Source: an uncultured Bacilli bacterium
GTDB lineage: Bacteria > Bacillota_I > Bacilli_A > RF39 > UBA660
Assembly: GCA_944358455.1 (NCBI GenBank)
Contig: CALVRE010000008.1
Span: 1 to 60,359, forward strand
Direction of reading: 5' to 3'
DNA length: 60,359 bases
Shown here piece after piece: positions 1 to 60,359 of the stretch. A program made the translations under genes and the position numbers. Below the pieces are notes generated by a model. The model saw only the letters and a list, made by a program, of their open reading frames with translations, did not search any database and was not told where the DNA came from. Within the stretch, counting starts at the first letter, position 1. Every line of letters starts with the position of its first letter.

Positions 1-208
1 TTTCCTTTTTGAGTTCAAAAATCTGTTGTTCTTTAGAAAGATAGTTTTCATTAAAGACATTGGGATCTTTGTTGTAAGCAGTGATCCATTTTTCTAAGGT
101 TTTGAGAGGGATATCAAATTGTTGAGCAGTTTTCAAAGTAGAATGTTTATCGACAACGATGAAATGAGTGATCATATTTTTAAAATCACGGAAATAAGAA
201 CGAGGCAT
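1..208 (-). CDS. IS3/IS150-type transposase OrfA-like HTH protein, 5' part only
   Basis: Reading the minus strand from an ATG at 208, an open frame of 69 codons runs off the left edge. It begins MPRSYFRDFKNM and contains a helix-turn-helix-like stretch (TLKTAQQFDIPLKTLEKW), then a charged stretch (EQQIFELKKE) typical of the coiled coil of IS3-family OrfA. No IS3 terminal inverted repeat is visible upstream of the ATG, so it could also be a solitary DNA-binding protein. The product would help OrfB bind the element ends. The call rests on motif resemblance only. Confidence 0.5.
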   Translation of the reverse strand, partial: MPRSYFRDFKNMITHFIVVDKHSTLKTAQQFDIPLKTLEKWITAYNKDPNVFNENYLSKEQQIFELKKE

Positions 209-275
209 AACACCAATTCCAATCTAAAATAATAATAACAAAAAATAGGAAATTAAAAAAGAGAAAGAAAAATGA

Positions 276-444
276 TAGAATGAAAACATAAAGAAATAAT
301 AAAATAGTATGCAAGAAGCAGTCGAGGGGAAGACGCTTTTTTATAGGGAACAAAACCCCCTGTAAAAAGTGTCTAAAAATATGATAATATCCCCCATTTG
401 CAATATGCACACGGGGGGGGGGTATTATATACCCCTCTTTTTAC
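276..444 (+). ncRNA. Structured RNA element with G10 tract and terminator-like hairpin (copy A)
   Basis: This stretch starts at a weak extended -10 (TGATAGAAT, 274-281). It contains a long imperfect hairpin at 331-374, with about 17 pairs and a 5' arm AGACGCTTTTT. A C5 run at 391-395 follows, then GCACAC at 407-412 and exactly ten G at 413-422. A hairpin with arms GGGGTAT and ATACCCC is followed by a T-rich tract. The C5 run plus its flank can pair with the end of the G run, competing with the last hairpin. Copy B at 33042-33152 has the same start, the same GCACAC and the same G10 hairpin. It could be a small RNA or an attenuator. No known RNA family is recognised. Confidence 0.4.
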
Positions 445-462
445 TTGACTCTATAATATATG

Positions 463-491
463 TTGGATTAAAGAGGAAAGTATGATATAAT
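463..491 (+). promoter_or_regulatory. Promoter of the DGR target prepilin gene
   Basis: TTGGAT (463-468), a 17-base spacer and an extended -10 TGATATAAT (TATAAT 486-491) lie just upstream of an AGGAG ribosome site near 513. This places transcription start near 498, downstream of the G10 hairpin. Confidence 0.6.
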
Positions 492-527
492 CAAAATAGC
501 GAAGAATAGAAGTAGGAGAGATGAAAA

Positions 528-2537
528 ATGAAAAAAAGAGGATTTACGTTGATTGAATTACTAGCAGTTATCGTTATATTAGCAGTGATTGCGTTAATCG
601 CAGTACCCCTTGTTATGAATATTGTAGAAGAAGCAAAGAAAGGGTCACTAGAGAGAAGTTATGATATGATCGAAGATAGTGCATCAAACTATGTATATGC
701 GAATTATCAAACATTAAATATTCCCGATTATCAAGATTACTATCTTCCGGTACAGGAATTAACGGATCAAGGATATTTAAAGAATGCGACCGAAGAGATG
801 AATCAAGAATACGTGATTGTGAAGAAAAGTGAAGAAGATATGACCTTCTATTATACGGGAAGAGACCATAATCCATATGAGAAAGAAGGAACGATCAAAG
901 AAAAAATAGAAAGTGACGAAGAACATATCGTAAAAGATGTGGTAGTAAATGGGAAAAAAGTCAATAAAGTAATTGGAACAAAAGCGGAAAAAAATAATGG
1001 AATGAAAAACTATGTATGGTATAGTGGGAACTTGTGGCAAGTATTAGAGACGACAGAAGAATCAGTCAAAATGGTACTAGCACATAGTATTACGAGTATT
1101 CCTTATGGAGAGAGTAGTGAATGGGAAAGTAGTTGGGTAAGGAAATGGTTAAATGAAATCGATGACAGTAGTGAATATGATGGAATCTTTTATCATGGCT
1201 TATCGAGAACGGATTTATTAATAGAAGGGGAATTCTGTTTAGATGAACCCGAGGTTAACACAAGTTTAAAGTTATCAAGTAGTGGGAATCATATTGTGAG
1301 TGTAGTAACCAGTGCATCTAAGATTGGAATTTGTCAAAATAAAGTAAACGAAACGGTCGGATTATTGACCTTTGAAGATTATGTATATGCGAATAATGGG
1401 AAAGAGATGGTGTTTACAGGAGATAGTTTTTTAGATGAAGATGAACTAATGTGGACGATGACGAAGTATACAGAAAATGGAAAGAACAACAATATGTGGA
1501 TCGAGTGGTATGAGAACATTGATGGAAAGAATGGGAATATTGTTGTCGATACTGGAGGGACTGTTGGAGAGATCAGTAAAAAAGCCCAATTTAGTATCAC
1601 CAATTCTTATGGACATGGAGTAAGACCAGTCATCCATATCAAAAGTGATGTCATCGTAACAAGTGGAAGTGGAACAAAGAAAGATCCATACATTCTAATT
1701 AGTGAAGAAAAAAAGATCAACAAATTAAATCAAGCAACGATTGGAGAATATATTTATTTAGATGAAGGGAATAATCCTAATACAACATCAACTGAAACAG
1801 TAGTGAATGGACTTAGTTATACCTACAATAAGAATCAAGTAAGATATCGCATTATCGATATTTTAGAAGATGGAAGTATCAAAGTGGAAAGAGCTGATGT
1901 TTTAAGAAATCTACCAGATACAGTAGCGATTAGTAGTGGTATTTATGTTCCTTATTACTATGTTGGAAATCCTGATCAAACTGGATGTGCTTATATCGAT
2001 GGTACATATTATACAGGAGGATGTAATGGACATAATTATTTTCAACCAATGGAAGGAGAAGGGGAATACAAATATCAAAATAGTATGAATATTGGTTACT
2101 ATTTAAATGAAGCAAGTAATGGTTTTTATAATTGGTATAGTGATGAAGTAAAGAAATGGATTCTTAATTGGGATTGGGATTTACCGGTAACGGCACATGG
2201 AAAAGACTATAGTACCTACTGGGAAGAAGAGAATTATATTACAGATCAAACGAATTATTGGAACAATACTTATGATGGAGAAGCCAGTGCCTATATTGGA
2301 TTACCATCCTATGGAGAGAGATATAGTGGGAATGATTTAAATACTAGTTATTGGTATATCAACCGGTGGGTAAGCTCCTCTTCCAATGTGGGCCGTGTCA
2401 ACTACTACGGTAATGCGGACGCGGGCAATGCTGGCCATCCTTGGAGTGGGGTCCGCCCAGTTCTTCATCTAAGATCGAATCTCCTAATTCAATCGGGGAA
2501 GGGAACAAGTGCTCAACCATATCAACTGGAGAGTTGA
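528..2537 (+). CDS. DGR target: prepilin-like surface protein with two repeated C-terminal domains and a variable region
   Basis: A 669-residue protein with a classic class III prepilin leader: short basic MKKRG, cleavage site before FTLIE, then a hydrophobic helix (residues 6-30). Prepilin peptidase should remove MKKRG, and the helix would assemble into a pilus-like fibre or anchor in the membrane. Two similar domains follow (about residues 140-395 and 405-669). Each ends in a GVRPV-(I/L)H-(I/L) motif and a closing segment rich in G, S and P (KDPYIL, AQPYQL), resembling DUF6273 or formylglycine-enzyme/C-type-lectin-like modules. Residues 616-644, at the end of domain 2, are encoded by the DGR variable repeat. 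AGGAG precedes the ATG. The ligand is unknown. The DGR accessory genes follow on the same strand. Confidence 0.85.
   Translation: MKKRGFTLIELLAVIVILAVIALIAVPLVMNIVEEAKKGSLERSYDMIEDSASNYVYANYQTLNIPDYQDYYLPVQELTDQGYLKNATEEMNQEYVIVKKSEEDMTFYYTGRDHNPYEKEGTIKEKIESDEEHIVKDVVVNGKKVNKVIGTKAEKNNGMKNYVWYSGNLWQVLETTEESVKMVLAHSITSIPYGESSEWESSWVRKWLNEIDDSSEYDGIFYHGLSRTDLLIEGEFCLDEPEVNTSLKLSSSGNHIVSVVTSASKIGICQNKVNETVGLLTFEDYVYANNGKEMVFTGDSFLDEDELMWTMTKYTENGKNNNMWIEWYENIDGKNGNIVVDTGGTVGEISKKAQFSITNSYGHGVRPVIHIKSDVIVTSGSGTKKDPYILISEEKKINKLNQATIGEYIYLDEGNNPNTTSTETVVNGLSYTYNKNQVRYRIIDILEDGSIKVERADVLRNLPDTVAISSGIYVPYYYVGNPDQTGCAYIDGTYYTGGCNGHNYFQPMEGEGEYKYQNSMNIGYYLNEASNGFYNWYSDEVKKWILNWDWDLPVTAHGKDYSTYWEEENYITDQTNYWNNTYDGEASAYIGLPSYGERYSGNDLNTSYWYINRWVSSSSNVGRVNYYGNADAGNAGHPWSGVRPVLHLRSNLLIQSGKGTSAQPYQLES
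2373..2460 (+). repeat. DGR variable repeat (VR)
   Basis: These 88 bases align without gaps to 4625-4712. The nine differences, at 2374, 2395, 2403, 2406, 2418, 2421, 2425, 2436 and 2446, all fall where the template has A (six A to G, two A to T, one A to C). None of the 64 non-A template positions differs. The repeat starts on a codon boundary of the prepilin gene. Its 3' end is an A-poor, GC-rich stretch (GGGGTCCGCCCAG), as expected for an initiation-of-homing region. Homology stops right after it. Confidence 0.95.
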
Positions 2538-2547
2538 AAAAAAAGAA

Positions 2548-2564
2548 ACGGGCCTTTGGTCCGT
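2548..2564 (+). other. Short GC-rich hairpin downstream of the VR
   Basis: A 7-pair stem (ACGGGCC / GGTCCGT, one G-T wobble) with a TTT loop sits just after the target stop codon, 88 bases beyond the VR end. In characterised DGRs a short hairpin downstream of the VR stimulates retrohoming. The same role here is inference, and it could also be the first half of the terminator region. Confidence 0.4.
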
Positions 2565-2568
2565 ATAG

Positions 2569-2601
2569 AAAGGCAGTACGAATGGATTACTGTCTTTTTT
2601 T
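2569..2601 (+). terminator. Rho-independent terminator after the target gene
   Basis: The stem AAAGGCAGTA / TACTGTCTTT (one wobble) is followed by a T run. It separates target transcription from the msl-avd-RT cassette, which would need read-through or its own promoter. Confidence 0.65.
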
Positions 2602-2621
2602 GAAAATGAAGAGAGGTTATT

Positions 2622-3050
2622 ATGAAGTTATTGGAACAATATCAAGAATGGAAAGAAAGATATAATAAATATATTATTTTATGTAAGTGTGGGAATTTTT
2701 ATGATGTATTTGATCAAGATACAAAGATTTTAGCTTATTTGATGGATTATAAAATTAATGAATATAACGGGATTAAAAAATTAGGTTTTCCGGCGATATC
2801 ATTATCGAAAGTACTAAAACAATTGGAAGGAGAACACTTAAATTATTTGATTTTTGAGAAGGTTGGAGATTATTATAGAGTAACGGTAAAAAAAAGATTT
2901 ATGAATAATCAATATGAAAATTATATAGAACGATTAGTTAATTATGATTATTTAAATGCCGAATGGGAAGAAGTATGTAGACGTTTGAAAAGGCTATTGT
3001 TGGACCCTCATTTTCCGGATGTTTTAGTTAGAATTAAGGAATTGTTATGA
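2622..3050 (+). CDS. DGR accessory protein resembling MutS domain I
   Basis: A 142-residue protein whose first ~90 residues look like the mismatch-recognition domain I of MutS. The order is YNKYIILCKCGNFYDVF (compare the MutS phrase ending GDFYE.F), then a middle with KLGFPAISLSKVLKQLEG, then YLIFEKVGDYYRV. The clamp, core and ATPase domains of MutS are absent. MutS-like (msl) genes are a known accessory class in some DGR cassettes, and the position between target and avd fits. It overlaps avd by four bases (ATGA), implying coupled translation. A role in nucleic-acid binding or in steering the mutagenic cDNA is inference. Confidence 0.7.
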   Translation: MKLLEQYQEWKERYNKYIILCKCGNFYDVFDQDTKILAYLMDYKINEYNGIKKLGFPAISLSKVLKQLEGEHLNYLIFEKVGDYYRVTVKKRFMNNQYENYIERLVNYDYLNAEWEEVCRRLKRLLLDPHFPDVLVRIKELL

Positions 3051-3391
3051 AAGATAATTTATTAGTGATTACTAAAATAAAAAAAACGATTGTAAGGCTT
3101 GATAAAATAACGGATAATTTTAGTCGTAATGAAGTTGTCTTACGCGACAATATTCGCTTAACGATGTATCAATTATTAGAAACAAGTTATATGGCAAATT
3201 TAATCAAAAAGCAAAGGTTATTTTATCAAAAAGAGGTATTGGTGAAAATTAAAATGTTAGATTTTTATCTTGTATTAGCACATTCCAAAAAATTATTGAC
3301 AGCTAAGCAATTAGAATCCATTAGTGCACATTTATTAGAGACTTTTATTTTGGTGCAGGCATGGATCAAGAGTCAACATGAAACGATATGA
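3047..3391 (+). CDS. avd: DGR accessory variability determinant (Avd)
   Basis: A 114-residue, almost entirely helical, basic protein of the size and pattern of bacterial Avd (S23-like four-helix bundle). The hydrophobic/charged periodicity spans residues ~5-110 and no other domain is visible. Avd forms a basic pentameric barrel that binds the reverse transcriptase and the TR RNA and is needed for cDNA synthesis in studied DGRs. It overlaps the RT gene by 14 bases, so the two are probably translationally coupled. Identification rests on size, helix pattern and position. Confidence 0.8.
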   Translation: MKDNLLVITKIKKTIVRLDKITDNFSRNEVVLRDNIRLTMYQLLETSYMANLIKKQRLFYQKEVLVKIKMLDFYLVLAHSKKLLTAKQLESISAHLLETFILVQAWIKSQHETI

Positions 3392-4607
3392 TCATTTGTA
3401 TGAAAAATTATTGGATTTTGCTAATATTTTAAATATTTATGAAAAACAAATTAAACCAAATACTAAAAATAAAGATAAAATTGAAAAATATGAACATTAC
3501 TTATTGCTAAATTTAAAAAATATTCAAACTATGTTGTTATCGAGAAAAATAGAGTTTCATGATTATTATATTTTCTTGATACGCGAACCTAAATATCGTA
3601 TTGTTATGAGTCAACAGATCTCCGATAAGATTATCAATCATTTGATTGCAAAATATTTGTTGTTGGATGTGTTTGAACCGTCGCTTATTGATGGTAATGT
3701 TGCAACAAGGAAAAATAAAGGTACTTTGTATGGCGTTAATTTAGTGAAAAAATATATTCACAGTATGAAGACGAAAGGCAAGAAAATTTATTATTTAAAA
3801 TGTGATATTCAAAAATATTTTTATATGATTGATCATAACCAACTGATGAAAGTTTTAAAAAGTAAAATAAAAGATCAGGAAGCTTTATGGTTACTAGAAA
3901 AAGTGATTGAAACATCGAATCAACCTAAAATAAAAGCTCGTATTCAATCATTAAAAGCGATGGAAATAGAACGAATTCAAACTTTATCTATTTCTGAAAA
4001 AGAAAAACTTCTTCGTATTTCTGAAGTGAAAAAAATACCTGACTTTTCGACTCCTAATAAAGGGATTCCCATCGGTAATATGACGAGTCAGGCTTTAGCT
4101 ATTATTTATTTAAATGGACTTGATCATTATATTAAGGAAGATCTTCATATTAAGTGTTATGTAAGATATATGGATGATTTCGTATTATTTCATCACGATA
4201 GAGAATATTTAAAAACATGTTGGATGCTGATACAAAAAAAATTAGAAGAAGAATATTTGTTACAATTAAATCCTAAGACGAAAATTGATGTGTTATTTGG
4301 ACATCGTGCTTTAGATTTTTTAGGGTATCGTTATTATTTAAATGAGAACGGGCATCTTTATTTAAAGATTCGTACGACAACGAAAAAACATTTTAAAAGA
4401 AAGGTAAAAAAGTTATATTATTTATATTTAGATGGGAAGATTCCGTTTTATCATTTTCAACAAACGATGAATAGTTATTTGGGACATTTTTCTTATGCTG
4501 ATACACATTATTTGATTTATAATTATTTAAAGCGTCTTTATCAATTTCATGATCTAGGAACGGAGGTACGTATTGATCATAATGGTCAAATCTTGATGAT
4601 TGTTTAA
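3378..4607 (+). CDS. DGR reverse transcriptase
   Basis: A 409-residue reverse transcriptase. The catalytic motif YMDD lies at residues 264-267 within YVRYMDDFVLF. The motif before it reads IGNMTSQ (residues 232-238), matching the (I/V/L)GxxxSQ form that marks DGR enzymes, where group II intron and retroviral enzymes have QGxxxSP. A thumb-like region follows (FLGYRYYLN...). There is no maturase, HNH or RNase H domain, as expected for DGR RTs. It copies TR RNA with errors at adenines, and the cDNA then replaces the VR in the prepilin gene. The start is set by the Avd overlap and the ATG at 3378. Confidence 0.95.
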   Translation: MKRYDHLYEKLLDFANILNIYEKQIKPNTKNKDKIEKYEHYLLLNLKNIQTMLLSRKIEFHDYYIFLIREPKYRIVMSQQISDKIINHLIAKYLLLDVFEPSLIDGNVATRKNKGTLYGVNLVKKYIHSMKTKGKKIYYLKCDIQKYFYMIDHNQLMKVLKSKIKDQEALWLLEKVIETSNQPKIKARIQSLKAMEIERIQTLSISEKEKLLRISEVKKIPDFSTPNKGIPIGNMTSQALAIIYLNGLDHYIKEDLHIKCYVRYMDDFVLFHHDREYLKTCWMLIQKKLEEEYLLQLNPKTKIDVLFGHRALDFLGYRYYLNENGHLYLKIRTTTKKHFKRKVKKLYYLYLDGKIPFYHFQQTMNSYLGHFSYADTHYLIYNYLKRLYQFHDLGTEVRIDHNGQILMIV

Positions 4608-4624
4608 AGGGATAAAGCTATAAG

Positions 4625-4712
4625 AACTCCTCTTCCAATGTGGGCCATGTCAACAACAACGGTAATGCGAACACGGACAATGCTGGCAATCCTTGGAATG
4701 GGGTCCGCCCAG
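4625..4712 (+). repeat. DGR template repeat (TR)
   Basis: The invariant donor copy of the VR starts 17 bases after the RT stop codon. Read in the VR frame it holds ten AAY codons plus CAT, ACG and GAC, so about 13 codons can vary at adenines. It has 24 A among 88 bases, and nine of them are changed in the present VR. An open frame overlapping it (4640-4858) is not considered a gene. The TR RNA probably includes flanking sequence up to the terminator at 4871. A TR downstream of the RT is one of several known DGR orders. Confidence 0.95.
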
Positions 4713-4870
4713 ATTTGATAAAAACTGTGTATGCTGAGACGGAATGTTTTAGAAGTTCAGAAGCTTATCAAAACAAGTTTTATTCCTCTTCGCAAGAAGA
4801 AAAAAAGAGTATGGATGAGAGAAGCATTAGTAATAATGAACGTGTCGATCTTTTATGAACCATATGAGTG

Positions 4871-4898
4871 AGAACTATTTTTAAAAATAGTTCTTTTT
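4871..4898 (+). terminator. Terminator of the DGR cassette
   Basis: A perfect stem (AGAACTATTTTT / AAAAATAGTTCT) is followed by TTTTT. It marks the likely 3' end of the RT-TR transcript. Confidence 0.8.
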
Positions 4899-4957
4899 GT
4901 CAAAAACAATGGTAAGTATCAATCGTTTAATGATATAATTTGATTGGTGGTGAGTAA

Positions 4958-5869
4958 ATGGAAAAAGATTTAACGTTATTAATATTAGCTGCAGGTATGG
5001 GAAGTCGTTTTGGCGGATTAAAACAAATTGAACCGGTAGGACCGAATGGCGAGTTTTTAATCGATTATAGTATTTATGATGCGATTAGAGCAGGGTTTAC
5101 AAAAGTCGTATTTGTCATTAAGAAAGAGAATGAAAAAATATTTAAGGAAACGGTGGGAAGTCGTGTAGCAAAAAAAATCAAAGTAGAGTATGCGTTTCAA
5201 GAAATCAATGATCTACCATCGAATGATATTGATTGGAAAGGAAGAACGAAACCTTGGGGAACTGCACATGCAGTCTTGTGTGCGAAGGAACTCATTCACG
5301 AACCTTTTTTAATGATCAATGCGGATGATTTTTATGGTTATGATGCATATCAAGTAGCAAGTCGTTTTTTGAAAGAAAGAAAGAATGATCCGTATTATTG
5401 TATCGTTGGATATCAAATTATACGAACCTTATCCGAACATGGTAGTGTAAAACGTGGAATTTGTTCTGTAGATCATGGAAAATTAGTAACACTTACAGAA
5501 AGTAATGTCGAACGAGTAGGTGAAAAAATTATTGCCTCTCCACTTGACCATAGTATGCCATTTGAAGTTTCGGAAGACTGTTTGGTTTCGATGAACATGT
5601 TAGGCTTCACTCCATCTCTTTTTCCATATTTAGAAAAGCATTTTGGTACTTTTTTAGAAATGCATAAAAATGATATATTAACATGTGAATACCTGATTCC
5701 GGATAGTGTGAAAAAAATGATCGAAGAAGGATATATAGAGGTGGAAATGCTCTCGACATCTGCAGAATGGTTAGGAATGACTTATCGAGAAGATAAAGAA
5801 AAAATTATAGATAAAATAAATCAATTGATCAAGGATGGTATCTATCCTGGGAATTTATGGGAGTTGTAA
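4958..5869 (+). CDS. Sugar-phosphate nucleotidyltransferase (GalU/RmlA-like)
   Basis: A 303-residue protein with the nucleotidyltransferase signature LAAGMGSRFGGLKQ at residues 10-23, where Arg and Lys contact the NTP, and a metal-binding Asp in NADDFYGYDA (~residue 122). It would transfer NMP from an NTP to a sugar 1-phosphate, making an activated sugar for cell-surface polymers. The substrate (UTP/glucose-1-P or another pair) cannot be read from the sequence. A GGTGGTGAG ribosome site and an extended -10 TGATATAAT (4931-4939) precede the gene. The lipoprotein gene starts five bases after its stop codon. Confidence 0.8.
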   Translation: MEKDLTLLILAAGMGSRFGGLKQIEPVGPNGEFLIDYSIYDAIRAGFTKVVFVIKKENEKIFKETVGSRVAKKIKVEYAFQEINDLPSNDIDWKGRTKPWGTAHAVLCAKELIHEPFLMINADDFYGYDAYQVASRFLKERKNDPYYCIVGYQIIRTLSEHGSVKRGICSVDHGKLVTLTESNVERVGEKIIASPLDHSMPFEVSEDCLVSMNMLGFTPSLFPYLEKHFGTFLEMHKNDILTCEYLIPDSVKKMIEEGYIEVEMLSTSAEWLGMTYREDKEKIIDKINQLIKDGIYPGNLWEL

Positions 5870-5873
5870 CGTT

Positions 5874-6317
5874 ATGAAAAAGTTGTTACTGCTGTTTTCC
5901 CTCGTAATTTTATTGACGGGATGTAGTGTCATAAAAGAAGAAAAGATATGTACGCTCGATTATAATTATGGAACTTATAGTGGATTACATATCATTACGA
6001 TGTTCAGCAAAGATGGAGAATTCATTTCTAATTTATCACTTCAAGATCGTTACAATGCTAGTTTTGAAGATACCGATCTATCTGGTGTGCGAGCAGAAAT
6101 TAAAGATAGACAGAATCATTATTTAAACGATTATCAGGATGCGACCAGTGAATATTCTGAAAATCATGGTTTTATTGCTTTTTCTACGAATCTACCATTA
6201 AACGGAGATAATGTGGAACTTTTTTTACAAGAAATTGGTTTAACTGGAGACTCTTTATCGATCGATGATTATCAAACCTATTTAGAGAATCATGGATATG
6301 TTTGTGAAGAAAAGTAG
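5874..6317 (+). CDS. Small lipoprotein of unknown function
   Basis: A 147-residue product with a lipoprotein signal peptide. MKKLLLLFSLVILLTGC has its lipobox (LTGC) at residues 14-17, so Cys17 would be lipidated and the protein held on the outer face of the membrane. The mature part has no recognised domain. The ATG at 5874 is chosen because it gives a canonical signal peptide. An in-frame start further upstream would put about a dozen non-signal residues in front. It is likely co-transcribed with the preceding nucleotidyltransferase. Confidence 0.65.
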   Translation: MKKLLLLFSLVILLTGCSVIKEEKICTLDYNYGTYSGLHIITMFSKDGEFISNLSLQDRYNASFEDTDLSGVRAEIKDRQNHYLNDYQDATSEYSENHGFIAFSTNLPLNGDNVELFLQEIGLTGDSLSIDDYQTYLENHGYVCEEK

Positions 6318-6333
6318 GAACCCCTACTTTTTT
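6311..6333 (+). terminator. Terminator
   Basis: The stem AAAGTAGG / CCTACTTT with loop AACC is followed by Ts. It overlaps the lipoprotein stop codon. Confidence 0.75.
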
Positions 6334-6377
6334 GATGCAATTCATGATATAATGATAGGGCAGAATGAGAGGTACAT

Positions 6378-8534
6378 ATGAAAGAGGAAATTATAAAAGA
6401 AATTAGTAATGATCTAAAAATTAAGGAATCTCAAGTAGAAGCTACTTTGTTTTTGTTAGAAGAAGGGAATACCATTCCTTTTATTGCTCGTTATCGAAAA
6501 GAAAAAACGGGATCTTTAGATGAAGAACAAATTAGAACAATTAGTGAGGTTTATGAATATCAAGTAAATCTTTTAAAACGTAAAGAAGATGTTATTCGCT
6601 TGATCGATGAAAAAGGACTTATGACGGACGAATTAAAGAGTCAGATTATGAATGCCACGAAGTTAGTGGAAGTAGAGGATTTGTATCGTCCTTATAAAGA
6701 AAAGAAAAAAACAAAAGCAACGGATGCGATCAATCAAGGATTGGAACCACTTGCTAAAATGATTATGTCATTTCCAATGGCAGGATCACTAGAAGAGATG
6801 GCACATAAATTTTTGAATGATAAAGTGAAAACAGTGGAAGATGCGATTACTGGTGCAAAGTATATCATTGCCGAATGGATTAGTGATAACGCATCTTATC
6901 GTAAGTGGATTCGCGTGAATACTTATTTGTATGGAACGATTACCAGTAAGAAAAAGAAAGATGCCGATGATCCAAATAAAATTTATGATATGTATTATGA
7001 CTATAGGGAAGCGATCAAGCATGTGAAACCTCATCGTGTACTTGCTTTAAATCGTGGAGAAAAGGAAAAAGTTTTGTCTGTTTCCATTTCTTTTGATACG
7101 AATAAAGTAATGGAGTATCTAGAGAAGAAATTGATCAAAAATCCTTCTTCTTTTGTTACGGATACGGTCAAAGATGCGATTCGTGATAGTTATAAAAGAT
7201 TGATCGAACCAAGTATCGAAAGAGAAATTCGAAGTGAACTCACCGAACGTTCTGAGGTAGTAGCAATCGATAATTTTGGTAAAAATTTGGAGAAATTACT
7301 CTTGCAACCACCGATGAAGGAAAAAATGGTATTGGGTTTCGATCCAGCCTTTCGAACTGGATGTAAGCTTGCTGTTATTGATAAGACAGGGAAAAAGATC
7401 GCTATCGAAGTGATTTATCCTCATGAGCCAGTAAATAAATATGAAGAAGCGAAGAAGAAAGTGTTAGATTTGATCGAACAATATAAAATTGATATCATTG
7501 CGATTGGAAATGGTACTGCATCCAGAGAGAGTGAAGCTTTTATAGCAGATGTGATAAAAGATGCTAAACGAAAAGTGGAATATGTGATCGTAAGTGAGGC
7601 AGGAGCCAGTGTCTACAGTGCAAGTAAACTTGCCATCGAAGAATTTCCAGATTTAACAGTCGAAAAAAGAAGTGCGATTAGTATTGGGAGAAGACTTCAA
7701 GATCCCCTTGCTGAACTTGTCAAAATTGATCCGAAAAGTATTGGAGTAGGACTTTATCAACATGATGTATCGAATAAGAAATTATCAGAGTCTTTAGATT
7801 TTGTCGTATCGAAAGCAGTGAATGCGGTAGGTGTTAATATTAATACGGCAAGTGCGGCATTACTTAGCTATGTTTCCGGTATTACCAAGAAAAACATCGA
7901 AAAGATATTAGAATATCGTAATGATAAAGGAAAAATTGAAAGTCGCGAAGAAATAAGACGTGTAAAGTTATTGGGAGATAAAACGTATGAACAGGCGATC
8001 GGTTTTTTACGAATCTTAGATGGGAAAAATATTTTAGATGCGACGGCTATCCATCCAGAAAGTTATGAAGCCACCTTAAAATTGTTACAGGAACTAGATT
8101 TGACGCTTCAAGATATTGGAACGGATAAGATGAAAGAATCTTTCAAGGATTTCGATATTACAAAATATAGTGAACGTTTGAATATCGATCATTATACATT
8201 GGAAGATATTGTAAAATCATTATTGAAACCAAACCGTGATCCGCGTGACGAGATGCCAAAACCGCTTCTTAGAAGTGATATTTTACATATCGAAGATTTA
8301 AAAGTAGGGATGAAATTACAAGGAACGGTTCGCAATGTTGTCGATTTTGGAGCATTTATCGATATTGGGCTTCATGATGATGGCCTTGCCCATATATCCA
8401 AATTATCCAATCATTATATTAAACATCCTACAGAAGTAGTAAATGTTGGCGATATCGTCGATTGTTATGTCTGTGATATTAATTTGGAAAAACAAAAGGT
8501 ATCACTATCGCTTTTAGAACCAAATAATGTCTAA
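6378..8534 (+). CDS. tex: Tex-family RNA-binding transcription accessory protein
   Basis: A 718-residue protein of normal Tex length. The N-terminal helical Tex domain begins at residue 1 (NTIPFIARYRKEKTGSLDE). A YqgF/RNase H-like domain follows around residues 315-440 (VLGFDPAFRTGCKLAVID), then helix-hairpin-helix repeats (~480-560, NTASAALLSYVSGI) and a C-terminal S1 domain (~637-715, GTVRNVVDFGAFIDIGLHDDGL). Tex is a cytoplasmic nucleic-acid-binding protein linked to transcription and RNA metabolism. The gene has an extended -10 (TGATATAAT, 6345-6353) and an AGAGG ribosome site, and is flanked by terminators, so it is probably monocistronic. Confidence 0.95.
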   Translation: MKEEIIKEISNDLKIKESQVEATLFLLEEGNTIPFIARYRKEKTGSLDEEQIRTISEVYEYQVNLLKRKEDVIRLIDEKGLMTDELKSQIMNATKLVEVEDLYRPYKEKKKTKATDAINQGLEPLAKMIMSFPMAGSLEEMAHKFLNDKVKTVEDAITGAKYIIAEWISDNASYRKWIRVNTYLYGTITSKKKKDADDPNKIYDMYYDYREAIKHVKPHRVLALNRGEKEKVLSVSISFDTNKVMEYLEKKLIKNPSSFVTDTVKDAIRDSYKRLIEPSIEREIRSELTERSEVVAIDNFGKNLEKLLLQPPMKEKMVLGFDPAFRTGCKLAVIDKTGKKIAIEVIYPHEPVNKYEEAKKKVLDLIEQYKIDIIAIGNGTASRESEAFIADVIKDAKRKVEYVIVSEAGASVYSASKLAIEEFPDLTVEKRSAISIGRRLQDPLAELVKIDPKSIGVGLYQHDVSNKKLSESLDFVVSKAVNAVGVNINTASAALLSYVSGITKKNIEKILEYRNDKGKIESREEIRRVKLLGDKTYEQAIGFLRILDGKNILDATAIHPESYEATLKLLQELDLTLQDIGTDKMKESFKDFDITKYSERLNIDHYTLEDIVKSLLKPNRDPRDEMPKPLLRSDILHIEDLKVGMKLQGTVRNVVDFGAFIDIGLHDDGLAHISKLSNHYIKHPTEVVNVGDIVDCYVCDINLEKQKVSLSLLEPNNV

Positions 8535-8539
8535 AAGAA

Positions 8540-8572
8540 AAATATCAGTTGCCAAAAAACTGATATTTTTTA
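8540..8572 (+). terminator. Terminator of tex
   Basis: The stem AAATATCAGTT / AACTGATATTT is followed by Ts. Confidence 0.85.
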
Positions 8573-8651
8573 TTGGTTCCATAATTTCCCATATTTTTTC
8601 CCTAATCTCAACACATTTATTTTATATACTGATATTGTCAGGAGGTGATAG

Positions 8652-8675
8652 ATGACGAAAATGATAAACGAATAA
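8652..8675 (+). other. Tiny seven-codon reading frame behind a perfect Shine-Dalgarno
   Basis: AGGAGGTGAT at 8640-8649, a full match to the 16S anti-SD, precedes ATG and only seven codons (MTKMINE). A second minimal frame, MLEI (8754-8768), follows GGTGGTGAG. Either could be a leader peptide for the two-component system or the remains of a lost gene. A TATACT -10 for the regulator lies after both (near 8781), so a leader role is uncertain. The rest of 8573-8803 shows nothing recognisable. Confidence 0.3.
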
Positions 8676-8803
8676 GACTTGAAAATAACAATTAATGTAA
8701 ATAAAACAAATACACTCCTAAAAATGTTCTTTAATGAAAGAAGGGTGGTGAGAATGCTAGAAATATGAGCGAAATAGTGTTATACTAAATGCGAGGTGTA
8801 AGC

Positions 8804-9463
8804 ATGTACAAGATTTGTTTAGTAGAAGACGAAGAGATGTTAAACAACTTAATCAAATCCTATTTAGAACGCGCAGGCTATGAAGTGGTTAACTTCTTTA
8901 ATGGAGAGGACGCATATGACTATATAGGAAAAGAAGAAGTTCATCTATGGATACTAGATATTATGTTAGGTGATACAATTAGTGGTTATGATCTAATTAA
9001 AAAAATTCGTGAGATCGATCAAAAAGTTCCAGTTATTTTTACATCAGCGAGAGATCAAGATCTGGACAAAATTATTGGTTTAGAATTAGGAAGTGATGAC
9101 TATATTACAAAACCATATTCACCAAAGGAACTAGTGCTTAGATGCAACAATATGATTAAGCGTGTATATATGCCAAGTAGCGAGAAGATGAAGTATGAAA
9201 CATATGAAATCGATATCGATAAACGAATGGTATATGAGAATGGAAAAGAAATTAGTCTTACAACTTTAGAATATGATTTGTTATTGATGTTTTTGAATAA
9301 TCGTAATAAGTCATTCAGTCGAGATGAAATATTAAAAAACATCTGGGGAGAAGATTATTTTGGTAGTGACAGAGTAGTAGATGATCTAGTAAGACGTCTT
9401 CGTAAGAAGATGAAAAATGTCCATATTAATACACTATATGGATTTGGGTATCGATTAATTTGA
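8804..9463 (+). CDS. OmpR/PhoB-family response regulator
   Basis: A 219-residue regulator. The receiver domain (residues 1-~118) has acidic residues E8, D9 and E10, phosphoacceptor Asp52 in WILDIML, and a conserved Lys in YITKPYSPKEL. The C-terminal winged-helix DNA-binding domain spans ~130-219 and ends in NTLYGFGYRL. The ATG at 8804 is preferred over an upstream ATG at 8789 because GAGGTG (8792-8797) is well spaced to it. Its stop overlaps the kinase start (TTGA), implying coupled expression. The target genes are unknown. Confidence 0.92.
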   Translation: MYKICLVEDEEMLNNLIKSYLERAGYEVVNFFNGEDAYDYIGKEEVHLWILDIMLGDTISGYDLIKKIREIDQKVPVIFTSARDQDLDKIIGLELGSDDYITKPYSPKELVLRCNNMIKRVYMPSSEKMKYETYEIDIDKRMVYENGKEISLTTLEYDLLLMFLNNRNKSFSRDEILKNIWGEDYFGSDRVVDDLVRRLRKKMKNVHINTLYGFGYRLI

Positions 9464-10725
9464 GACCATTAGAGCAAAATCTATTCCGTCAATTAATTTC
9501 TATAGCCGTCATTATGTGTGGAATTATTTTCCTAAGCTTAGGAATCCTACTGCCTAAGGTACTTTTGCCGGTATATGAGAAAAATATTTACCAATATTTA
9601 AAACAACCACTTGAATTGCTTCGTTATGATATAGATGACGATGAAATAGCAAGTGATGTCGCATATCTTTATATTACCTCTGATGGTGAAATTATTGCTT
9701 CAGACAATTTCGAAACTGTTATCAAATCGACTCCTAAACAAGTCGTTGCGAAGATAGATGATGAATACGGTAAGTTTACTTACTTAGGTAAAACTTATTA
9801 CTATAATACCTCTTATAGTCATTATGTTAGTAAAGTATCCCTTACCAACGACCAGTACATCACAAGTATGAAACAAGATGTACTCTATACTATATTTCCT
9901 ATTTTGTTAATTACTCTCTTACTTATATCTGGACTGATTATTTGGTGGTCTAGACGATTAGTCAAAAAAATTGAAAGACTGAAGGAAAAAGTTGATAATT
10001 TATCGAATGATGATTATGTCGATAATTATAACTATGTTATGGATGACGAATTAAAAGCTCTTAGTGAAGCAATTGATAATATGAAAGCAACTTTGAAAGA
10101 GCAAGAAGAATATAAAAATCAAATGTACCAAAATATATCCCATGATTTCAAGACTCCTCTCACGGTGATAAAATCGTACATCGAAGCGGTCGATGACGGG
10201 GTACAGGATAAAGAACAAGCTTTGGCGGTAATTCGGGAACAAGTAGATAAATTAGAATTAAAAGTACACTCCTTACTATATTTAAATAAATTGAATTATA
10301 TAAAAGATTCTGATCAATATCGCCAGGAGCAAATTGATGTGACGGAAGTCATTCGTACTTCAGTAGATAAATTTAAAATTCAACGACCAGAACTCACTTG
10401 GGAAATTCATATTGAAGATAAAAAAACGATCTTTAATGGTTCCCTTGATATGTGGGAAGCAATTGTCGATAATTTGTTAGGTAATTTTATTCGTTATGCG
10501 GATAAAAAAATCAAGGTTACAATTAAGAACGGGAAAATAACTTTTTACAACGATGGTCCTAATATCGATCCAAATATTCTCGATGATATTTTCACTCCCT
10601 ATAAAAAAGGTATCAAAGGGCAATTTGGATTGGGACTTTCCATTGTAAAGAAAACGGTTGCTTTGGTCGGTTATGAAATAACTGTCAAAAATGAAAAGAA
10701 AGGTGTCAGTTTTATGATAAAATAA
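9460..10725 (+). CDS. Membrane sensor histidine kinase, partner of the adjacent regulator
   Basis: A 421-residue kinase with a TM helix at ~12-33 and an extracellular sensor loop at ~34-140 rich in Y and D without a recognised domain. TM2 (~146-165), a HAMP-like linker and a dimerisation/phosphoacceptor helix with His228 (NISHDFKTPLTVIKSY) follow. The HATPase domain ends with GLGLSIVKKTVALVGY. The TTG start overlaps the regulator stop. It would autophosphorylate on His228 and pass phosphate to Asp52 of the regulator. The signal is not evident. Confidence 0.92.
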   Translation: MRPLEQNLFRQLISIAVIMCGIIFLSLGILLPKVLLPVYEKNIYQYLKQPLELLRYDIDDDEIASDVAYLYITSDGEIIASDNFETVIKSTPKQVVAKIDDEYGKFTYLGKTYYYNTSYSHYVSKVSLTNDQYITSMKQDVLYTIFPILLITLLLISGLIIWWSRRLVKKIERLKEKVDNLSNDDYVDNYNYVMDDELKALSEAIDNMKATLKEQEEYKNQMYQNISHDFKTPLTVIKSYIEAVDDGVQDKEQALAVIREQVDKLELKVHSLLYLNKLNYIKDSDQYRQEQIDVTEVIRTSVDKFKIQRPELTWEIHIEDKKTIFNGSLDMWEAIVDNLLGNFIRYADKKIKVTIKNGKITFYNDGPNIDPNILDDIFTPYKKGIKGQFGLGLSIVKKTVALVGYEITVKNEKKGVSFMIK

Positions 10726-10764
10726 AGAACTCTTTATACTTCGGTATAAGGGGTTCTTTTTTTG
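10725..10764 (+). terminator. Terminator of the two-component operon
   Basis: A long stem (AAGAACTCTTTATAC / GTATAAGGGGTTCTT) capped by a TTCG tetraloop is followed by Ts. Confidence 0.9.
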
Positions 10765-10824
10765 CTTTTTGATACTTTACAAAAAAACGATTATTGTTAT
10801 AAAATAATAAATAAAGGTGAGAAT

Positions 10825-11466
10825 ATGAATAAAACTGAGAAAAGAGAAGTTGATCTCTATTATTATGAACATGCATTAGAAAAAGAGGGATTAACATATA
10901 TTGGTGGGGTAGATGAGGTGGGAAGAGGACCTCTGATTGGTCCCGTCGTGACGGCATGTTGCGTTTTACCCACCAACTTTGAATGCCCTGGACTTACCGA
11001 TTCCAAAAAATTAAGTGAGAAAAAACGTAATCAGTATTACGAATATATCAAGGAACATGCGGTTGCTTACGGAATTGGTCAATGTAGTCCAGAAGAAATC
11101 GATCAATATAATATTTATGAAGCTTCACGAATTGCCATGATAAGAGCAATCGAAGAGGTACGAAAACAAGTCCCTTTAGAACATGTATTAGTGGATGCAA
11201 TGCCACTTGATTTGGATATTCCCACGACCTCGATCATCAAAGGAGATGCGAAAAGCATCAGTATTGCTGCAGCCAGTGTTCTTGCGAAGGTAACGAGAGA
11301 TCAAATGATGTATGAATTAGACGAGAAGTATCCACAATATGGCTTTGGGAAACATAAAGGATATCCCACTAAAGCACATATTGAGGCAATTCATAAGTAT
11401 GGATTAATTGATGGTTATCGGAAGACTTATGGACCAGTAAAGGAGGTAAAGAATGAAAATTTTTAG
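10825..11466 (+). CDS. rnhB: Ribonuclease HII
   Basis: A 213-residue RNase HII that removes ribonucleotides from DNA and RNA primers. The signature GGVDEVGRGPLIGPVV (residues ~26-41) supplies the first Asp-Glu catalytic pair. LTDSKKLSEKKR and VLVDAMPLD carry further conserved residues, with the usual C-terminal YGFGKHKGYPTKAH. The ATG at 10825 is chosen for its AAAGGTGAG ribosome site; longer in-frame versions would start inside the upstream terminator. The metallo-hydrolase gene follows after 18 bases. Confidence 0.93.
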   Translation: MNKTEKREVDLYYYEHALEKEGLTYIGGVDEVGRGPLIGPVVTACCVLPTNFECPGLTDSKKLSEKKRNQYYEYIKEHAVAYGIGQCSPEEIDQYNIYEASRIAMIRAIEEVRKQVPLEHVLVDAMPLDLDIPTTSIIKGDAKSISIAAASVLAKVTRDQMMYELDEKYPQYGFGKHKGYPTKAHIEAIHKYGLIDGYRKTYGPVKEVKNENF

Positions 11467-11484
11467 AAGGAGAGGTTTTAGATT

Positions 11485-12012
11485 ATGCAGATACAGAGGA
11501 TAAAAGTAGGCTTACTTCAAACCAATTGTTATTTGTTAGAGAAAAATAACCAATTGATCGTCATTGATCCGGGAGATGAGAAAGAAAAGATATTAGCGGA
11601 AGTGAAGGGTCGTGAAGTGTTAGCTGTGCTTCTTACTCATCGTCATTTTGATCATATCGGTGCACTCTCTATTTTTCCCAATATCCCCATTTATGAATAT
11701 CAAAATTTAGAAGAAAAAGAGTATCACGTTGGCCCATTTGTTTTTCAAGTTCTCTATACACCTGGTCATACATTGGATTCTGTCACGTATTATTTTCAAA
11801 AAGAAGAAGTAATGTTTACTGGTGATTTTTTGTTTCATGAAGATATTGGCAGAACCGATTTGGAAGGTGGCAGTATTCATGATATGAAAGTTAGTCTTCA
11901 AAAAATGAAGCAATATCCTGAAAATATTCGTCTTTTTCCAGGTCACGAAGAAGATACGACGCTTGCCCATGAATTACAATATAATAATGCTTTTCAAATG
12001 TTGGAATATTAA
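11485..12012 (+). CDS. Metallo-beta-lactamase-fold hydrolase (glyoxalase II-like)
   Basis: A 175-residue cytoplasmic hydrolase. The zinc site is seen as LTHRHFDHIGAL (HxHxDH), a later His in YTPGHTLDS, an Asp in FTGDFLF, and a final His in PGHEEDT. This is the compact form of the family, without the C-terminal substrate domain of true glyoxalase II, so the thioester substrate is unknown. AGGAGAGG lies before the ATG. It is co-transcribed with rnhB and ends at a terminator shared with the convergent DUF1540 gene. Confidence 0.85.
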   Translation: MQIQRIKVGLLQTNCYLLEKNNQLIVIDPGDEKEKILAEVKGREVLAVLLTHRHFDHIGALSIFPNIPIYEYQNLEEKEYHVGPFVFQVLYTPGHTLDSVTYYFQKEEVMFTGDFLFHEDIGRTDLEGGSIHDMKVSLQKMKQYPENIRLFPGHEEDTTLAHELQYNNAFQMLEY

Positions 12013-12045
12013 AAAAGGATAAGTTATCTCTTACCCTTTTTTCTT
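12013..12045. terminator. Shared terminator between convergent genes
   Basis: An A-rich arm with AAAGGATAAG pairs imperfectly with CTTACCCTTT, with T and A runs on either side. It can serve both strands. Confidence 0.55.
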
Positions 12046-12209
12046 TTTATTTTACATTTATAGCTATCACACATCGTCGATTCTTTTTCATCTTCTGGAC
12101 TACAAAGACAAATTTTTATTTTTTCTAACTTACAATAATCGATTTTTGCATCATTATATTCACAATCGTGAACAGTACATTTGATACAGCGATTGAAATC
12201 TCCTTCCAT
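12024..12209 (-). CDS. DUF1540 cysteine-rich small protein
   Basis: A 61-residue protein with eight cysteines, including CIKCTVHDCEYN and a later CKLEKIKICLC, matching the DUF1540 pattern common in Firmicutes. The spacing suggests metal binding (zinc or iron). No function is established that can be read from sequence. It is a lone minus-strand gene between two plus-strand operons. Confidence 0.75.
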   Translation of the reverse strand: MEGDFNRCIKCTVHDCEYNDAKIDYCKLEKIKICLCSPEDEKESTMCDSYKCKIKRKKGKR

Positions 12210-12296
12210 ATGATCACCCTAGTTCTATTATCCACTAGAATGTCAATTTTATTCATAGAAAGAGAATTCTTTTCATAAGATGTATGGGTGATAAAA

Positions 12297-13196
12297 ATGG
12301 ACAAGATCGTAGGAATTCCTCGCAGTTTTCTTTATTATGATCATCATATTCTATGGGAAACCTTCTTATCAGAATTACGTATTCCTTATATAGTAAGTCC
12401 AAAGACAAATGAGCAAATCATGCGTTTTGGACAACAGGATAGTCATGATGAAATGTGTCTTTCTTTGAAAAATTATTTAGGGCATGTACATTACTTAGAA
12501 GATAAATGTGACTATTTACTGGTACCACGAGTGGATAATTATGGCCTTTATAATCAAACTTGTACCAACTTCCTTGCACTTTATGATATCGTACACAATG
12601 TGACAAATAAACCTATCTTAAATTATAATATCGATTATTGTCATGGGGATACAGAATGGAAAGGATTTTTAAAAATGGGATTAGAACTAGGTAAAAAGCG
12701 AGCAGAAATTAAAGACGCGTACCACCATGCCAAGGAAAAAGAAAAGGAATATTATGATCATTTGATTGGGGCGAATTATAATGCTTTAAATAATTCGAAA
12801 CCACGAATTTTAATAATTGCCCATAATTATGTTCTCTACGATGAAATGATTGGACTGCCGATCACAAACATGTTTCAGAAAATGGGGGCAACCATTATTG
12901 ATGCGAATTTGTTTGATCAAAAAGTCGCATTGAGAGAAAGTAGAAGGATTAGTTCAGGATTATATTGGGATACCAGTAGAAAACTCGTAGGAGCAATCCC
13001 TATTGTCGAACATAATATTGATGGCATTGTCTTTTTGTCAAGTTTTCCTTGTGGCCTTGATTCCTTAGTAAATGAATTAGTAATGCGCAAAATAAAAAAA
13101 CCATATTTAAATTTAGTAGTAGATGACATTTCTTCTCTAACTGGTATGGAAACGAGAATAGAAAGTTTTATGGATATTTTAAATGTCAAAATATAA
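12297..13196 (+). CDS. CoA-dehydratase-activase-related protein (DUF2229 / HgdB-like), part 1
   Basis: A ~299-residue protein beginning MDKIVGIPRSFLYYDH. It resembles the DUF2229 segment found in large 2-hydroxyacyl-CoA dehydratase activases, with conserved Cys and Lys in EMCLSLKNYLGH and a C-terminal VNELVMRKIKKPYL...DDISS...GMETRIESF block. Start 12297 (ATG) fits the GGGTG ribosome site; a GTG at 12288 is the alternative. It overlaps the next gene by 14 bases. Many Firmicutes carry these parts as one ~1,400-residue protein, whereas here they are three genes. The substrate is unknown. Confidence 0.7.
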   Translation: MDKIVGIPRSFLYYDHHILWETFLSELRIPYIVSPKTNEQIMRFGQQDSHDEMCLSLKNYLGHVHYLEDKCDYLLVPRVDNYGLYNQTCTNFLALYDIVHNVTNKPILNYNIDYCHGDTEWKGFLKMGLELGKKRAEIKDAYHHAKEKEKEYYDHLIGANYNALNNSKPRILIIAHNYVLYDEMIGLPITNMFQKMGATIIDANLFDQKVALRESRRISSGLYWDTSRKLVGAIPIVEHNIDGIVFLSSFPCGLDSLVNELVMRKIKKPYLNLVVDDISSLTGMETRIESFMDILNVKI

Positions 13197-14274
13197 AATA
13201 TCATTTCCCCATATGGCGGATTACTATGTTCCTGTGCGTTACTTACTGTCTCATTTAATGGAAGATGCCGAAATTATGGTCGCACCACCGATTACATCGA
13301 AAACGATCGAACTAGGAAGTAAATATAGTCCCGATTTCCTTTGCACCCCATTCAAATATACGTTAGGTACGATTATAGAAGCATTAGAATGTGGAGCGAA
13401 TGTAATCGTTCAAGCAGGTGGTGGTTGTAGGTATGGTTACTATAGTGAATTACAAATAGAAATCTTAAAAGAGTTAGGATATGACTTTACTTATTTGAAT
13501 CTCGTTAGTTGTGGTAAAACTGATATCAAAAAAATATATCAGATGGCAAAAAAATTAAATCCTCATTTTTCCGTTTTAAAAGCATGTTATTATGGATTTA
13601 TTACGATAAAAATGGTGAAATATATGGATCAGATCGATCATATTATTCGTGAGAACATTGGATTTGAAGTCAAAGAAAACAGTTTTATACATTTAAAACA
13701 AGAAATGTTAGAGCATTTTTCGCAAGTTAAAACTTATAGAGAACTATTTTCTCTTTATCACCAATATAAAAAGAAATTTTTAAATTTAGAAATAAAAAAA
13801 CCGAAAGATTATTTTAAAGTAGGAATGATTGGGGAACTATATACAATTATGGAACCATTTGCCAATTATCAACTAGAATATGAACTTGCTAAGTTTGGAA
13901 TAGCGATTAAACGATATACGAATGTTCAATATTTATTGTTTGAGAAAAAACATGAAATTAAAAAGTTGTTGAGGCAAACAAGCGATTACATTAAATATAA
14001 AATGGGAGCCGATGCCAGTGATAATATTGCCCGCGCTAAATACTTTTGTACTCACCATTATGATGGTATCATTCATATAAAATCTAGTTTTTGTACTCCA
14101 GAAATAGGCGCCATGCCAGTGATTTCTAAAGTATGTAGTGATTATCAAGTACCAGTTTTATTTTTTAGTTTTGATGCAAATACAAGTGAAGTGGGAATTC
14201 GAACGAGAATTGAAGCTTTTTATGATATGTTAGAAATGAGGAGAGAGTATGAAAAAAGCATATCTCGGAATTGA
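13183..14274 (+). CDS. CoA-dehydratase-activase-related protein (DUF2229 / HgdB-like), part 2
   Basis: A 363-residue protein related in layout to the preceding one. It has DFLCTPFKYTLGTIIEALECGANVI near the start, with Cys in place for a possible Fe-S cluster, a GGGCRYGYYSELQ motif, and a C-terminal VGIRTRIEAFYDML block like that of part 1. It overlaps the activase gene by 26 bases. It likely acts in the same complex, receiving an electron from the ATP-driven activase for a radical CoA-type reaction. That role is inferred from family context. Confidence 0.7.
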   Translation: MSKYKISFPHMADYYVPVRYLLSHLMEDAEIMVAPPITSKTIELGSKYSPDFLCTPFKYTLGTIIEALECGANVIVQAGGGCRYGYYSELQIEILKELGYDFTYLNLVSCGKTDIKKIYQMAKKLNPHFSVLKACYYGFITIKMVKYMDQIDHIIRENIGFEVKENSFIHLKQEMLEHFSQVKTYRELFSLYHQYKKKFLNLEIKKPKDYFKVGMIGELYTIMEPFANYQLEYELAKFGIAIKRYTNVQYLLFEKKHEIKKLLRQTSDYIKYKMGADASDNIARAKYFCTHHYDGIIHIKSSFCTPEIGAMPVISKVCSDYQVPVLFFSFDANTSEVGIRTRIEAFYDMLEMRREYEKSISRN

Positions 14275-15193
14275 TATTGGATCGATTTCAACCAAAGGAG
14301 TTGTCATTGATAGCGATTATCATCTTTTGGCTAGTGATTATATATGGACGGAAGGAGATCCTGTTCAAGCTGTTCGGACCTTGATCGATTCGTTAAAAGA
14401 ACAATTATCAGATGATATTGAAATTCATGGTATTGGTACAACTGGAAGTGCTCGCAAACTAATTGGTCTTATGTTAGATGCTAATGTTGTAAAAAATGAA
14501 ATTACCGCTCATGCAGTAGGAACAAAGGCCTTTTATCCCGATGTCCGAACCATTTTAGAGATTGGAGGACAAGACTCTAAAATGATATTATTAAATCATG
14601 GTGTCGTGGTCGATTATGCCATGAATACATTGTGTGCAGCAGGAACGGGAGCATTCCTTTCTAGTCAGGCCAAGAGGCTAGGAGTACCCATCGAAGAATT
14701 TGGAAAACTTGCTCTAACGAGTAAACATCCCGTTAAAATTGCCGCACGTTGTACGGTGTTTGCCGAATCTGACCTCATTCATAAAGCACAAGTGGGATAT
14801 CCAAAAGAAGATATCGTAGCCGGATTATGTAGAAGCATTGTTCTCAATTATTTAAATAATGTAGGAAAAGGAAAGAAAATTATGGGACCGGTTGTCTTCC
14901 AAGGCGGTGTTTCGAAAAATATAGGCGTTGTCAAACAGTTTGAAGAAGTATTGAAAGAGCCGATTATAGTAGATCCAAATAGTCATTTGATGGGAGCAAT
15001 TGGCATTGCGATTCTATCTTCTAAACAAGCTAGAGATAACATATATCCATTGGAATTCAAAAACATTACATTTGAAACAAAAGGAAGAGAATGTGAACAT
15101 TGTTCCAATCATTGTGAAATATTAAATATTTATAAAAATCAAAAGTTGATCGATACATGGGGAAATAAGTGCCCAAGAGGATTACAGGTGTAA
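14249..15193 (+). CDS. BcrAD/BadF/HgdC-type ATPase (2-hydroxyacyl-CoA dehydratase activator)
   Basis: A 314-residue ASKHA-fold ATPase starting with LGIDIGSISTKGVVID (phosphate 1 motif). The second nucleotide motif is ILEIGGQDSKMI. Two conserved cysteines, in TLCAAGTGAF and AARCTVFAESD, should bridge a [4Fe-4S] cluster between two subunits. VVFQGGVSKN is the adenosine motif. A C-terminal CEHCSNHCEI cluster adds extra Cys. Homologues hydrolyse ATP to push one electron onto a dehydratase partner. No obvious fermentation dehydratase is next door, so the physiological target is open. Confidence 0.88.
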   Translation: MKKAYLGIDIGSISTKGVVIDSDYHLLASDYIWTEGDPVQAVRTLIDSLKEQLSDDIEIHGIGTTGSARKLIGLMLDANVVKNEITAHAVGTKAFYPDVRTILEIGGQDSKMILLNHGVVVDYAMNTLCAAGTGAFLSSQAKRLGVPIEEFGKLALTSKHPVKIAARCTVFAESDLIHKAQVGYPKEDIVAGLCRSIVLNYLNNVGKGKKIMGPVVFQGGVSKNIGVVKQFEEVLKEPIIVDPNSHLMGAIGIAILSSKQARDNIYPLEFKNITFETKGRECEHCSNHCEILNIYKNQKLIDTWGNKCPRGLQV

Positions 15194-15222
15194 AAGAAAT
15201 GTAAGATACATTTCTTTTTTTT
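15192..15222 (+). terminator. Terminator of the activase operon
   Basis: The stem AAAGAAATGTA / TACATTTCTTT is followed by Ts. Confidence 0.85.
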
Positions 15223-15290
15223 ATTATTTTTGTCGTTGATTGATATTAGAAATAGTTGAAAATAATCAAATGATGAAAGTAGGAGAGAAG

Positions 15291-15405
15291 ATGAAGAAAC
15301 ATGAATTGAATTAGTAATCGGTATTGTCATATCGTGCTAATAGCTTTAATTGCAACACCATTAGTTATGAATAAATTAAAAAGTTCAAAAAAACATACTA
15401 GCTAA
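15291..15405 (+). pseudogene. Decayed prepilin N-terminus
   Basis: An AGGAGAG ribosome site and ATGAAGAAA start resemble the two intact prepilin genes. After seven codons (MKKHELN) there is a stop, but the other frames continue the pilin pattern: IELVIGIVI in one frame, then LIALIATPLVMNKLKSSKKH in another. This aligns with the 528-2537 leader helix (ALIAVPLVMN). At least two indels separate the pieces, and no pilin body follows, only the sigK terminator. Confidence 0.7.
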
Positions 15406-15416
15406 TTAGTATGCTT
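15384..15416 (-). terminator. Terminator of sigK
   Basis: Read on the minus strand, GCATACTA / TAGTATG forms a stem followed by a T run. It overlaps the end of the prepilin relic. Confidence 0.7.
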
Positions 15417-16103
15417 TTCATTTTTGATGAATTCTCGTAACATTTTTGTGAGCGCTCTTTTTTCGATTCTCGATACATAACTTCTGGAAATTCCTAATTC
15501 TTTGGCAATCTCTTTTTGGGTTACTTCATCTTCGTCATTGAGACCGTATCGTTTAATGATAATTTCTTTTTCTCGTTCGTTTAAAACATTGAAATATTTT
15601 TTTAATAGTTTGACACTGTCTTGTTTATGTAGATCGAGTGCGAAATCAGGTTTCGGTGTTTTTAAAATGTCTAAGAATGTTATTTCATTCCCATCTTTAT
15701 CGAAACCGATCGATTCATTGATGCTAATATTTTTGCTATTCTTTTTATCGCTTCTAAAGTACATGAGAATCTCATTTTCGATACAACGTGCACAATAAGT
15801 TGTGATTCTGGTCCCATGTTTATAAGAATAGGAATCAATTCCTTTGATAAGTCCAATCGTTCCAATGCTGATTAAGTCATCTGCATCTTCCCTGCGGTGA
15901 TCATATTTTTTGACGATATGAGCAACTAATCTTAAGTTGTGTTCAATGAGTTTATTACGAGCATCTTTATCACCAAGTCGCATTTTTTCGACATACTGAT
16001 CCTCTTCCTCTTTTGAAAGAGGATCTGGAAAGATGTTATTTGAGTATGCGGCGGTAAAGAAATGGAAATCTTGAAATAAATATTTTATAATTTTGGAAAA
16101 CAT
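15402..16103 (-). CDS. sigK: Sporulation sigma factor SigK
   Basis: A 233-residue sigma factor, close to the Bacillus SigK length. A hydrophobic N-terminal stretch (residues 1-22) matches the pro-sequence region that tethers pro-SigK to the membrane before proteolysis. Region 2 reads RNKLIEHNLRLVAHIVKKY and DLISIGTIGLIKGIDSY, and region 4 reads EKEIIIKRYGLN and KELGISRSYVSRIEKRAL. The LVAHIVKK form is SigK-like (SigE has LVVYIAKK). The gene is not interrupted. AAGGAAGTGATTT precedes the ATG. It would direct late mother-cell genes; gerE, gerM and spoIIIAH are found at 47.7-49.6 kb. Confidence 0.9.
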   Translation of the reverse strand: MFSKIIKYLFQDFHFFTAAYSNNIFPDPLSKEEEDQYVEKMRLGDKDARNKLIEHNLRLVAHIVKKYDHRREDADDLISIGTIGLIKGIDSYSYKHGTRITTYCARCIENEILMYFRSDKKNSKNISINESIGFDKDGNEITFLDILKTPKPDFALDLHKQDSVKLLKKYFNVLNEREKEIIIKRYGLNDEDEVTQKEIAKELGISRSYVSRIEKRALTKMLREFIKNEKHTN

Positions 16104-16416
16104 AAATCACTTCCTTAATTTAAATATAGTCATTTGGTTTCAATTTATGTCTATGGACAATTTATCTTTTGCTTGTTTCGTCATAGGCAAAAAATTTGGG
16201 GTTTTCATAGAAGCGGTGTTTTGAATTTTTAAAAAAATTGCAAATGGACAAATAGAATGACAACAAAGTTTGTGATGAATATGCAAGTATTTCATCTTAT
16301 AATCGTGTTTATAAATAAGTTAAAATGATGAGAATTTATCATAAAAATCGGGGTTCAAAAAGAGAATTACTTTTCTTTTTGAACAATTGCTGATATAATG
16401 AATAATAGGTGAGAAT
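16104..16416. promoter_or_regulatory. Divergent intergenic region between sigK and pyk
   Basis: This 313-base gap holds the sigK ribosome site on the minus strand. On the plus strand there is a hairpin-like AAAAAGAGAATTACTTTTCTTTTT (16359-16380) and the pyk extended -10 TGATATAAT (16391-16399) with no good -35. No gene or other repeat is seen. Confidence 0.5.
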
Positions 16417-17832
16417 ATGAATAAGACAAAGATCATTGCGACGATCGGACCAGCTAGTTCCGATAAAGAAATTTTAAGACAAATGATATTATGTGGTATG
16501 AATGTTGCTCGATTTAATTTGAGTCATGCGACTCATGAATTCTGCTTAGAAAATATGAAGAAGATTGAAGAATTGAACAAGGAACTAGATACGAATGTAG
16601 CGATTATGTTTGATACGAAGGGACCAGATATTCGCATTGGAAGATTTGATGGTGGTATGGCTTTTTTGAAGAAGAATGATAAAATTCGTATTTATACAGA
16701 AGATTTATTGGGAGATCAAACTAAGTTTTCTGTTAGTTATCCAGGAATTGTCCAGGATGTAAAAGTTGGTACCATTATTAAGTTAGATGATGGTCGTATC
16801 GAACTAGAAGTGGTCGATAAAGGTTTCGATTTTCTTCTTTGTGAAGTGTTGAACGAAGGAATGATCTCCGATCACAAAGGTGTTAATATTCCCGGAGTTC
16901 GTTTAAATATTCCTTTTCTCTCAGAAAAGGATCGAGAAGATATCAAGTTTGCATCCGAAGCAGGAGCCGATTTCTTATCTCTTTCCTTTGTTTCTAACCA
17001 TGAAGATGTTTTGGAAGTGAATGATCTTTTGATTGGTTATAACAATGATCATTTGAGTATTGTGGCGAAGATTGAAAACGAACAGGCTGTGGATGATATC
17101 GATGATATTATTCGCGTTAGTGATGCGGTTATGATTGCTCGTGGAGACTTAGGAGTAGAAGTACCAATGGAACGAGTACCAGGTATTCAAAAAATGATTA
17201 TTGCGAAATGTCATGAAGCAGGAAAAGTATGTATTGTTGCGACTGAAATGTTAGCTTCGATGGAAAATATCATCCGTCCAACACGAGCCGAAGTGAGTGA
17301 TGTTGCGAATGCAGTATTGGATGGTGTCGATAGCGTTATGTTAAGTGGTGAGACAACGGTTGGTCATTTTCCGGTTGAAACATTGGATATGATGGCCCGT
17401 ATTATTGAAAGTTCGGAAGAAGATATCAATTATTTGGATCTTTTGGATCGTACGATGCGTACGGAAAAGCAAGATGTAACGGGTTCGATTTCTTATAGTG
17501 TTGCAGAGTGCGCGAATCGCTTAAAATGTAAAGCGATTGTGGCTCCGACTAAAAGTGGTTATACTGCTCGTAAAATGAGCCGTTTCAGGCCAAGCTGTCC
17601 GATCATTGCTTTAACCCCTAATAAAAATACATTAAAAAGTTTAGCACTTAATTTTGGTGTTCATACTGTTTATATCGATGAATTAGATAGTTTCGATAAG
17701 TTGATGAAGGTAGCGGTGGAAAAAGCAAGTAAATTACTGGCTACGGAAAAAGGAGATCGTATTATTATTACTGGTGGTTATCCATTTAAATTGATCAAGT
17801 CTACCAACTTTATGAAGATAGAGGAATTATAA
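16417..17832 (+). CDS. pyk: Pyruvate kinase
   Basis: A 471-residue enzyme converting phosphoenolpyruvate and ADP to pyruvate and ATP, the last step of glycolysis. Motifs include TKIIATIGPASS at the start, MNVARFNLSH, FDTKGPDIR, the catalytic and metal-site segment IVAKIENEQAVDDID, and MIARGDLGVEVP. The allosteric C-domain is present (residues ~350-471). There is no extra phosphotransferase-like domain as in Bacillus pyk. The TAGGTGAG ribosome site is well spaced. The GH31 gene follows after 17 bases, so both are probably one transcript linking sugar release to glycolysis. Confidence 0.95.
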   Translation: MNKTKIIATIGPASSDKEILRQMILCGMNVARFNLSHATHEFCLENMKKIEELNKELDTNVAIMFDTKGPDIRIGRFDGGMAFLKKNDKIRIYTEDLLGDQTKFSVSYPGIVQDVKVGTIIKLDDGRIELEVVDKGFDFLLCEVLNEGMISDHKGVNIPGVRLNIPFLSEKDREDIKFASEAGADFLSLSFVSNHEDVLEVNDLLIGYNNDHLSIVAKIENEQAVDDIDDIIRVSDAVMIARGDLGVEVPMERVPGIQKMIIAKCHEAGKVCIVATEMLASMENIIRPTRAEVSDVANAVLDGVDSVMLSGETTVGHFPVETLDMMARIIESSEEDINYLDLLDRTMRTEKQDVTGSISYSVAECANRLKCKAIVAPTKSGYTARKMSRFRPSCPIIALTPNKNTLKSLALNFGVHTVYIDELDSFDKLMKVAVEKASKLLATEKGDRIIITGGYPFKLIKSTNFMKIEEL

Positions 17833-17849
17833 GAATAGGGGGTATACCT

Positions 17850-20261
17850 ATGTATAAATTAGGAGATCAATTTGCCTTTGATTACGAAAAGGCAAAGATG
17901 AACGAAAAAAGTGTGATACAAGGGTTAAAATATCGCATTACAATTTTAACGGAACGTTTGATTCGCTTCGAATATAGTGAAGATGGCGTTTTTGAAGATC
18001 GTCCGACGGAACTTGTTTGGTATCGTAATTTTGAAAAGCCAGAATTCCGTGTCAAAGAAGATCGTAAGTATTTGGAAGTTACGACGAAGTATTTTAAACT
18101 CTTTTATTCGAAGGAACAACGCTTTCAGGCAAGTAAATTAAATCCTACGAAGAATTTGAAAGTCGAAGTAAATGGAACGGATCGCTATTGGTATTATGGA
18201 CATCCTGAAGTTCGTAATTTAAAAGCTCCTGGTTATGCGTTCGATCAGAATAACGGCAAGCTTAGCATGGAAAAAGGATTATATTCTGTTGATGGTATTG
18301 TCAGTATTGATGATTCGAAAAGCAACATCATGGAACCAACTGGTGACATTATCAAACGCAGTGGGAAAGTAGTCGATTTATATTTGTTTGTTTATGCAAA
18401 CGATTTCGACTTATGTTTAAAAGATTATTTTGCTCTAACCGGAAGTCCTGCTTTGATCCCACGATATGCACTTGGTAATTGGTGGAGTCGAAACGAATCT
18501 TATCATGATTTAGAGTTGAAGGCCTTGATGGATGATTTTGAACGTCACGATATTCCGCTTTCTGTATTGCTGTTGAATCCGGATTGGCACTTACGTAGTT
18601 ATGGCGATAAAACCGATTTAAAGACAGGTTTCACTTGGAATAAAGAGTATTTCGAAGCACCTTACGAAATGATATCTTATCTTCATCAAAAGGGAATTCG
18701 TCTTGGTTTAAATATCAATCCAGAAGAGGGAATTTATCCTTATGAAGAATACTATGATAAGATGAAAGAATATCTACAGCCGGATGAAAAAGGAATTATT
18801 CCTTTCAATACGTATGATCCGAAATTCTTAGATGCATATTTAAAGTTGATGATTCATCCTTTGGATGCATTAGAAGTCGACTTTTTCTGGATCGATATCG
18901 AAGATAAGAAGAAAGTATATGATTTGTGGTATTTAGATCATTATCATTTCTATGATATGATGCGTAACTATAAAAGACGACCAATGGTTCTTTCTCGCAA
19001 TGCGATGAAAGCTCCTCATCGTTATCCTGTTCTTTATTCGGGAAAAACAGTTGTCAGTTGGGATACCTTAAAATTAATTATGTTAAACAATGCTAATGCA
19101 GCTAATATGGGTGTTAGTTTTTGGTCTCATGATATTGGTGGTTATCACGAAGGTGTCGAAGATAATGAACTTTATATTCGTTTTGTTCAGTTAGGTGTTT
19201 TTAGTCCTATTTTAAAATTTGGTAGTGAAAAAGGAAAATACTATAAACGTGAACCATGGCGTTGGAGTGTGAAAACTTACGGAATCGTAAAAGATTATTT
19301 ACAACTACGTCATCGTATGATTCCTTATTTATATGCGGAAGCTTATAAGTACTATAAAAATGGAACGCCTATTATGACACCTATTTATTATAAATTTCCG
19401 GAAATGTACGATGATGTGAACTATCGTAATGAATATTATTTTGGTAGTGAGCTCTTTGTAGCACCTATTATTAATAAGAAAGATTATGTCATGAATCGTG
19501 CGATTCACAAATTCTTTATTCCGGAAGGAACTTGGTACGATTTTGTGACTGGGAAGAAATTTCCTGGTGGAAAAAATTATGTTTCTTTCTTCAAGGATCA
19601 AGATTACCCAGTATTCGCTAAGTCAGGAGCTATCCTTCCATTTGGAAGAAATGAAAACTTGAATGATACGACACCACCTACGGATATGGAAATTCACATT
19701 TTCCCAGGAAGAAACAATACGTACTACCTTTATGAAGATGATGGGTTAAGTGATCTTTATAAAAAGGGATTTTATTTGCTATCTTCGATCGATTATAACT
19801 ATTTACCAAATAATTACACAGTGATTATTCGTGCTTTAGAAGGAAAAAGTGGTATTGTTCCAGCTAGAAGAAACTATAAAATTCGTTTCCGTAATACGAA
19901 GAAAGCAAACGATGTAATTTGCTACGTAAATGATAATCAAGTAGAATCGAATTCTTATGTCGATGGTGCTGATTTCATCGTCGAAGTAAACGATGTTCCA
20001 TCAATTGGCCAACTTACCATCAATTGTAAAGGAAAAGATATTGAAATTGATGCGGTTCGTTTGATAAACGATGAAATTGAATCGATTATTTCCGATCTGG
20101 AATTAGAGACTGAGATGAAAGAGAAAATCGATGCTATTATCTTTAGTGATCTTACGATTAAAAAGAAACGTATTGCGATTCGAAAACTAGGAAATCATGG
20201 TCTTGGACGAAAATTTGTTAAATTATTCTTAAAATTATTAGAATATATTAATGAAGTATAA
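17850..20261 (+). CDS. Glycoside hydrolase family 31 (alpha-glucosidase-like)
   Basis: An 803-residue enzyme with an N-terminal beta domain (~1-200), then a TIM-barrel core. The nucleophile is likely the Asp in FFWIDIEDKK (~residue 350) and the acid/base the Asp in FWSHDIGGYHEG (~residue 430); C-terminal beta domains follow. No signal peptide is present, so it acts in the cytoplasm on imported alpha-linked glycosides. GH31 includes alpha-glucosidases and alpha-xylosidases, and the specificity cannot be set here. The last ~70 residues are a helical tail (ELETEMKEKIDAI). It follows pyk and precedes a terminator. Confidence 0.88.
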   Translation: MYKLGDQFAFDYEKAKMNEKSVIQGLKYRITILTERLIRFEYSEDGVFEDRPTELVWYRNFEKPEFRVKEDRKYLEVTTKYFKLFYSKEQRFQASKLNPTKNLKVEVNGTDRYWYYGHPEVRNLKAPGYAFDQNNGKLSMEKGLYSVDGIVSIDDSKSNIMEPTGDIIKRSGKVVDLYLFVYANDFDLCLKDYFALTGSPALIPRYALGNWWSRNESYHDLELKALMDDFERHDIPLSVLLLNPDWHLRSYGDKTDLKTGFTWNKEYFEAPYEMISYLHQKGIRLGLNINPEEGIYPYEEYYDKMKEYLQPDEKGIIPFNTYDPKFLDAYLKLMIHPLDALEVDFFWIDIEDKKKVYDLWYLDHYHFYDMMRNYKRRPMVLSRNAMKAPHRYPVLYSGKTVVSWDTLKLIMLNNANAANMGVSFWSHDIGGYHEGVEDNELYIRFVQLGVFSPILKFGSEKGKYYKREPWRWSVKTYGIVKDYLQLRHRMIPYLYAEAYKYYKNGTPIMTPIYYKFPEMYDDVNYRNEYYFGSELFVAPIINKKDYVMNRAIHKFFIPEGTWYDFVTGKKFPGGKNYVSFFKDQDYPVFAKSGAILPFGRNENLNDTTPPTDMEIHIFPGRNNTYYLYEDDGLSDLYKKGFYLLSSIDYNYLPNNYTVIIRALEGKSGIVPARRNYKIRFRNTKKANDVICYVNDNQVESNSYVDGADFIVEVNDVPSIGQLTINCKGKDIEIDAVRLINDEIESIISDLELETEMKEKIDAIIFSDLTIKKKRIAIRKLGNHGLGRKFVKLFLKLLEYINEV

Positions 20262-20290
20262 AGACGAAGCGTATTTCTTCGTCTTTTTTC
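20261..20290 (+). terminator. Terminator of pyk-GH31
   Basis: The stem AAGACGAAG / CTTCGTCTT is followed by Ts. Confidence 0.85.
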
Positions 20291-20371
20291 GAATATATTA
20301 AACTGTACTTTTGTATTTTCTCTTGACAATAATTGTCAAAAAAGGTACATTAAAAGTAAGAAAGGAGTGAA

Positions 20372-21634
20372 ATGATGTTTTGCGGTGAATGTGGAACCAA
20401 AAACAAAAAAGGTAGTCTATTTTGTGCGGAATGTGGAGCTCGTTTAGAGGGATCCGAAGTAGAAGCGACGGAAGAAAAAGAAGAAGTAGAGGAAAGGAAA
20501 GAAAGTAAGCCTAAAAAGCCAATGTCAAAAAAACGGAAACTTGCCATTTTAGCGATTGTTTTAGTAGTTGCGATTTTAGGAATTGGATATAAACTTGGAA
20601 GTGATGCAACAAGTCCAAAGGCGATTGCTAAAAAATATATTACAGCTTTAGCAGATTCAGACTGGGATTATTTATATCAATATATTGGTATCGAAGGTGA
20701 TAATACATTTGCTTCTAAGGACATTTTTAAAGATTTAATGTCTGAAAACAATGCAGGTACTGAAATTGCCAATTTCAAAATAAAAGATGTCACTTATAGC
20801 AGTGGAAATTTGAATGCCGAAGTCGACTTTGTATATACGACTAAAAATAACAGTTCTGAACAGAATGGAACCGTTTATCTAACCAAACAAAAAGATAAAA
20901 AGTATCTGTTCTTCGATGATTGGAAAATTTCTAACTTCAACAAATCATCGATGGTTGTGGAGGATTATGAGATTAAAGTGTTAAAAGATTCGGTTGTCAC
21001 TTATGCAGGAGTCGAAGTTGATGCAAAATATAAAGATGCGAATAAGTCAAACGAACAATATGATGTTTATCTTTTGCCACAAGTATTCATGACGAGTACA
21101 ACTTTAAAAGTAGTGCTTGCTAGTGGCCTAGAAGTAGAAGATACCGTTTCGCCAAGTTCTTACTATACAAGTTATACGTTGAGCTTTGATGAAGATAGTT
21201 TATCAGAAGCAGAAAAGACGAAGATTACAAATCAAGTAAAAGAAGATTTGACGTTACTTTATACGAAAGCGATTGCCAATACCCCTTTTGCCGATTTCCA
21301 AAGTGAATTTGCAAAAGATGGTCTTGATTTAACAGCTTTACAAAATGATTATCAAGAATTGGTCACGGATTTAGCGGATGCTTATAATGTGTTGACAAGT
21401 ATTAATTTTACTGGTGCAGTAATCAATGATGTTGAACTTACATCAGCTGGTAATTTAGAAATCGATATGCGCGTTAATTATGATTATACGGTTTCTTATA
21501 CAAGCTGGAATGATGAAGTATCAACCCATAGTGATTCGGATTACAATTATGTGACAGTAGTTCTTAATTATGATAATGGATCATACTATTTGGTAGGAGT
21601 AGATGATCTTATGACTTATTTTTCTAGATATTAA
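20372..21634 (+). CDS. Zinc-ribbon membrane-anchored protein (TcaA-like layout)
   Basis: A 420-residue protein. The N-terminal zinc ribbon is CGECGTKNKKGSLFCAEC (two CxxC). An acidic/basic linker with many E and K follows, then a single TM helix at ~residues 55-75 (LAILAIVLVVAILGIGY) and a long extracellular part. That part begins with an NTF2-like segment (KAIAKKYITALADSDWDYLYQYIG) and has a second repeat-like half. The topology matches TcaA/YvbJ-type proteins linked to envelope stress and antibiotic response, but function is not proven. The next gene has its own zinc ribbon and is close behind. Confidence 0.75.
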   Translation: MMFCGECGTKNKKGSLFCAECGARLEGSEVEATEEKEEVEERKESKPKKPMSKKRKLAILAIVLVVAILGIGYKLGSDATSPKAIAKKYITALADSDWDYLYQYIGIEGDNTFASKDIFKDLMSENNAGTEIANFKIKDVTYSSGNLNAEVDFVYTTKNNSSEQNGTVYLTKQKDKKYLFFDDWKISNFNKSSMVVEDYEIKVLKDSVVTYAGVEVDAKYKDANKSNEQYDVYLLPQVFMTSTTLKVVLASGLEVEDTVSPSSYYTSYTLSFDEDSLSEAEKTKITNQVKEDLTLLYTKAIANTPFADFQSEFAKDGLDLTALQNDYQELVTDLADAYNVLTSINFTGAVINDVELTSAGNLEIDMRVNYDYTVSYTSWNDEVSTHSDSDYNYVTVVLNYDNGSYYLVGVDDLMTYFSRY

Positions 21635-21651
21635 AAAGAGGAGTGAAAAAA

Positions 21652-22356
21652 ATGGCAAAATTTTGTACAAAATGTGGGAAAGAATTAGTCGATGGAAAAT
21701 GTCTTGACTGTGGAAAAGAAAGCCCCAAAAAAGAAGTAGTAGAAACAAAGAAAGGCTTTGATTTCAATGAATGTGTAAATAATTACATCGAAGCTTTAAA
21801 AGGAATGTTTACAAAACCGATCGATACGGTTAAAAAGTTTTCAAAAGCGAAATATTTTACACTAGGCATGATTGCTTTAATCATTAGTTGTATTGTAACA
21901 GGTATTTTCATTTATTGTTTGTTAAATGAAATAACAGGTTCTCTTGGCGTATTATCACTTGCAATCCCTACAGGAGATCTACCATTTATGCGTGTCTTCT
22001 TATATGGTGTATTATTCAGCGTTGTTCAATATGCAGTATTAGGATTTATGATCTATTTATTAGCTGCAAAACTATTTAAAGATAATATTGATATCAAATC
22101 ATGTTTTGCTTTAGTAGGCGTATGTTCTATCTTTACGACTGTTACAACTTTAGTAGGATTAATTTGTATCTATTTATCTATGACTGTAATGTTGATTGTT
22201 CTTGTACTAGCAAGTCTTCTTAACTTATTATACTTATATCATGGACTTGTCGAAGTAACGAAAGTGGATAAGAATCGCATTGCTTATGTTTTAGTAGGAG
22301 CTCAAGCAGTTGCAAGCTTTATCGTTCTTTACGTTTTACCTAAATTACTATCTTAG
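21652..22356 (+). CDS. Zinc-ribbon YIP1-like multi-pass membrane protein
   Basis: A 234-residue protein with an N-terminal zinc ribbon (CTKCGKELVDGKCLDC) and about five TM helices from residue ~75 onward, resembling YIP1-domain proteins. The ATG at 21652 is chosen over the GTG at 21643 because GAGGAG is correctly spaced. It probably forms an operon with the upstream zinc-ribbon protein, and the pair may act together at the membrane. The function is unknown. Confidence 0.7.
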   Translation: MAKFCTKCGKELVDGKCLDCGKESPKKEVVETKKGFDFNECVNNYIEALKGMFTKPIDTVKKFSKAKYFTLGMIALIISCIVTGIFIYCLLNEITGSLGVLSLAIPTGDLPFMRVFLYGVLFSVVQYAVLGFMIYLLAAKLFKDNIDIKSCFALVGVCSIFTTVTTLVGLICIYLSMTVMLIVLVLASLLNLLYLYHGLVEVTKVDKNRIAYVLVGAQAVASFIVLYVLPKLLS

Positions 22357-22365
22357 TAAATATGG

Positions 22366-22393
22366 AAAAGGGATTGATTTCATCCCTTTTTTC
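22366..22393 (+). terminator. Terminator of the zinc-ribbon operon
   Basis: The stem AAAGGGAT / ATCCCTTT is followed by Ts. The -35 of the leuS leader promoter lies inside this hairpin. Confidence 0.8.
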
Positions 22394-22620
22394 GTTTATA
22401 ATAGTAATAGTTTTTGAAAGGCAATGAAAAAGAGTAGTAGTTATTTTCTCGTTATTAGAGACAAAGTGGTTGGTGAAAACTTTGATCGAGGAGTAATGAA
22501 CTCACTTTGGAGTCCTCGTACGAGCGTATATCTGCGTTAAAGATTTGAGAGCATAAGTATTATGAATTAAGGTGGTACCGCGAGATTTCGTCCTTAACTG
22601 ATAATACTTTTTTTGTCAAT
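22374..22620 (+). promoter_or_regulatory. Promoter and leucine T-box leader
   Basis: The promoter TTGATT (22374-22379), 17 bases, TATAAT (22397-22402) starts a ~210-base leader. The T-box AGGTGGTACCGCG lies at 22570-22582. The likely specifier is CTC (Leu) at 22501-22503, in the context GAA-CTC-ACTTTGGAG, the same layout as the thrS leader. AAGTATTAT / ATAATACTT with a T run makes the terminator. Uncharged tRNA-Leu should favour antitermination and raise expression of the three downstream genes including leuS. Confidence 0.88.
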
Positions 22621-22629
22621 GGAGGAATT

Positions 22630-22986
22630 ATGGAAGAATTGGTTTTGTATGTATTATGTTTTTTATTGGTCTATTTGATTTATGTTTGTTTGATTGTTTT
22701 ACGAAAGAAAAAATTAAACAAATATCGTACGAGTACGGAAGTACGTTACTTAGAAGGTAGGTATAAGATCGATGTCGATCGTATGAATTTAAAGAAATTG
22801 GCCAATACGATGGCATTAGCAAATGCTTTTATTATTGCAAATGTCGTAACGATTATCGGTTTTATCGATCATCTCATCTTAAAGTTATGCGTAGGTTTTG
22901 TCGTATTGATCCCGATGATTTTGATTGTCTATCATCTACTAGGAAAACACTATCAGAAGAAGTATGGAAAGAAGGATCGTACATAA
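22630..22986 (+). CDS. Small membrane protein of unknown function in the leuS operon
   Basis: A 118-residue protein with an N-terminal TM helix (residues 5-24), a basic middle segment (KKKLNKYRTSTEVRYLEGRY) and two further TM helices (~60-105). No domain is recognised. It is the first gene after the leucine T-box and so should rise on leucine starvation. Its end nearly abuts the next gene. Confidence 0.6.
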   Translation: MEELVLYVLCFLLVYLIYVCLIVLRKKKLNKYRTSTEVRYLEGRYKIDVDRMNLKKLANTMALANAFIIANVVTIIGFIDHLILKLCVGFVVLIPMILIVYHLLGKHYQKKYGKKDRT

Positions 22987-22987
22987 A

Positions 22988-23530
22988 ATGAAGTGGAGTG
23001 AAACAGGTCTTGTATTTACTAGCGAATGTGTTGATACTTTTGAAATTACCGCTCCAAAAGTAAAGAGATTATGGCGCGATACTGGAAAAGGAGTACCATC
23101 GAAAGAAGAAATCGCGAATTATTTACGAAAGAATGCATCACATGAAGAAATTTTTCGCTTTTTCTGTAATTATTATAAAATTCCTTATCAGTCGAGAGAA
23201 GAGTTTGGTAATCATGGACAATATATGTTTTATTTAGCTTATCAATTGATTCAAAGAGGAATTTTAGTGGCAGAAAAAGTACCTGATGTATATCAAGGAT
23301 TTTTCTATGTTCCAGATCGATTAAGTTCGATCGATGAAAATCTTGCCCGCCAAATTTATCCTTATTTAGAAATTTTCGAAAAATTTTCTAAATTTACGAT
23401 CGTTTCGTTTAAAGGAGAGGAAGCAATCAAACAGGGACAATATCAAAAACATTCTTTTGAAGAATTGACAAAGATGATTAGAAGAAAAGCTGAGATCGAA
23501 GAAGAGGAAGAATTTAAGTTTTATAGATAG
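22988..23530 (+). CDS. Conserved hypothetical protein in the leuS operon
   Basis: A 180-residue soluble protein beginning MKWSETGLVFTSEC, with a C-terminal acidic stretch (EIEEEEEFKF). No motif is recognised. The ATG at 22988 is chosen because it starts right after the stop of the previous gene; a start at 22964 would overlap by 23 bases. It lies 11 bases before leuS and is under the same T-box. Confidence 0.55.
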   Translation: MKWSETGLVFTSECVDTFEITAPKVKRLWRDTGKGVPSKEEIANYLRKNASHEEIFRFFCNYYKIPYQSREEFGNHGQYMFYLAYQLIQRGILVAEKVPDVYQGFFYVPDRLSSIDENLARQIYPYLEIFEKFSKFTIVSFKGEEAIKQGQYQKHSFEELTKMIRRKAEIEEEEEFKFYR

Positions 23531-23541
23531 GAGAAAGAATT

Positions 23542-25956
23542 ATGTATAATGAATATAATTTTACAGAAATAGAAAAAAAATGGCAAAAATATTGGGAAGA
23601 ACATCATACGTTTCAAGCATCGAATGATAGCAAGAAAGAAAAGTTCTATTATTTAGTAGAATTTCCATATCCAAGTGGAGCAGGTCTTCATGTTGGACAT
23701 GTAAGAAGTTATACGGCTTTGGATGCGATGGCACGTAAGAAGAGAATGATGGGATACAATGTGCTTTATCCAATGGGATGGGATGCTTTTGGACTTCCTG
23801 CTGAACAGTATGCGATCAAGCATCATATTCATCCGAGTGAAGCAGTGAAAGAAAATATCCAGGTATTTAAAAAACAAATTCAAGATTTAGGAATTTCGTT
23901 TGATTGGAGTCGCGAATTTGCAACGACGGATCCAGAGTATTATAAATGGACGCAGTGGCAATTTCTACAGTTTGTAAAACACGGTATGGCTTATAAGGCA
24001 AAAGCTGAAATCAACTGGTGTCCAAATTGTAAGATTGGTTTAGCGAACGAAGAAGCTGCTGGAGGCGTATGTGAACGTTGCGGTGGACCAATTGAGAAGA
24101 AGGAAAAAGAACAATGGATGTTGCGTATGAGTGACTATGCAGAAAAATTATTAGCTGGTCTTGATGATACAGAGTTTTTGGATCGCATTAAAATTGCTCA
24201 GATCAATTGGATTGGGAAAAGTGTTGGTGCTGAAGTCAACTTTAAATTGAAAGATACTGATGATGTTCTTACGGTGTTTACAACGAGATGTGATACTTTA
24301 TATGGAGTAACATTTATGGTTGTTTCACCAGAACATCCTTATTTAGAAAAATATAAAGATCGTATTTCTAATTATGAAGAAGTGAAGAAATATCGTGATC
24401 TTGCCCATCGTAAATCAGAAATCGAAAGAACGGATATGACGAAGGAAAAGACAGGAGTACGTCTAGAAGGTTTAATGGCGATTAATCCTGTGAGCGGTGA
24501 GGAAATACAGATATGGGTGAGTGATTATGTTCTCATGAATTATGGAACAGGTGCGATCATGGCCGTACCTGCTCATGATGAGCGTGACTATGCATTTGCT
24601 CGTAAATTTGATATTCCTATCGTCGAAGTTATCAAAGGTGGAGATGTTTCAAAAGAAGCTTATACTGGTGATGGCGAAATGGTAAATTCAGGGATTTTAA
24701 ATGGAATGACCAATAAGAAAGAATCGATCGAAAAGATGCTTATCTTTCTTGAAGAAAAAGGAATTGGTCATAGAAAGGTTAATTATCGTCTTCAAGATTG
24801 GGTTTTCTCACGTCAGCGTTTCTGGGGAGAACCAATCCCTATGATTTACTGTGAAGAATGTGGTTGGGTACCGGTTCCAGAAGCAGATTTACCAGTTTTA
24901 CTTCCTGATGTCGCATCTTATGAACCGACTGATAATGGAGAAAGTCCACTTGCGAAAATCGATGAATTTGTTTCTACAACCTGTCCAAAATGTGGAAGGC
25001 CAGCTCGTCGTGAGACCGATACGATGCCAAACTGGGCTGGATCAAGTTGGTATTACCTTCGTTATATGGATCCACATAATAAGGATATTTTCGCTAGTGA
25101 AGATGCAATGAAGTATTGGGGAGTGGTTGATTATTATAATGGTGGTATGGAACATGCGACGCGTCATTTGCTATATGCTAGATTCTGGCATCGTTTCTTG
25201 TACGATCAAGGATTAGTACCTTTTCCTGAACCATTTAAAAAACGCGTTGCTCATGGCATGATCTTAGGAGAAAATGGCGAAAAAATGAGTAAGAGTAAAG
25301 GAAATGTTGTGAATCCTGATGATATGGTACGTGAATATGGTGCGGATGCGCTTCGTACTTATGAAATGTTTATAGGCGATTATGCTTCTGCTGCTGCTTG
25401 GAGTGAAAACGGTCTAAAAGGATGCAAACGTTTCTTGGATCGTGTGTACCGCATGAAAGATCATCTGAATGAATCAGAAGAATATACACCATCTTTAGAG
25501 ATTGCCATCAATCAAACAATAAAAAAAGTCGATGAAGATTTGGATAATATGAAATATAATACCGCTGTATCAGCACTTATGATTTTACTCAATGAGTTTG
25601 ATGCAAAAGAGACCATTTCTCGTAAGGATTATCATACCTTCTTGTTACTTCTAAATCCTATTGCGCCACATCTTACAGAAGAAATAAATGCTTTATGTGG
25701 CTTTGGAGCACCACTTTGTGAATCTAGTTGGCCTACTTATGATGAAACAAAATTGGAAAATAACACGTTCCAATTGGTTGTTCAAGTCAATGGAAAAGTA
25801 AGAGGAAAAATCGATGCTCACTCTAATACGACGAAAGAAGAGATGATTACGCTGGCAAAAAATATTGAAAATGTTCAGAAATTTATCAAAGGAAAAGAGA
25901 TTATAAAAGAGATCGTCGTTCCTAAAAAGTTAGTAAATATTGTCGTCAAAGATTAA
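23542..25956 (+). CDS. leuS: Leucyl-tRNA synthetase
   Basis: An 804-residue class I synthetase that charges tRNA-Leu. The HIGH-type motif is PSGAGLHVGH (residues ~40-49) and the KMSKS motif is GEKMSKSKGN (~575). The CP1 editing domain lies in between, with a TTRCDTLYG-like threonine-rich site and a GTGAIMAVPAHDERD motif. A zinc knuckle is seen at CPNC...CERC. The C-terminal anticodon-binding and extension domains are present. The strong ribosome site is AGGAGA. The leucine T-box upstream fits the product. Confidence 0.97.
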   Translation: MYNEYNFTEIEKKWQKYWEEHHTFQASNDSKKEKFYYLVEFPYPSGAGLHVGHVRSYTALDAMARKKRMMGYNVLYPMGWDAFGLPAEQYAIKHHIHPSEAVKENIQVFKKQIQDLGISFDWSREFATTDPEYYKWTQWQFLQFVKHGMAYKAKAEINWCPNCKIGLANEEAAGGVCERCGGPIEKKEKEQWMLRMSDYAEKLLAGLDDTEFLDRIKIAQINWIGKSVGAEVNFKLKDTDDVLTVFTTRCDTLYGVTFMVVSPEHPYLEKYKDRISNYEEVKKYRDLAHRKSEIERTDMTKEKTGVRLEGLMAINPVSGEEIQIWVSDYVLMNYGTGAIMAVPAHDERDYAFARKFDIPIVEVIKGGDVSKEAYTGDGEMVNSGILNGMTNKKESIEKMLIFLEEKGIGHRKVNYRLQDWVFSRQRFWGEPIPMIYCEECGWVPVPEADLPVLLPDVASYEPTDNGESPLAKIDEFVSTTCPKCGRPARRETDTMPNWAGSSWYYLRYMDPHNKDIFASEDAMKYWGVVDYYNGGMEHATRHLLYARFWHRFLYDQGLVPFPEPFKKRVAHGMILGENGEKMSKSKGNVVNPDDMVREYGADALRTYEMFIGDYASAAAWSENGLKGCKRFLDRVYRMKDHLNESEEYTPSLEIAINQTIKKVDEDLDNMKYNTAVSALMILLNEFDAKETISRKDYHTFLLLLNPIAPHLTEEINALCGFGAPLCESSWPTYDETKLENNTFQLVVQVNGKVRGKIDAHSNTTKEEMITLAKNIENVQKFIKGKEIIKEIVVPKKLVNIVVKD

Positions 25957-25989
25957 ATTTGATACTTGTAGAAACTGCTATTATTTGTT

Positions 25990-26066
25990 AAAATGAAACT
26001 AAAGAGAATCACAAATAATATGTGGTGTGCATAAGAGAAAGGGATTGTGTACCTTTCTCTTTTTGG
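25990..26066 (+). ncRNA. Short RNA element with terminator (copy D), between leuS and the second prepilin
   Basis: TTGTAG, 17 bases and TAAAAT form a promoter-like start, followed by an A-rich stretch and GTGTGC (26025-26030). The terminator stem is AGAGAAAGG (26034-26042) / CCTTTCTCT (26052-26060), followed by TTTT. The order matches copies A and B, but the G10 tract is absent. It may simply be the leuS terminator. The remaining ~80 bases up to the prepilin ATG contain a GTAGGTGA ribosome site. Confidence 0.35.
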
Positions 26067-26146
26067 TTCATTCTCGATAAGAAAATAATTTAAAATAAAG
26101 GTTTAGATAGTAAGAAAAAGAAACTAATAGAAGTAGGTGAAAGAAT

Positions 26147-27628
26147 ATGAAAAAACGAGGATTTACACTGGTAGAGTTATTAGCCGTAATCGTTATTTTA
26201 GGAATATTAGGATTGATCATTGTACCAACGGTCGATCGTTCTATCAAAGACTTTAGAGCGGAAGCTTACGAAGATCAATTAAATAATATCATTTTGGCAG
26301 CAAGAAGTTGGGGGGCGGATCATCCTTTGGAATTACCTTTGAATGATGGAGACATCATTACGATTACTTTAGGAAGTTTAAAAAATGGTGGATATGTAGA
26401 TGTAGATATTAAGAATCCAACGACCAATCAATTGTTTCCTGACGATATGTTGATCGAAATCGAACGAAAAGGAAACAATTATGAATATCGTATTGTAGAA
26501 GGTAGTGGTGGTTCAGGTGGAGATGATGTGATTGGGGTACCAACACTTATCTTAAAAGGAAGTGCTACTCTCTATGTAGAAGTAGGAGGAACCTATCAAG
26601 AACCTGGATATACGGCTCAAACATACAATGGAAATGCAATTCCAAATGATCGTGTCACGGTGACCATACGTTTGAATGGTACGGAAGTATCGAATGTTGA
26701 TACAACGCAGATAAGTACCTATGAAATTGAATACTCCGTAACAGATCAAGGATATACGACAACCATCACTAGAGAAGTGATTGTAAGAGATACAACTGCA
26801 CCAATCATTACCGTTGATGGACATACGAGTAATTATACGATCAGCCATGGACCAAGAAGTAGCTTTACGATACCAAATGGAACTGCTACCGACAATAGTA
26901 GAGAAGATATTGCGGTTACCAAGAGTGGTAATGTGACACCAACTGTTGTGGGAACTTATCCTATAACTTATACAGCAAAAGATTCGTCAGGGAACACGGC
27001 AACATTAGTATTAACAGTTACGATCGTATCACCAACTTATAGTGATTGGTTAACGGAAAGCGAGTTAGTAAGTGCCGGACATAGTACCACGGAATTTGGA
27101 ATTGATAAGAAAACACAATATCGTCTTACCTATACGACTACGACGAGAACGACGAAGACAGGAAGTCTATGGTCTACTACTTATCAACCAACAGAAATTG
27201 TATGGCAACTTGCTTTGGATACAGGAACGCAAACGGCTATATATCCAAGAACGATTCGATGGCGTGTTAAAACTGTTTCTCAAGATAGTGAAGATGGAAA
27301 AAGAGTGGATGCTACAAACACATTAAAAGTACAAGGAACTGATGGTACAGTGAAATCTTTCACACAAACATATAACTTTGTGCAAAATGCGGGTTTTGAT
27401 CTTACTTGGACGGCAACATTAGATGGTACTTTTGAAGCAAATCGAATTTATCTTGAGTCATTTTGGTGGAAATATAATAAAAATTCTATGGCTTCTGTAG
27501 TGGTAACGAGTTGGGATGAAGTAACAACGACAACAGGTGTAACAGATTGGCAAGATAGTAATACAACGTCAGAGGGAACGGTTACGGAAACGGAGACAAG
27601 AACTGTATATCGTTATCAGACGAATTAA
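26147..27628 (+). CDS. Prepilin-like protein with Ig-like (DUF5011-type) domains
   Basis: A 493-residue protein with leader MKKRG|FTLVELLAVIVILG and a short pilin-like helix to about residue 60. After a glycine-rich hinge (GSGGSGGDD, ~120) come two Ig-like modules (~125-215 and ~217-295). The second begins DTTAPIITVDG and ends in TYTAKDSSGNTA, the DUF5011/HYR-like pattern of surface adhesins. The C-terminal ~190 residues are rich in T, S and W and unrecognised. It lacks any match to the DGR repeat. It is likely surface exposed, either as a pilus subunit or tip or a membrane-anchored adhesin. Confidence 0.82.
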   Translation: MKKRGFTLVELLAVIVILGILGLIIVPTVDRSIKDFRAEAYEDQLNNIILAARSWGADHPLELPLNDGDIITITLGSLKNGGYVDVDIKNPTTNQLFPDDMLIEIERKGNNYEYRIVEGSGGSGGDDVIGVPTLILKGSATLYVEVGGTYQEPGYTAQTYNGNAIPNDRVTVTIRLNGTEVSNVDTTQISTYEIEYSVTDQGYTTTITREVIVRDTTAPIITVDGHTSNYTISHGPRSSFTIPNGTATDNSREDIAVTKSGNVTPTVVGTYPITYTAKDSSGNTATLVLTVTIVSPTYSDWLTESELVSAGHSTTEFGIDKKTQYRLTYTTTTRTTKTGSLWSTTYQPTEIVWQLALDTGTQTAIYPRTIRWRVKTVSQDSEDGKRVDATNTLKVQGTDGTVKSFTQTYNFVQNAGFDLTWTATLDGTFEANRIYLESFWWKYNKNSMASVVVTSWDEVTTTTGVTDWQDSNTTSEGTVTETETRTVYRYQTN

Positions 27629-27650
27629 AGAAAATGTCAAATAAAAGTGT

Positions 27651-27682
27651 AAAATACGATTTAAAAAAATCGTATTTTTTCT
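27651..27682 (+). terminator. Terminator of the second prepilin
   Basis: The stem AAAATACGAT / ATCGTATTTT is followed by Ts. Confidence 0.85.
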
Positions 27683-27775
27683 TATTTTTCTTGTATTTTC
27701 TTGTTATTCATAAAGGATTAAGTATTTTCTTTTGATAGGAAAACCTGTATAATAAAAGTAGAATGGAGTGAGAAC

Positions 27776-29050
27776 ATGATGCTAGGAACCAAGATACCAG
27801 GAATGAAAAAATTAACCAATACCAAAAAAATTGGTATTTATAATAAACCAAAATATGTTTACATACCTCTAATTAGTCAAAATGATACAAATATAACCGT
27901 CATTGCTAAAAAGGGAGATTACGTATATAAAGGAAGTGTGATTGGCAAACGAAAAGGAAACTTACGTATTCCCATTCATTCGAGTGTAAGTGGGACTGTC
28001 GTCGGTTTTGAAGAGCGTCCCTATCTAAATGGTAGTGTCGTAAAATGTGCCAAGATTGAAAACGATTTTAAAGAAAAAGAAGAAGTGAAAAAAGAACCAC
28101 ACAAGACACTCAATCATTATACTAAAAAACAATTTATTAATTTGATAAAAGAGTGTGGAATCGTTGGATTAGGAGGAGCCGGCTTCCCTACTTATGTCAA
28201 GTATGATACGGATAAGCCAATTAAGACACTGCTCATCAATGCAGTCGAATGTGAACCTTATATTACCGCTGATTATGCGTTGATGATGGAAAAATGTGAA
28301 GAAATATTGGAAACAATTGATGCGATACTAGAAATTTGTCATATTGAAGAAGGAATTATTGCGGTCAAAAAGAATAATACTTCGTTAATTAAACTGATCA
28401 ATAGTTTCATCGGAACGTATTTAAAAATTAAATTGGTGGAAGTACCGAATCAATATCCGATGGGATGGGAACGCAATCTAATTAAACAAGTAAAGCATGT
28501 TACGTATCAAAGTCTTCCCATTGAAAAAGGTATCGTCGTCAATAATGTATCGACCATTTATGCGATTTATGAGGCATTAAAATATGAGCGACCTTTAACG
28601 GAACGTGTGGTTACGTTTACTGGCGAAATGTTAAAAGAACCGAAGAATGTGTTGGTGAAACTAGGAACGCCTGCACATGAAGTAATCGAGTCATTAGGAG
28701 GATATAAGCGTAATAAAAATATTCGTTTTGTTGCAGGAGGCCCTATGATGGGAGTGGCAGAGCCGAATGATGATTTGATCGTGACATCGAATTTAAATTG
28801 TGTCTTAGTATTAAAAGAAGGAAAAGAGAGTTTACCAAGTGAATGTTTACGATGTGGGAAATGTGTCAGTGTATGCCCTGCTAAACTATCACCTGTTTTA
28901 ATCAAAGATTATTTAAAAAAACCGGAACGTTTGAAAGAATTAGAACCAAATCGTTGTATCGAGTGTGGACTTTGTACTTATATTTGTCCATCTAAAATAC
29001 TCGTTCGTGAATTTGTAAAAGAAGCAAAAAAGAAAAGTAGGGAGGGATAA
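27776..29050 (+). CDS. rnfC: Rnf electron-transport complex subunit C
   Basis: A 424-residue peripheral subunit of the Rnf complex, which couples ferredoxin:NAD+ electron transfer to Na+ or H+ pumping. The N-terminal barrel-sandwich (~residues 30-95) is followed by the NADH/FMN-binding region with GLGGAGFPTYVKYD (~130). Two [4Fe-4S] motifs follow, CLRCGKCVSVCPAK and CIECGLCTYICPSK (~360-410). The start is ATG 27776 or 27779 after GAGTGAG. It is the first gene of the operon. Confidence 0.95.
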   Translation: MMLGTKIPGMKKLTNTKKIGIYNKPKYVYIPLISQNDTNITVIAKKGDYVYKGSVIGKRKGNLRIPIHSSVSGTVVGFEERPYLNGSVVKCAKIENDFKEKEEVKKEPHKTLNHYTKKQFINLIKECGIVGLGGAGFPTYVKYDTDKPIKTLLINAVECEPYITADYALMMEKCEEILETIDAILEICHIEEGIIAVKKNNTSLIKLINSFIGTYLKIKLVEVPNQYPMGWERNLIKQVKHVTYQSLPIEKGIVVNNVSTIYAIYEALKYERPLTERVVTFTGEMLKEPKNVLVKLGTPAHEVIESLGGYKRNKNIRFVAGGPMMGVAEPNDDLIVTSNLNCVLVLKEGKESLPSECLRCGKCVSVCPAKLSPVLIKDYLKKPERLKELEPNRCIECGLCTYICPSKILVREFVKEAKKKSREG

Positions 29051-29051
29051 G

Positions 29052-30836
29052 ATGAAAGAGTTTCATGTGAGTAAAGGCACCCATATCAGAAGCAATAATA
29101 AAACAAGTCGTATGATGTTTCACTTGTTGATTGCCTTGATCCCAATCATTATTTTTGCTTGGTATAAGAACGGCCTACAACCATTTTTAAATGGGGATGC
29201 AACCTTTTATGGAATGATCTTTCCGTTACTTTTTGTTGGTGTAGCTACCTTGACTACCTTTATCGTGGAATTGTTATATGGTATTCTTTTCAAGAAAAAA
29301 AGAGGAATTGATATCCTAAAGTATCCGATTGAAACCTATAGCTTCTTTCCAGGCTTGTTTTTAGGGTTAATTCTTCCAATCAATACCTCGTTTCCTATTT
29401 TGATATTAGGTGCGATGTTCGCAACGATTGTTGGAAAGTTAGTATTTGGAGGATTTGGACATAATATTTTTAATCCTGCTTTACTAGGAAGATTATTTGT
29501 GATTGCTACCTATGGAATTGTCATTGGAGAAGTGGGGGGTTACTTAAATCCTAGTGAATTAGATGCTGTCACGACAGCGACACCCCTTACCAATGCCTCT
29601 TTAGTAAATGGAATTGGTACTTATCAAACATTAGTAGAACCTTATGGTAGTTTGTGGAACTTTTTCTTTGGAACCATTCCTGGTGCGGTAGGAGAGACAA
29701 GTGCTTTTTTATGTATTCTTGCCTTTCTATATTTGACATTTCAAAAAGTGATCAAATGGAAAATTCCTGTTGTCTATATCTTGACGGTTTTCTTTATGAC
29801 CTTTTTGATTGGAAATTATCACGATTTAGGAATTTGGTATCCACTGTTTGAAATATTATCAGGAGGATTAATGTTTGGAGCGGTCTTTATGGCAACCGAT
29901 CCTGTAACGAGTCCAACTACTCCAGTAGGACAGATATTATATGGTTTATTTTTAGGAATTCTAACGGTTGTATTCCGTTATTTGACACCACTGCCAGAAG
30001 GTGTTTTGACTAGTATTTTAACGATGAACTTATTTGTTTTCATCTTAGATCGTATCGGATCGAAAGCTCGTTTTAACTTTGTAAAGTCGGTGATCCCATT
30101 CTTGATTGCTTGGGTATTGATTTTAGGATTAGGTGTATGGATTGGAAGTTCTCATTCTCTTCCAGAAGAAGGAACAGATCCAAATTATACGATCGAAAGT
30201 AAGCAAGTAGATGGAGATACGGTCACTTATATCGTAACCGAAAAAGGTTACGTAGGACCAATCAGAGCGCAAATTATTTTAGAGCATGGAACGATTCGTT
30301 CTATTGAAGTGTTATCACAAAGTGAATCTTTCTATTCACGAATCGAAAGTGCAGATTATATCGATCGTTTGATCGAAAATCAAAATAATTTAGAAGAGTA
30401 TGATACCGTAAGTGGAGCGACCGTCACTTCGACAGCTCTGAAGAAAATGGTAATCAACACATTAAATGATTATCAAGTAAATGGAAAAGAAGAAGTAGAA
30501 GGAGAGGAAGAGACAGTCGAACCAGATTTCGAAGTGTTAGAAAAAACTTCATCTGGTACGACGACAACTTATATCGTAACCCAAAAGAGTTTTGGTGGAA
30601 AAACGAAAGCAGAAATTGTTTTTGAAGAAGGACAAGTATCTTCGATCGAAATATTAGAAGCACCTGATACTTATCAGAATACGGTAATAGATGCCGGTTA
30701 TTTAGAAGAATTGATCAATGCTTCTGATTTGGACGATGTAGATGCCGTAAGTGGGGCTACCATTACTTCCGGAGCATGGAAGGAAATGCTTGCATCTACG
30801 ATCGAAGATTATGAAGGAGGAGCAGATGAAGAATAA
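29052..30836 (+). CDS. rnfD: RnfD fused to two FMN-binding (RnfG-type) domains
   Basis: A 594-residue protein, much longer than typical RnfD (~300-350). Residues 1-~350 are the multi-pass RnfD, including VTTATPL near residue 175, the site where FMN is linked to Thr. The last TM helix is followed by two extracytoplasmic FMN-binding domains. Their covalent-flavinylation motifs are SGATVTS (454-457 core) and SGATITS (567-570 core), preceded by tandem similar segments (TYIVTEKGY, TYIVTQKSF). These domains normally sit on RnfG, which is absent as a full gene. The operon order is rnfC-D/G-(31 aa)-E-A-(36 aa)-B. Confidence 0.92.
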   Translation: MKEFHVSKGTHIRSNNKTSRMMFHLLIALIPIIIFAWYKNGLQPFLNGDATFYGMIFPLLFVGVATLTTFIVELLYGILFKKKRGIDILKYPIETYSFFPGLFLGLILPINTSFPILILGAMFATIVGKLVFGGFGHNIFNPALLGRLFVIATYGIVIGEVGGYLNPSELDAVTTATPLTNASLVNGIGTYQTLVEPYGSLWNFFFGTIPGAVGETSAFLCILAFLYLTFQKVIKWKIPVVYILTVFFMTFLIGNYHDLGIWYPLFEILSGGLMFGAVFMATDPVTSPTTPVGQILYGLFLGILTVVFRYLTPLPEGVLTSILTMNLFVFILDRIGSKARFNFVKSVIPFLIAWVLILGLGVWIGSSHSLPEEGTDPNYTIESKQVDGDTVTYIVTEKGYVGPIRAQIILEHGTIRSIEVLSQSESFYSRIESADYIDRLIENQNNLEEYDTVSGATVTSTALKKMVINTLNDYQVNGKEEVEGEEETVEPDFEVLEKTSSGTTTTYIVTQKSFGGKTKAEIVFEEGQVSSIEILEAPDTYQNTVIDAGYLEELINASDLDDVDAVSGATITSGAWKEMLASTIEDYEGGADEE

Positions 30837-30921
30837 GAAGTTACAAGGTATTCTTGTATTAACCCTTACCGCATTTATCTGCTCTTTTCTTATTTATTTT
30901 GTTCGTGTGATAACTGGTTAG
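30826..30921 (+). CDS. 31-residue single-TM microprotein, RnfG-anchor-like
   Basis: ATG at 30826 lies inside the end of rnfD, with AAGGAGG just before it, and the frame encodes 31 residues: MKNKKLQGILVLTLTAFICS, then FLIYFVRVITG. A basic N-terminus and one TM helix look like the membrane anchor of RnfG with its flavin domain removed. That domain type is now fused to RnfD. The rnfE ribosome site overlaps its stop codon. It may be a retained Rnf subunit or a vestige. Confidence 0.6.
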   Translation: MKNKKLQGILVLTLTAFICSFLIYFVRVITG

Positions 30922-30929
30922 GAGGAAAA

Positions 30930-31562
30930 ATGAAAACAATTATCAATGGTATTACAAAAGAAAATGCGATTTTTGTATTGATGTTAGGTTTATGTTCCGC
31001 TTTAGCAGTAACAACCACTTTTGAAAGTGCTTATGTAATGGGAATCTGTGTGTTAATCGTCCTTTTAGGTTCTTCTTTTCTAATTTCTTTATTATCAAAA
31101 TGGATTCCCGATCATGTTCAAATCCCAGTATATATTTTAATCATAGGAACATTTGTGACGATTCTCGAGATTTTTCTTGAGTCCTATGTTCCTAAACTAC
31201 ACGATGTCTTAGGTATTTATTTACCATTAATCGTCGTTAACTGTATTGTTTTAGGAAGAAGTTTGTCCGTTTACTCCAAAGAAACGTTAGGAAAAAGTTT
31301 ACTGGATGCTTTGGGTATCGGGCTTGGATATCTATTTGCTCTCATGGTGATTGCTTTTTTCAGAGAAATATTGGGGACGAATACATTAACGCTTATGGAT
31401 CATATTTCTTCTTTGACAGGATATCGTGCAGTTTATCATATTCCAAATAATAGTATCTTACCAATTTCGATATTGAAAGAACCTGCTGGTGCCTTTCTAA
31501 CTTTAGGTTTACTTATGGGTTTTTTCAATTTACTTCGAGCACATAAGAAAGGACGTGTTTAA
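30930..31562 (+). CDS. rnfE: Rnf complex subunit E
   Basis: A 210-residue integral membrane protein with six predicted TM helices. Family motifs include GLCSALAVTTTFESAYVMG and LGIYLPLIVVNCIVLGR. With RnfA it forms the central membrane core and holds an intramembrane Fe-S cluster ligated by conserved cysteines (Cys in GLCSA and VNCIV). It ends one base before rnfA. Confidence 0.95.
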   Translation: MKTIINGITKENAIFVLMLGLCSALAVTTTFESAYVMGICVLIVLLGSSFLISLLSKWIPDHVQIPVYILIIGTFVTILEIFLESYVPKLHDVLGIYLPLIVVNCIVLGRSLSVYSKETLGKSLLDALGIGLGYLFALMVIAFFREILGTNTLTLMDHISSLTGYRAVYHIPNNSILPISILKEPAGAFLTLGLLMGFFNLLRAHKKGRV

Positions 31563-32132
31563 ATGAGTTTAGCGAGTCTTTTCGTGATGAGTGCTTTGAC
31601 TAGTAATATTGTCTTGACAAAATTTCTAGGTATTTGTCCTTTGATGGGAACGAGTGGTTCAACCAAGAAAGCATTTGGTATGGGAGTATCCGTAACGTTA
31701 GTTGTTACATTATCGAGTATCATTACTTACTTTCTTTATCATTATGTATTAGTACCAAGTAATAGTACTTATTTAGAAACATTGGTATTCATTTTAGTGA
31801 TTGCTTGTTTCGTGCAGATTTTAAAACTTTGTGTCAAACGTTTCTTTCCTAGTCTCCATAAATCATTAGGTATTTATCTACCTCTTATTACTACTAATTG
31901 CGCAGTATTGGGAATCATGTTACTCAATATTTCCAATGAGTATACCTTACTAGAGACGATTGTCTCTAGTATTGGAAGTAGTGTTGGCTTTACGCTTGTA
32001 ATCTATGTATTTTCCAGTATTCGTGAATATTTGGATACAAGAAAAGTTCCTAATTGTATGAAAGGATACCCGATTGCTTTTATTGTAGCTGCCATTATGG
32101 CTCTATTATTTGCTAGGTATGTGGGAATATGA
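31563..32132 (+). CDS. rnfA: Rnf complex subunit A
   Basis: A 189-residue integral membrane protein homologous to RnfE. It starts LFVMSALTSNIVLTKFLGICPLMG and has the mirrored motif LGIYLPLITTNCAVLG. The Cys in GICP and TNCAV pair with those of RnfE for the membrane Fe-S cluster. Its TGA stop overlaps the ATG of the 36-residue gene (ATGA). Confidence 0.95.
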   Translation: MSLASLFVMSALTSNIVLTKFLGICPLMGTSGSTKKAFGMGVSVTLVVTLSSIITYFLYHYVLVPSNSTYLETLVFILVIACFVQILKLCVKRFFPSLHKSLGIYLPLITTNCAVLGIMLLNISNEYTLLETIVSSIGSSVGFTLVIYVFSSIREYLDTRKVPNCMKGYPIAFIVAAIMALLFARYVGI

Positions 32133-32239
32133 TAGGTTTTTTACTATTGATAGGTTTATTTGTGTTACTGATCTTGTTATCCAGAAAAACGTCATCACAT
32201 TGTCATGACTGTCCAATGAATCGGAGGTGTCATAAATGA
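32129..32239 (+). CDS. 36-residue Cys-rich membrane microprotein inside the Rnf operon
   Basis: The frame overlaps rnfA by four bases at its start and rnfB by four bases at its end (ATGA both times), strong evidence of coupled translation. Residues ~2-18 form a TM helix. The tail contains CHDCPMNRRCHK, a CxxCP...C pattern also seen in small FeoB-associated Cys-rich proteins, suggesting metal or Fe-S handling. It sits exactly between rnfA and rnfB. The function is unknown. Confidence 0.7.
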   Translation: MIGFLLLIGLFVLLILLSRKTSSHCHDCPMNRRCHK

Positions 32240-32511
32240 ATGGAGTATGGATTGTGACGGGAATTGCTTTTGCTTTCAGTGTTCTACTAACTATTTTAAC
32301 CACTCTTTTTAGTAAAAAAGAAATAGAGGAAGAAGATATCATCAAGCATCTTCCTGGCTATAATTGTGGCGTTTGTGGATTTGGAAGCTGTTCTGGTATG
32401 GCGAAAGCAATTTTAGAGGATCCTAGGAATTATGAAAAATGTAGACCGATGAGGAAGAAAGAAAAGGAAGCTTTTCAAAAATATTTGGAAGAAAAAGGAT
32501 TATGGAAATAG
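32236..32511 (+). CDS. rnfB: Short RnfB (membrane anchor plus one Fe-S domain)
   Basis: A 91-residue protein with an N-terminal TM helix (4-25), then the RnfB-type [4Fe-4S] domain HLPGYNCGVCGFGSCSGMA with a final Cys in YEKCRP (C-x2-C-x4-C...C). Typical RnfB has ~250-330 residues with additional ferredoxin-like clusters that accept electrons from ferredoxin. These are missing, and the reading frame ends cleanly before the next gene. The entry point of electrons may be supplied by another protein. Confidence 0.85.
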   Translation: MNGVWIVTGIAFAFSVLLTILTTLFSKKEIEEEDIIKHLPGYNCGVCGFGSCSGMAKAILEDPRNYEKCRPMRKKEKEAFQKYLEEKGLWK

Positions 32512-32522
32512 AGGTGTAAAAA

Positions 32523-33032
32523 ATGTTAGAATTAGCAAAATTAGACGATCTTGATGAAATTATGATCGATATTGATGAGGTTAAAAAATTGTTTCAAGCT
32601 AGGGGGCTTAGAACTTGGCCAGAAAATTACCCTAGCATTGAAATGGTAATGCGTGATATTCAAGAAGAACGTATTTATATATGGAGAGAAAATAATCGCA
32701 TTGTAGGTTCTTTTATGTTTGCCACAAACACTAACGATCCACACTATTACGAAGTAGATTTTCATTATACGGATGATCCTAATTATGGACTTATTCATCG
32801 TATGAATGTAATACCTGAATATCAAAAAAGGAGAATTGAATATGACATGTTAGAAGGTATTGAAAAAGTGGCCATTGATAGACATATTAGTTATCTTAGA
32901 ACAGCGATCACGAGTGATAATAAAATGATGTCTAAAATATTAGAAAATTTAGGTTATCAAAAAACGGGAGAAGTTTCTAGTATCGATAATATAATACGTT
33001 GTGGATATGAAAAAAAGCTTGTCAGAGAATGA
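32523..33032 (+). CDS. GNAT-family N-acetyltransferase
   Basis: A 169-residue protein with the GNAT fold. The conserved acceptor/CoA region reads YGLIHRMNVIPEYQKRRIEYDMLEGIEKVA (~residues 95-120), although the usual R/QxxGxG/A acetyl-CoA loop is weakened to QKRRIEYD. The substrate is unknown. It starts 11 bases after rnfB, so may be co-transcribed with the Rnf operon. Confidence 0.7.
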   Translation: MLELAKLDDLDEIMIDIDEVKKLFQARGLRTWPENYPSIEMVMRDIQEERIYIWRENNRIVGSFMFATNTNDPHYYEVDFHYTDDPNYGLIHRMNVIPEYQKRRIEYDMLEGIEKVAIDRHISYLRTAITSDNKMMSKILENLGYQKTGEVSSIDNIIRCGYEKKLVRE

Positions 33033-33152
33033 AAGGTTTGCTATAATCAAAATGTAAAGAAATAGTAATATAGTGTGCGAAGGCAAGAAAAATAAAGGGA
33101 AAATTTGGTTGCGATACGCACACTGGGGGGGGGGTATTATATACCTCTCTTT
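33019..33152 (+). promoter_or_regulatory. Promoter and G10-hairpin leader (copy B) of the DUF2628 gene
   Basis: A promoter TTGTCA (33019-33024), 17 bases, TATAAT (33042-33047) starts a ~100-base RNA. GTGTGCG (33074-33080) can pair fully with CGCACAC (33117-33123). Exactly ten G (33125-33134) and a hairpin arm GGTAT / ATACC with nine Ts follow. The next gene starts 40 bases later with no other promoter seen, so the hairpin would act as an attenuator. Copy A at 276-444 shares the start and the G10 hairpin. Confidence 0.5.
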
Positions 33153-33191
33153 TTTTTTGATGAAGAAAAGTAAAAATAGGAGTGAAAAAAC

Positions 33192-34076
33192 ATGAATCCA
33201 GAACAAAATCATTTTAATAATTCTAATCAAGTAGGGAATACCAATATTCCAAACAATCAAGTATTGACCAACAATAGAAATTTAAATAATTCGATCAATC
33301 AAAATGAGATGAATCCATCTTTCGCATCTGATTCAATGCTTACACCAACAGATGGAGGAAACACGGATTCTGCATTAGAAAATCATATGATAAATAACTC
33401 ATCAAGTTCTAATTTGACGAATCAATCTAATCGGTTTATTCCATCATCGATGAACGAATCAGAAATCGATCATCAAGCAGCGTTAAATTGGGAAAATGTT
33501 TCAATGCCAAAGAATTTTTCATCATTTGGAAATATTCCACCATCGACGAATGAACAAAAAAGGGATGTTCATATAAATAATCAACCTAATCCAGTTCCTA
33601 ATGTTGATTTAATGACATCGCCAAATAGAGAGGGAGACTTTGAAAGACAATCAGGTAATGTGATCAATGATCAAGAACTTTTAAAAGCATTTATTGGATT
33701 TAACTATGAAAAGATTACGACAAGAGCTTTTAATTGGAGTGGTTTTTTCTTTACGTATAGTTATGTTTTATACCGTAAAATGTTTCTATATTGGCTTTTG
33801 TTACAACTTTTCGATCTGATCTTATTGAATAATATTATAGCAACGTTGATTATTGGTGTCATTTTTGGATTTGCCGTTAACCCAGTCTATCTTGCTTTTG
33901 CCAAGCGAAAAATTAAGGAAATAAAAGCAAAGAATCCAAATAAAAGCATGGGAGAATTAAAAACGATATGTGCTATCAAAGGTGGAACAAGTATAGGAGT
34001 GGTTCTTTTACTTATCATTTCACGAGTCTTCATTATAATTGGCATCCTATACATTATGGCATCGGCATTAACGTAA
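33192..34076 (+). CDS. DUF2628-type membrane protein with a long Asn-rich N-terminus
   Basis: A 294-residue protein. Residues 1-~160 are very rich in Asn, Ser and Gln (NNSNQVGNTNIPNNQ) and are probably disordered. Residues ~175-294 form a DUF2628-like module: a FNWSGFFFTYSYVLYRKMF motif and three TM helices. The strong ribosome site is TAGGAGTG. It is controlled by the G10 leader upstream and ends at a shared terminator. Confidence 0.7.
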   Translation: MNPEQNHFNNSNQVGNTNIPNNQVLTNNRNLNNSINQNEMNPSFASDSMLTPTDGGNTDSALENHMINNSSSSNLTNQSNRFIPSSMNESEIDHQAALNWENVSMPKNFSSFGNIPPSTNEQKRDVHINNQPNPVPNVDLMTSPNREGDFERQSGNVINDQELLKAFIGFNYEKITTRAFNWSGFFFTYSYVLYRKMFLYWLLLQLFDLILLNNIIATLIIGVIFGFAVNPVYLAFAKRKIKEIKAKNPNKSMGELKTICAIKGGTSIGVVLLLIISRVFIIIGILYIMASALT

Positions 34077-34113
34077 ATATCATCATTCAAATTAACGAAT
34101 ATTGAATAATAAT

Positions 34114-34143
34114 AAAAAAATTGTGTTTTGACACAATTTTTTT
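34114..34143. terminator. Bidirectional terminator between DUF2628 and rpmB
   Basis: The perfect stem AAAAAAATTGTGT / ACACAATTTTTTT with loop TTTG serves both convergent genes. Confidence 0.88.
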
Positions 34144-34151
34144 GATACCAA

Positions 34152-34334
34152 CTATGCTTCGATCTTATTAACTTTGTTTAATGTTCTAAGTTCTCTAGCA
34201 CTGATTCTAACTTGTTTTCCATTATCTAATGTGATTTTTTGTAAATTTGGTTTTTGAGCATGTCTTGTAGCGTTGCAAGCATGACTTCTTCTATTTCCAA
34301 ATAATGGAGTTTTGTTTGTTACTTTTTTTGCCAT
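34152..34334 (-). CDS. rpmB: Ribosomal protein L28
   Basis: A 60-residue basic protein of the large ribosomal subunit. Family motifs are NKTPLFGNRRSHACNATRHA and a C-terminal VRISARELRTLNKV. AAAGGAGG precedes the ATG. It is probably monocistronic. Confidence 0.93.
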   Translation of the reverse strand: MAKKVTNKTPLFGNRRSHACNATRHAQKPNLQKITLDNGKQVRISARELRTLNKVNKIEA

Positions 34335-34410
34335 ATTGTGTTTCCTCCTTTAAGATTTCGTTTTTTTCTTTGCCTTTTAACTTTATCATATTCTCGTTTG
34401 TAAGTCAATA

Positions 34411-35277
34411 TTAATCATATAATTCATTTTTAAGTAATTCAATGTTATTGTTCATGAGTGAGAGGTAATCTTGATTGCTATTTCTTTCTTCATCTGTCAA
34501 ATTGGAAAGAGAGTGAAGGGTAATAAGTTCTACATCTGTTTTTTCTTGAATTTCTTTTATTGTATCATTTATTTCTTCGTTTTGGAGAGTAAAGATATAA
34601 CTATTTTCACCACTATTGATAAGTGCCGTAACATCAGCAATTTTCTTTTCTGTTAAATCTTCATTCTCTTCAAGAGAAATAACGGAAAAACCATATTTTT
34701 CTAAGAATTTGAAAACATCGTTCGATACGATCAACGTTTTATTATCGCTACTATCCATCATCAATTTTATTTTAGCGTCGAGATTCGATACTTCGATTTT
34801 TAACTGTTCGTATTGCTCTTCAATATCGTTTTTTAAATAATGATTATTGATATATTCTTCTAGACCATCACGAACATTTTGAGCCAACATTAGAAAGTTC
34901 GATGGATCTAACCATAATTCTTCGATGCCATAACTATATTCCATAGTAAGTGATGTATCGATAATACGAAGATTTTTATTATGATTGAACATGGGAATGA
35001 CATAGTCTTTTTCCGAACTTAATCCATTAAATACAAATAAGCTAGCCTTACTGTAGTCTAAGATCTGTTTATCTGTGAGGGTATAATCATTGATATTGAC
35101 ACCATCTGGATAAATGCTATAGACAGTACTATGAGTACCATACAAGCGTTCGACGATATATTCGATTGGATAAGCCGTCGCATAAATATCAATATCCTCT
35201 AAATTATCTCTTTTAAAACATCCAGTCGCATAAAAAGAAAGGATCATCATCATTAATAATATCGTTATTTTTTTCAT
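34411..35277 (-). CDS. Metal ABC-transporter substrate-binding lipoprotein (ZnuA/TroA family)
   Basis: A 288-residue lipoprotein with lipobox Cys20 (FYATGCFK). The cluster-9 substrate-binding fold shows YATAYPIEYIVERLYG near the start and DYTLTDKQILDYSKASLFVFNG where Zn/Mn proteins usually have a His-rich pair (DPHxxxxTP). The usual ligand histidines seem reduced: NINDYTLT replaces the first His motif and LDPSNFLM the second. Metal specificity is therefore doubtful. No permease or ATPase genes are adjacent. It overlaps yidD by four bases. Confidence 0.75.
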   Translation of the reverse strand: MKKITILLMMMILSFYATGCFKRDNLEDIDIYATAYPIEYIVERLYGTHSTVYSIYPDGVNINDYTLTDKQILDYSKASLFVFNGLSSEKDYVIPMFNHNKNLRIIDTSLTMEYSYGIEELWLDPSNFLMLAQNVRDGLEEYINNHYLKNDIEEQYEQLKIEVSNLDAKIKLMMDSSDNKTLIVSNDVFKFLEKYGFSVISLEENEDLTEKKIADVTALINSGENSYIFTLQNEEINDTIKEIQEKTDVELITLHSLSNLTDEERNSNQDYLSLMNNNIELLKNELYD

Positions 35278-35498
35278 TTTTTTTCTCCTTTTTTTGGTAC
35301 GGGATCATATCCATAAGTTCCCCATGGATTACATTTTAAAATACGTTTGATTGCTAAGAAAGAACCCTTCAAACTGCCATATTCCTCGATTGCTTCAATG
35401 GCATAGTTGGAACAAGTCGGAATGTGTCTACAAGCTGAATGCCATGGTCCCGGAATTTTTTGATATAACTTGATACCTTTTATTAATATCTGTTTCAT
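35274..35498 (-). CDS. yidD: Membrane protein insertion efficiency factor YidD
   Basis: A 74-residue protein with the YidD signature: LIKGIKLYQKIPGPW, then CRHIPTCSNYAIEAIEEYG and RILKCNPWG.YGYDPVP. It assists YidC-dependent membrane insertion. It is co-transcribed with the lipoprotein gene (ATGA overlap). Confidence 0.92.
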   Translation of the reverse strand: MKQILIKGIKLYQKIPGPWHSACRHIPTCSNYAIEAIEEYGSLKGSFLAIKRILKCNPWGTYGYDPVPKKGEKK

Positions 35499-35582
35499 GA
35501 TTCTATTATACTAGAAGAGGTGATAAAAGTAAAGAAAGAGAAAATTGAAAAGATAGGATAACCATGTTATAATGAAACTGTG

Positions 35583-36674
35583 ATGTGTATGTGGAAGTTA
35601 AAAGAAATAGGGAAAACGGTTATTTTTTTTGGGAATGATTATTCTATTATGTTTTATCGCAAGCTTTATAAAAGTATGTTCTCATGAATTACCATGGAGC
35701 CATTTATTGGAAGAAACAGGGCTATACTTTCTTTATACGATAGGATATGGTTCTTTGGAACAGGATACTGTACTTCAACAAGTATTCGCCATGATTGGCA
35801 TCATTTCTTTAAGTTTAATGGGAACTTTTTTAACGATTAATTTGTTTTGGCGTATCGATGATGTCAAAATACGACCTACCATCGAGTGGAAAAAAGAAAA
35901 AGAGCATTCTTATTTAACGTTTGAAATTCAAAATAAAGGAAGAAGTATTTGTGATTTAAAAGCAACGCTTATGACTTATGATGCTAGTGGTAATTTAATC
36001 GCTCAGAATTTAGAAGAATATACGTATCCTCTGTTAGTACATGGTGCCAAATGGATAATGACGATGAATTTAAAAGAAACGTTTTGGTATCAAACGTTAA
36101 AAACGATGTTAGAAAATGATCAAGTTTCTCTTTATATGACGTTTTCTTTAGTCGATGTTAAAACAGGACAAAGTAGTATCAAAGTCGTCTCTTGGAAAGC
36201 GAAAGACCTCGTTTCTGATGAATTAGAAACATTAACTTTAAATATCAAAAATCCGATTATCCATTTACCACTTGAAAAGCTACAAGTAGTTGGTTACCAA
36301 AGTGTCGTACAAAAGTTAGATGATGCCGGAATGTCTTATGAATTTAGTAAGAAAAAAGATAGTTTTGCCATGCTTTATTTTTCTTATCATGACGAGAAGG
36401 AAAATTGGAATCGCTATGACGCTAATAAGACGAATTTTTGTTTTGAAATTGATAGTATGAAAGAAGCAATTGTTACCATCGAATTAAAAGGAAATGGAAC
36501 GATTTTAAAAAAGAATATCAGCTAAAACCAAACGATAATTTCTTTTCCTTATCTTTGTCTTTGGTGACGAGTACATTACTAGATAGTCTCGAAGAAGTTT
36601 GTTTTACTTTTTTTGCTTCCGAAAAGGGAAAAAATGAAATTCATATCAAAAAAGCTTATTTAGAACAATTTTAA
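35583..36674 (+). pseudogene. Membrane protein gene broken by two homopolymer frameshifts
   Basis: A promoter TTGAAA (35545-35550), 17 bases and TGtTATAAT (to 35573) lead almost directly into ATG (35583 or 35589) and MWKLKEIGKTVIFF. At an 8-T run (35623-35630) the frame must drop one T to join a 298-codon frame that continues the same TM helix (GMIILLCFIASFI). At a 6-A run (36507-36512) one A must be added to join a further 50+ codons (EYQLKPNDNFFSLS...) ending at 36674. The repaired product has ~360 residues, two TM helices and an extracytoplasmic region. No family is recognised. Causes could be decay, phase variation or assembly error. Confidence 0.65.
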
Positions 36675-36731
36675 ACAATTCTATTATTGGCAAGAAGAAA
36701 GAAATCATGTTATAATCAGAAAGGTGAGAAT

Positions 36732-37424
36732 ATGAAATTGTTAGAAGATTTACAAATAGAGACGAAACAAGAAAAACTCTATCAGACGGCTTTAACACAT
36801 ACGAGTTATGCGAATGAAGAGAATGTGACAAGTTATGAACGGTTAGAATATTTAGGAGATGCGGTTCTAGAGTTGATTATGACGGAATATCTTTATAAAA
36901 ATACGGAATTAGCAGAAGGAGAAATGACGAAAACGCGTGCTCACTATGTGTGTGAAGAAGCCCTTTATGAGTATTCTCAGTATTTGCACTTAAATGATTA
37001 TGTACGTTTAGGTAAAGGAGAAGCTGAAAATGGTGGAAAGTATCGAAAAGCGATTGTTGCCGATATTTTCGAGTCTTTCCTAGGCGCTATGTATCTTGAT
37101 AAAGGAATGGATGAAGTGAAAAGATTTTTCTACAAGCATATTATTCCTCTGATTGAGAATCATCAATTGGATTATATTCGTGATTATAAATCGGTGTTAC
37201 AAGAACTTGTTCAGACAGATAAACGTAGTTTAGAATATGTTTTATTAGAGGAAGAGGGACCTGCTCATAATAAAACGTTTACCGTTATTGTCAAAATCGA
37301 TGATATTATTTATGGCAAGGGAATTGCCCATAGTAAAAAAGAGGCAGAACAAGAGGCTGCCAAAGATGCACTTAAAAAAAGTGTGAGCGGAAGCTTTGAA
37401 AGTGTCGAAAAAGACTTGAAATAG
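36732..37424 (+). CDS. rnc: Ribonuclease III
   Basis: A 230-residue double-strand-specific RNase. The catalytic signature ERLEYLGDAVLEL (~residues 36-48) is followed by a second acidic cluster in VADIFESFLGAMYLD (~111-125). The C-terminal dsRNA-binding domain (~152-222) shows GKGIAHSKKEAEQEAAKDAL. The ATG at 36732 is chosen for its AAAGGTGAG ribosome site. The -10 TATAAT at 36711-36716 overlaps the area just after the broken gene. Confidence 0.95.
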   Translation: MKLLEDLQIETKQEKLYQTALTHTSYANEENVTSYERLEYLGDAVLELIMTEYLYKNTELAEGEMTKTRAHYVCEEALYEYSQYLHLNDYVRLGKGEAENGGKYRKAIVADIFESFLGAMYLDKGMDEVKRFFYKHIIPLIENHQLDYIRDYKSVLQELVQTDKRSLEYVLLEEEGPAHNKTFTVIVKIDDIIYGKGIAHSKKEAEQEAAKDALKKSVSGSFESVEKDLK

Positions 37425-37474
37425 ATAGGAAAATACAGTAAAATAGGATAGTCAGAAAAGAAAGAGATGAAAAA

Positions 37475-38191
37475 ATGGGAAGAGCATATGAAGTAAGAAA
37501 AGCAAGTATTCAAAAAACGGGAGCAGCAAAATCGAAGTTGTATTCGATGTATGCAAGAGAAATTTATCAAGCTGCTAAGAACGGTGGGATTGAATTAGAA
37601 GCCAATGCTACTTTGAAACGTTTAGTAGAAAAAGCGAAAAAAGAACAAGTGCCAGCAGATATTATCAAACGTGCGATCGATAAAGTAAATAGTGGAGCTG
37701 ATGAATCTTATGATTCTGTTCGTTATGAACTTTTTGGACCTGCTGGATCTACGGTGATCGTCGATTGTTTGACAGATAATGTCAATCGTTCTGTAAGTGC
37801 GGTACGTACTGCCGTTAATAAATGCCATGTTAAAATGGGAGCGATTGGTAGCGTCGCATACATGTATGATAATTTATGTGTCGTTGGTTTTAAAGGATTA
37901 GATGAAGAGGCAACTTTGGAAGCCTTAATTAATGCTGGGTTAGATGTTGATGATATCGAAATGCATGATGGAGAAACGATTATTTATGGATCTCCAAGTG
38001 ATTTATATGATATTAAGAATGCGATTCAAGCAGTCCTTCCAAATGTTGAATTTGATACGGATGAAATTGTGATGATTCCAAAAGATAAAATTACATTGAC
38101 TGGAGAAGATTTAGAAATCTTCAATCGTTTGCTTACCTTATTAGAAGATATCGAAGATGTACAAACGGTTTATCACAATGTAGCATTATAA
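37475..38191 (+). CDS. yebC: YebC/PmpR-family protein
   Basis: A 238-residue protein of the TACO1/YebC family, starting MGRAYEVRKASIQKTGAAKS with the family motif YEVRKAS...KSKLYS.Y.REIY. The conserved YELFGPAGSTVIVDCLTDN segment is present. Members have been described as transcription regulators and as factors helping ribosomes at difficult sequences; which applies here is open. It is followed by a strong terminator. Confidence 0.92.
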   Translation: MGRAYEVRKASIQKTGAAKSKLYSMYAREIYQAAKNGGIELEANATLKRLVEKAKKEQVPADIIKRAIDKVNSGADESYDSVRYELFGPAGSTVIVDCLTDNVNRSVSAVRTAVNKCHVKMGAIGSVAYMYDNLCVVGFKGLDEEATLEALINAGLDVDDIEMHDGETIIYGSPSDLYDIKNAIQAVLPNVEFDTDEIVMIPKDKITLTGEDLEIFNRLLTLLEDIEDVQTVYHNVAL

Positions 38192-38221
38192 AGTAGTAAG
38201 TGAAAAGTATTTTTGTTTTAG

Positions 38222-38264
38222 AAAAGAAAAAACATATAGGTTTCGCTATATGTTTTCTTTTTTC
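38222..38264 (+). terminator. Terminator of yebC
   Basis: The long stem AAAAGAAAAAACATATAG / CTATATGTTTTCTTTTTT has loop GTTTCG. Confidence 0.88.
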
Positions 38265-38373
38265 GACTTTTCTCGACAGAATGTTAGAATATAATCATCA
38301 TAAGTTCCCGTTATTTTCCACTTGAAAAAATAAACGAAATACGTTATACTAAAGACAAATAAGACATAATGGG

Positions 38374-38631
38374 TTATGAAGCGTGTTGCGATACTTCTGT
38401 CATGCAAAACAATTGATCAACATTGACACCTAGTGCTTTGGATATTTTCAAAATGACGGTAAGAGAAACATTCTTGTATTCTTTTCCCGATTCTATTTGT
38501 TTGATATACGAAGTACTCAGGTCGCAAAGTTCCGCAAGTTCTTCTTGCGTCATATTAATTTTCTTGCGATAATGACGAATATTATTGCTGAAAATATTAT
38601 ATTGAGTTGCGATTTCTTTATTACTGATCAT
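38374..38631 (-). CDS. XRE-family DNA-binding protein
   Basis: An 85-residue protein that is essentially one Cro/CI-type helix-turn-helix: NIRHYRKKINMTQEELAELC and STSYIKQIESGKEYKNVSL (~residues 17-70). It is divergent from a second XRE gene at 38760, and the ~130-base space between them probably holds both promoters and operators. The targets are unknown. Confidence 0.8.
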   Translation of the reverse strand: MISNKEIATQYNIFSNNIRHYRKKINMTQEELAELCDLSTSYIKQIESGKEYKNVSLTVILKISKALGVNVDQLFCMTEVSQHAS

Positions 38632-38759
38632 AGTTGCACCCCTTTATGGAATATTTTTCCAAAATTCTAACAGTTTTATTTTCTCATATTTCTGTTAGAA
38701 ACACAGTACACCGATAGTGGACTATTTATGCTATAATGAGATTAGAAAAGAGGATTTTT

Positions 38760-38978
38760 ATGTATCGAAAATTAAAAGAACTGCGTAAAAAAAAGAAGCT
38801 AACAACGATGGATATGGCTGAAAAACTAGAAATTAGTAAACCATTTTATTGTCAACTTGAAAATCAAACAAGAAGATTATCTTATGATATGGCGGTTAAA
38901 ATTGCAGGTGTTTTTGGTATGAAACCAGATAGTGTTTTTTATCATGATCACACGAATAGGGAAAATGAGGAAAATTAA
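38760..38978 (+). CDS. Small XRE-family DNA-binding protein
   Basis: A 72-residue protein with a helix-turn-helix: LKELRKKKKLTTMDMAEKL and KPFYCQLENQTRRLSYDMAV (~residues 4-45), ending in an acidic tail. The ATG at 38760 fits the AGAGGA ribosome site; an in-frame ATG at 38736 would lie on the -10 TATAAT (38731-38736). It precedes the primosome genes by 69 bases. Confidence 0.78.
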   Translation: MYRKLKELRKKKKLTTMDMAEKLEISKPFYCQLENQTRRLSYDMAVKIAGVFGMKPDSVFYHDHTNRENEEN

Positions 38979-39047
38979 CATTTTCTCTTTTTTAATAACG
39001 GAATTTGTGATACACTAAAATTAGTTTATCAGTAGGGGGATGATGAT

Positions 39048-40331
39048 ATGATCAAGAAGAATGTTCTACCAGCCGATACTTTTGTCGTCATCAATAAAAC
39101 CGTGCTGAATGATCAAGATCGCAAATTATTAGTCATGCTTTATCAACCAATTATTGGACAAGTTGCGATCAGTCTTTATTTTTCTCTTTGGTCCTATTTA
39201 GATAAAAATGAATTGTTCTCGAAAGAATGGACACATCATCATTTAATGACGAATATGAGAATGAAATTATCAGAGATTATTGAGGCAAGAGAAAAATTAG
39301 AAGCGATTGGATTATTAAAATCTTATTTTAAGACAAATCATATTAATCATTATGCTTATTTGTTATATTCACCAATGCCAGCAAGTGAGTTTTTTAAAAA
39401 TCCCATTTTGAGTACGTCACTATATAATAATGTAGGAGATACTGAATACAATAAAACGGTCGAATATTTTCGTATGCCTTCTTTAAATCTAAAGGATTAT
39501 GAAGAGGTCACTTGTCATTTTGATGAAGTGTTCGAAGCCATTCCTACATCATCTTTGGAACATTTAGTAGGAGATATCAAAAGGAGAAATCACAATCCTA
39601 TCGAATTGTTGTCAAAAATTGATATTGACAATGTTTTTTCCTTGATTCCTGATGAACTATTAAATCGGAAAAGTATTACCAAAGAAACGAAAGATCTAAT
39701 TTATAAAATTAGTTTTGTCTATAACTTGAGTGAGGATGAGACAAGTGAATTAGTTCGAAATTCGATCAATGAAAAGAAGATGATCGATAAAGATCGTTTA
39801 CGTAATAACAGTCGAAAATATTATCAATTTGAACATAGTGGTAAATTGCCAAGTCTTGTCTATCGTAATCAACCAGAATATTTAAGAAAGCCAGTGGGTG
39901 ATACTTCGCCAAGAGCCAAGCTGATTTATCAATTTGAAACGACAAGTCCCTATGATTTCTTATGTCGCAAGAATAAACATAATACTCTTTCCAAGAGTGA
40001 ACGTGATATTTTGAGCTATCTTGCTCTTGATTTGAACATGAAGCCAGGAGTGATGAATGTTCTTCTTGATTATGTGTTAAAAATCAATGATAATAAATTG
40101 AATCGTTCATTTGTCGAAAGTATTGCTGGGCAATGGATGCGAAGTAATGTTCAGACGGTCGAGGAAGCGATGATGCTCGCCGAGAAAGAGTATCAAAAAC
40201 GCAATCGATTAGTGACAAAGAAGAAGAATGTGGTTGCGAAACCAGATTGGTTTGACAAAACAATCGAAAAACAGGAAGCATCGATCGATGAACAGAAAGA
40301 AATGGAAGAACTGTTAAAAGAATTTCAGTAA
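39048..40331 (+). CDS. dnaB: Replication initiation / membrane attachment protein DnaB
   Basis: A 427-residue Gram-positive DnaB (not the helicase) with DnaD-like modules. The N-terminal winged helix (~1-120) shows LLVMLYQPIIGQVAISLYFSLW. The C-terminal DnaD/DnaB-type helical domain (~290-370) shows LSYLALDLNMKPGVMNVLLDYV and NRSFVESIAGQWMRSNVQTVEEAM. It helps load the replicative helicase with DnaI. It ends 11 bases before dnaI. Confidence 0.88.
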   Translation: MIKKNVLPADTFVVINKTVLNDQDRKLLVMLYQPIIGQVAISLYFSLWSYLDKNELFSKEWTHHHLMTNMRMKLSEIIEAREKLEAIGLLKSYFKTNHINHYAYLLYSPMPASEFFKNPILSTSLYNNVGDTEYNKTVEYFRMPSLNLKDYEEVTCHFDEVFEAIPTSSLEHLVGDIKRRNHNPIELLSKIDIDNVFSLIPDELLNRKSITKETKDLIYKISFVYNLSEDETSELVRNSINEKKMIDKDRLRNNSRKYYQFEHSGKLPSLVYRNQPEYLRKPVGDTSPRAKLIYQFETTSPYDFLCRKNKHNTLSKSERDILSYLALDLNMKPGVMNVLLDYVLKINDNKLNRSFVESIAGQWMRSNVQTVEEAMMLAEKEYQKRNRLVTKKKNVVAKPDWFDKTIEKQEASIDEQKEMEELLKEFQ

Positions 40332-40342
40332 GTAGGTGAGTT

Positions 40343-41245
40343 ATGAAAACATTAGAAGAAATCAATCATTATCACGTAAACAAAAATCATCTGGCAAAAG
40401 AATACCTAGATGCATTAAAAGATCCTACTTTTAAAGAATTGACGGAAATTTTGAACCTACCAGATGAAATTTTGATGAAATATACTTCGATGTTACAAGA
40501 TAGTGCTATCGAATATGAACATTGTAAAAATTGTAAAAATATTTTGGCTTGCAAAAATAAATTGACAGGATTTTGTTATCTTCCTCATGTTTCCAATGAT
40601 GGATTGATTTTTGGCTATCAAGCTTGTAAATTTCAAAAGAAAAAGCAAAAAGAAAGCGCCTATTTAAACAATATTTATCTATTCGATGTTCCAAACGAAA
40701 TAAAAGAAGCCAAAATGTCGGACATTTATAAAGATGATAAAAGTCGTTTTAAAGCGATTAAATGGCTTACGACCTTTATCAAAAATTATCCTGATGTTTC
40801 CAAGGGATTATATTTATATGGAAACTTCGGATGTGGAAAAACGTATTTAATTGCAGCTACTTTTCACGAGTTAGCCAAAAAAGGCGTGAAGAGTGCGATC
40901 GTGTTTTGGCCAGAGTATTTACGCGACTTAAAAGCTTCCTTTGCGACTGATTTTAGTGAAAAATTTGAACGATTAAAAAAGATACCGTTACTTTTGATCG
41001 ATGATATTGGAGCAGAGAATACAACGGTGTGGAGTAGAGATGAAATCTTTTGCCCACTTGTGCAATATCGCATGCAGGAAGGATTACCAACTTTCTTTAC
41101 TTCCAATCTAACTTTGGAGGAATTAGAAAGTCATTTCAGCATTAGTAAGGAAAGTGTTGACCAAGTAAAGGCAAGACGAATCATCGAACGAATTCGTCAA
41201 TTGACAGAAGAATTACAAATGATTAGTAAAAATTTACGAAAGTAA
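40343..41245 (+). CDS. dnaI: Primosomal helicase loader DnaI
   Basis: A 300-residue AAA+ loader. The N-terminal zinc-binding helicase-interaction domain has CKNCKNILACKNKLTGFC (~55-75). Walker A is GNFGCGKT (~155), Walker B is LLLIDDIGAE (~213), and the arginine finger region is RRIIERI near the end. It loads the replicative helicase at oriC and during restart. It is followed after ~20 bases by an unusual RNB-like gene. Confidence 0.92.
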   Translation: MKTLEEINHYHVNKNHLAKEYLDALKDPTFKELTEILNLPDEILMKYTSMLQDSAIEYEHCKNCKNILACKNKLTGFCYLPHVSNDGLIFGYQACKFQKKKQKESAYLNNIYLFDVPNEIKEAKMSDIYKDDKSRFKAIKWLTTFIKNYPDVSKGLYLYGNFGCGKTYLIAATFHELAKKGVKSAIVFWPEYLRDLKASFATDFSEKFERLKKIPLLLIDDIGAENTTVWSRDEIFCPLVQYRMQEGLPTFFTSNLTLEELESHFSISKESVDQVKARRIIERIRQLTEELQMISKNLRK

Positions 41246-41266
41246 TCAATGACAGGGTGGTGCAGT

Positions 41267-42760
41267 ATGGACAAACGAGCGAAACAAATTGGAATCTATT
41301 TAAAAAAATATGGGAAAACTTCGGTTTCTGGATTACGCGATTTTTCACATGCAAAATCCGATATTGAAACCTTACATTTTATCTGTGATGTGATGAATGA
41401 TGAAATCGATGACTTATGTGCCATCCGTCATAACAAACAATTAGCTCATTATTTTGAAAGTTATTTATCATCTATGGAAGAAGTGCGCTTAAGAAATCTA
41501 GAGGGAATTGAACGCATAGTAGCACGCCTTAACAAATTTCAAAAAAAGATCGATTTCGCATGTCATAAAAATGCGAAAAAGGGAAGGAAAAATGATACAT
41601 TCATAGAATCACGTACCAATTTGAGAAAAGTCAATAGCAAGTTAAAGGGTGTTATTGACTTTTTGTGTCTTAAGGAGCTTTCATTTCCACATATTACCAC
41701 TAAACAGGAAGCGTTACAAAGATCGCTTGCAGAATTATATCGTTTACTCTATGACCCAAAATTGAAGCAATTAACCGATCAACAAAAGAAGAGAATCCAA
41801 AAAGATTGGGGAAAGTTAATGCTTCTGGCAGAACAAAAAACATTGACAGAAGTAGATGTTCAAACATTAAAAAAACGTATTCATTCCTTTATGATGGAGC
41901 GTGTAGAACAAATGGATATCGAAGATAATCCGTATGTGTTGGATTTTACCAATAAAAAAGTGTTTACGATCGATACAAGACAAGCGATTTTATTAGAAGA
42001 TGCCTTTTGTATTGAATGGTTATCGAATAATCACATCTATCTTTATGTTTTTATCTCTGATTGTACTTATTTATCCGATGATAAATATCGTTATGAAAAA
42101 ACACCGTATCTTTTGAATCGAGAATTTAATTCGAAACAGTCATTTTCTTTTGGAAAGAATAAAGTACAACCAGCTTTGATGATCCGTTTAGAATTCGATG
42201 AAAACGATCGATATCTAGGAAATCCGTTCCTTTTTCGTACTTATATCAAGTTAGATGAGACGTTTTCTTATGAAGATGTCGATTATATTTTATATGAAGA
42301 AGGAGGAAAAAAAGATGAATATTACACCATCTTAAAAAAAGCACAGTCTTTATCACAACATCTAATTCGGAGTCAAGAAAAGAAGGAAAAGGAAGAATGT
42401 AAGACACGAAAAATGAGAGGGGGAGAAGCCATCGTCGAAGCTTTTATCAATACGACAGGTTATGTGATTGCAAGTCTATTCTATGACGAGAAGTTGCCAG
42501 CTATTTATCGAAGAAACGATACCGAAGATATTATATCTTATGATTCTTTAAAACCAGGACCACATCGATTATTACAGTATCCCGTCTACTGTCAAACGTT
42601 TAAACCATCTAAAAATGCTTCTGCGGCTTATATGTTACGTGCAACCAAAGAATTTTTGATCGATCGTAATATATTCGCCGAAAATCGATTACAAGCTTAT
42701 CTAGAGGAAGCAAGATCTTGTATAGAAGAACAAGAAAAGAAAAAAATATTAGAACATTAA
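41267..42760 (+). CDS. Divergent RNB-fold protein with impaired active site, copy 1
   Basis: A ~497-residue protein. The N-terminal half is helical. From ~residue 230 it follows the RNase II/R catalytic (RNB) domain: VFTIDTRQAILLEDAFCIEW, ALMIRLEFDENDRYLGNPF, ETFSYEDVDYIL, and EAIVEAFINTTGYVIASLFY then LPAIYRRND. In active enzymes four Asp follow the pattern D-x5-D-x-D-D. Here they read D236, Leu242, Glu244 and Asp245, so catalysis is doubtful. The ATG at 41267 follows AGGGTGG. It sits in the dnaB-dnaI operon. Confidence 0.65.
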   Translation: MDKRAKQIGIYLKKYGKTSVSGLRDFSHAKSDIETLHFICDVMNDEIDDLCAIRHNKQLAHYFESYLSSMEEVRLRNLEGIERIVARLNKFQKKIDFACHKNAKKGRKNDTFIESRTNLRKVNSKLKGVIDFLCLKELSFPHITTKQEALQRSLAELYRLLYDPKLKQLTDQQKKRIQKDWGKLMLLAEQKTLTEVDVQTLKKRIHSFMMERVEQMDIEDNPYVLDFTNKKVFTIDTRQAILLEDAFCIEWLSNNHIYLYVFISDCTYLSDDKYRYEKTPYLLNREFNSKQSFSFGKNKVQPALMIRLEFDENDRYLGNPFLFRTYIKLDETFSYEDVDYILYEEGGKKDEYYTILKKAQSLSQHLIRSQEKKEKEECKTRKMRGGEAIVEAFINTTGYVIASLFYDEKLPAIYRRNDTEDIISYDSLKPGPHRLLQYPVYCQTFKPSKNASAAYMLRATKEFLIDRNIFAENRLQAYLEEARSCIEEQEKKKILEH

Positions 42761-42775
42761 AATATAGGAGAAAAT

Positions 42776-44731
42776 ATGATAAAAGAAACAGAAATAAAAG
42801 AACAAATAAAAAGAGTACTATCACGACCGAATTTGCCGTCGTTTTCCAAGTTTAAAGAAATGATTGATCCCACTTTATCGGATGAACTTTTTTATCGCTT
42901 GATTTTGACTTATTTAAAAGAAGAAGTAGAAGAATTTAAAATGACGAGAACGTATGAAAAGAATCGTCATCTAAAAAATTGTTTTCATTACTTGAATTAT
43001 GTACCTTCACATCTTGATTTATATGATGATAAAGCCTTTTTCGAAGAAGTATCACTCACCTTACAAGATATTCAAGATATCATCCAAATAAAATTATCTG
43101 ATAAGATGATGGTAGGTCCAGAGACAACTCTCGATCAAAATCGTGATCTTTTGATACGATTAGAAGAAGAATGCCAACAATTCTTTCAAAAACATCGAAC
43201 AATTCCTTTCTTACTTTCCCATAATGGAAACGAAATGTATCGCTTTTTAAAAGAGCTTATTTTTTCTAAAGAATACGATCATTATAATTATTATAGTTAT
43301 ATTCGTAATCTTATCCAAAATCTTCCAAATACTGTCAATACACAAAATGAAGAAGGTACTTTCCTTCTAGAAGAATTAACCCATTATTTTGCCACCTTGC
43401 TAGAGGAAGATCACGATTATAATGAAAAAGTGAGAATGGAACGAGTATTGATGTTGTTTCTAGAGTCACCTTCACTAGAAGTTCCAATTTATTCACTTAG
43501 CAATATCTTATCAAAAACATCGAATCACTTAATCAAGCAGAAGAGAAAGACCGATCTTAGTTTGATGAAAGAATTGCTTGAAGTTGTCAACGATGTTCAA
43601 AAAAGACAGGTACTGTGGTTGGAAAAAGAACGAAAATTAAAAGAAAAGTATCATCTTTATTCCGATTTTACGCTCGATGAATTAGAAGAGATTCGTTCAT
43701 TAACGCCTATCGATTTCCATCGTTATATCGATGAAACGAATCAAAATACAATCACCATTGATTCTAGTATGAATAAAATAAAAGAACAGGCGATTTTCTA
43801 TGAACGAGAAGGAAAAGATCATCATGTCATCTTTTATGTGATCGATATCTTACCATATTTACTTCCCGATTCAAAGTTGGATGAACGAGCACGTTCGATC
43901 GCGAAAGAAACGACGAAAGTAGAAAGTTTTCTTCCACCAAGCTTTTTAAAACGCCACTTATCATTTGAAAAAGAACAAGTAAGGCCCGCTATTGCTTTCG
44001 AGTTTTGGATCGATGGGGAAGGAAATCTGAAGGAGAGTACGATCAAGCGATCTATCATTTGTGTGAAGAAACATTATGATTACGAAATGATTGGTGATAT
44101 TTATTTAGGGAACATTGGAGCGAAAAAATTACAAAATGACATCGAAAATTTATATTATTTATCAGAATTATTAAAGAAGAGAGGAAAACAAAGAATTGTC
44201 AAACGTCATTTAAAAGAAAAGGTATGGAAAGAATATACGGAAACAGGTAAGAGGCCTCTTTATGTTGCTGGCCAAATTAATGAAACAATCGCCAAAAAAG
44301 TAAGTGAATATTTACGCACGTTTGATCTTCCTTTGATTGACCATTGTTATGGAAAGACAAAGAATATTATGGAAACACATATTTCGAAATATTTTTCCAA
44401 TCAAGAGAAATGCGAGCGACTAATTCAATTATTTGATCCTGCCAAAACATATTCTTCCTTCTATATACCAAACAACCAAAGGATATTGGAAGAATCTTCT
44501 TTTCAAAGACAAATTGAGATCAGTCGTCCAGCAAGAAGTTATGCATCATTGTTAAATCTTCGTCTCATTGCATATTATTTATTAGACGATAAAGAATTAG
44601 GGTTCGCTTATATACAAAATTTAATCGATCATTTAGAGGATGAGTGTGAACAGATGAATGGAAAACGAATGCGTGAACTTTACTATGAAGCTGAACGAAA
44701 AAGTCTAACACTAAAAAAAGAGAACAAATAG
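42776..44731 (+). CDS. Divergent RNB-fold protein with lost active site, copy 2
   Basis: A 651-residue protein with a ~320-residue helical N-terminus. An RNB-like middle follows: TITIDSSMNKIKEQAIFY, VIFYVIDILPYLLPDSKLDERAR, RPAIAFEFWIDGEGNLKES. A C-terminal part with YVAGQINETIAKKVSEYLR is like the RNB substrate clamp. Of the four catalytic Asp positions only D329 remains (others are Ile335, Glu337 and Gln338). It is arranged like copy 1 and is probably an old duplication. AGGAGAAAAT precedes the ATG. Confidence 0.6.
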   Translation: MIKETEIKEQIKRVLSRPNLPSFSKFKEMIDPTLSDELFYRLILTYLKEEVEEFKMTRTYEKNRHLKNCFHYLNYVPSHLDLYDDKAFFEEVSLTLQDIQDIIQIKLSDKMMVGPETTLDQNRDLLIRLEEECQQFFQKHRTIPFLLSHNGNEMYRFLKELIFSKEYDHYNYYSYIRNLIQNLPNTVNTQNEEGTFLLEELTHYFATLLEEDHDYNEKVRMERVLMLFLESPSLEVPIYSLSNILSKTSNHLIKQKRKTDLSLMKELLEVVNDVQKRQVLWLEKERKLKEKYHLYSDFTLDELEEIRSLTPIDFHRYIDETNQNTITIDSSMNKIKEQAIFYEREGKDHHVIFYVIDILPYLLPDSKLDERARSIAKETTKVESFLPPSFLKRHLSFEKEQVRPAIAFEFWIDGEGNLKESTIKRSIICVKKHYDYEMIGDIYLGNIGAKKLQNDIENLYYLSELLKKRGKQRIVKRHLKEKVWKEYTETGKRPLYVAGQINETIAKKVSEYLRTFDLPLIDHCYGKTKNIMETHISKYFSNQEKCERLIQLFDPAKTYSSFYIPNNQRILEESSFQRQIEISRPARSYASLLNLRLIAYYLLDDKELGFAYIQNLIDHLEDECEQMNGKRMRELYYEAERKSLTLKKENK

Positions 44732-44746
44732 AATAGGAGAGTACTT

Positions 44747-45370
44747 ATGACAAAAAATCGAAAAAAAGGAAATAATTATGGTATAAAAGGATATACGATA
44801 CCAAATTTTTTAAATACTTATTTCAATGTTGATAACGAGGAGATGTTGGAACTTTTATTTATTCAGTTTCATTTTACACATAAAGAATTAAGACAATATA
44901 TTGCTCTTTTACGAAGCCAATTGCGAGATCATTTGAGAACACGTGGAATGAATACGGATCAACAACTAAAAGAAGACTTGATAAAATTGCGATCAGATAT
45001 TACGAAATTAGAAAAAATACCATTTGAAAAAAATCAGGAATCCCATATTCGTCTAAGAATTAAAGCTGAGAAAAAACGTCAATTGGCAAAAGTATTATTG
45101 ACGAATACGATGACGATCTTTTGTGACGATAAAGATATCGTAACCTTAAATAAAGTTTGTAGAGAATTAAGGAGAATTCACACGGATAATATCACAAGCG
45201 AAGATATTTTAAAAGGAAATGTCGTAAAAGTTTACGATAGTAGGGGAGAAGGAGCCTACTATTTAGTGCCAGGAAGAACATTATGTTTAGAAAATACGTA
45301 CATGACAATGGAACAAAAAGAAACGATCGAAGCGACCAAGAAACATTTCCTCTTGTTTCAATCAAAATAA
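44747..45370 (+). CDS. Hypothetical protein downstream of the RNB-like pair
   Basis: A 207-residue, basic, mostly helical protein; residues ~55-135 look like a coiled coil (RQYIALLRSQLRDHLRTRG, RLRIKAEKKRQLAKVL). No family is recognised. It is last in the dnaB-dnaI-RNB-RNB series, with short spacing (15 bases to the previous gene) and a TAGGAGAG ribosome site, so it may work with the two RNB-like proteins. Confidence 0.55.
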   Translation: MTKNRKKGNNYGIKGYTIPNFLNTYFNVDNEEMLELLFIQFHFTHKELRQYIALLRSQLRDHLRTRGMNTDQQLKEDLIKLRSDITKLEKIPFEKNQESHIRLRIKAEKKRQLAKVLLTNTMTIFCDDKDIVTLNKVCRELRRIHTDNITSEDILKGNVVKVYDSRGEGAYYLVPGRTLCLENTYMTMEQKETIEATKKHFLLFQSK

Positions 45371-45400
45371 AAAAATTATCCTAGAAAAAGAGGATTTTGA

Positions 45401-45640
45401 TTGACAAAAAGATAAGTTCGTAATAAAATGAATTCATAAATGCCATGAATAGGACACGATTTTAAAGAAGGGAATGCAAAGCGAGTTAGGATGGTGAAAG
45501 CTAACCAGGACCCTTTAAAGTTACTACCTAGGAGCAGAACAAGTAAAAGTTGTTCCGGTTTGAAAGCCGTTATCAAAATAAAGCTACAAAGTAGGATGGT
45601 ACCGCGTGATAACGCTCCTTATATATTAAGGAGCTTTTTT
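45401..45640 (+). promoter_or_regulatory. Promoter and threonine T-box leader
   Basis: The promoter TTGACA (45401-45406), 17 bases, TAAAAT (45424-45429). The T-box AGGATGGTACCGCG lies at 45593-45606. The specifier ACT (Thr) at 45523-45525 sits in the context ACT-ACCTAGGAG. The terminator is GCTCCTTA / TTAAGGAGC with Ts (45614-45640). The leader is read-through only when uncharged tRNA-Thr binds. Confidence 0.93.
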
Positions 45641-45662
45641 TATTGAGAAAGGATTTGAGAAT

Positions 45663-47405
45663 ATGCAAAATATTAAAGAAAATGAAGAATTAAGTAAATT
45701 GAATCATAGTTGTGCTCATTTGCTTGCACAAGCTGTAAAACGTCTTTATCCAGATGCCATGTTTTGGGTAGGACCAGTTATCAACGAAGGTTTTTACTAT
45801 GATATGGATCTTGGCGATAAAGTCGTAACAGAAGATGATCTAGAAACGATTTCGAAAGAAATGAAGAAGATCGTAAAAGAAAATAAATTGATTAAACGAA
45901 TTGAACTTTCCCGTGAAGAAGCCTTAGAAATGTTTAAAAATGATCCATATAAAATCGATTTAATCAACGATATGGAAGAAGGGACGACAATTACGGCTTA
46001 TACGCAAGGAGAGTTTACTGATCTATGTCGTGGACCTCATGTAGAAAGTACGAAGTTACTCAAACATTTCAAATTGTTAAAAGTTAGTGGAGCTTACTAT
46101 AAGGGGGACTCCAAAAATAAGATGTTACAACGTATTTATGGTATTTGTTTTCCAACTGAAGAGGAGCTCCAAGCTCACCTTGATTTCTTAGAAGAAGCAA
46201 AAAAACGTGACCACAAGAAACTGGGAAAAGAATTAGAATTATTTATGTTTAGTGAATATGGACCAGGTTTTCCTTTCTGGTTGCCAAATGGTATGATCTT
46301 GCGCAATGTACTAGAAAATTTCTGGTATGAAGAACATACCAAAGAAGGATATCAATTCATTAAAACACCAATTATGTTGAATCGTGATTTATGGGAATTA
46401 TCAGGCCATTGGAAAAATTACAAAGAAAATATGTATACTTCGAAGATCGATGAGAAAGAGTTCGCAATTAAACCTATGAATTGTCCAGGAGGATTACTCG
46501 TTTACAAGAATAAATTACATTCTTATAAAGATCTTCCAGAACGTGTTGGAGAACTTGGACTTGTTCATCGTCACGAAGCCAGTGGAGCTTTAAATGGGTT
46601 ATTTCGCGTTCGTACGTTCACCCAAGATGATGCGCATATTTTTATGAGAGAAGATCAAATCGAAGAAGAAATTATTCGTTTAATTGCTTTCATTGATCGT
46701 ATTTATAAGTTATTTGATTTGCCTTATGAAATCGAACTTTCTACTCGTCCTGAGGAGAAATATATCGGATCGATTGAAATTTGGGATAAAGCCGAAGCAA
46801 CGTTACAAGAAGCTTGCCGTAAGTCTGGAAAAGAGTGTAAAATCAATCCAGGTGATGGAGCTTTCTATGGACCAAAACTTGATTTTCATGTCAAAGACTC
46901 TCTAGGACGCGTATGGCAATGTGGAACGATCCAATTAGATTTTAATTTACCAGAGCGCTTCGATTGTACTTACATTGATTCTGATGGAATGAAAAAACGT
47001 CCTGTTATGTTACATCGTGTCATCTTTGGATCAGTAGAACGTTTTATCGGTATCTTAATCGAACACTATGCTGGAGCATTCCCAACTTGGCTCGCTCCTG
47101 TTCAAGTGAATATTATTCCTGTCAACCAAGAATATCACCTCGCATATGCGGAAGAAGTAAAAGACTTACTCGAGTCTCATGGCATTCGTGTAACACTCGA
47201 TAGCCGTGATGAAAAATTAGGATATCGTATGCGTGAAAGTCAAACGAAAAAGATTCCATATTCGTTAGTGATTGGAGACAAAGAAAGAGATCATCGTGAA
47301 ATTAATTTCCGTCGTCATGGTTCTAGTGATACTACGACTTTAAAATTGGAAGACTTTGTATCGATGATAGAAGAAGAAATTAAAAATAAAGTAAATAATA
47401 AGTAA
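45663..47405 (+). CDS. thrS: Threonyl-tRNA synthetase, lacking the N-terminal TGS domain
   Basis: A 580-residue class II synthetase. It starts directly with the editing (N2) domain: LNHSCAHLLAQAVKRLYPDA, with the second metal motif CRGPHV near residue 120. Core class II motifs include RHEASGALNGLFRVRTFTQDD and VMLHRVIFGSVERF. The zinc ligand region has PMNCPGG. The C-terminal anticodon domain ends in NFRRHGSSDT. Typical ThrRS is ~640 residues with a TGS domain at the front, which is missing here. The threonine T-box upstream confirms the role. Confidence 0.95.
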   Translation: MQNIKENEELSKLNHSCAHLLAQAVKRLYPDAMFWVGPVINEGFYYDMDLGDKVVTEDDLETISKEMKKIVKENKLIKRIELSREEALEMFKNDPYKIDLINDMEEGTTITAYTQGEFTDLCRGPHVESTKLLKHFKLLKVSGAYYKGDSKNKMLQRIYGICFPTEEELQAHLDFLEEAKKRDHKKLGKELELFMFSEYGPGFPFWLPNGMILRNVLENFWYEEHTKEGYQFIKTPIMLNRDLWELSGHWKNYKENMYTSKIDEKEFAIKPMNCPGGLLVYKNKLHSYKDLPERVGELGLVHRHEASGALNGLFRVRTFTQDDAHIFMREDQIEEEIIRLIAFIDRIYKLFDLPYEIELSTRPEEKYIGSIEIWDKAEATLQEACRKSGKECKINPGDGAFYGPKLDFHVKDSLGRVWQCGTIQLDFNLPERFDCTYIDSDGMKKRPVMLHRVIFGSVERFIGILIEHYAGAFPTWLAPVQVNIIPVNQEYHLAYAEEVKDLLESHGIRVTLDSRDEKLGYRMRESQTKKIPYSLVIGDKERDHREINFRRHGSSDTTTLKLEDFVSMIEEEIKNKVNNK

Positions 47406-47433
47406 AGATTAGAACATTTCTAATCTTTTTTTC
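47404..47433 (+). terminator. Terminator of thrS
   Basis: The stem AAGATTAGAA / TTCTAATCTT is followed by Ts. Confidence 0.85.
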
Positions 47434-47478
47434 TTCTAAATCATTCTTTTTATGATATAGTAAAAAAGAGGTAGTAAC

Positions 47479-47670
47479 ATGAAAAGAGAAGAAAAGAAAC
47501 AAAATCAAGATATGGAAGAAATATTAACGGATATATTAGAGAATAAAGATGATTTAACAAATGATATTCGTGATATATTAAACGATTTTATCACACCTCC
47601 AAAAGGGAGTGAAAAAAAAGAGGATTTGAGCGATAATCTCCTCACGGATCTGCTTCCTAAAAGAAGATAA
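47479..47670 (+). CDS. Small acidic hypothetical protein
   Basis: A 63-residue, highly charged protein with repeated IL-D patterns (EEILTDILENKDDLTNDIRD, DILNDFITPP), suggesting amphipathic helices. AGAGGTAGTA lies before the ATG. There is no known family. It precedes spoIIIAH by 74 bases, so a sporulation link is possible but unproven. Confidence 0.45.
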   Translation: MKREEKKQNQDMEEILTDILENKDDLTNDIRDILNDFITPPKGSEKKEDLSDNLLTDLLPKRR

Positions 47671-47744
47671 TTCCTCATTTTTAAATTTGTCATAAACTTT
47701 GGATAAGTTCATATACTCTAGTAGATAGTACTAGGAGGGAATAT

Positions 47745-48287
47745 ATGATAAATAAAAGAAGTTTATGGTTTCTAACACTCTTTAGTTTAATTTTGGTACT
47801 TAGTGTTTATTATGTCACAATGCCATCTGAATTATTGTTAGGGAATAATAGTAATTATCTCGAAACGAATCAATCAGAAGAAAATGACAATCCAGATGCC
47901 AATACCAATACGACTGAGGAACCAACTGTTCAAATCGAAGAAAGTGATATTCTAACTGCTTTAAGAGTGGAAGCAAATGATCAAATGTTGAGTGAAATGG
48001 ATGAATTAAAAGCCATTCTAACGAATGAAGACTCTACTGTCGACGAAAAGAATAATGCTTTTGAAAAGATGAAAGAACTCAATATTACCAGAGGAGAAGA
48101 AGAAGCATTAGAAAAGAAAATTCAAGATGAATTTCAACTCCAGGCTTTTGTCAAAATCGATGGAGATCAAATCCGCGTCGTCGTGGCAAGTGACGAACAT
48201 GATGAGACACTGGCAAATAACATTATGAGAAGCATTCAGAGTAATTATGACAAAAAGATGTATATCTCTGTCAAATTTCAAAAATAA
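47745..48287 (+). CDS. spoIIIAH: Stage III sporulation protein AH
   Basis: A 180-residue protein with one N-terminal TM helix (8-25), an acidic low-complexity linker (~35-65) and the SpoIIIAH domain (~70-178): ALRVEANDQMLSEMDELKAIL and AFVKIDGDQIRVVV. It spans the mother-cell membrane and binds SpoIIQ in the channel to the forespore. The rest of the spoIIIA operon is not in the window. AGGAGGG lies before the ATG. Confidence 0.88.
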   Translation: MINKRSLWFLTLFSLILVLSVYYVTMPSELLLGNNSNYLETNQSEENDNPDANTNTTEEPTVQIEESDILTALRVEANDQMLSEMDELKAILTNEDSTVDEKNNAFEKMKELNITRGEEEALEKKIQDEFQLQAFVKIDGDQIRVVVASDEHDETLANNIMRSIQSNYDKKMYISVKFQK

Positions 48288-48308
48288 CCTCGATAAGAGG
48301 TTTTTTCG
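48287..48308 (+). terminator. Terminator of spoIIIAH
   Basis: The stem ACCTC / GAGGT with loop GATAA is followed by six Ts. Confidence 0.75.
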
Positions 48309-48405
48309 AATCGTGAACTAGGCTATTTCGCTCACATAAAAGGGATTCACTCATAAAATAATATGAGTAAATAGTAACCACCCAACTTAGGAAGTGAGGG
48401 AAATA

Positions 48406-48612
48406 ATGAATAAGAGTATTCTAACCAAAAGAGAAAAAGAAGTCTTTGAATTATTAATATTAAATAAGACAACTGCCGAGATAGCGGATCATTTAGGAAT
48501 TAGTGAAAAAACAGTTCGAAATCATATATCGAATGCGATGCAGAAGCTAGGGGTAAAAGGTAGAGCAGGGGCCGTGGTAGAACTTTTAAAACTTGGAGAA
48601 CTTTCATTATAA
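48406..48612 (+). CDS. gerE: Spore-formation transcription regulator GerE
   Basis: A 68-residue LuxR-type helix-turn-helix protein with no receiver domain, nearly matching Bacillus GerE. LTKREKEVFELL, GISEKTVRNHISNAMQKLGV and AVVELLKLGEL are all in register. It regulates late mother-cell genes together with SigK, which is present at 15.4 kb. The ATG at 48406 is preferred over an in-frame GTG at 48394. Confidence 0.92.
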   Translation: MNKSILTKREKEVFELLILNKTTAEIADHLGISEKTVRNHISNAMQKLGVKGRAGAVVELLKLGELSL

Positions 48613-48637
48613 AGATTGCATGAAAATGCAATCTTTT
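48611..48637 (+). terminator. Terminator of gerE
   Basis: The stem AAAGATTGCAT / ATGCAATCTTT is followed by Ts. Confidence 0.85.
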
Positions 48638-48662
48638 TCATAATATTAGTTAGAGGTGATTT

Positions 48663-49634
48663 ATGTTAAAACGAATAGCGTCTAAAAAAATAATCGTCAT
48701 AGCGTCTGCTTTATTTGCCCTCTTTCTAATTTATTTAGTCCCAAAGGAAGATCCAATTAGCCTTTATGAACAGATACCAAAAGATTTGGAATATGTAAGT
48801 GGAGATGTGAAGACGAGCGAAGTTTATCTTCTAACAAACACGGGATTATTAGGACGAGCAACATTTGTAACCAGTACATCTGATTTGAGTGTTGAGGAAA
48901 AAGCAAGAGAGGCAATCGAATTACTGATCCAAGATGGAAAAGGAGAAAGTAAAGTACCAAATGGATTTAAAGCGGTTCTTCCAAGTGATACGAAAATCAT
49001 CAGTATTGCTTATGAAGATTCTGTAATCAAAGTGAATTTTTCGAAAGAACTATTAGATGTAAAAAAAGAAGAGGAAGAAACCATTATTGAAGCGATTGTA
49101 TATTCTCTTACGGAAATACCGGAAATTGAAAAAGTAATATTGTTTTTAGAAGGAGATATCTTAGATAAATTACCACAATCGAATATTACACTCCCATCGA
49201 CTTTAGATCGTGATTTTGGTATCAATAAACAATATGAATTTCATACTTTAGAAGATATTACGCAAGTAACGATCTATTATATCGACAAATATAATGATAA
49301 CTATTATTATGTACCAGTAACCAAATACATGAATGATGATCGAGAAAAGATTAAGATCATTATTGATGAATTGACAAGTAGTCCTTTAGTTGGAACCAAT
49401 TTAATGAGCTTTTTAAGTAGCAATGCCAAATTACTGGCTGTCGAGCAAATAGAAGATACCTTAGAATTAGAATTCAATTCTTATATTTTCGACAATATCG
49501 AAGAGAAAAATATTCTAGAAGAAGTCATTTATACTATCTCTTTGTCGGTTGCTGATAATTACGATGTCGAAGAAGTGGTCTTTCAAGTAGGAAATGAAGA
49601 AGTATATAAAAGTGTTTTAAAGGAGATTAATTGA
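48663..49634 (+). CDS. gerM: GerM-like sporulation protein with two GerMN domains
   Basis: A 323-residue protein with an N-terminal TM helix or uncleaved signal (10-25) and two GerMN-type domains (~45-165 and ~195-315). Each has a beta-strand segment followed by a helix and a SYNELP-like end (KAVLPSDTKIISI, LSSNAKLLAVEQIED). GerM stabilises the SpoIIIAH-SpoIIQ channel and is important for spore germination. Its closeness to spoIIIAH and gerE supports the call. There is no lipobox at the N-terminus, unlike lipidated GerM. Confidence 0.85.
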   Translation: MLKRIASKKIIVIASALFALFLIYLVPKEDPISLYEQIPKDLEYVSGDVKTSEVYLLTNTGLLGRATFVTSTSDLSVEEKAREAIELLIQDGKGESKVPNGFKAVLPSDTKIISIAYEDSVIKVNFSKELLDVKKEEEETIIEAIVYSLTEIPEIEKVILFLEGDILDKLPQSNITLPSTLDRDFGINKQYEFHTLEDITQVTIYYIDKYNDNYYYVPVTKYMNDDREKIKIIIDELTSSPLVGTNLMSFLSSNAKLLAVEQIEDTLELEFNSYIFDNIEEKNILEEVIYTISLSVADNYDVEEVVFQVGNEEVYKSVLKEIN

Positions 49635-49646
49635 TCTCCTTTTTCT
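49621..49646 (+). terminator. Terminator of gerM
   Basis: The stem AGGAGAT / ATCTCCT overlapping the stop codon is followed by Ts. Confidence 0.8.
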
Positions 49647-49713
49647 TTGAATTTGACAAAAATACTTGAAAACTTTCTTTTTTTATTGTATAATCATTTT
49701 GTTCCAAGAGTTT

Positions 49714-49790
<77 letters not shown>

Positions 49791-49828
49791 TAGGGAAATT
49801 AGTCGAACGAATCGACTTTAAATATGTG

Positions 49829-49856
49829 AAAGGTTAATTTTGATTAACCTTTTTTA
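49829..49856 (+). terminator. Terminator after tRNA-Arg
   Basis: The stem AAGGTTAAT / ATTAACCTT is followed by six Ts. Confidence 0.85.
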
Positions 49857-50018
49857 TTTGTTTAAAAGAAGCTCGATAGTGATATCATGAGCAATATTTA
49901 TATGATGATTTATAGAATAAAGATTATGATTATCAGTATTTAAAAAGACGAGCCAATTTCAAATGCTCGTCTTTAATAGACTGTTTATTCCAAAATAATA
50001 ACACATTACACTATGCTA

Positions 50019-50729
50019 TTATATTTTTTTGGGGATGGAATTTATATTATTGAAGTCATTATTTTGTTCTGATAAATTTGAAGTTAATGAATTATTTTGT
50101 AAATTTGACTTTTGAAAATTTAAATTTTTATTTTTCTTTTTTTGACTATATGTGTCCACTACTTGTTTACAACTATTATCAATACCTCCATTGTCATTTA
50201 AGAAAGTTCTTACTTTTTTTGATTTCCAAGAAATAGAAGAGGTGGGACCCCAACAAGTAAAAGAATCAATGTTATAAGTTGCAGAACAATCTAATACGGT
50301 TCTAAAAACCCTGTTTACTTGTACATCATCTTGATTATCAATTTTAGTAACATCCATTTCAGAAACTTGCAAACGTTTTCTAGTGTGTGATAAATCAGCG
50401 TAAGCCTCTTTTATTTCTTCGTCTGTAGTATACTCATGATAATGAGATTGTAATCCTATTGAATCAAGTAATATAGTGCCAGTAATGGCCTCTTCTTGTT
50501 TAATGTCATTAATGATTGATATCATTCTTTTTCTTTTTTCTTGATTAGTTTCATCATATTCATTATATGCTAAATTTGAATGAGGAAAATTTTTCCTTGC
50601 TAGTTTTAAAACTGTTAGGTAATAATCATCTCCTAGCTTTTGTTTCCATTTTGAATTGCGTAAAATAATTCCTTGTTTAAATTCTTCAGAATGAATATCT
50701 GCAACTATTTCTTTTAAAACGAACCTTAA
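50019..50729 (-). pseudogene. Truncated GH10 (xylanase-like) gene fragment
   Basis: On the minus strand an open frame from 50729 to 50019 encodes the second half of a family 10 glycoside hydrolase. It shows DDYYLTVLKLARKNFPHSNLAYNEYD, then IGLQSHYHEYT, RLQVSEMDVT (the nucleophile Glu lies in this motif) and FTCWGPTSSISWKSK. The N-terminal half with the acid/base Glu (WDVVNE) is missing, and a stop at 50730-50732 closes the frame. The first ATG is internal (50525). The tail (NKNLNFQKSNLQNNSLTS) is low-complexity. It looks like a foreign or decaying gene remnant. The gap 49857-50018 shows nothing more. Confidence 0.7.
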
Positions 50730-50831
50730 TTAAAGTTACCAAACTTGTATAACTCACGCACCATAATAGAATTTGCTTGAACTTTTTATAAGTTCGGGTT
50801 TTTTATAAAAAAAGTGGAGATAACTTGGCAT

Positions 50832-50859
50832 TTGCGAAAGATAGGATATATGTTATAAT
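50832..50859 (+). promoter_or_regulatory. Promoter of the 50878 lipoprotein
   Basis: TTGCGA (50832-50837), 16 bases and an extended -10 TGtTATAAT (TATAAT 50854-50859), followed by AAAAAGGAGAG before the ATG. Confidence 0.65.
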
Positions 50860-50877
50860 TTAAAAAGGAGAGAGTGT

Positions 50878-51927
50878 ATGTTGGAAAATAAGAAATGGGT
50901 TATTATAATGTTAGTACTAGGCATGATGATGATAACTGGATGTGGGAATGAGAAGACGGGAAAGGAAATATTGGAAACATTAGAATATAATGATTATCAG
51001 GTTACTTATCAATTTTCTCCCTATGGAAACACTTATGATATCGATAGAACATGTTATGATTATGATGGTAAAGAAACGACATGTATTCGAGAATTGGTAG
51101 ATGATGAGTGGACTTCTATAACGATTGATGTGGTAAGTAAACTAGATTCCAATCGATTATGGAGGATATCTGCAAGCGATGATAATGGTATATTATCTTA
51201 TACGGATGAAAACCAAGATGGGTCTTTTACTTACATGAAGGCAGAGAATGGATCGGAAGTAAACGTTTATTTTGATGGAACTGATTCTACTTCTTGTACT
51301 TATATGATTAAAACGAATGCTAGTGTTGAATTTTGGGAAAAATGTACGCGTTCACAAGAACAGAAAATAGAAGTCTTTTTGAATGAAATGCAAACAGAAT
51401 TGAAGGACATGGGTATTACTGAAAAAGATTTATTTACGCTAGGTCGCTATCTTGTTAGCGAATATGGGGAACCACATCGAGAGGAGTTAAAAAATAACGA
51501 TCGCGAATTATCGAATGAAGAAACGGAAACAATCATCGAAGAAAGAGGATTTCTGGTAGAAAAGAGTAGTTATAGCACCTACGATGTCGTCTTGTTATCC
51601 GATTCCTTTAATCGTCTTTTCTTCTTTATTGCGGATGATGAGGTTGCTTTCGTTGGTTATAATTTTTTAGTCTATGACGTAAGTTTATATATTTTTCCTA
51701 GTTCAAATACTGTTGCTGCGATATCCGATAGTGAATCATGTCAATACAATATGATCATATCTGGTCAAGAGGTGAATCAAGTCGAAGAGGGATCTAGTTG
51801 TACGGAAGAAGAAATAAGCGATATTAAGATGATTAGGGAACATTATGATATATTACTCAAAAATGGATTAGGACTAAAGGAATCGGAATTATTTGCTTTC
51901 GCAATTTACTATAATCAAACTTATTAA
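50878..51927 (+). CDS. Lipoprotein of unknown function
   Basis: A 349-residue protein with a signal peptide MLENKKWVIIMLVLGMMMITGC (lipobox ITGC, Cys21). The extracellular part is rich in Asp, Glu, Tyr and Thr and has several Cys in pairs (RTCYDYDGKETTC, SESCQYN...GSSC), suggesting disulfides or metal sites. No domain is recognised. It has its own promoter and terminator. Confidence 0.6.
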   Translation: MLENKKWVIIMLVLGMMMITGCGNEKTGKEILETLEYNDYQVTYQFSPYGNTYDIDRTCYDYDGKETTCIRELVDDEWTSITIDVVSKLDSNRLWRISASDDNGILSYTDENQDGSFTYMKAENGSEVNVYFDGTDSTSCTYMIKTNASVEFWEKCTRSQEQKIEVFLNEMQTELKDMGITEKDLFTLGRYLVSEYGEPHREELKNNDRELSNEETETIIEERGFLVEKSSYSTYDVVLLSDSFNRLFFFIADDEVAFVGYNFLVYDVSLYIFPSSNTVAAISDSESCQYNMIISGQEVNQVEEGSSCTEEEISDIKMIREHYDILLKNGLGLKESELFAFAIYYNQTY

Positions 51928-51940
51928 TCGAAGATATAAA

Positions 51941-51973
51941 AGACACTTGTTTAAAAAAACAAGTGTTTTTTTG
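51941..51973 (+). terminator. Terminator
   Basis: The stem ACACTTGTTT / AAACAAGTGT is followed by seven Ts. Confidence 0.87.
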
Positions 51974-52067
51974 GTTATAAGTTATGACTTTACTTTACAC
52001 TTCTAGATTGGTTATCATTTCTTTATATTCACGATTTTGTTATAATGAAAGTGGAAGGTAGGGTTTT

Positions 52068-53444
52068 ATGAAAATAGATACAAATATTAAGAAAGAAATT
52101 TTTAGAGAATATGATTTGAGAGGAATTTATGAAGAAGATTTAACAGAAGATGTCGCTTATACGTTAGGAAGAAGTTATGCCTCTTATATCGAAGGAGATA
52201 AAGTGGTAATTGGCTATGATAATCGCGTATCATCGCCAGTTTTAAGTCAGGCATTGATGCATGGACTTATGGATAGTGGAGCCCATGTCATCAATTTAGG
52301 AATGGTAACGACACCGATGTTTTACTTTGCGAAAAAGTATTTAAAAATACCAACTGGTATTATGGTAACAGCAAGTCATAATCCTGGTATTTATAATGGA
52401 TTTAAATTATCGTTTACAGAGATTGGAAATGCTTGTGGTGATGAAATTCGTGACTTTTATGACTTTACAGTAAAAGGAAATTATAAGGAAGGTATGGGAA
52501 ACATCGAATCATATGACATTAAGACTGCTTATTTGGAAGAGATAAAAAGTTCGATTCAGCTGGGAAATCGTAAATTAAAAGTGGTAGTTGATTTAGGAAA
52601 TGGTGTTGCTTCTGTTATTGTGAAACAAGTTTTAGATTTATTTGGAATCGAATATTATATTATGAACGAAAAGAAAGATTTGAGTGTGGTAAGTAATTAT
52701 TTAGATCCATCTAAGAAGAGTTTGATGATACCTTTAGAAGAAAAAGTAAAAGAATTGGGATATGATATTGGTATTGGACTGGATGGAGATGCGGATCGAG
52801 TAGGATTAGTCGATGAGAAAGGTAATCATGTATCGACAGAGAATTATATGATTATCATGTATCGAGAGCTCAATAAAACACTTCCTCTCAAGAAAGCTTT
52901 ATTCGATGTAAAATGTTCGAAAACATTAATAGAAGAGATTACACGCCTAGGATTAAAGCCAGTTATGTATCGAACAGGAAATTCTTATGTTGGAAGAAAG
53001 ATGATCGAAGACGATTTCTTGTTTGGGGGAGAATTTTCAGGGCACATGTTTTTCCGTGATAAATGGAAAGGCTTTGACGATGGATTATACAATGGCCTTC
53101 GTATGGTAGAATTACTTTCGCATACGGATCAAACATTGAGTCAGTTATACGATGATGTTCCGATTCTTTATCAGACGGAAGAGTTACTGTTTCCTGTATC
53201 AGAAAAGATTAAATTTCAAGTTGTCGATGCAATCAAAGAAGAAGCAGAGAAAAGACATCTATCGATGATTACGATCGACGGTATTCGTGTTACGATGGAA
53301 AGCTTTTGGTTTTTAATTCGTGCAAGTAATACGAGTCCTAACTTAACGGTAAGAATTGAAGCAGATGATCCGGAGACTTTGAAACAGGTAACCGAAGTAT
53401 TGACACGTGATTTAAATCATTTTATTGAGAATTACCAAGCGTAA
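52068..53444 (+). CDS. Phosphomannomutase / phosphoglucomutase
   Basis: A 458-residue alpha-D-phosphohexomutase moving phosphate between C1 and C6 of glucose or mannose. The active-site Ser lies in VTASHNPGIYNGFKL (~residues 103-117), the metal-binding loop is GLDGDADRVGLVD (~238-250), sugar recognition is GGEFSGHMFF (~322), and the phosphate loop is RASNTSPNL near the end. It starts KKEIFREYDLRGIYEEDL, typical of the bacterial PMM/PGM group. It may feed the sugar nucleotidyltransferase at 4958. Confidence 0.92.
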   Translation: MKIDTNIKKEIFREYDLRGIYEEDLTEDVAYTLGRSYASYIEGDKVVIGYDNRVSSPVLSQALMHGLMDSGAHVINLGMVTTPMFYFAKKYLKIPTGIMVTASHNPGIYNGFKLSFTEIGNACGDEIRDFYDFTVKGNYKEGMGNIESYDIKTAYLEEIKSSIQLGNRKLKVVVDLGNGVASVIVKQVLDLFGIEYYIMNEKKDLSVVSNYLDPSKKSLMIPLEEKVKELGYDIGIGLDGDADRVGLVDEKGNHVSTENYMIIMYRELNKTLPLKKALFDVKCSKTLIEEITRLGLKPVMYRTGNSYVGRKMIEDDFLFGGEFSGHMFFRDKWKGFDDGLYNGLRMVELLSHTDQTLSQLYDDVPILYQTEELLFPVSEKIKFQVVDAIKEEAEKRHLSMITIDGIRVTMESFWFLIRASNTSPNLTVRIEADDPETLKQVTEVLTRDLNHFIENYQA

Positions 53445-53455
53445 TTCTTTTTTTG
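53427..53455 (+). terminator. Terminator overlapping the mutase stop codon
   Basis: The stem GAATTAC / GTAATTC is followed by Ts. Confidence 0.75.
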
Positions 53456-53527
53456 TCATAAAAATTTCTTCTAAATTTCAGAAAATGTTCACATCATTTA
53501 TCTATAATGAAAGAAAAGGAGAAAAAT

Positions 53528-54571
53528 ATGAAAGAAAAAAAGAAATCAGTAAAAAAAGAGACGTTAGAAACAAATTCATGGAAGGGAAAAATAAAAAAAG
53601 TACGGAATTTTATCGATCAAAATTTTCGTACTCTCGTGATTGTTTTTTTTATCGTGACATTTATTTTAAATGTTTTTGTATTGTCACAGACAAGAAAGAT
53701 TCATTTGTTAGATGGAAAACAGGTGATTGCTAGCATCGATGATTACGATGTTACAGCCGAAGAAGTATTTGAAGCGATGAAAGAATACTATGGGACGACG
53801 ACACTTACGAATATCATCGACGAGTTGATCGCGGATCGTGAAATTGAAGAGACAGAAGAACTCATAGAAGAAGCCCAAGAAGAGGTTGATTCGATTCGAA
53901 GTCAATATGAAACATATGGTTATGATTTCGCTGAAGTATTAACTAGTTATGGTTATGCCAATGAGGCCTCTTTACGTAACGAAATTTTAATTGATCTGAA
54001 AAAAGAAGAAGTAGTGAAAAACTATTTGAAAGCAGAACTTACAGAAGAAGAGATTGAGGATTATTACGATAATGAAATAACCGATCAATATACGGTCAAA
54101 CATATTTTAATTTCTGCTGATAGTACTGATGCAGATGCTATGGCGGAAGCAAAAAGCACAGCCGAAGAAGTCATACAACAGTTACAAAATGGAGAAGAGT
54201 GGGCGACCTTGGTAGAAGAATATTCGGATGATACTAGTACGGTTAGTACAGAGGGTTTGATTGAAAATTTTATGAAAGGAGATGTTGTGGATAGCTTTTA
54301 TGAAGCTTCTAGTAATCTAGAAGATGGAACTTACACGATGGAACCAGTAGAATCCGAATATGGATATCATATTATTTATCGTATTAGTAAACAAGAAAAA
54401 GAAGCGTTAGAATTGATCAAAGAAGAAGTAATGGATGCTATTGTAACGGAAAGGCTAGAACTGGATACCGGTTTAGTGAATACAACATGGCTTACGATAC
54501 GTTCTAATTATCACTTCACTATCTACGACGATATATTAAAATCTCTTTATGATCAAACAATTAGTGAATAA
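53528..54571 (+). CDS. Membrane-anchored parvulin peptidyl-prolyl isomerase (PrsA/SurA-like)
   Basis: A 347-residue protein with a basic cytoplasmic N-terminus (~1-35), one TM helix (~38-58) and an extracellular SurA_N/PrsA-like helical domain (~70-175). A parvulin domain follows (~180-285): VKHILISADSTDA, EEWATLVEEYSDD, ESEYGYHIIYRISKQEK. Unlike Bacillus PrsA it has no lipobox and is held by the TM helix instead. It should help fold exported proteins such as the prepilins and lipoproteins. The ATG at 53528 fits AAAGGAGA. Confidence 0.82.
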   Translation: MKEKKKSVKKETLETNSWKGKIKKVRNFIDQNFRTLVIVFFIVTFILNVFVLSQTRKIHLLDGKQVIASIDDYDVTAEEVFEAMKEYYGTTTLTNIIDELIADREIEETEELIEEAQEEVDSIRSQYETYGYDFAEVLTSYGYANEASLRNEILIDLKKEEVVKNYLKAELTEEEIEDYYDNEITDQYTVKHILISADSTDADAMAEAKSTAEEVIQQLQNGEEWATLVEEYSDDTSTVSTEGLIENFMKGDVVDSFYEASSNLEDGTYTMEPVESEYGYHIIYRISKQEKEALELIKEEVMDAIVTERLELDTGLVNTTWLTIRSNYHFTIYDDILKSLYDQTISE

Positions 54572-54582
54572 AAATCAGAAAG

Positions 54583-54606
54583 ATGACAATAAGATGTCAT
54601 TTTTTC
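54583..54606 (+). terminator. Terminator of the parvulin gene
   Basis: The stem ATGACA / TGTCAT is followed by six Ts. Confidence 0.7.
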
Positions 54607-54669
54607 TTGGAAGAGTAGATTCACGAGACAAAATATGTTATGATAATAATATCAAAAAGGAGTATGCAT

Positions 54670-54972
54670 ATGGATTTAATGATTTTATTAATATTAGTAA
54701 TTGTTATCGTAATTATTTTTAAGGATACTAAGAGTTTGGTTTATGCACTAGGAATTGCGGATATCTTTATGAGACTTGTTCATTTTATTAAAGTACAAGT
54801 TGATGTTCCTGAATTTTCCGCTTTAATTAATAATTATATTCCGACCAGTTTGGTTGGTATCATCAATAAATATTCAGAAGGTATCTTCAATATCATTTTA
54901 TCTTGGATGTATATTGTGGTAATTGCCATGTTCTTATTCTATTTAGTAAAATATTTAATCAAACGTAAATAA
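54670..54972 (+). CDS. Small membrane protein of unknown function
   Basis: A 100-residue protein with a TM helix at ~2-18, an amphipathic middle (RLVHFIKVQVDVPEFSALIN), then further hydrophobic helices (~65-95) ending in basic KYLIKRK. No family is recognised. The ATG at 54670 is preferred: AAAAAGGAG lies seven bases upstream of it, whereas the ATG at 54664 is too close. Confidence 0.6.
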   Translation: MDLMILLILVIVIVIIFKDTKSLVYALGIADIFMRLVHFIKVQVDVPEFSALINNYIPTSLVGIINKYSEGIFNIILSWMYIVVIAMFLFYLVKYLIKRK

Positions 54973-54997
54973 GTACAAACATTTGTACTTTTTTATT
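54971..54997 (+). terminator. Terminator
   Basis: The stem AAGTACAAA / TTGTACTT with loop CAT is followed by Ts. Confidence 0.8.
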
Positions 54998-55031
54998 GTA
55001 AAAATATGATATAATGAAGATGGTGGTTAAT

Positions 55032-55589
55032 ATGTATGGATATATAAAAGGAATTGTAACAGAAATAGAAAGTACCTATATTATTTTAGAAAATAATGGC
55101 ATTGGTTATCTTATCTATACGGCTAATCCCTATGCTTTTAAAGAACAAGAAGAAACAAAAGTATACTTATATAATCAAATAAGAGAAGATGAAAATACAT
55201 TATATGGTTTTACTAGTAAAGAAGAAAAAGATTTGTTTTTAAAGTTGATCGATGTCAAAGGATTGGGACCTAAGATGGCGCTTCCAATGCTCGCAACCGA
55301 TTCGATCAATGGTATTGTCGATGCGATTGAAAGAGAAAATATTTTGTACTTGAAAAAATTTCCAAAAATAGGAGATAAGGTCGCACGTCAAATTATTTTG
55401 GATCTAAAAGGAAAATTAGTGGCTGGTGCAACATCAAATGGTATTCCGAATAACTATGATGAACTGATCGATGTACTCAAAGGTCTAGGATATAAGCCAG
55501 GTGATATTAAACATGTTTTACCACAGATTGATACAACGAAGCCAATTGAAGAACAGATTAAAGAAGCACTGAAATTAATGCTTCGTTGA
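55032..55589 (+). CDS. ruvA: Holliday junction helicase subunit RuvA
   Basis: A 185-residue DNA-binding subunit. The OB domain starts MYGYIKGIVTEIESTYIILE. Helix-hairpin-helix motifs are LIDVKGLGPKMAL and LKKFPKIGDKVARQIILDLKGKL. The C-terminal domain III (~140-185) contacts RuvB. The ATG at 55032 follows GGTGG. ruvB follows after one small gene. No ruvC is seen here, as is normal in Firmicutes. Confidence 0.95.
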   Translation: MYGYIKGIVTEIESTYIILENNGIGYLIYTANPYAFKEQEETKVYLYNQIREDENTLYGFTSKEEKDLFLKLIDVKGLGPKMALPMLATDSINGIVDAIERENILYLKKFPKIGDKVARQIILDLKGKLVAGATSNGIPNNYDELIDVLKGLGYKPGDIKHVLPQIDTTKPIEEQIKEALKLMLR

Positions 55590-55635
55590 AAGAACGAAAG
55601 AAACGAATTTTGATATAATATATTAGGAGGGTTTT

Positions 55636-56010
55636 ATGGAAAAAAAGTCGAAGGAGATTCTTTGCCAATTAAGAGAAACATTAAAAGATTATAAAGAGTA
55701 TTTATTATTTGTCAGTGGTGATTTTAACTTTGAAAATTCCGAAATGGAACATGGATTTGGCGTCGATCCTAATCAACGAATCTACATGCTTCCTGGCGTA
55801 GGAAAAGTTTATACAGATGGAAAAATGACAAAAGAAACACTCGTTTGTAAATTAGGAAAGATGCGTAAGGAATATCTCGTTTGTGATATTAAAGATGCGA
55901 CTTGGAACTTACTGATCGATTATCCTAGGACTGGTACGATGACCGTTCAAGTAAACGATCATGAGGTAATCAAGTGTTTAAGAAAAGATAATAGATACCA
56001 TCAAATATAA
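55636..56010 (+). CDS. Hypothetical protein between ruvA and ruvB
   Basis: A 124-residue protein that starts with a helical MEKKSKEILCQLRETLKDYKE, then a beta-rich part with VSGDFNFENSEMEHGFGVDP and YPRTGTMTVQVNDHE. No family is recognised. AGGAGGG lies before the ATG. It is in the same run as ruvA and ruvB, 21 bases before ruvB, so it may act with them or simply be co-transcribed. Confidence 0.55.
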   Translation: MEKKSKEILCQLRETLKDYKEYLLFVSGDFNFENSEMEHGFGVDPNQRIYMLPGVGKVYTDGKMTKETLVCKLGKMRKEYLVCDIKDATWNLLIDYPRTGTMTVQVNDHEVIKCLRKDNRYHQI

Positions 56011-56030
56011 AGTGAGATAGAGGTGATACG

Positions 56031-57035
56031 ATGGACGAGAGAATCATTACGAATCATCCATTAGAAGAAGATCAATTTGAAGCAAGTATTCGTCCAGATA
56101 GTATTGATGAATACATTGGTCAAAAAGAAGTAAAAGAAAATTTAGAAATATTTATCAAAGCGGCTAAGATGCGTGGGGAAACGCTTGATCATGTTTTACT
56201 CTATGGTCCCCCAGGACTTGGAAAGACGACACTCGCATATATTATTGCAAATGAAATGGGAGTGAATATCAAAACAGCTAGTGGCCCATCAATCGAAAAA
56301 AGTGGTGATTTGGCAGCAGTACTATCTTCCTTAGAACCAGGAGATGTATTATTTATCGATGAAATTCATCGTATGCCACGTTATATAGAAGAGATTTTAT
56401 ATCCTGCCATGGAAGATTTTACTTTAGATATCATTGTCGGTAGTGACTCTAGTACTCGTAATATTAGAATCGATCTTCCACCATTTACGCTAGTAGGAGC
56501 AACCACGCGAGCAGGGGATTTGACAGGCCCACTTCGCGATCGCTTTGGAATTGTATCAAAATTACAATTTTATACGATCGAAGAATTGACACAAATTGTG
56601 AAAAGAACAGCCCGAGTATTAGGGTGTGAAATTGATGAAGAAGCAGCTTTAGAACTAGCAAGTCGTAGTAGAGGCACACCACGTATTGCCAATCGTCTTT
56701 TAAAACGTGTCCGCGATTTTGCACTTGTGTTGGGAAATGGAACGATTGATTTAGATATTACGAAACATGCATTGGATAAATTAAAAGTAGATCGCTTAGG
56801 TTTAGACGATACTGATTATCATTTGTTAAAATCCATCATTGAGAAATTTAACGGTGGTCCAGTTGGCATTGAAGCGATTGCTTCTAGTATTGGTGAGGAA
56901 CAAACGACGATCGAAGATGTATACGAGCCATATCTACTTCAAATTGGTTTTTTAAAGAGAACGACAAGAGGAAGAGTCGTAACTGAAAAAGCGTACGAAC
57001 ACTTAGGTATTAAAAGACAAGGTAGTTTGTTTTAG
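56031..57035 (+). CDS. ruvB: Holliday junction branch-migration ATPase RuvB
   Basis: A 334-residue AAA+ motor. Walker A is GPPGLGKTT (~residues 62-70), Walker B is LFIDEIHRM (~110), sensor 1 is [19 protein letters not shown] (~160), and the C-terminal winged helix is seen in [16 protein letters not shown] and [16 protein letters not shown]. The usual RuvB start region ([18 protein letters not shown]) is present. With RuvA it drives branch migration in recombination repair. Confidence 0.96.
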
Positions 57036-57079
57036 AATATATCTTGTAAACATGATATAGATTTGTTGCAATACAAACA

Positions 57080-57137
57080 GAATGAAATAATAAAATGATG
57101 TACATGAAGAGGGAGTAATATTTACCCCTCTTTTTTG
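57080..57137 (+). ncRNA. Short element with terminator (copy C) after ruvB
   Basis: The stretch AGAATGAAATAATAAAATG resembles the start of copy A (TAGAATGAAAACATAAAG...AATAATAAAATAG) with a deletion. A GAGGG / CCCTC stem and six Ts follow. There is no G10 tract. It may only be the ruvB terminator, and its membership in the element family is tentative. Confidence 0.3.
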
Positions 57138-57174
57138 TTAAAAAGCATCTAGTTATTAACTTGAAAAGTGAGAC

Positions 57175-57292
57175 TATACTAGAGGAATTTGGAACAAGTA
57201 TGGATTCCTACCGCACTCTCGATTAAAATTTGATCGATCATGAGCTAGAACATAAAATAGGAAAAAAGTAATCCTATGATTGCTTTTTTTGT
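57175..57292 (+). promoter_or_regulatory. Structured leader with terminator upstream of queA
   Basis: After a TATACT -10 (57175-57180), GGAAT (57184-57188) pairs with ATTCC (57204-57208). TACCGCA follows, then CTC/GAG and TCGAT/ATCGA helices (57216-57244). The flanking CTAG (57179 and 57245) could close a weak three-way junction. A terminator AAGTAATC / GATTGCTT with seven Ts (57266-57290) lies 40 bases before queA. This looks like an attenuator. queA belongs to the queuosine pathway, yet the preQ1 riboswitch consensus was not found. The identity is unknown. Confidence 0.35.
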
Positions 57293-57329
57293 AATGAAAA
57301 GGTAAAATAGGTATGAATTGAGGTGGATT

Positions 57330-58367
57330 ATGAAAACAGATGACTTTGATTACGAATTACCAGAACGATTGATTGCGCAAACACCACTTAAAAATCGTGA
57401 TGCTTCACGTTTATTGGTTTTGGATAAAAAAACTGGAAAGATGGAACATCGCCATTTCCATGATATTATTGATTATCTACATCCTGGTGATGTACTATGC
57501 TTGAACGATACGAAAGTGATTCCAGCAAGACTTTATGGAGTCAAAGAAGACACTCATGCTCATATTGAAATATTGATGTTGAAAGAATGTGGAAACGATA
57601 CTTGGGAATGTCTAGCAAAGCCTGCAAAACGAGTGAAAGTTGGAACAGTTATTGATTTTGGAGAAGGGAAGTTAAAAGCGGAATGTTTAGAAGAACGTGA
57701 AGATGGAATCCGTATTTTAAAATTGCAATATCAAGGGATTTTATATGAGGTGTTAGATGAACTTGGAGAAATGCCATTACCACCTTATATCCATGAAAAA
57801 TTAAAAGATCAAAATCGTTATCAAACAGTATATGCAAAGAATGAAGGAAGTGCAGCTGCACCAACAGCTGGACTACATTTTACGAAAGAACTATTAGAGG
57901 AAATAAAAGCAAAAGGAGTTCAGATTGTCACGATCACCCTTCATGTTGGACTTGGAACTTTTCGACCAGTGAATGTCGAAGATGTAACGAAGCATAAGAT
58001 GCATTCTGAATTTTATATGATGAGTGAGGAAACAGCTCAAATTTTGAACCGTGCGAAAGCGGAACATCGTCGTATCATCAGTGTTGGAACGACTTCAGTT
58101 CGCACTTTAGAGACCATTATGCATGAATATGGTACTTTTAAAGAATGTAGTGGTTGGACCGATATTTTTATCTATCCAGGATTTGAATTTCAAGCGATTG
58201 ACAGTTTGATTACGAATTTTCATTTACCTAAATCAACACTCGTGATGTTAGTGAGTGCCTTAGCCGGAAAAGAACATATTTTAAATGCTTACCAGGAGGC
58301 TGTCAGGGAAGATTATCGTTTCTTCTCATTTGGTGACAGTATGTTTATTACGGATTTATGCAAGTAA
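57330..58367 (+). CDS. queA: tRNA preQ1(34) S-adenosylmethionine ribosyltransferase-isomerase
   Basis: A 345-residue enzyme that adds the ribosyl part of SAM to preQ1 in tRNA, making epoxyqueuosine. Family motifs are [24 protein letters not shown] at the start, [28 protein letters not shown] and VGLGTFRPV, and the ending [22 protein letters not shown]. The ATG at 57330 follows GAGGTGG. It overlaps miaA by ten bases. tgt is not adjacent. Confidence 0.95.
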
Positions 58368-59248
58368 TTGTGATAGTAGGACCTACTGGTGTTGGAAAAA
58401 CAAAGTTGAGTGTCGAACTGGCGAAACGGTTAGATGGAGAAATTATCAATGCGGATTCAACACAGATTTATAAAGGATTAAATATTGCTACAGCCAAAGT
58501 GACTGAGGAAGAAACATCCGGTATTCCTCATCATTTATTCGATATCAGAGAAGTGACAGAAGAATATACGGTTTTTGATTATCAAAAAGATTGTCGTAGA
58601 CAAATCGAAGAAATTACTTTGAGAGGAAAAATCCCTATCTTAGTAGGTGGTACAGGCTTATATATCAAAGCTGCTCTTTATGACTATCAGTTTACACAAG
58701 AATCAAATCAATATGACTATGCAAAAGAGACGACAGAAGAATTATGGATGATGCTAAAAGAAAAAGATCCTCATACACAGATACATCCTCATAATCGAAA
58801 ACGTATGATCCGTGCTTTGCAATATATGGATCAAGTAGGGAAGCCTTATAGCGAAAAGGAAAAAACAAATACACTTTTATATGATACCTTCTTTGTTGGA
58901 TTAACGACGGATCGAGAATATCTTTATATGCGAATTAACGAACGTGTTGATCAAATGGTAGCTGATGGTTTAATTGAAGAAGCAAAAAAGATTTATGATT
59001 CTAACATACGTACGAAGGCTATTATGACTCCGATCGGTTATAAAGAATTATTTCCTTATTTTGAAAAGAATAAAACACTAAAAGAATGTCTAGAAGAGAT
59101 AAAACTACATAGTCGTCATTATGCGAAAAGGCAATATACATGGTTTCGTAATCAAATGCCTGTAACTTGGTTTTCTGTCGATTTTGAATATTTTCAAAAT
59201 ACGATCGATGAAGTGATAGAAAAGATAAGGAATCACTATGAATCATGA
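58358..59248 (+). CDS. miaA: tRNA dimethylallyltransferase
   Basis: A 296-residue enzyme that adds an isopentenyl group to A37 of tRNAs reading UNN codons. The P-loop is [21 protein letters not shown], and [26 protein letters not shown] and LVGGTGLYI are the usual motifs. The C-terminal [15 protein letters not shown] and [12 protein letters not shown] regions are present. It is paired with queA as a tRNA-modification operon and overlaps the next gene by 11 bases. Confidence 0.95.
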
Positions 59249-59897
59249 TCATGTAGAGATGAAGGAAAGAGAGTTATATCAAAGATATCTTTATTTGGAA
59301 CAATTAAAGACACAGTTAAAAAAACAAAGAGAACTTTTCGATCAAGAGGAGTTACAAAAGAAAGCAATCTTTGTTATGACTGAACATCCCATGCAAAAAA
59401 TGATGATGAAAGAAGAACGAACCATCGATGAAAATATCGAAAAGTTAAAGGAACGAAAAGAATTATTATCTCTATCATCGATCGCTACATTGGCGAGTAT
59501 TCCCATTGTGTTTTACTATCCATTCCTGATTCTAGGTTCTTTATCTTTGATGACTTTCGATTTACTGATATTACGTTCTTATTTCAAAGAGAAAAAAAAG
59601 ATTGTTTCCAACAATCAAGAATCTTACAATAAAATTTCTTTTTATCAGGAACAGTTGCGAAAATCAAATGATCCCTTCATCGAAATGAAACGTCAATACT
59701 CGCCTTATTATGATGATCAAATTACTTCCTTAGAAAAAAGACGAAAAGAAATCGAAATGTTACAACGTGAGATCCAGCATACATTACAATTGTTACAAGA
59801 ACCAATTACGAACGAAAAGATAGCAAAAGTAGACATCATGTTCGAACAATTAGAACGTGAAAAAACATTATTTAAGGATTATAAAGGAAATAAATAA
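59238..59897 (+). CDS. Coiled-coil membrane protein of unknown function
   Basis: A 219-residue protein. Residues ~5-75 form a charged coiled coil, then a hydrophobic hairpin of two TM helices (~78-115, SIATLASIPIVFYYPFLILG), then a second coiled coil (~120-215). This resembles a membrane-tethered structural protein. The family is unknown. It overlaps miaA and is probably co-transcribed. It ends 15 bases before the IS end. Confidence 0.6.
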   Translation: MNHDHVEMKERELYQRYLYLEQLKTQLKKQRELFDQEELQKKAIFVMTEHPMQKMMMKEERTIDENIEKLKERKELLSLSSIATLASIPIVFYYPFLILGSLSLMTFDLLILRSYFKEKKKIVSNNQESYNKISFYQEQLRKSNDPFIEMKRQYSPYYDDQITSLEKRRKEIEMLQREIQHTLQLLQEPITNEKIAKVDIMFEQLEREKTLFKDYKGNK

Positions 59898-59911
59898 TAA
59901 AAGGATGATTC

Positions 59912-60359
59912 TGAACTGAACCCCAAAAATTGGACAGTTTATCAATCATTTCTAATTAGAGGATTGTAACCTGTAATTTACAGGAGACAGTCCTTTTAAT
60001 TTCGCTTTAATTCTATCATAATTATAGTAATTAATATAGTCATCTATGGCTTTTATTAAATCATCTAATGTTTCATATTTATCTTCTTGGTCATAAAACA
60101 TTTCTGTTTTTAATATTCCAAAAAAGTTTTCCATTAACCCATTATCCATACTATTACCTTTCCTAGACATACTTTGTTTTATGCCTTTATTCTTCAACCT
60201 TTGTTGATAAGACTTATGTTGATATTGCCATCCTTGATCTGAATGAAATATTAAATCTTCTAAATCTTGATCATCAGTTTTATCAAATGCTTTATTAAGC
60301 ATATCGTCTATTTGTTCTAAATTAGGTGATTTAGAAATATTATGAGAAACTACTTCCTG
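59912..60359 (-). mobile_element. IS3-family insertion sequence, one end
   Basis: The terminal repeat TGAACTGAACCCCAAAAATT followed by GGACA (59912-59936) is typical of IS3-family ends. The transposase gene reads away from it on the minus strand. The other end lies beyond the window. Confidence 0.88.
59952..60359 (-). CDS. IS3-family transposase OrfB (DDE), C-terminal part
   Basis: The frame enters from the right edge and stops at 59952. The integrase core shows the second catalytic Asp in FHSDQGWQYQH and the Glu in SMDNGLMENFFGILKTEMF, followed by YNYDRIKAKLKGLSPVNYR, the classic IS3/IS150 ending. The first Asp lies outside the window. It is intact as far as seen. Confidence 0.93.
   Translation of the reverse strand, partial: QEVVSHNISKSPNLEQIDDMLNKAFDKTDDQDLEDLIFHSDQGWQYQHKSYQQRLKNKGIKQSMSRKGNSMDNGLMENFFGILKTEMFYDQEDKYETLDDLIKAIDDYINYYNYDRIKAKLKGLSPVNYRLQSSN

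Follow-up and report, generated by a model that had tools for sequence, protein, structure and literature searches.

Two tandem proteins, P1 and P2, encoded directly behind dnaB and dnaI in an uncultured member of the Bacilli, are homologs of RNase R that have kept the RNB fold and lost part of its four-aspartate catalytic site. They belong to a single clade that is under purifying selection, and in a related genus a degenerate member of this clade and a complete RNase R form one fusion protein. Based on these observations we tentatively propose, with a probability of roughly 40%, that P1 and P2 serve an active RNase R as non-catalytic partners or adaptors, with an RNB channel that binds nucleic acid.

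Locus and gene context

The window, i.e. the whole stretch of 60,359 nucleotides analysed here, carries three co-directional open reading frames (P1, P2 and P3) in the interval between dnaI, which ends at 41245, and thrS at 45663. The features of the locus are as follows:

39048..40331, + strand: dnaB, replication initiation/helicase loading, operon context (NF052657, E 5e-79, which falls below the strict cut-off of this model; Pfam DnaB_2 over cut-off)
40343..41245, + strand: dnaI, helicase loader, operon context (NF006505, E 9e-75, over cut-off)
41267..42760, + strand: P1, putative RNB-like pseudonuclease, 497 aa (Pfam RNB; AlphaFold2 model m0a636db342b7)
41942..42553, + strand: RNB domain match within P1 (PF00773 search, own genome)
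42776..44731, + strand: P2, putative RNB-like pseudonuclease, 651 aa (Pfam RNB; AlphaFold2 model m79dbc57dbce7)
43736..44203, + strand: RNB domain match within P2 (PF00773 search, own genome)
44747..45370, + strand: P3, basic protein of 207 aa, small family (jackhmmer and alignment)
45401..45429, + strand: promoter-like site TTGACA-17-TAAAAT, 3' of P3 (consensus scan; a match, not proof)
45436..45634, + strand: T-box leader of thrS (Rfam RF00230, E 6e-17, 75.9 bits, below the gathering score of 93; terminator scan)
45614-45634, + strand: terminator stem in the T-box leader of thrS (terminator scan)

For P1 the ATG at 41267, which is the start given in the original prediction and is preceded by the ribosome-binding site AGGGTGG, is preferred over the start of the mechanical ORF at 41249 (503 aa); the gap to dnaI amounts to 21 bp with the former and to 3 bp with the latter. 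By position, the P1 gene sits in the dnaB-dnaI unit, and P1 and P2 are presumably co-transcribed with dnaB and dnaI. Judged from sequence patterns, the T-box leader of thrS likely marks the end of a dnaB-dnaI-P1-P2-P3 unit, and the promoter-like site 3' of P3 is suggestive of separate transcription of thrS.

P3 represents a separate small protein family, which many genera carry in the dnaI-thrS interval and which, according to jackhmmer searches and alignment, is tied to this interval with or without an RNB-like gene being present. No Pfam family matches P3 over its cut-off, and a relationship to JAKMIP, RIMB1 or other coiled-coil proteins was discarded because the respective matches lie under cut-off.

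Fold and active site

That both proteins possess the catalytic-domain fold of RNase II/R, as the original prediction had it, is confirmed by Pfam (RNB, 2e-14 for P1 and 5.6e-18 for P2, both above the gathering score), AlphaFold2 modelling and structure comparison. P1 alone as query against PDB sequences returned no match, so that a comparison at the level of the fold was needed. For both models the top structural match is RNase R, with Z 30.7 and an rmsd of 2.7 over 290 residues for P1 (pLDDT 77), and with Z 29.7 and an rmsd of 5.7 over 335 residues for P2 (pLDDT 80). P1 consists of a helical N-terminus and an RNB domain at about residues 230-500 (numbering of the 503-aa ORF), P2 of a helical N-terminus (1-290), an RNB fold (about 320-605) and a C-terminal helix. 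Cold-shock and S1 domains gave no Pfam match in P1 or P2 at E values up to 1, and in both predicted models the N-terminus is helical and free of cold-shock domains. Against HEAT/TOG-like and other helical proteins these N-termini reach Z values of 10.1 or less, a score which is uninformative for helical folds. Both proteins also miss the cut-off of the NCBIfam RNase_R equivalog (28.6 and 38 bits for P1 and P2, respectively, versus 597.85).

The catalytic quartet reads D-L-E-D in P1 and D-I-E-Q in P2, compared to D-D-D-D in all 45 RNase R sequences examined from the same bacterial family, which bears out the earlier claim of an incomplete four-Asp site. Within the family, the second aspartate (D2; RNase R D278) is lost in 74/74 dnaI-linked members, while the first (D1) is retained in all 93 members examined and R571 in 68 of the 74 dnaI-linked ones. 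Two broader formulations had to be corrected: the clade as a whole does not lack the quartet, as four members not linked to dnaI keep all four aspartates, and not every RNB-like gene at dnaI is degenerate, as two genomes (G075 and G262) also carry an RNase R-like gene with an intact quartet there. Literature searches on mutants of the second aspartate yielded nothing useful.

Those four intact members, along with the glutamate that replaces D2 in 24/74 linked and 9/19 unlinked members, would fit proteins that are still nucleases with an altered metal site or another substrate. We regard this as very unlikely for P1 and P2, which carry Leu and Ile at D2, respectively, and both Glu at D3, with Gln at D4 in P2. 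P1 in addition lacks the arginines of the TSPIRR motif, having Lys-Asn at the Arg-Arg position of RNase R, and RNA binding by its old active site may thus be gone as well. From these residues, P1 and P2 have probably lost nuclease activity.

Family, origin and distribution

In a tree computed with the catalytic columns left out and rooted on E. coli RNase R, P1 and P2 fall into one RNase R-derived clade (SH-aLRT 99) and group with RNase R sequences from the same bacterial family; the tree contains no Zam sequence. Both sit on long branches (2.3 changes per column for P1, 2.6 for P2), which renders their exact positions unsure. The clade, which occurs in a single uncultured Bacilli family (probably GTDB UBA660), is characterised by a helical N-terminus in place of the cold-shock and S1 domains. 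A profile of this N-terminus has matches in 57 of 121 sampled genera (116 of 385 genomes), sets the clade apart from RNase R with the exception of short end matches, and also recognises the conserved domain in members outside the set from which it was built. No description of such a family turned up in the literature searches.

The place after dnaB-dnaI, described as unusual in the original prediction, recurs in many genera, with the RNB-like gene usually starting 0-25 bp 3' of dnaI. Conservation of the gene order holds in part: the exact order dnaB-dnaI-P1-P2-P3 is confined to the genus of the window, while the core order of dnaI followed by an RNB-like gene is found at 52 of 125 distinct loci, counting those whose sequence continues for 1.5 kb or more beyond dnaI. 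No dnaI-linked copy was seen in genomes of other Bacilli families.

This linkage raises the possibility of a primosome accessory that binds ssDNA or RNA (e.g. nascent RNA or an R-loop at oriC) and aids DnaB/DnaI-dependent helicase loading. In line with it, about three quarters of the members with known context are dnaI-linked, mostly within about 25 bp, and a nuclease-dead RNB domain has a precedent in DNA maintenance, namely that of RNase R in Pseudomonas syringae (PMC11375266). However, 12 of 40 newly fetched loci lie away from dnaI, in two genera a copy sits between lepA and miaB, and about half of the genera with dnaI in the same place have no RNB-like family member. P1 and P2 moreover diverge much faster than their neighbours, with DnaB and DnaI being conserved, and the fusion to RNase R described below likewise speaks against this role, which we consider somewhat unlikely. 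A primosome role is hence unsupported as it stands.

Selection and divergence

P1 and P2 show dN/dS values of 0.19 and 0.18, respectively, which argues against gene debris. Loss of the active site, long branches and the fact that some clade members are no longer detected by Pfam would be expected of decaying, functionless duplicates, but open frames in dozens of genera, a dN/dS well under 1, the invariant D1 and the conserved N-terminal domain make such decay scarcely credible. Between two close species, DNA identity drops to 75-89 percent across P1-P3 within a backbone of 93-98 percent, with dS going up from 0.13-0.22 to 0.41-0.80. Together with the patchy presence and variable copy number of the family, this could indicate a diversifying conflict locus (e.g. 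phage-related) riding between dnaI and thrS. Yet dN/dS values of 0.18-0.23 reveal no gene-wide diversifying selection and no defence-type partner genes were identified, so that we judge a conflict locus highly improbable.

Intact RNase R and the natural fusion

Of 37 genomes checked, 36 encode a complete RNase R at another place, and the genome of the window itself has two. All three species of one related genus have a fusion protein of 1278-1292 aa, the N-terminal half of which is degenerate (TIDDVNTSLREDA) and the C-terminal half an intact RNase R (TIDGDDAKDFDDA) with CSD2 and S1. An assembly error was rejected, as the fusion is present in three separate assemblies of the genus. In G075, dnaI is followed by a degenerate protein and an intact RNase R, the last two being about 6 bp apart, and the arrangement in G262 is similar. 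The fused RNase R clusters with that of G075 and with the second RNase R of the window genome (83), and P1 clusters with the degenerate half of the fusion and the degenerate protein of G075 (94).

The fusion to a complete RNase R points to RNA metabolism. Taken together, the fusion, the adjacency to RNase R in two other genera and the copies outside the dnaI operon favour an RNA-binding, non-catalytic partner of RNase R over a component devoted to the primosome. Against the partner reading we count that the genome G036 (98 percent complete) yielded a degenerate member and no intact RNase R, and that the fusion is one event in one genus. The position of P2 outside the fusion-related branch, the long branches of P1 and P2, and the Lys-Asn of P1 count against it as well.

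Proposed role and comparison with known systems

Under the partner reading, a lineage-specific family would have arisen once from RNase R, losing the cold-shock and S1 domains that feed RNA and gaining a helical N-terminal domain. The dnaI-linked branch would then have lost the second metal-binding aspartate, leaving an RNB channel that still binds nucleic acid without efficient 3'-5' cleavage. Binding of RNA or ssDNA by P1 and P2 is a reasonable supposition, and we infer RNA binding along with a physical partnership with RNase R; for P1, the partner would probably be the second RNase R of the window genome. Expression would be coupled to the dnaB-dnaI transcription unit. That a stable, non-catalytic RNase R pseudo-subunit couples RNA decay or clearance to helicase loading by virtue of its position in this unit appears rather unlikely.

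P1 and P2 have the RNB fold in common with RNase R such as E. coli Rnr (Z 29-31 to solved RNase R) and resemble it in the context of motif I (TID......DDA) and, in most members, a TSPIRR-type motif. They differ from it in having no CSD1, CSD2 or S1 by Pfam or model, a helical N-terminus, no second Asp, and dnaI as neighbour. Fungal Ssd1, a descendant of Dis3L2, is likewise an RNase II-family protein with a lost active site that is still under selection; it retains the cold-shock domains and uses them to bind RNA (PMC8097288, PMC8934651). A post-transcriptional regulator of this type, binding mRNAs and controlling translation independently of RNase R activity, would parallel the fungal pseudonucleases, which repeatedly lost their active sites and kept RNA binding (PMC8097288, PMC8934651), and P1 and P2 match Ssd1 structurally (Z 25.6 and 26.3). 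This match is, however, no better than that to active enzymes, the RNA-binding cold-shock domains of Ssd1 are not detected in P1 and P2, and Ssd1 has no link to replication genes; we hold such a regulator to be rather improbable. Cyanobacterial Zam is a bacterial RNB clade with degenerate sites whose host genomes also encode an active RNase; it keeps CSD and S1 domains and has conserved redox cysteines (PMC9145284). P1 and P2 share the degenerate site, but CSD and S1 are not detected, and lineage and gene context differ. In Pseudomonas syringae, RNase R D284A or the RNB domain alone protects the cell and restores plasmid levels (PMC11375266). There, an RNB domain with a mutated catalytic Asp remains functional on its own in vivo and influences the level of plasmid DNA, yet this capacity belongs to the normal RNase R rather than to a separate degenerate protein (PMC11375266).

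RNB pseudonucleases are well known from fungi, and Zam is the sole bacterial case found in our literature search; the P1/P2 clade thus represents a second bacterial clade of this kind, with a different architecture. Within it, a series from four intact aspartates via Asp-to-Glu exchange to complete loss can be traced. The natural fusion suggests RNase R as a testable partner, and owing to the linkage to dnaI it becomes directly testable whether RNA turnover is connected to replication initiation.

Results and Discussion

In a 1.17 Mb draft genome of 43 contigs, P1, P2 and P3 lie in the interval between the end of dnaI (41245) and the start of thrS (45663).

41267-42760: P1, RNB-like gene; AGGGTGG precedes its start (ATG 41267)
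42776-44731: P2, RNB-like gene, preceded by an AGGAG-type site
44747-45370: P3, gene of a 207-aa protein, preceded by an AGGAG-type site
45436-45634: T-box leader of thrS, 75.9 bits, below the Rfam gathering score and therefore missed by a default scan
38374-38631 (- strand) and 38736-38978 (+ strand): two small ORFs just 5' of dnaB, which by eye only resemble XRE-type helix-turn-helix proteins

From spacing only, we infer that the unit would be co-transcribed; it probably ends at P3, because thrS has a promoter-like site of its own in addition to the T-box leader.

According to Pfam, both P1 and P2 contain an RNB domain above the gathering score; cold-shock and S1 domains were not found in either at E values up to 1, and their match to the NCBIfam RNase_R model lies far below the cut-off. 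AlphaFold2 models, built without templates from an alignment with relatives (mean pLDDT 77 for P1, 80 for P2), match a solved RNase R best (P1: Z = 30.7, 290 residues, 2.7 Å; P2: Z = 29.7 over 335 residues), followed by unrelated helical proteins only at Z of about 10 or less. Both models have a helical N-terminal part of 200-290 residues. The RNB fold that the original prediction assigned to both proteins is thus borne out.

The same holds for the incomplete four-Asp site, which reads D-L-E-D in P1 and D-I-E-Q in P2, as compared to 45 of 45 RNase R proteins from the same bacterial family in which all four aspartates are kept (D272, D278, D280 and D281 of E. coli RNase R, numbered from its sequence). 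Moreover, P1 has Lys-Asn where RNase R has Arg-Arg; P2 keeps the first Arg. The loss of these residues predicts that P1 and P2 are inactive. When nine very diverged or partial sequences, in which the motif cannot be aligned confidently, are omitted, 74 dnaI-linked members of the RNase R-derived family that includes P1 and P2 all keep D272 and have Asp or Glu at the D280 position; D278 is Asp in none and Glu in 24, D281 is Asp in 65 and the R571 arginine is kept in 68, while among 19 members not linked to dnaI, counted with the same omission, 4 have Asp and 9 have Glu at D278. By these counts, the loss of catalytic Asp across the family is graded and systematic. Some members at the dnaI position are too diverged for Pfam to see RNB.

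In an RNB-domain tree (four Asp columns excluded, E. coli RNase R as outgroup, quick search without bootstrap) all 53 members fall into a single clade separate from the RNase R genes (SH-aLRT 99), with long P1 and P2 branches. An earlier tree gave the same split, provided the RNase R-like genes of two sampled genomes, G262 and G075, count as RNase R. The simplest reading would be one origin of the members from RNase R. An intact RNase R is encoded elsewhere in 36 of 37 member-bearing genomes; in G036 (locus L155; 98 percent complete) we found a degenerate RNB protein only and no intact RNase R. The small genome studied here carries two tandem intact RNase R genes (contig C36, about 41078-44246), a pairing also present in other genera of the family.

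Members also occur fused or adjacent to RNase R. Three species of one genus encode an in-frame fusion of a member with a complete RNase R (1278-1292 aa), the N-terminal half carrying TIDDVNTSLREDA and the C-terminal half, with CSD2 and S1, carrying TIDGDDAKDFDDA.

L301:4609-8460 (genome G002); also contig C47 of G252 and contig C24 of G287: degenerate RNB protein joined to a complete RNase R

In G075, dnaI is followed by a degenerate member and an intact RNase R, and G262 has a very degenerate protein followed by an RNase R-like protein. In the tree, P1 clusters with the members from the fusions and from G075 (94); the RNase R part of the fusions clusters with its G075 counterpart and with the second of the two RNase R proteins encoded in the genome studied here (83). 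Following the logic of gene fusion, these groupings suggest that P1 and this second RNase R may work together, as judged from one fusion event and an uncertain tree position of P1. The most likely reading, to which we give a probability of roughly 0.4, is that P1 and P2 are non-catalytic, RNA-binding partners or adaptors of RNase R.

Relatives come from records of uncultured Bacilli/Tenericutes, UBA660 and Candidatus Pelethosoma included, and the family sampled here is, we assume, GTDB family UBA660 of order RF39. The expected conservation of gene order held in part: a member lies within the first two ORFs after dnaI at 52 of 125 loci (those with at least 1.5 kb after dnaI, out of 130 distinct dnaI loci in the family), starting -20 to +25 bp from the dnaI stop in 49 of the 52, but the full order dnaB-dnaI-P1-P2-P3 was seen only in the genus of P1 and P2 (G000, G001). 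By a profile of the N-terminal domain only, 116 of the 385 genomes, representing 57 of the 121 genera, have members; these figures are slightly inflated by a few short profile-end matches within RNase R-length proteins and are also a lower bound, since very diverged members escape the profile. Among 40 further loci from this list, 28 are dnaI-linked (-23 to +16 bp) and 12 unlinked. Outside the family (172 of 198 genomes in a class-wide sample), no RNB match adjoins dnaI among the matches listed. A role of P1 and P2 as primosome accessories ranks next after partnership with RNase R, and we consider it rather unlikely. In two genera, unlinked members lie between lepA and miaB (L295:5765-7681 and L297:3320-5164); the L297 copy has one stop in the profile match, yet reads as a 614-aa open frame.

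P3 is probably, by sequence comparison, a separate resident of the dnaI-thrS interval, because its relatives, which are small, basic and about 110-320 aa long and were found there in many genera by an iterated search covering ORFs of dnaI-thrS loci only, occur with or without an RNB-like gene. In a single pass, matches from other genera reach only modest significance (2e-9 at best). Loci of this family between dnaI and thrS comprise, besides 44747-45370, L103, L104, L097, L215 and L231. In L232 and L104 the ORF begins at ATGGTACCGCG of a T-box, which probably places it after the T-box and before thrS. In several genera a Peptidase_M23 gene separates thrS from dnaI or from the RNB-like gene (L132, L168, L157, L163).

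Relative to the closest species, dN/dS amounts to 0.19, 0.18 and 0.23 for P1, P2 and P3 versus 0.03-0.05 for dnaB, dnaI and thrS, and protein identity to 85, 74 and 71 percent versus 98-99 percent for the neighbours. Of 12 other pairs, 11 show greater divergence in the member than in DnaI, and one shows the opposite. These values argue that P1-P3 are functional and that the constraint on them, though relaxed, is real. In addition, dS is raised over P1-P3 (0.41-0.80 versus 0.13-0.22) and DNA identity falls to 75-89 percent exactly there, which a diverged allele imported by recombination could possibly explain. Against L175, a locus of a close species, identity shows a sharp trough at 41600-45300 and a second dip, to 86-87 percent, at 33200-34000.

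Conclusions

We found no description of the P1/P2 family in the literature searched. Precedents for RNB pseudonucleases are fungal Ssd1 (PMC8097288, PMC8934651) and cyanobacterial Zam (PMC9145284); in Pseudomonas syringae, the nuclease-dead RNB domain of RNase R alone is enough for cold survival, and the RNB domain by itself brings plasmid levels back (PMC11375266). None of these was identified as a member of the P1/P2 clade by the tests made. In conclusion, the observation on P1 and P2 is real and partly conserved, and represents a variant on the established concept of RNB pseudonucleases.
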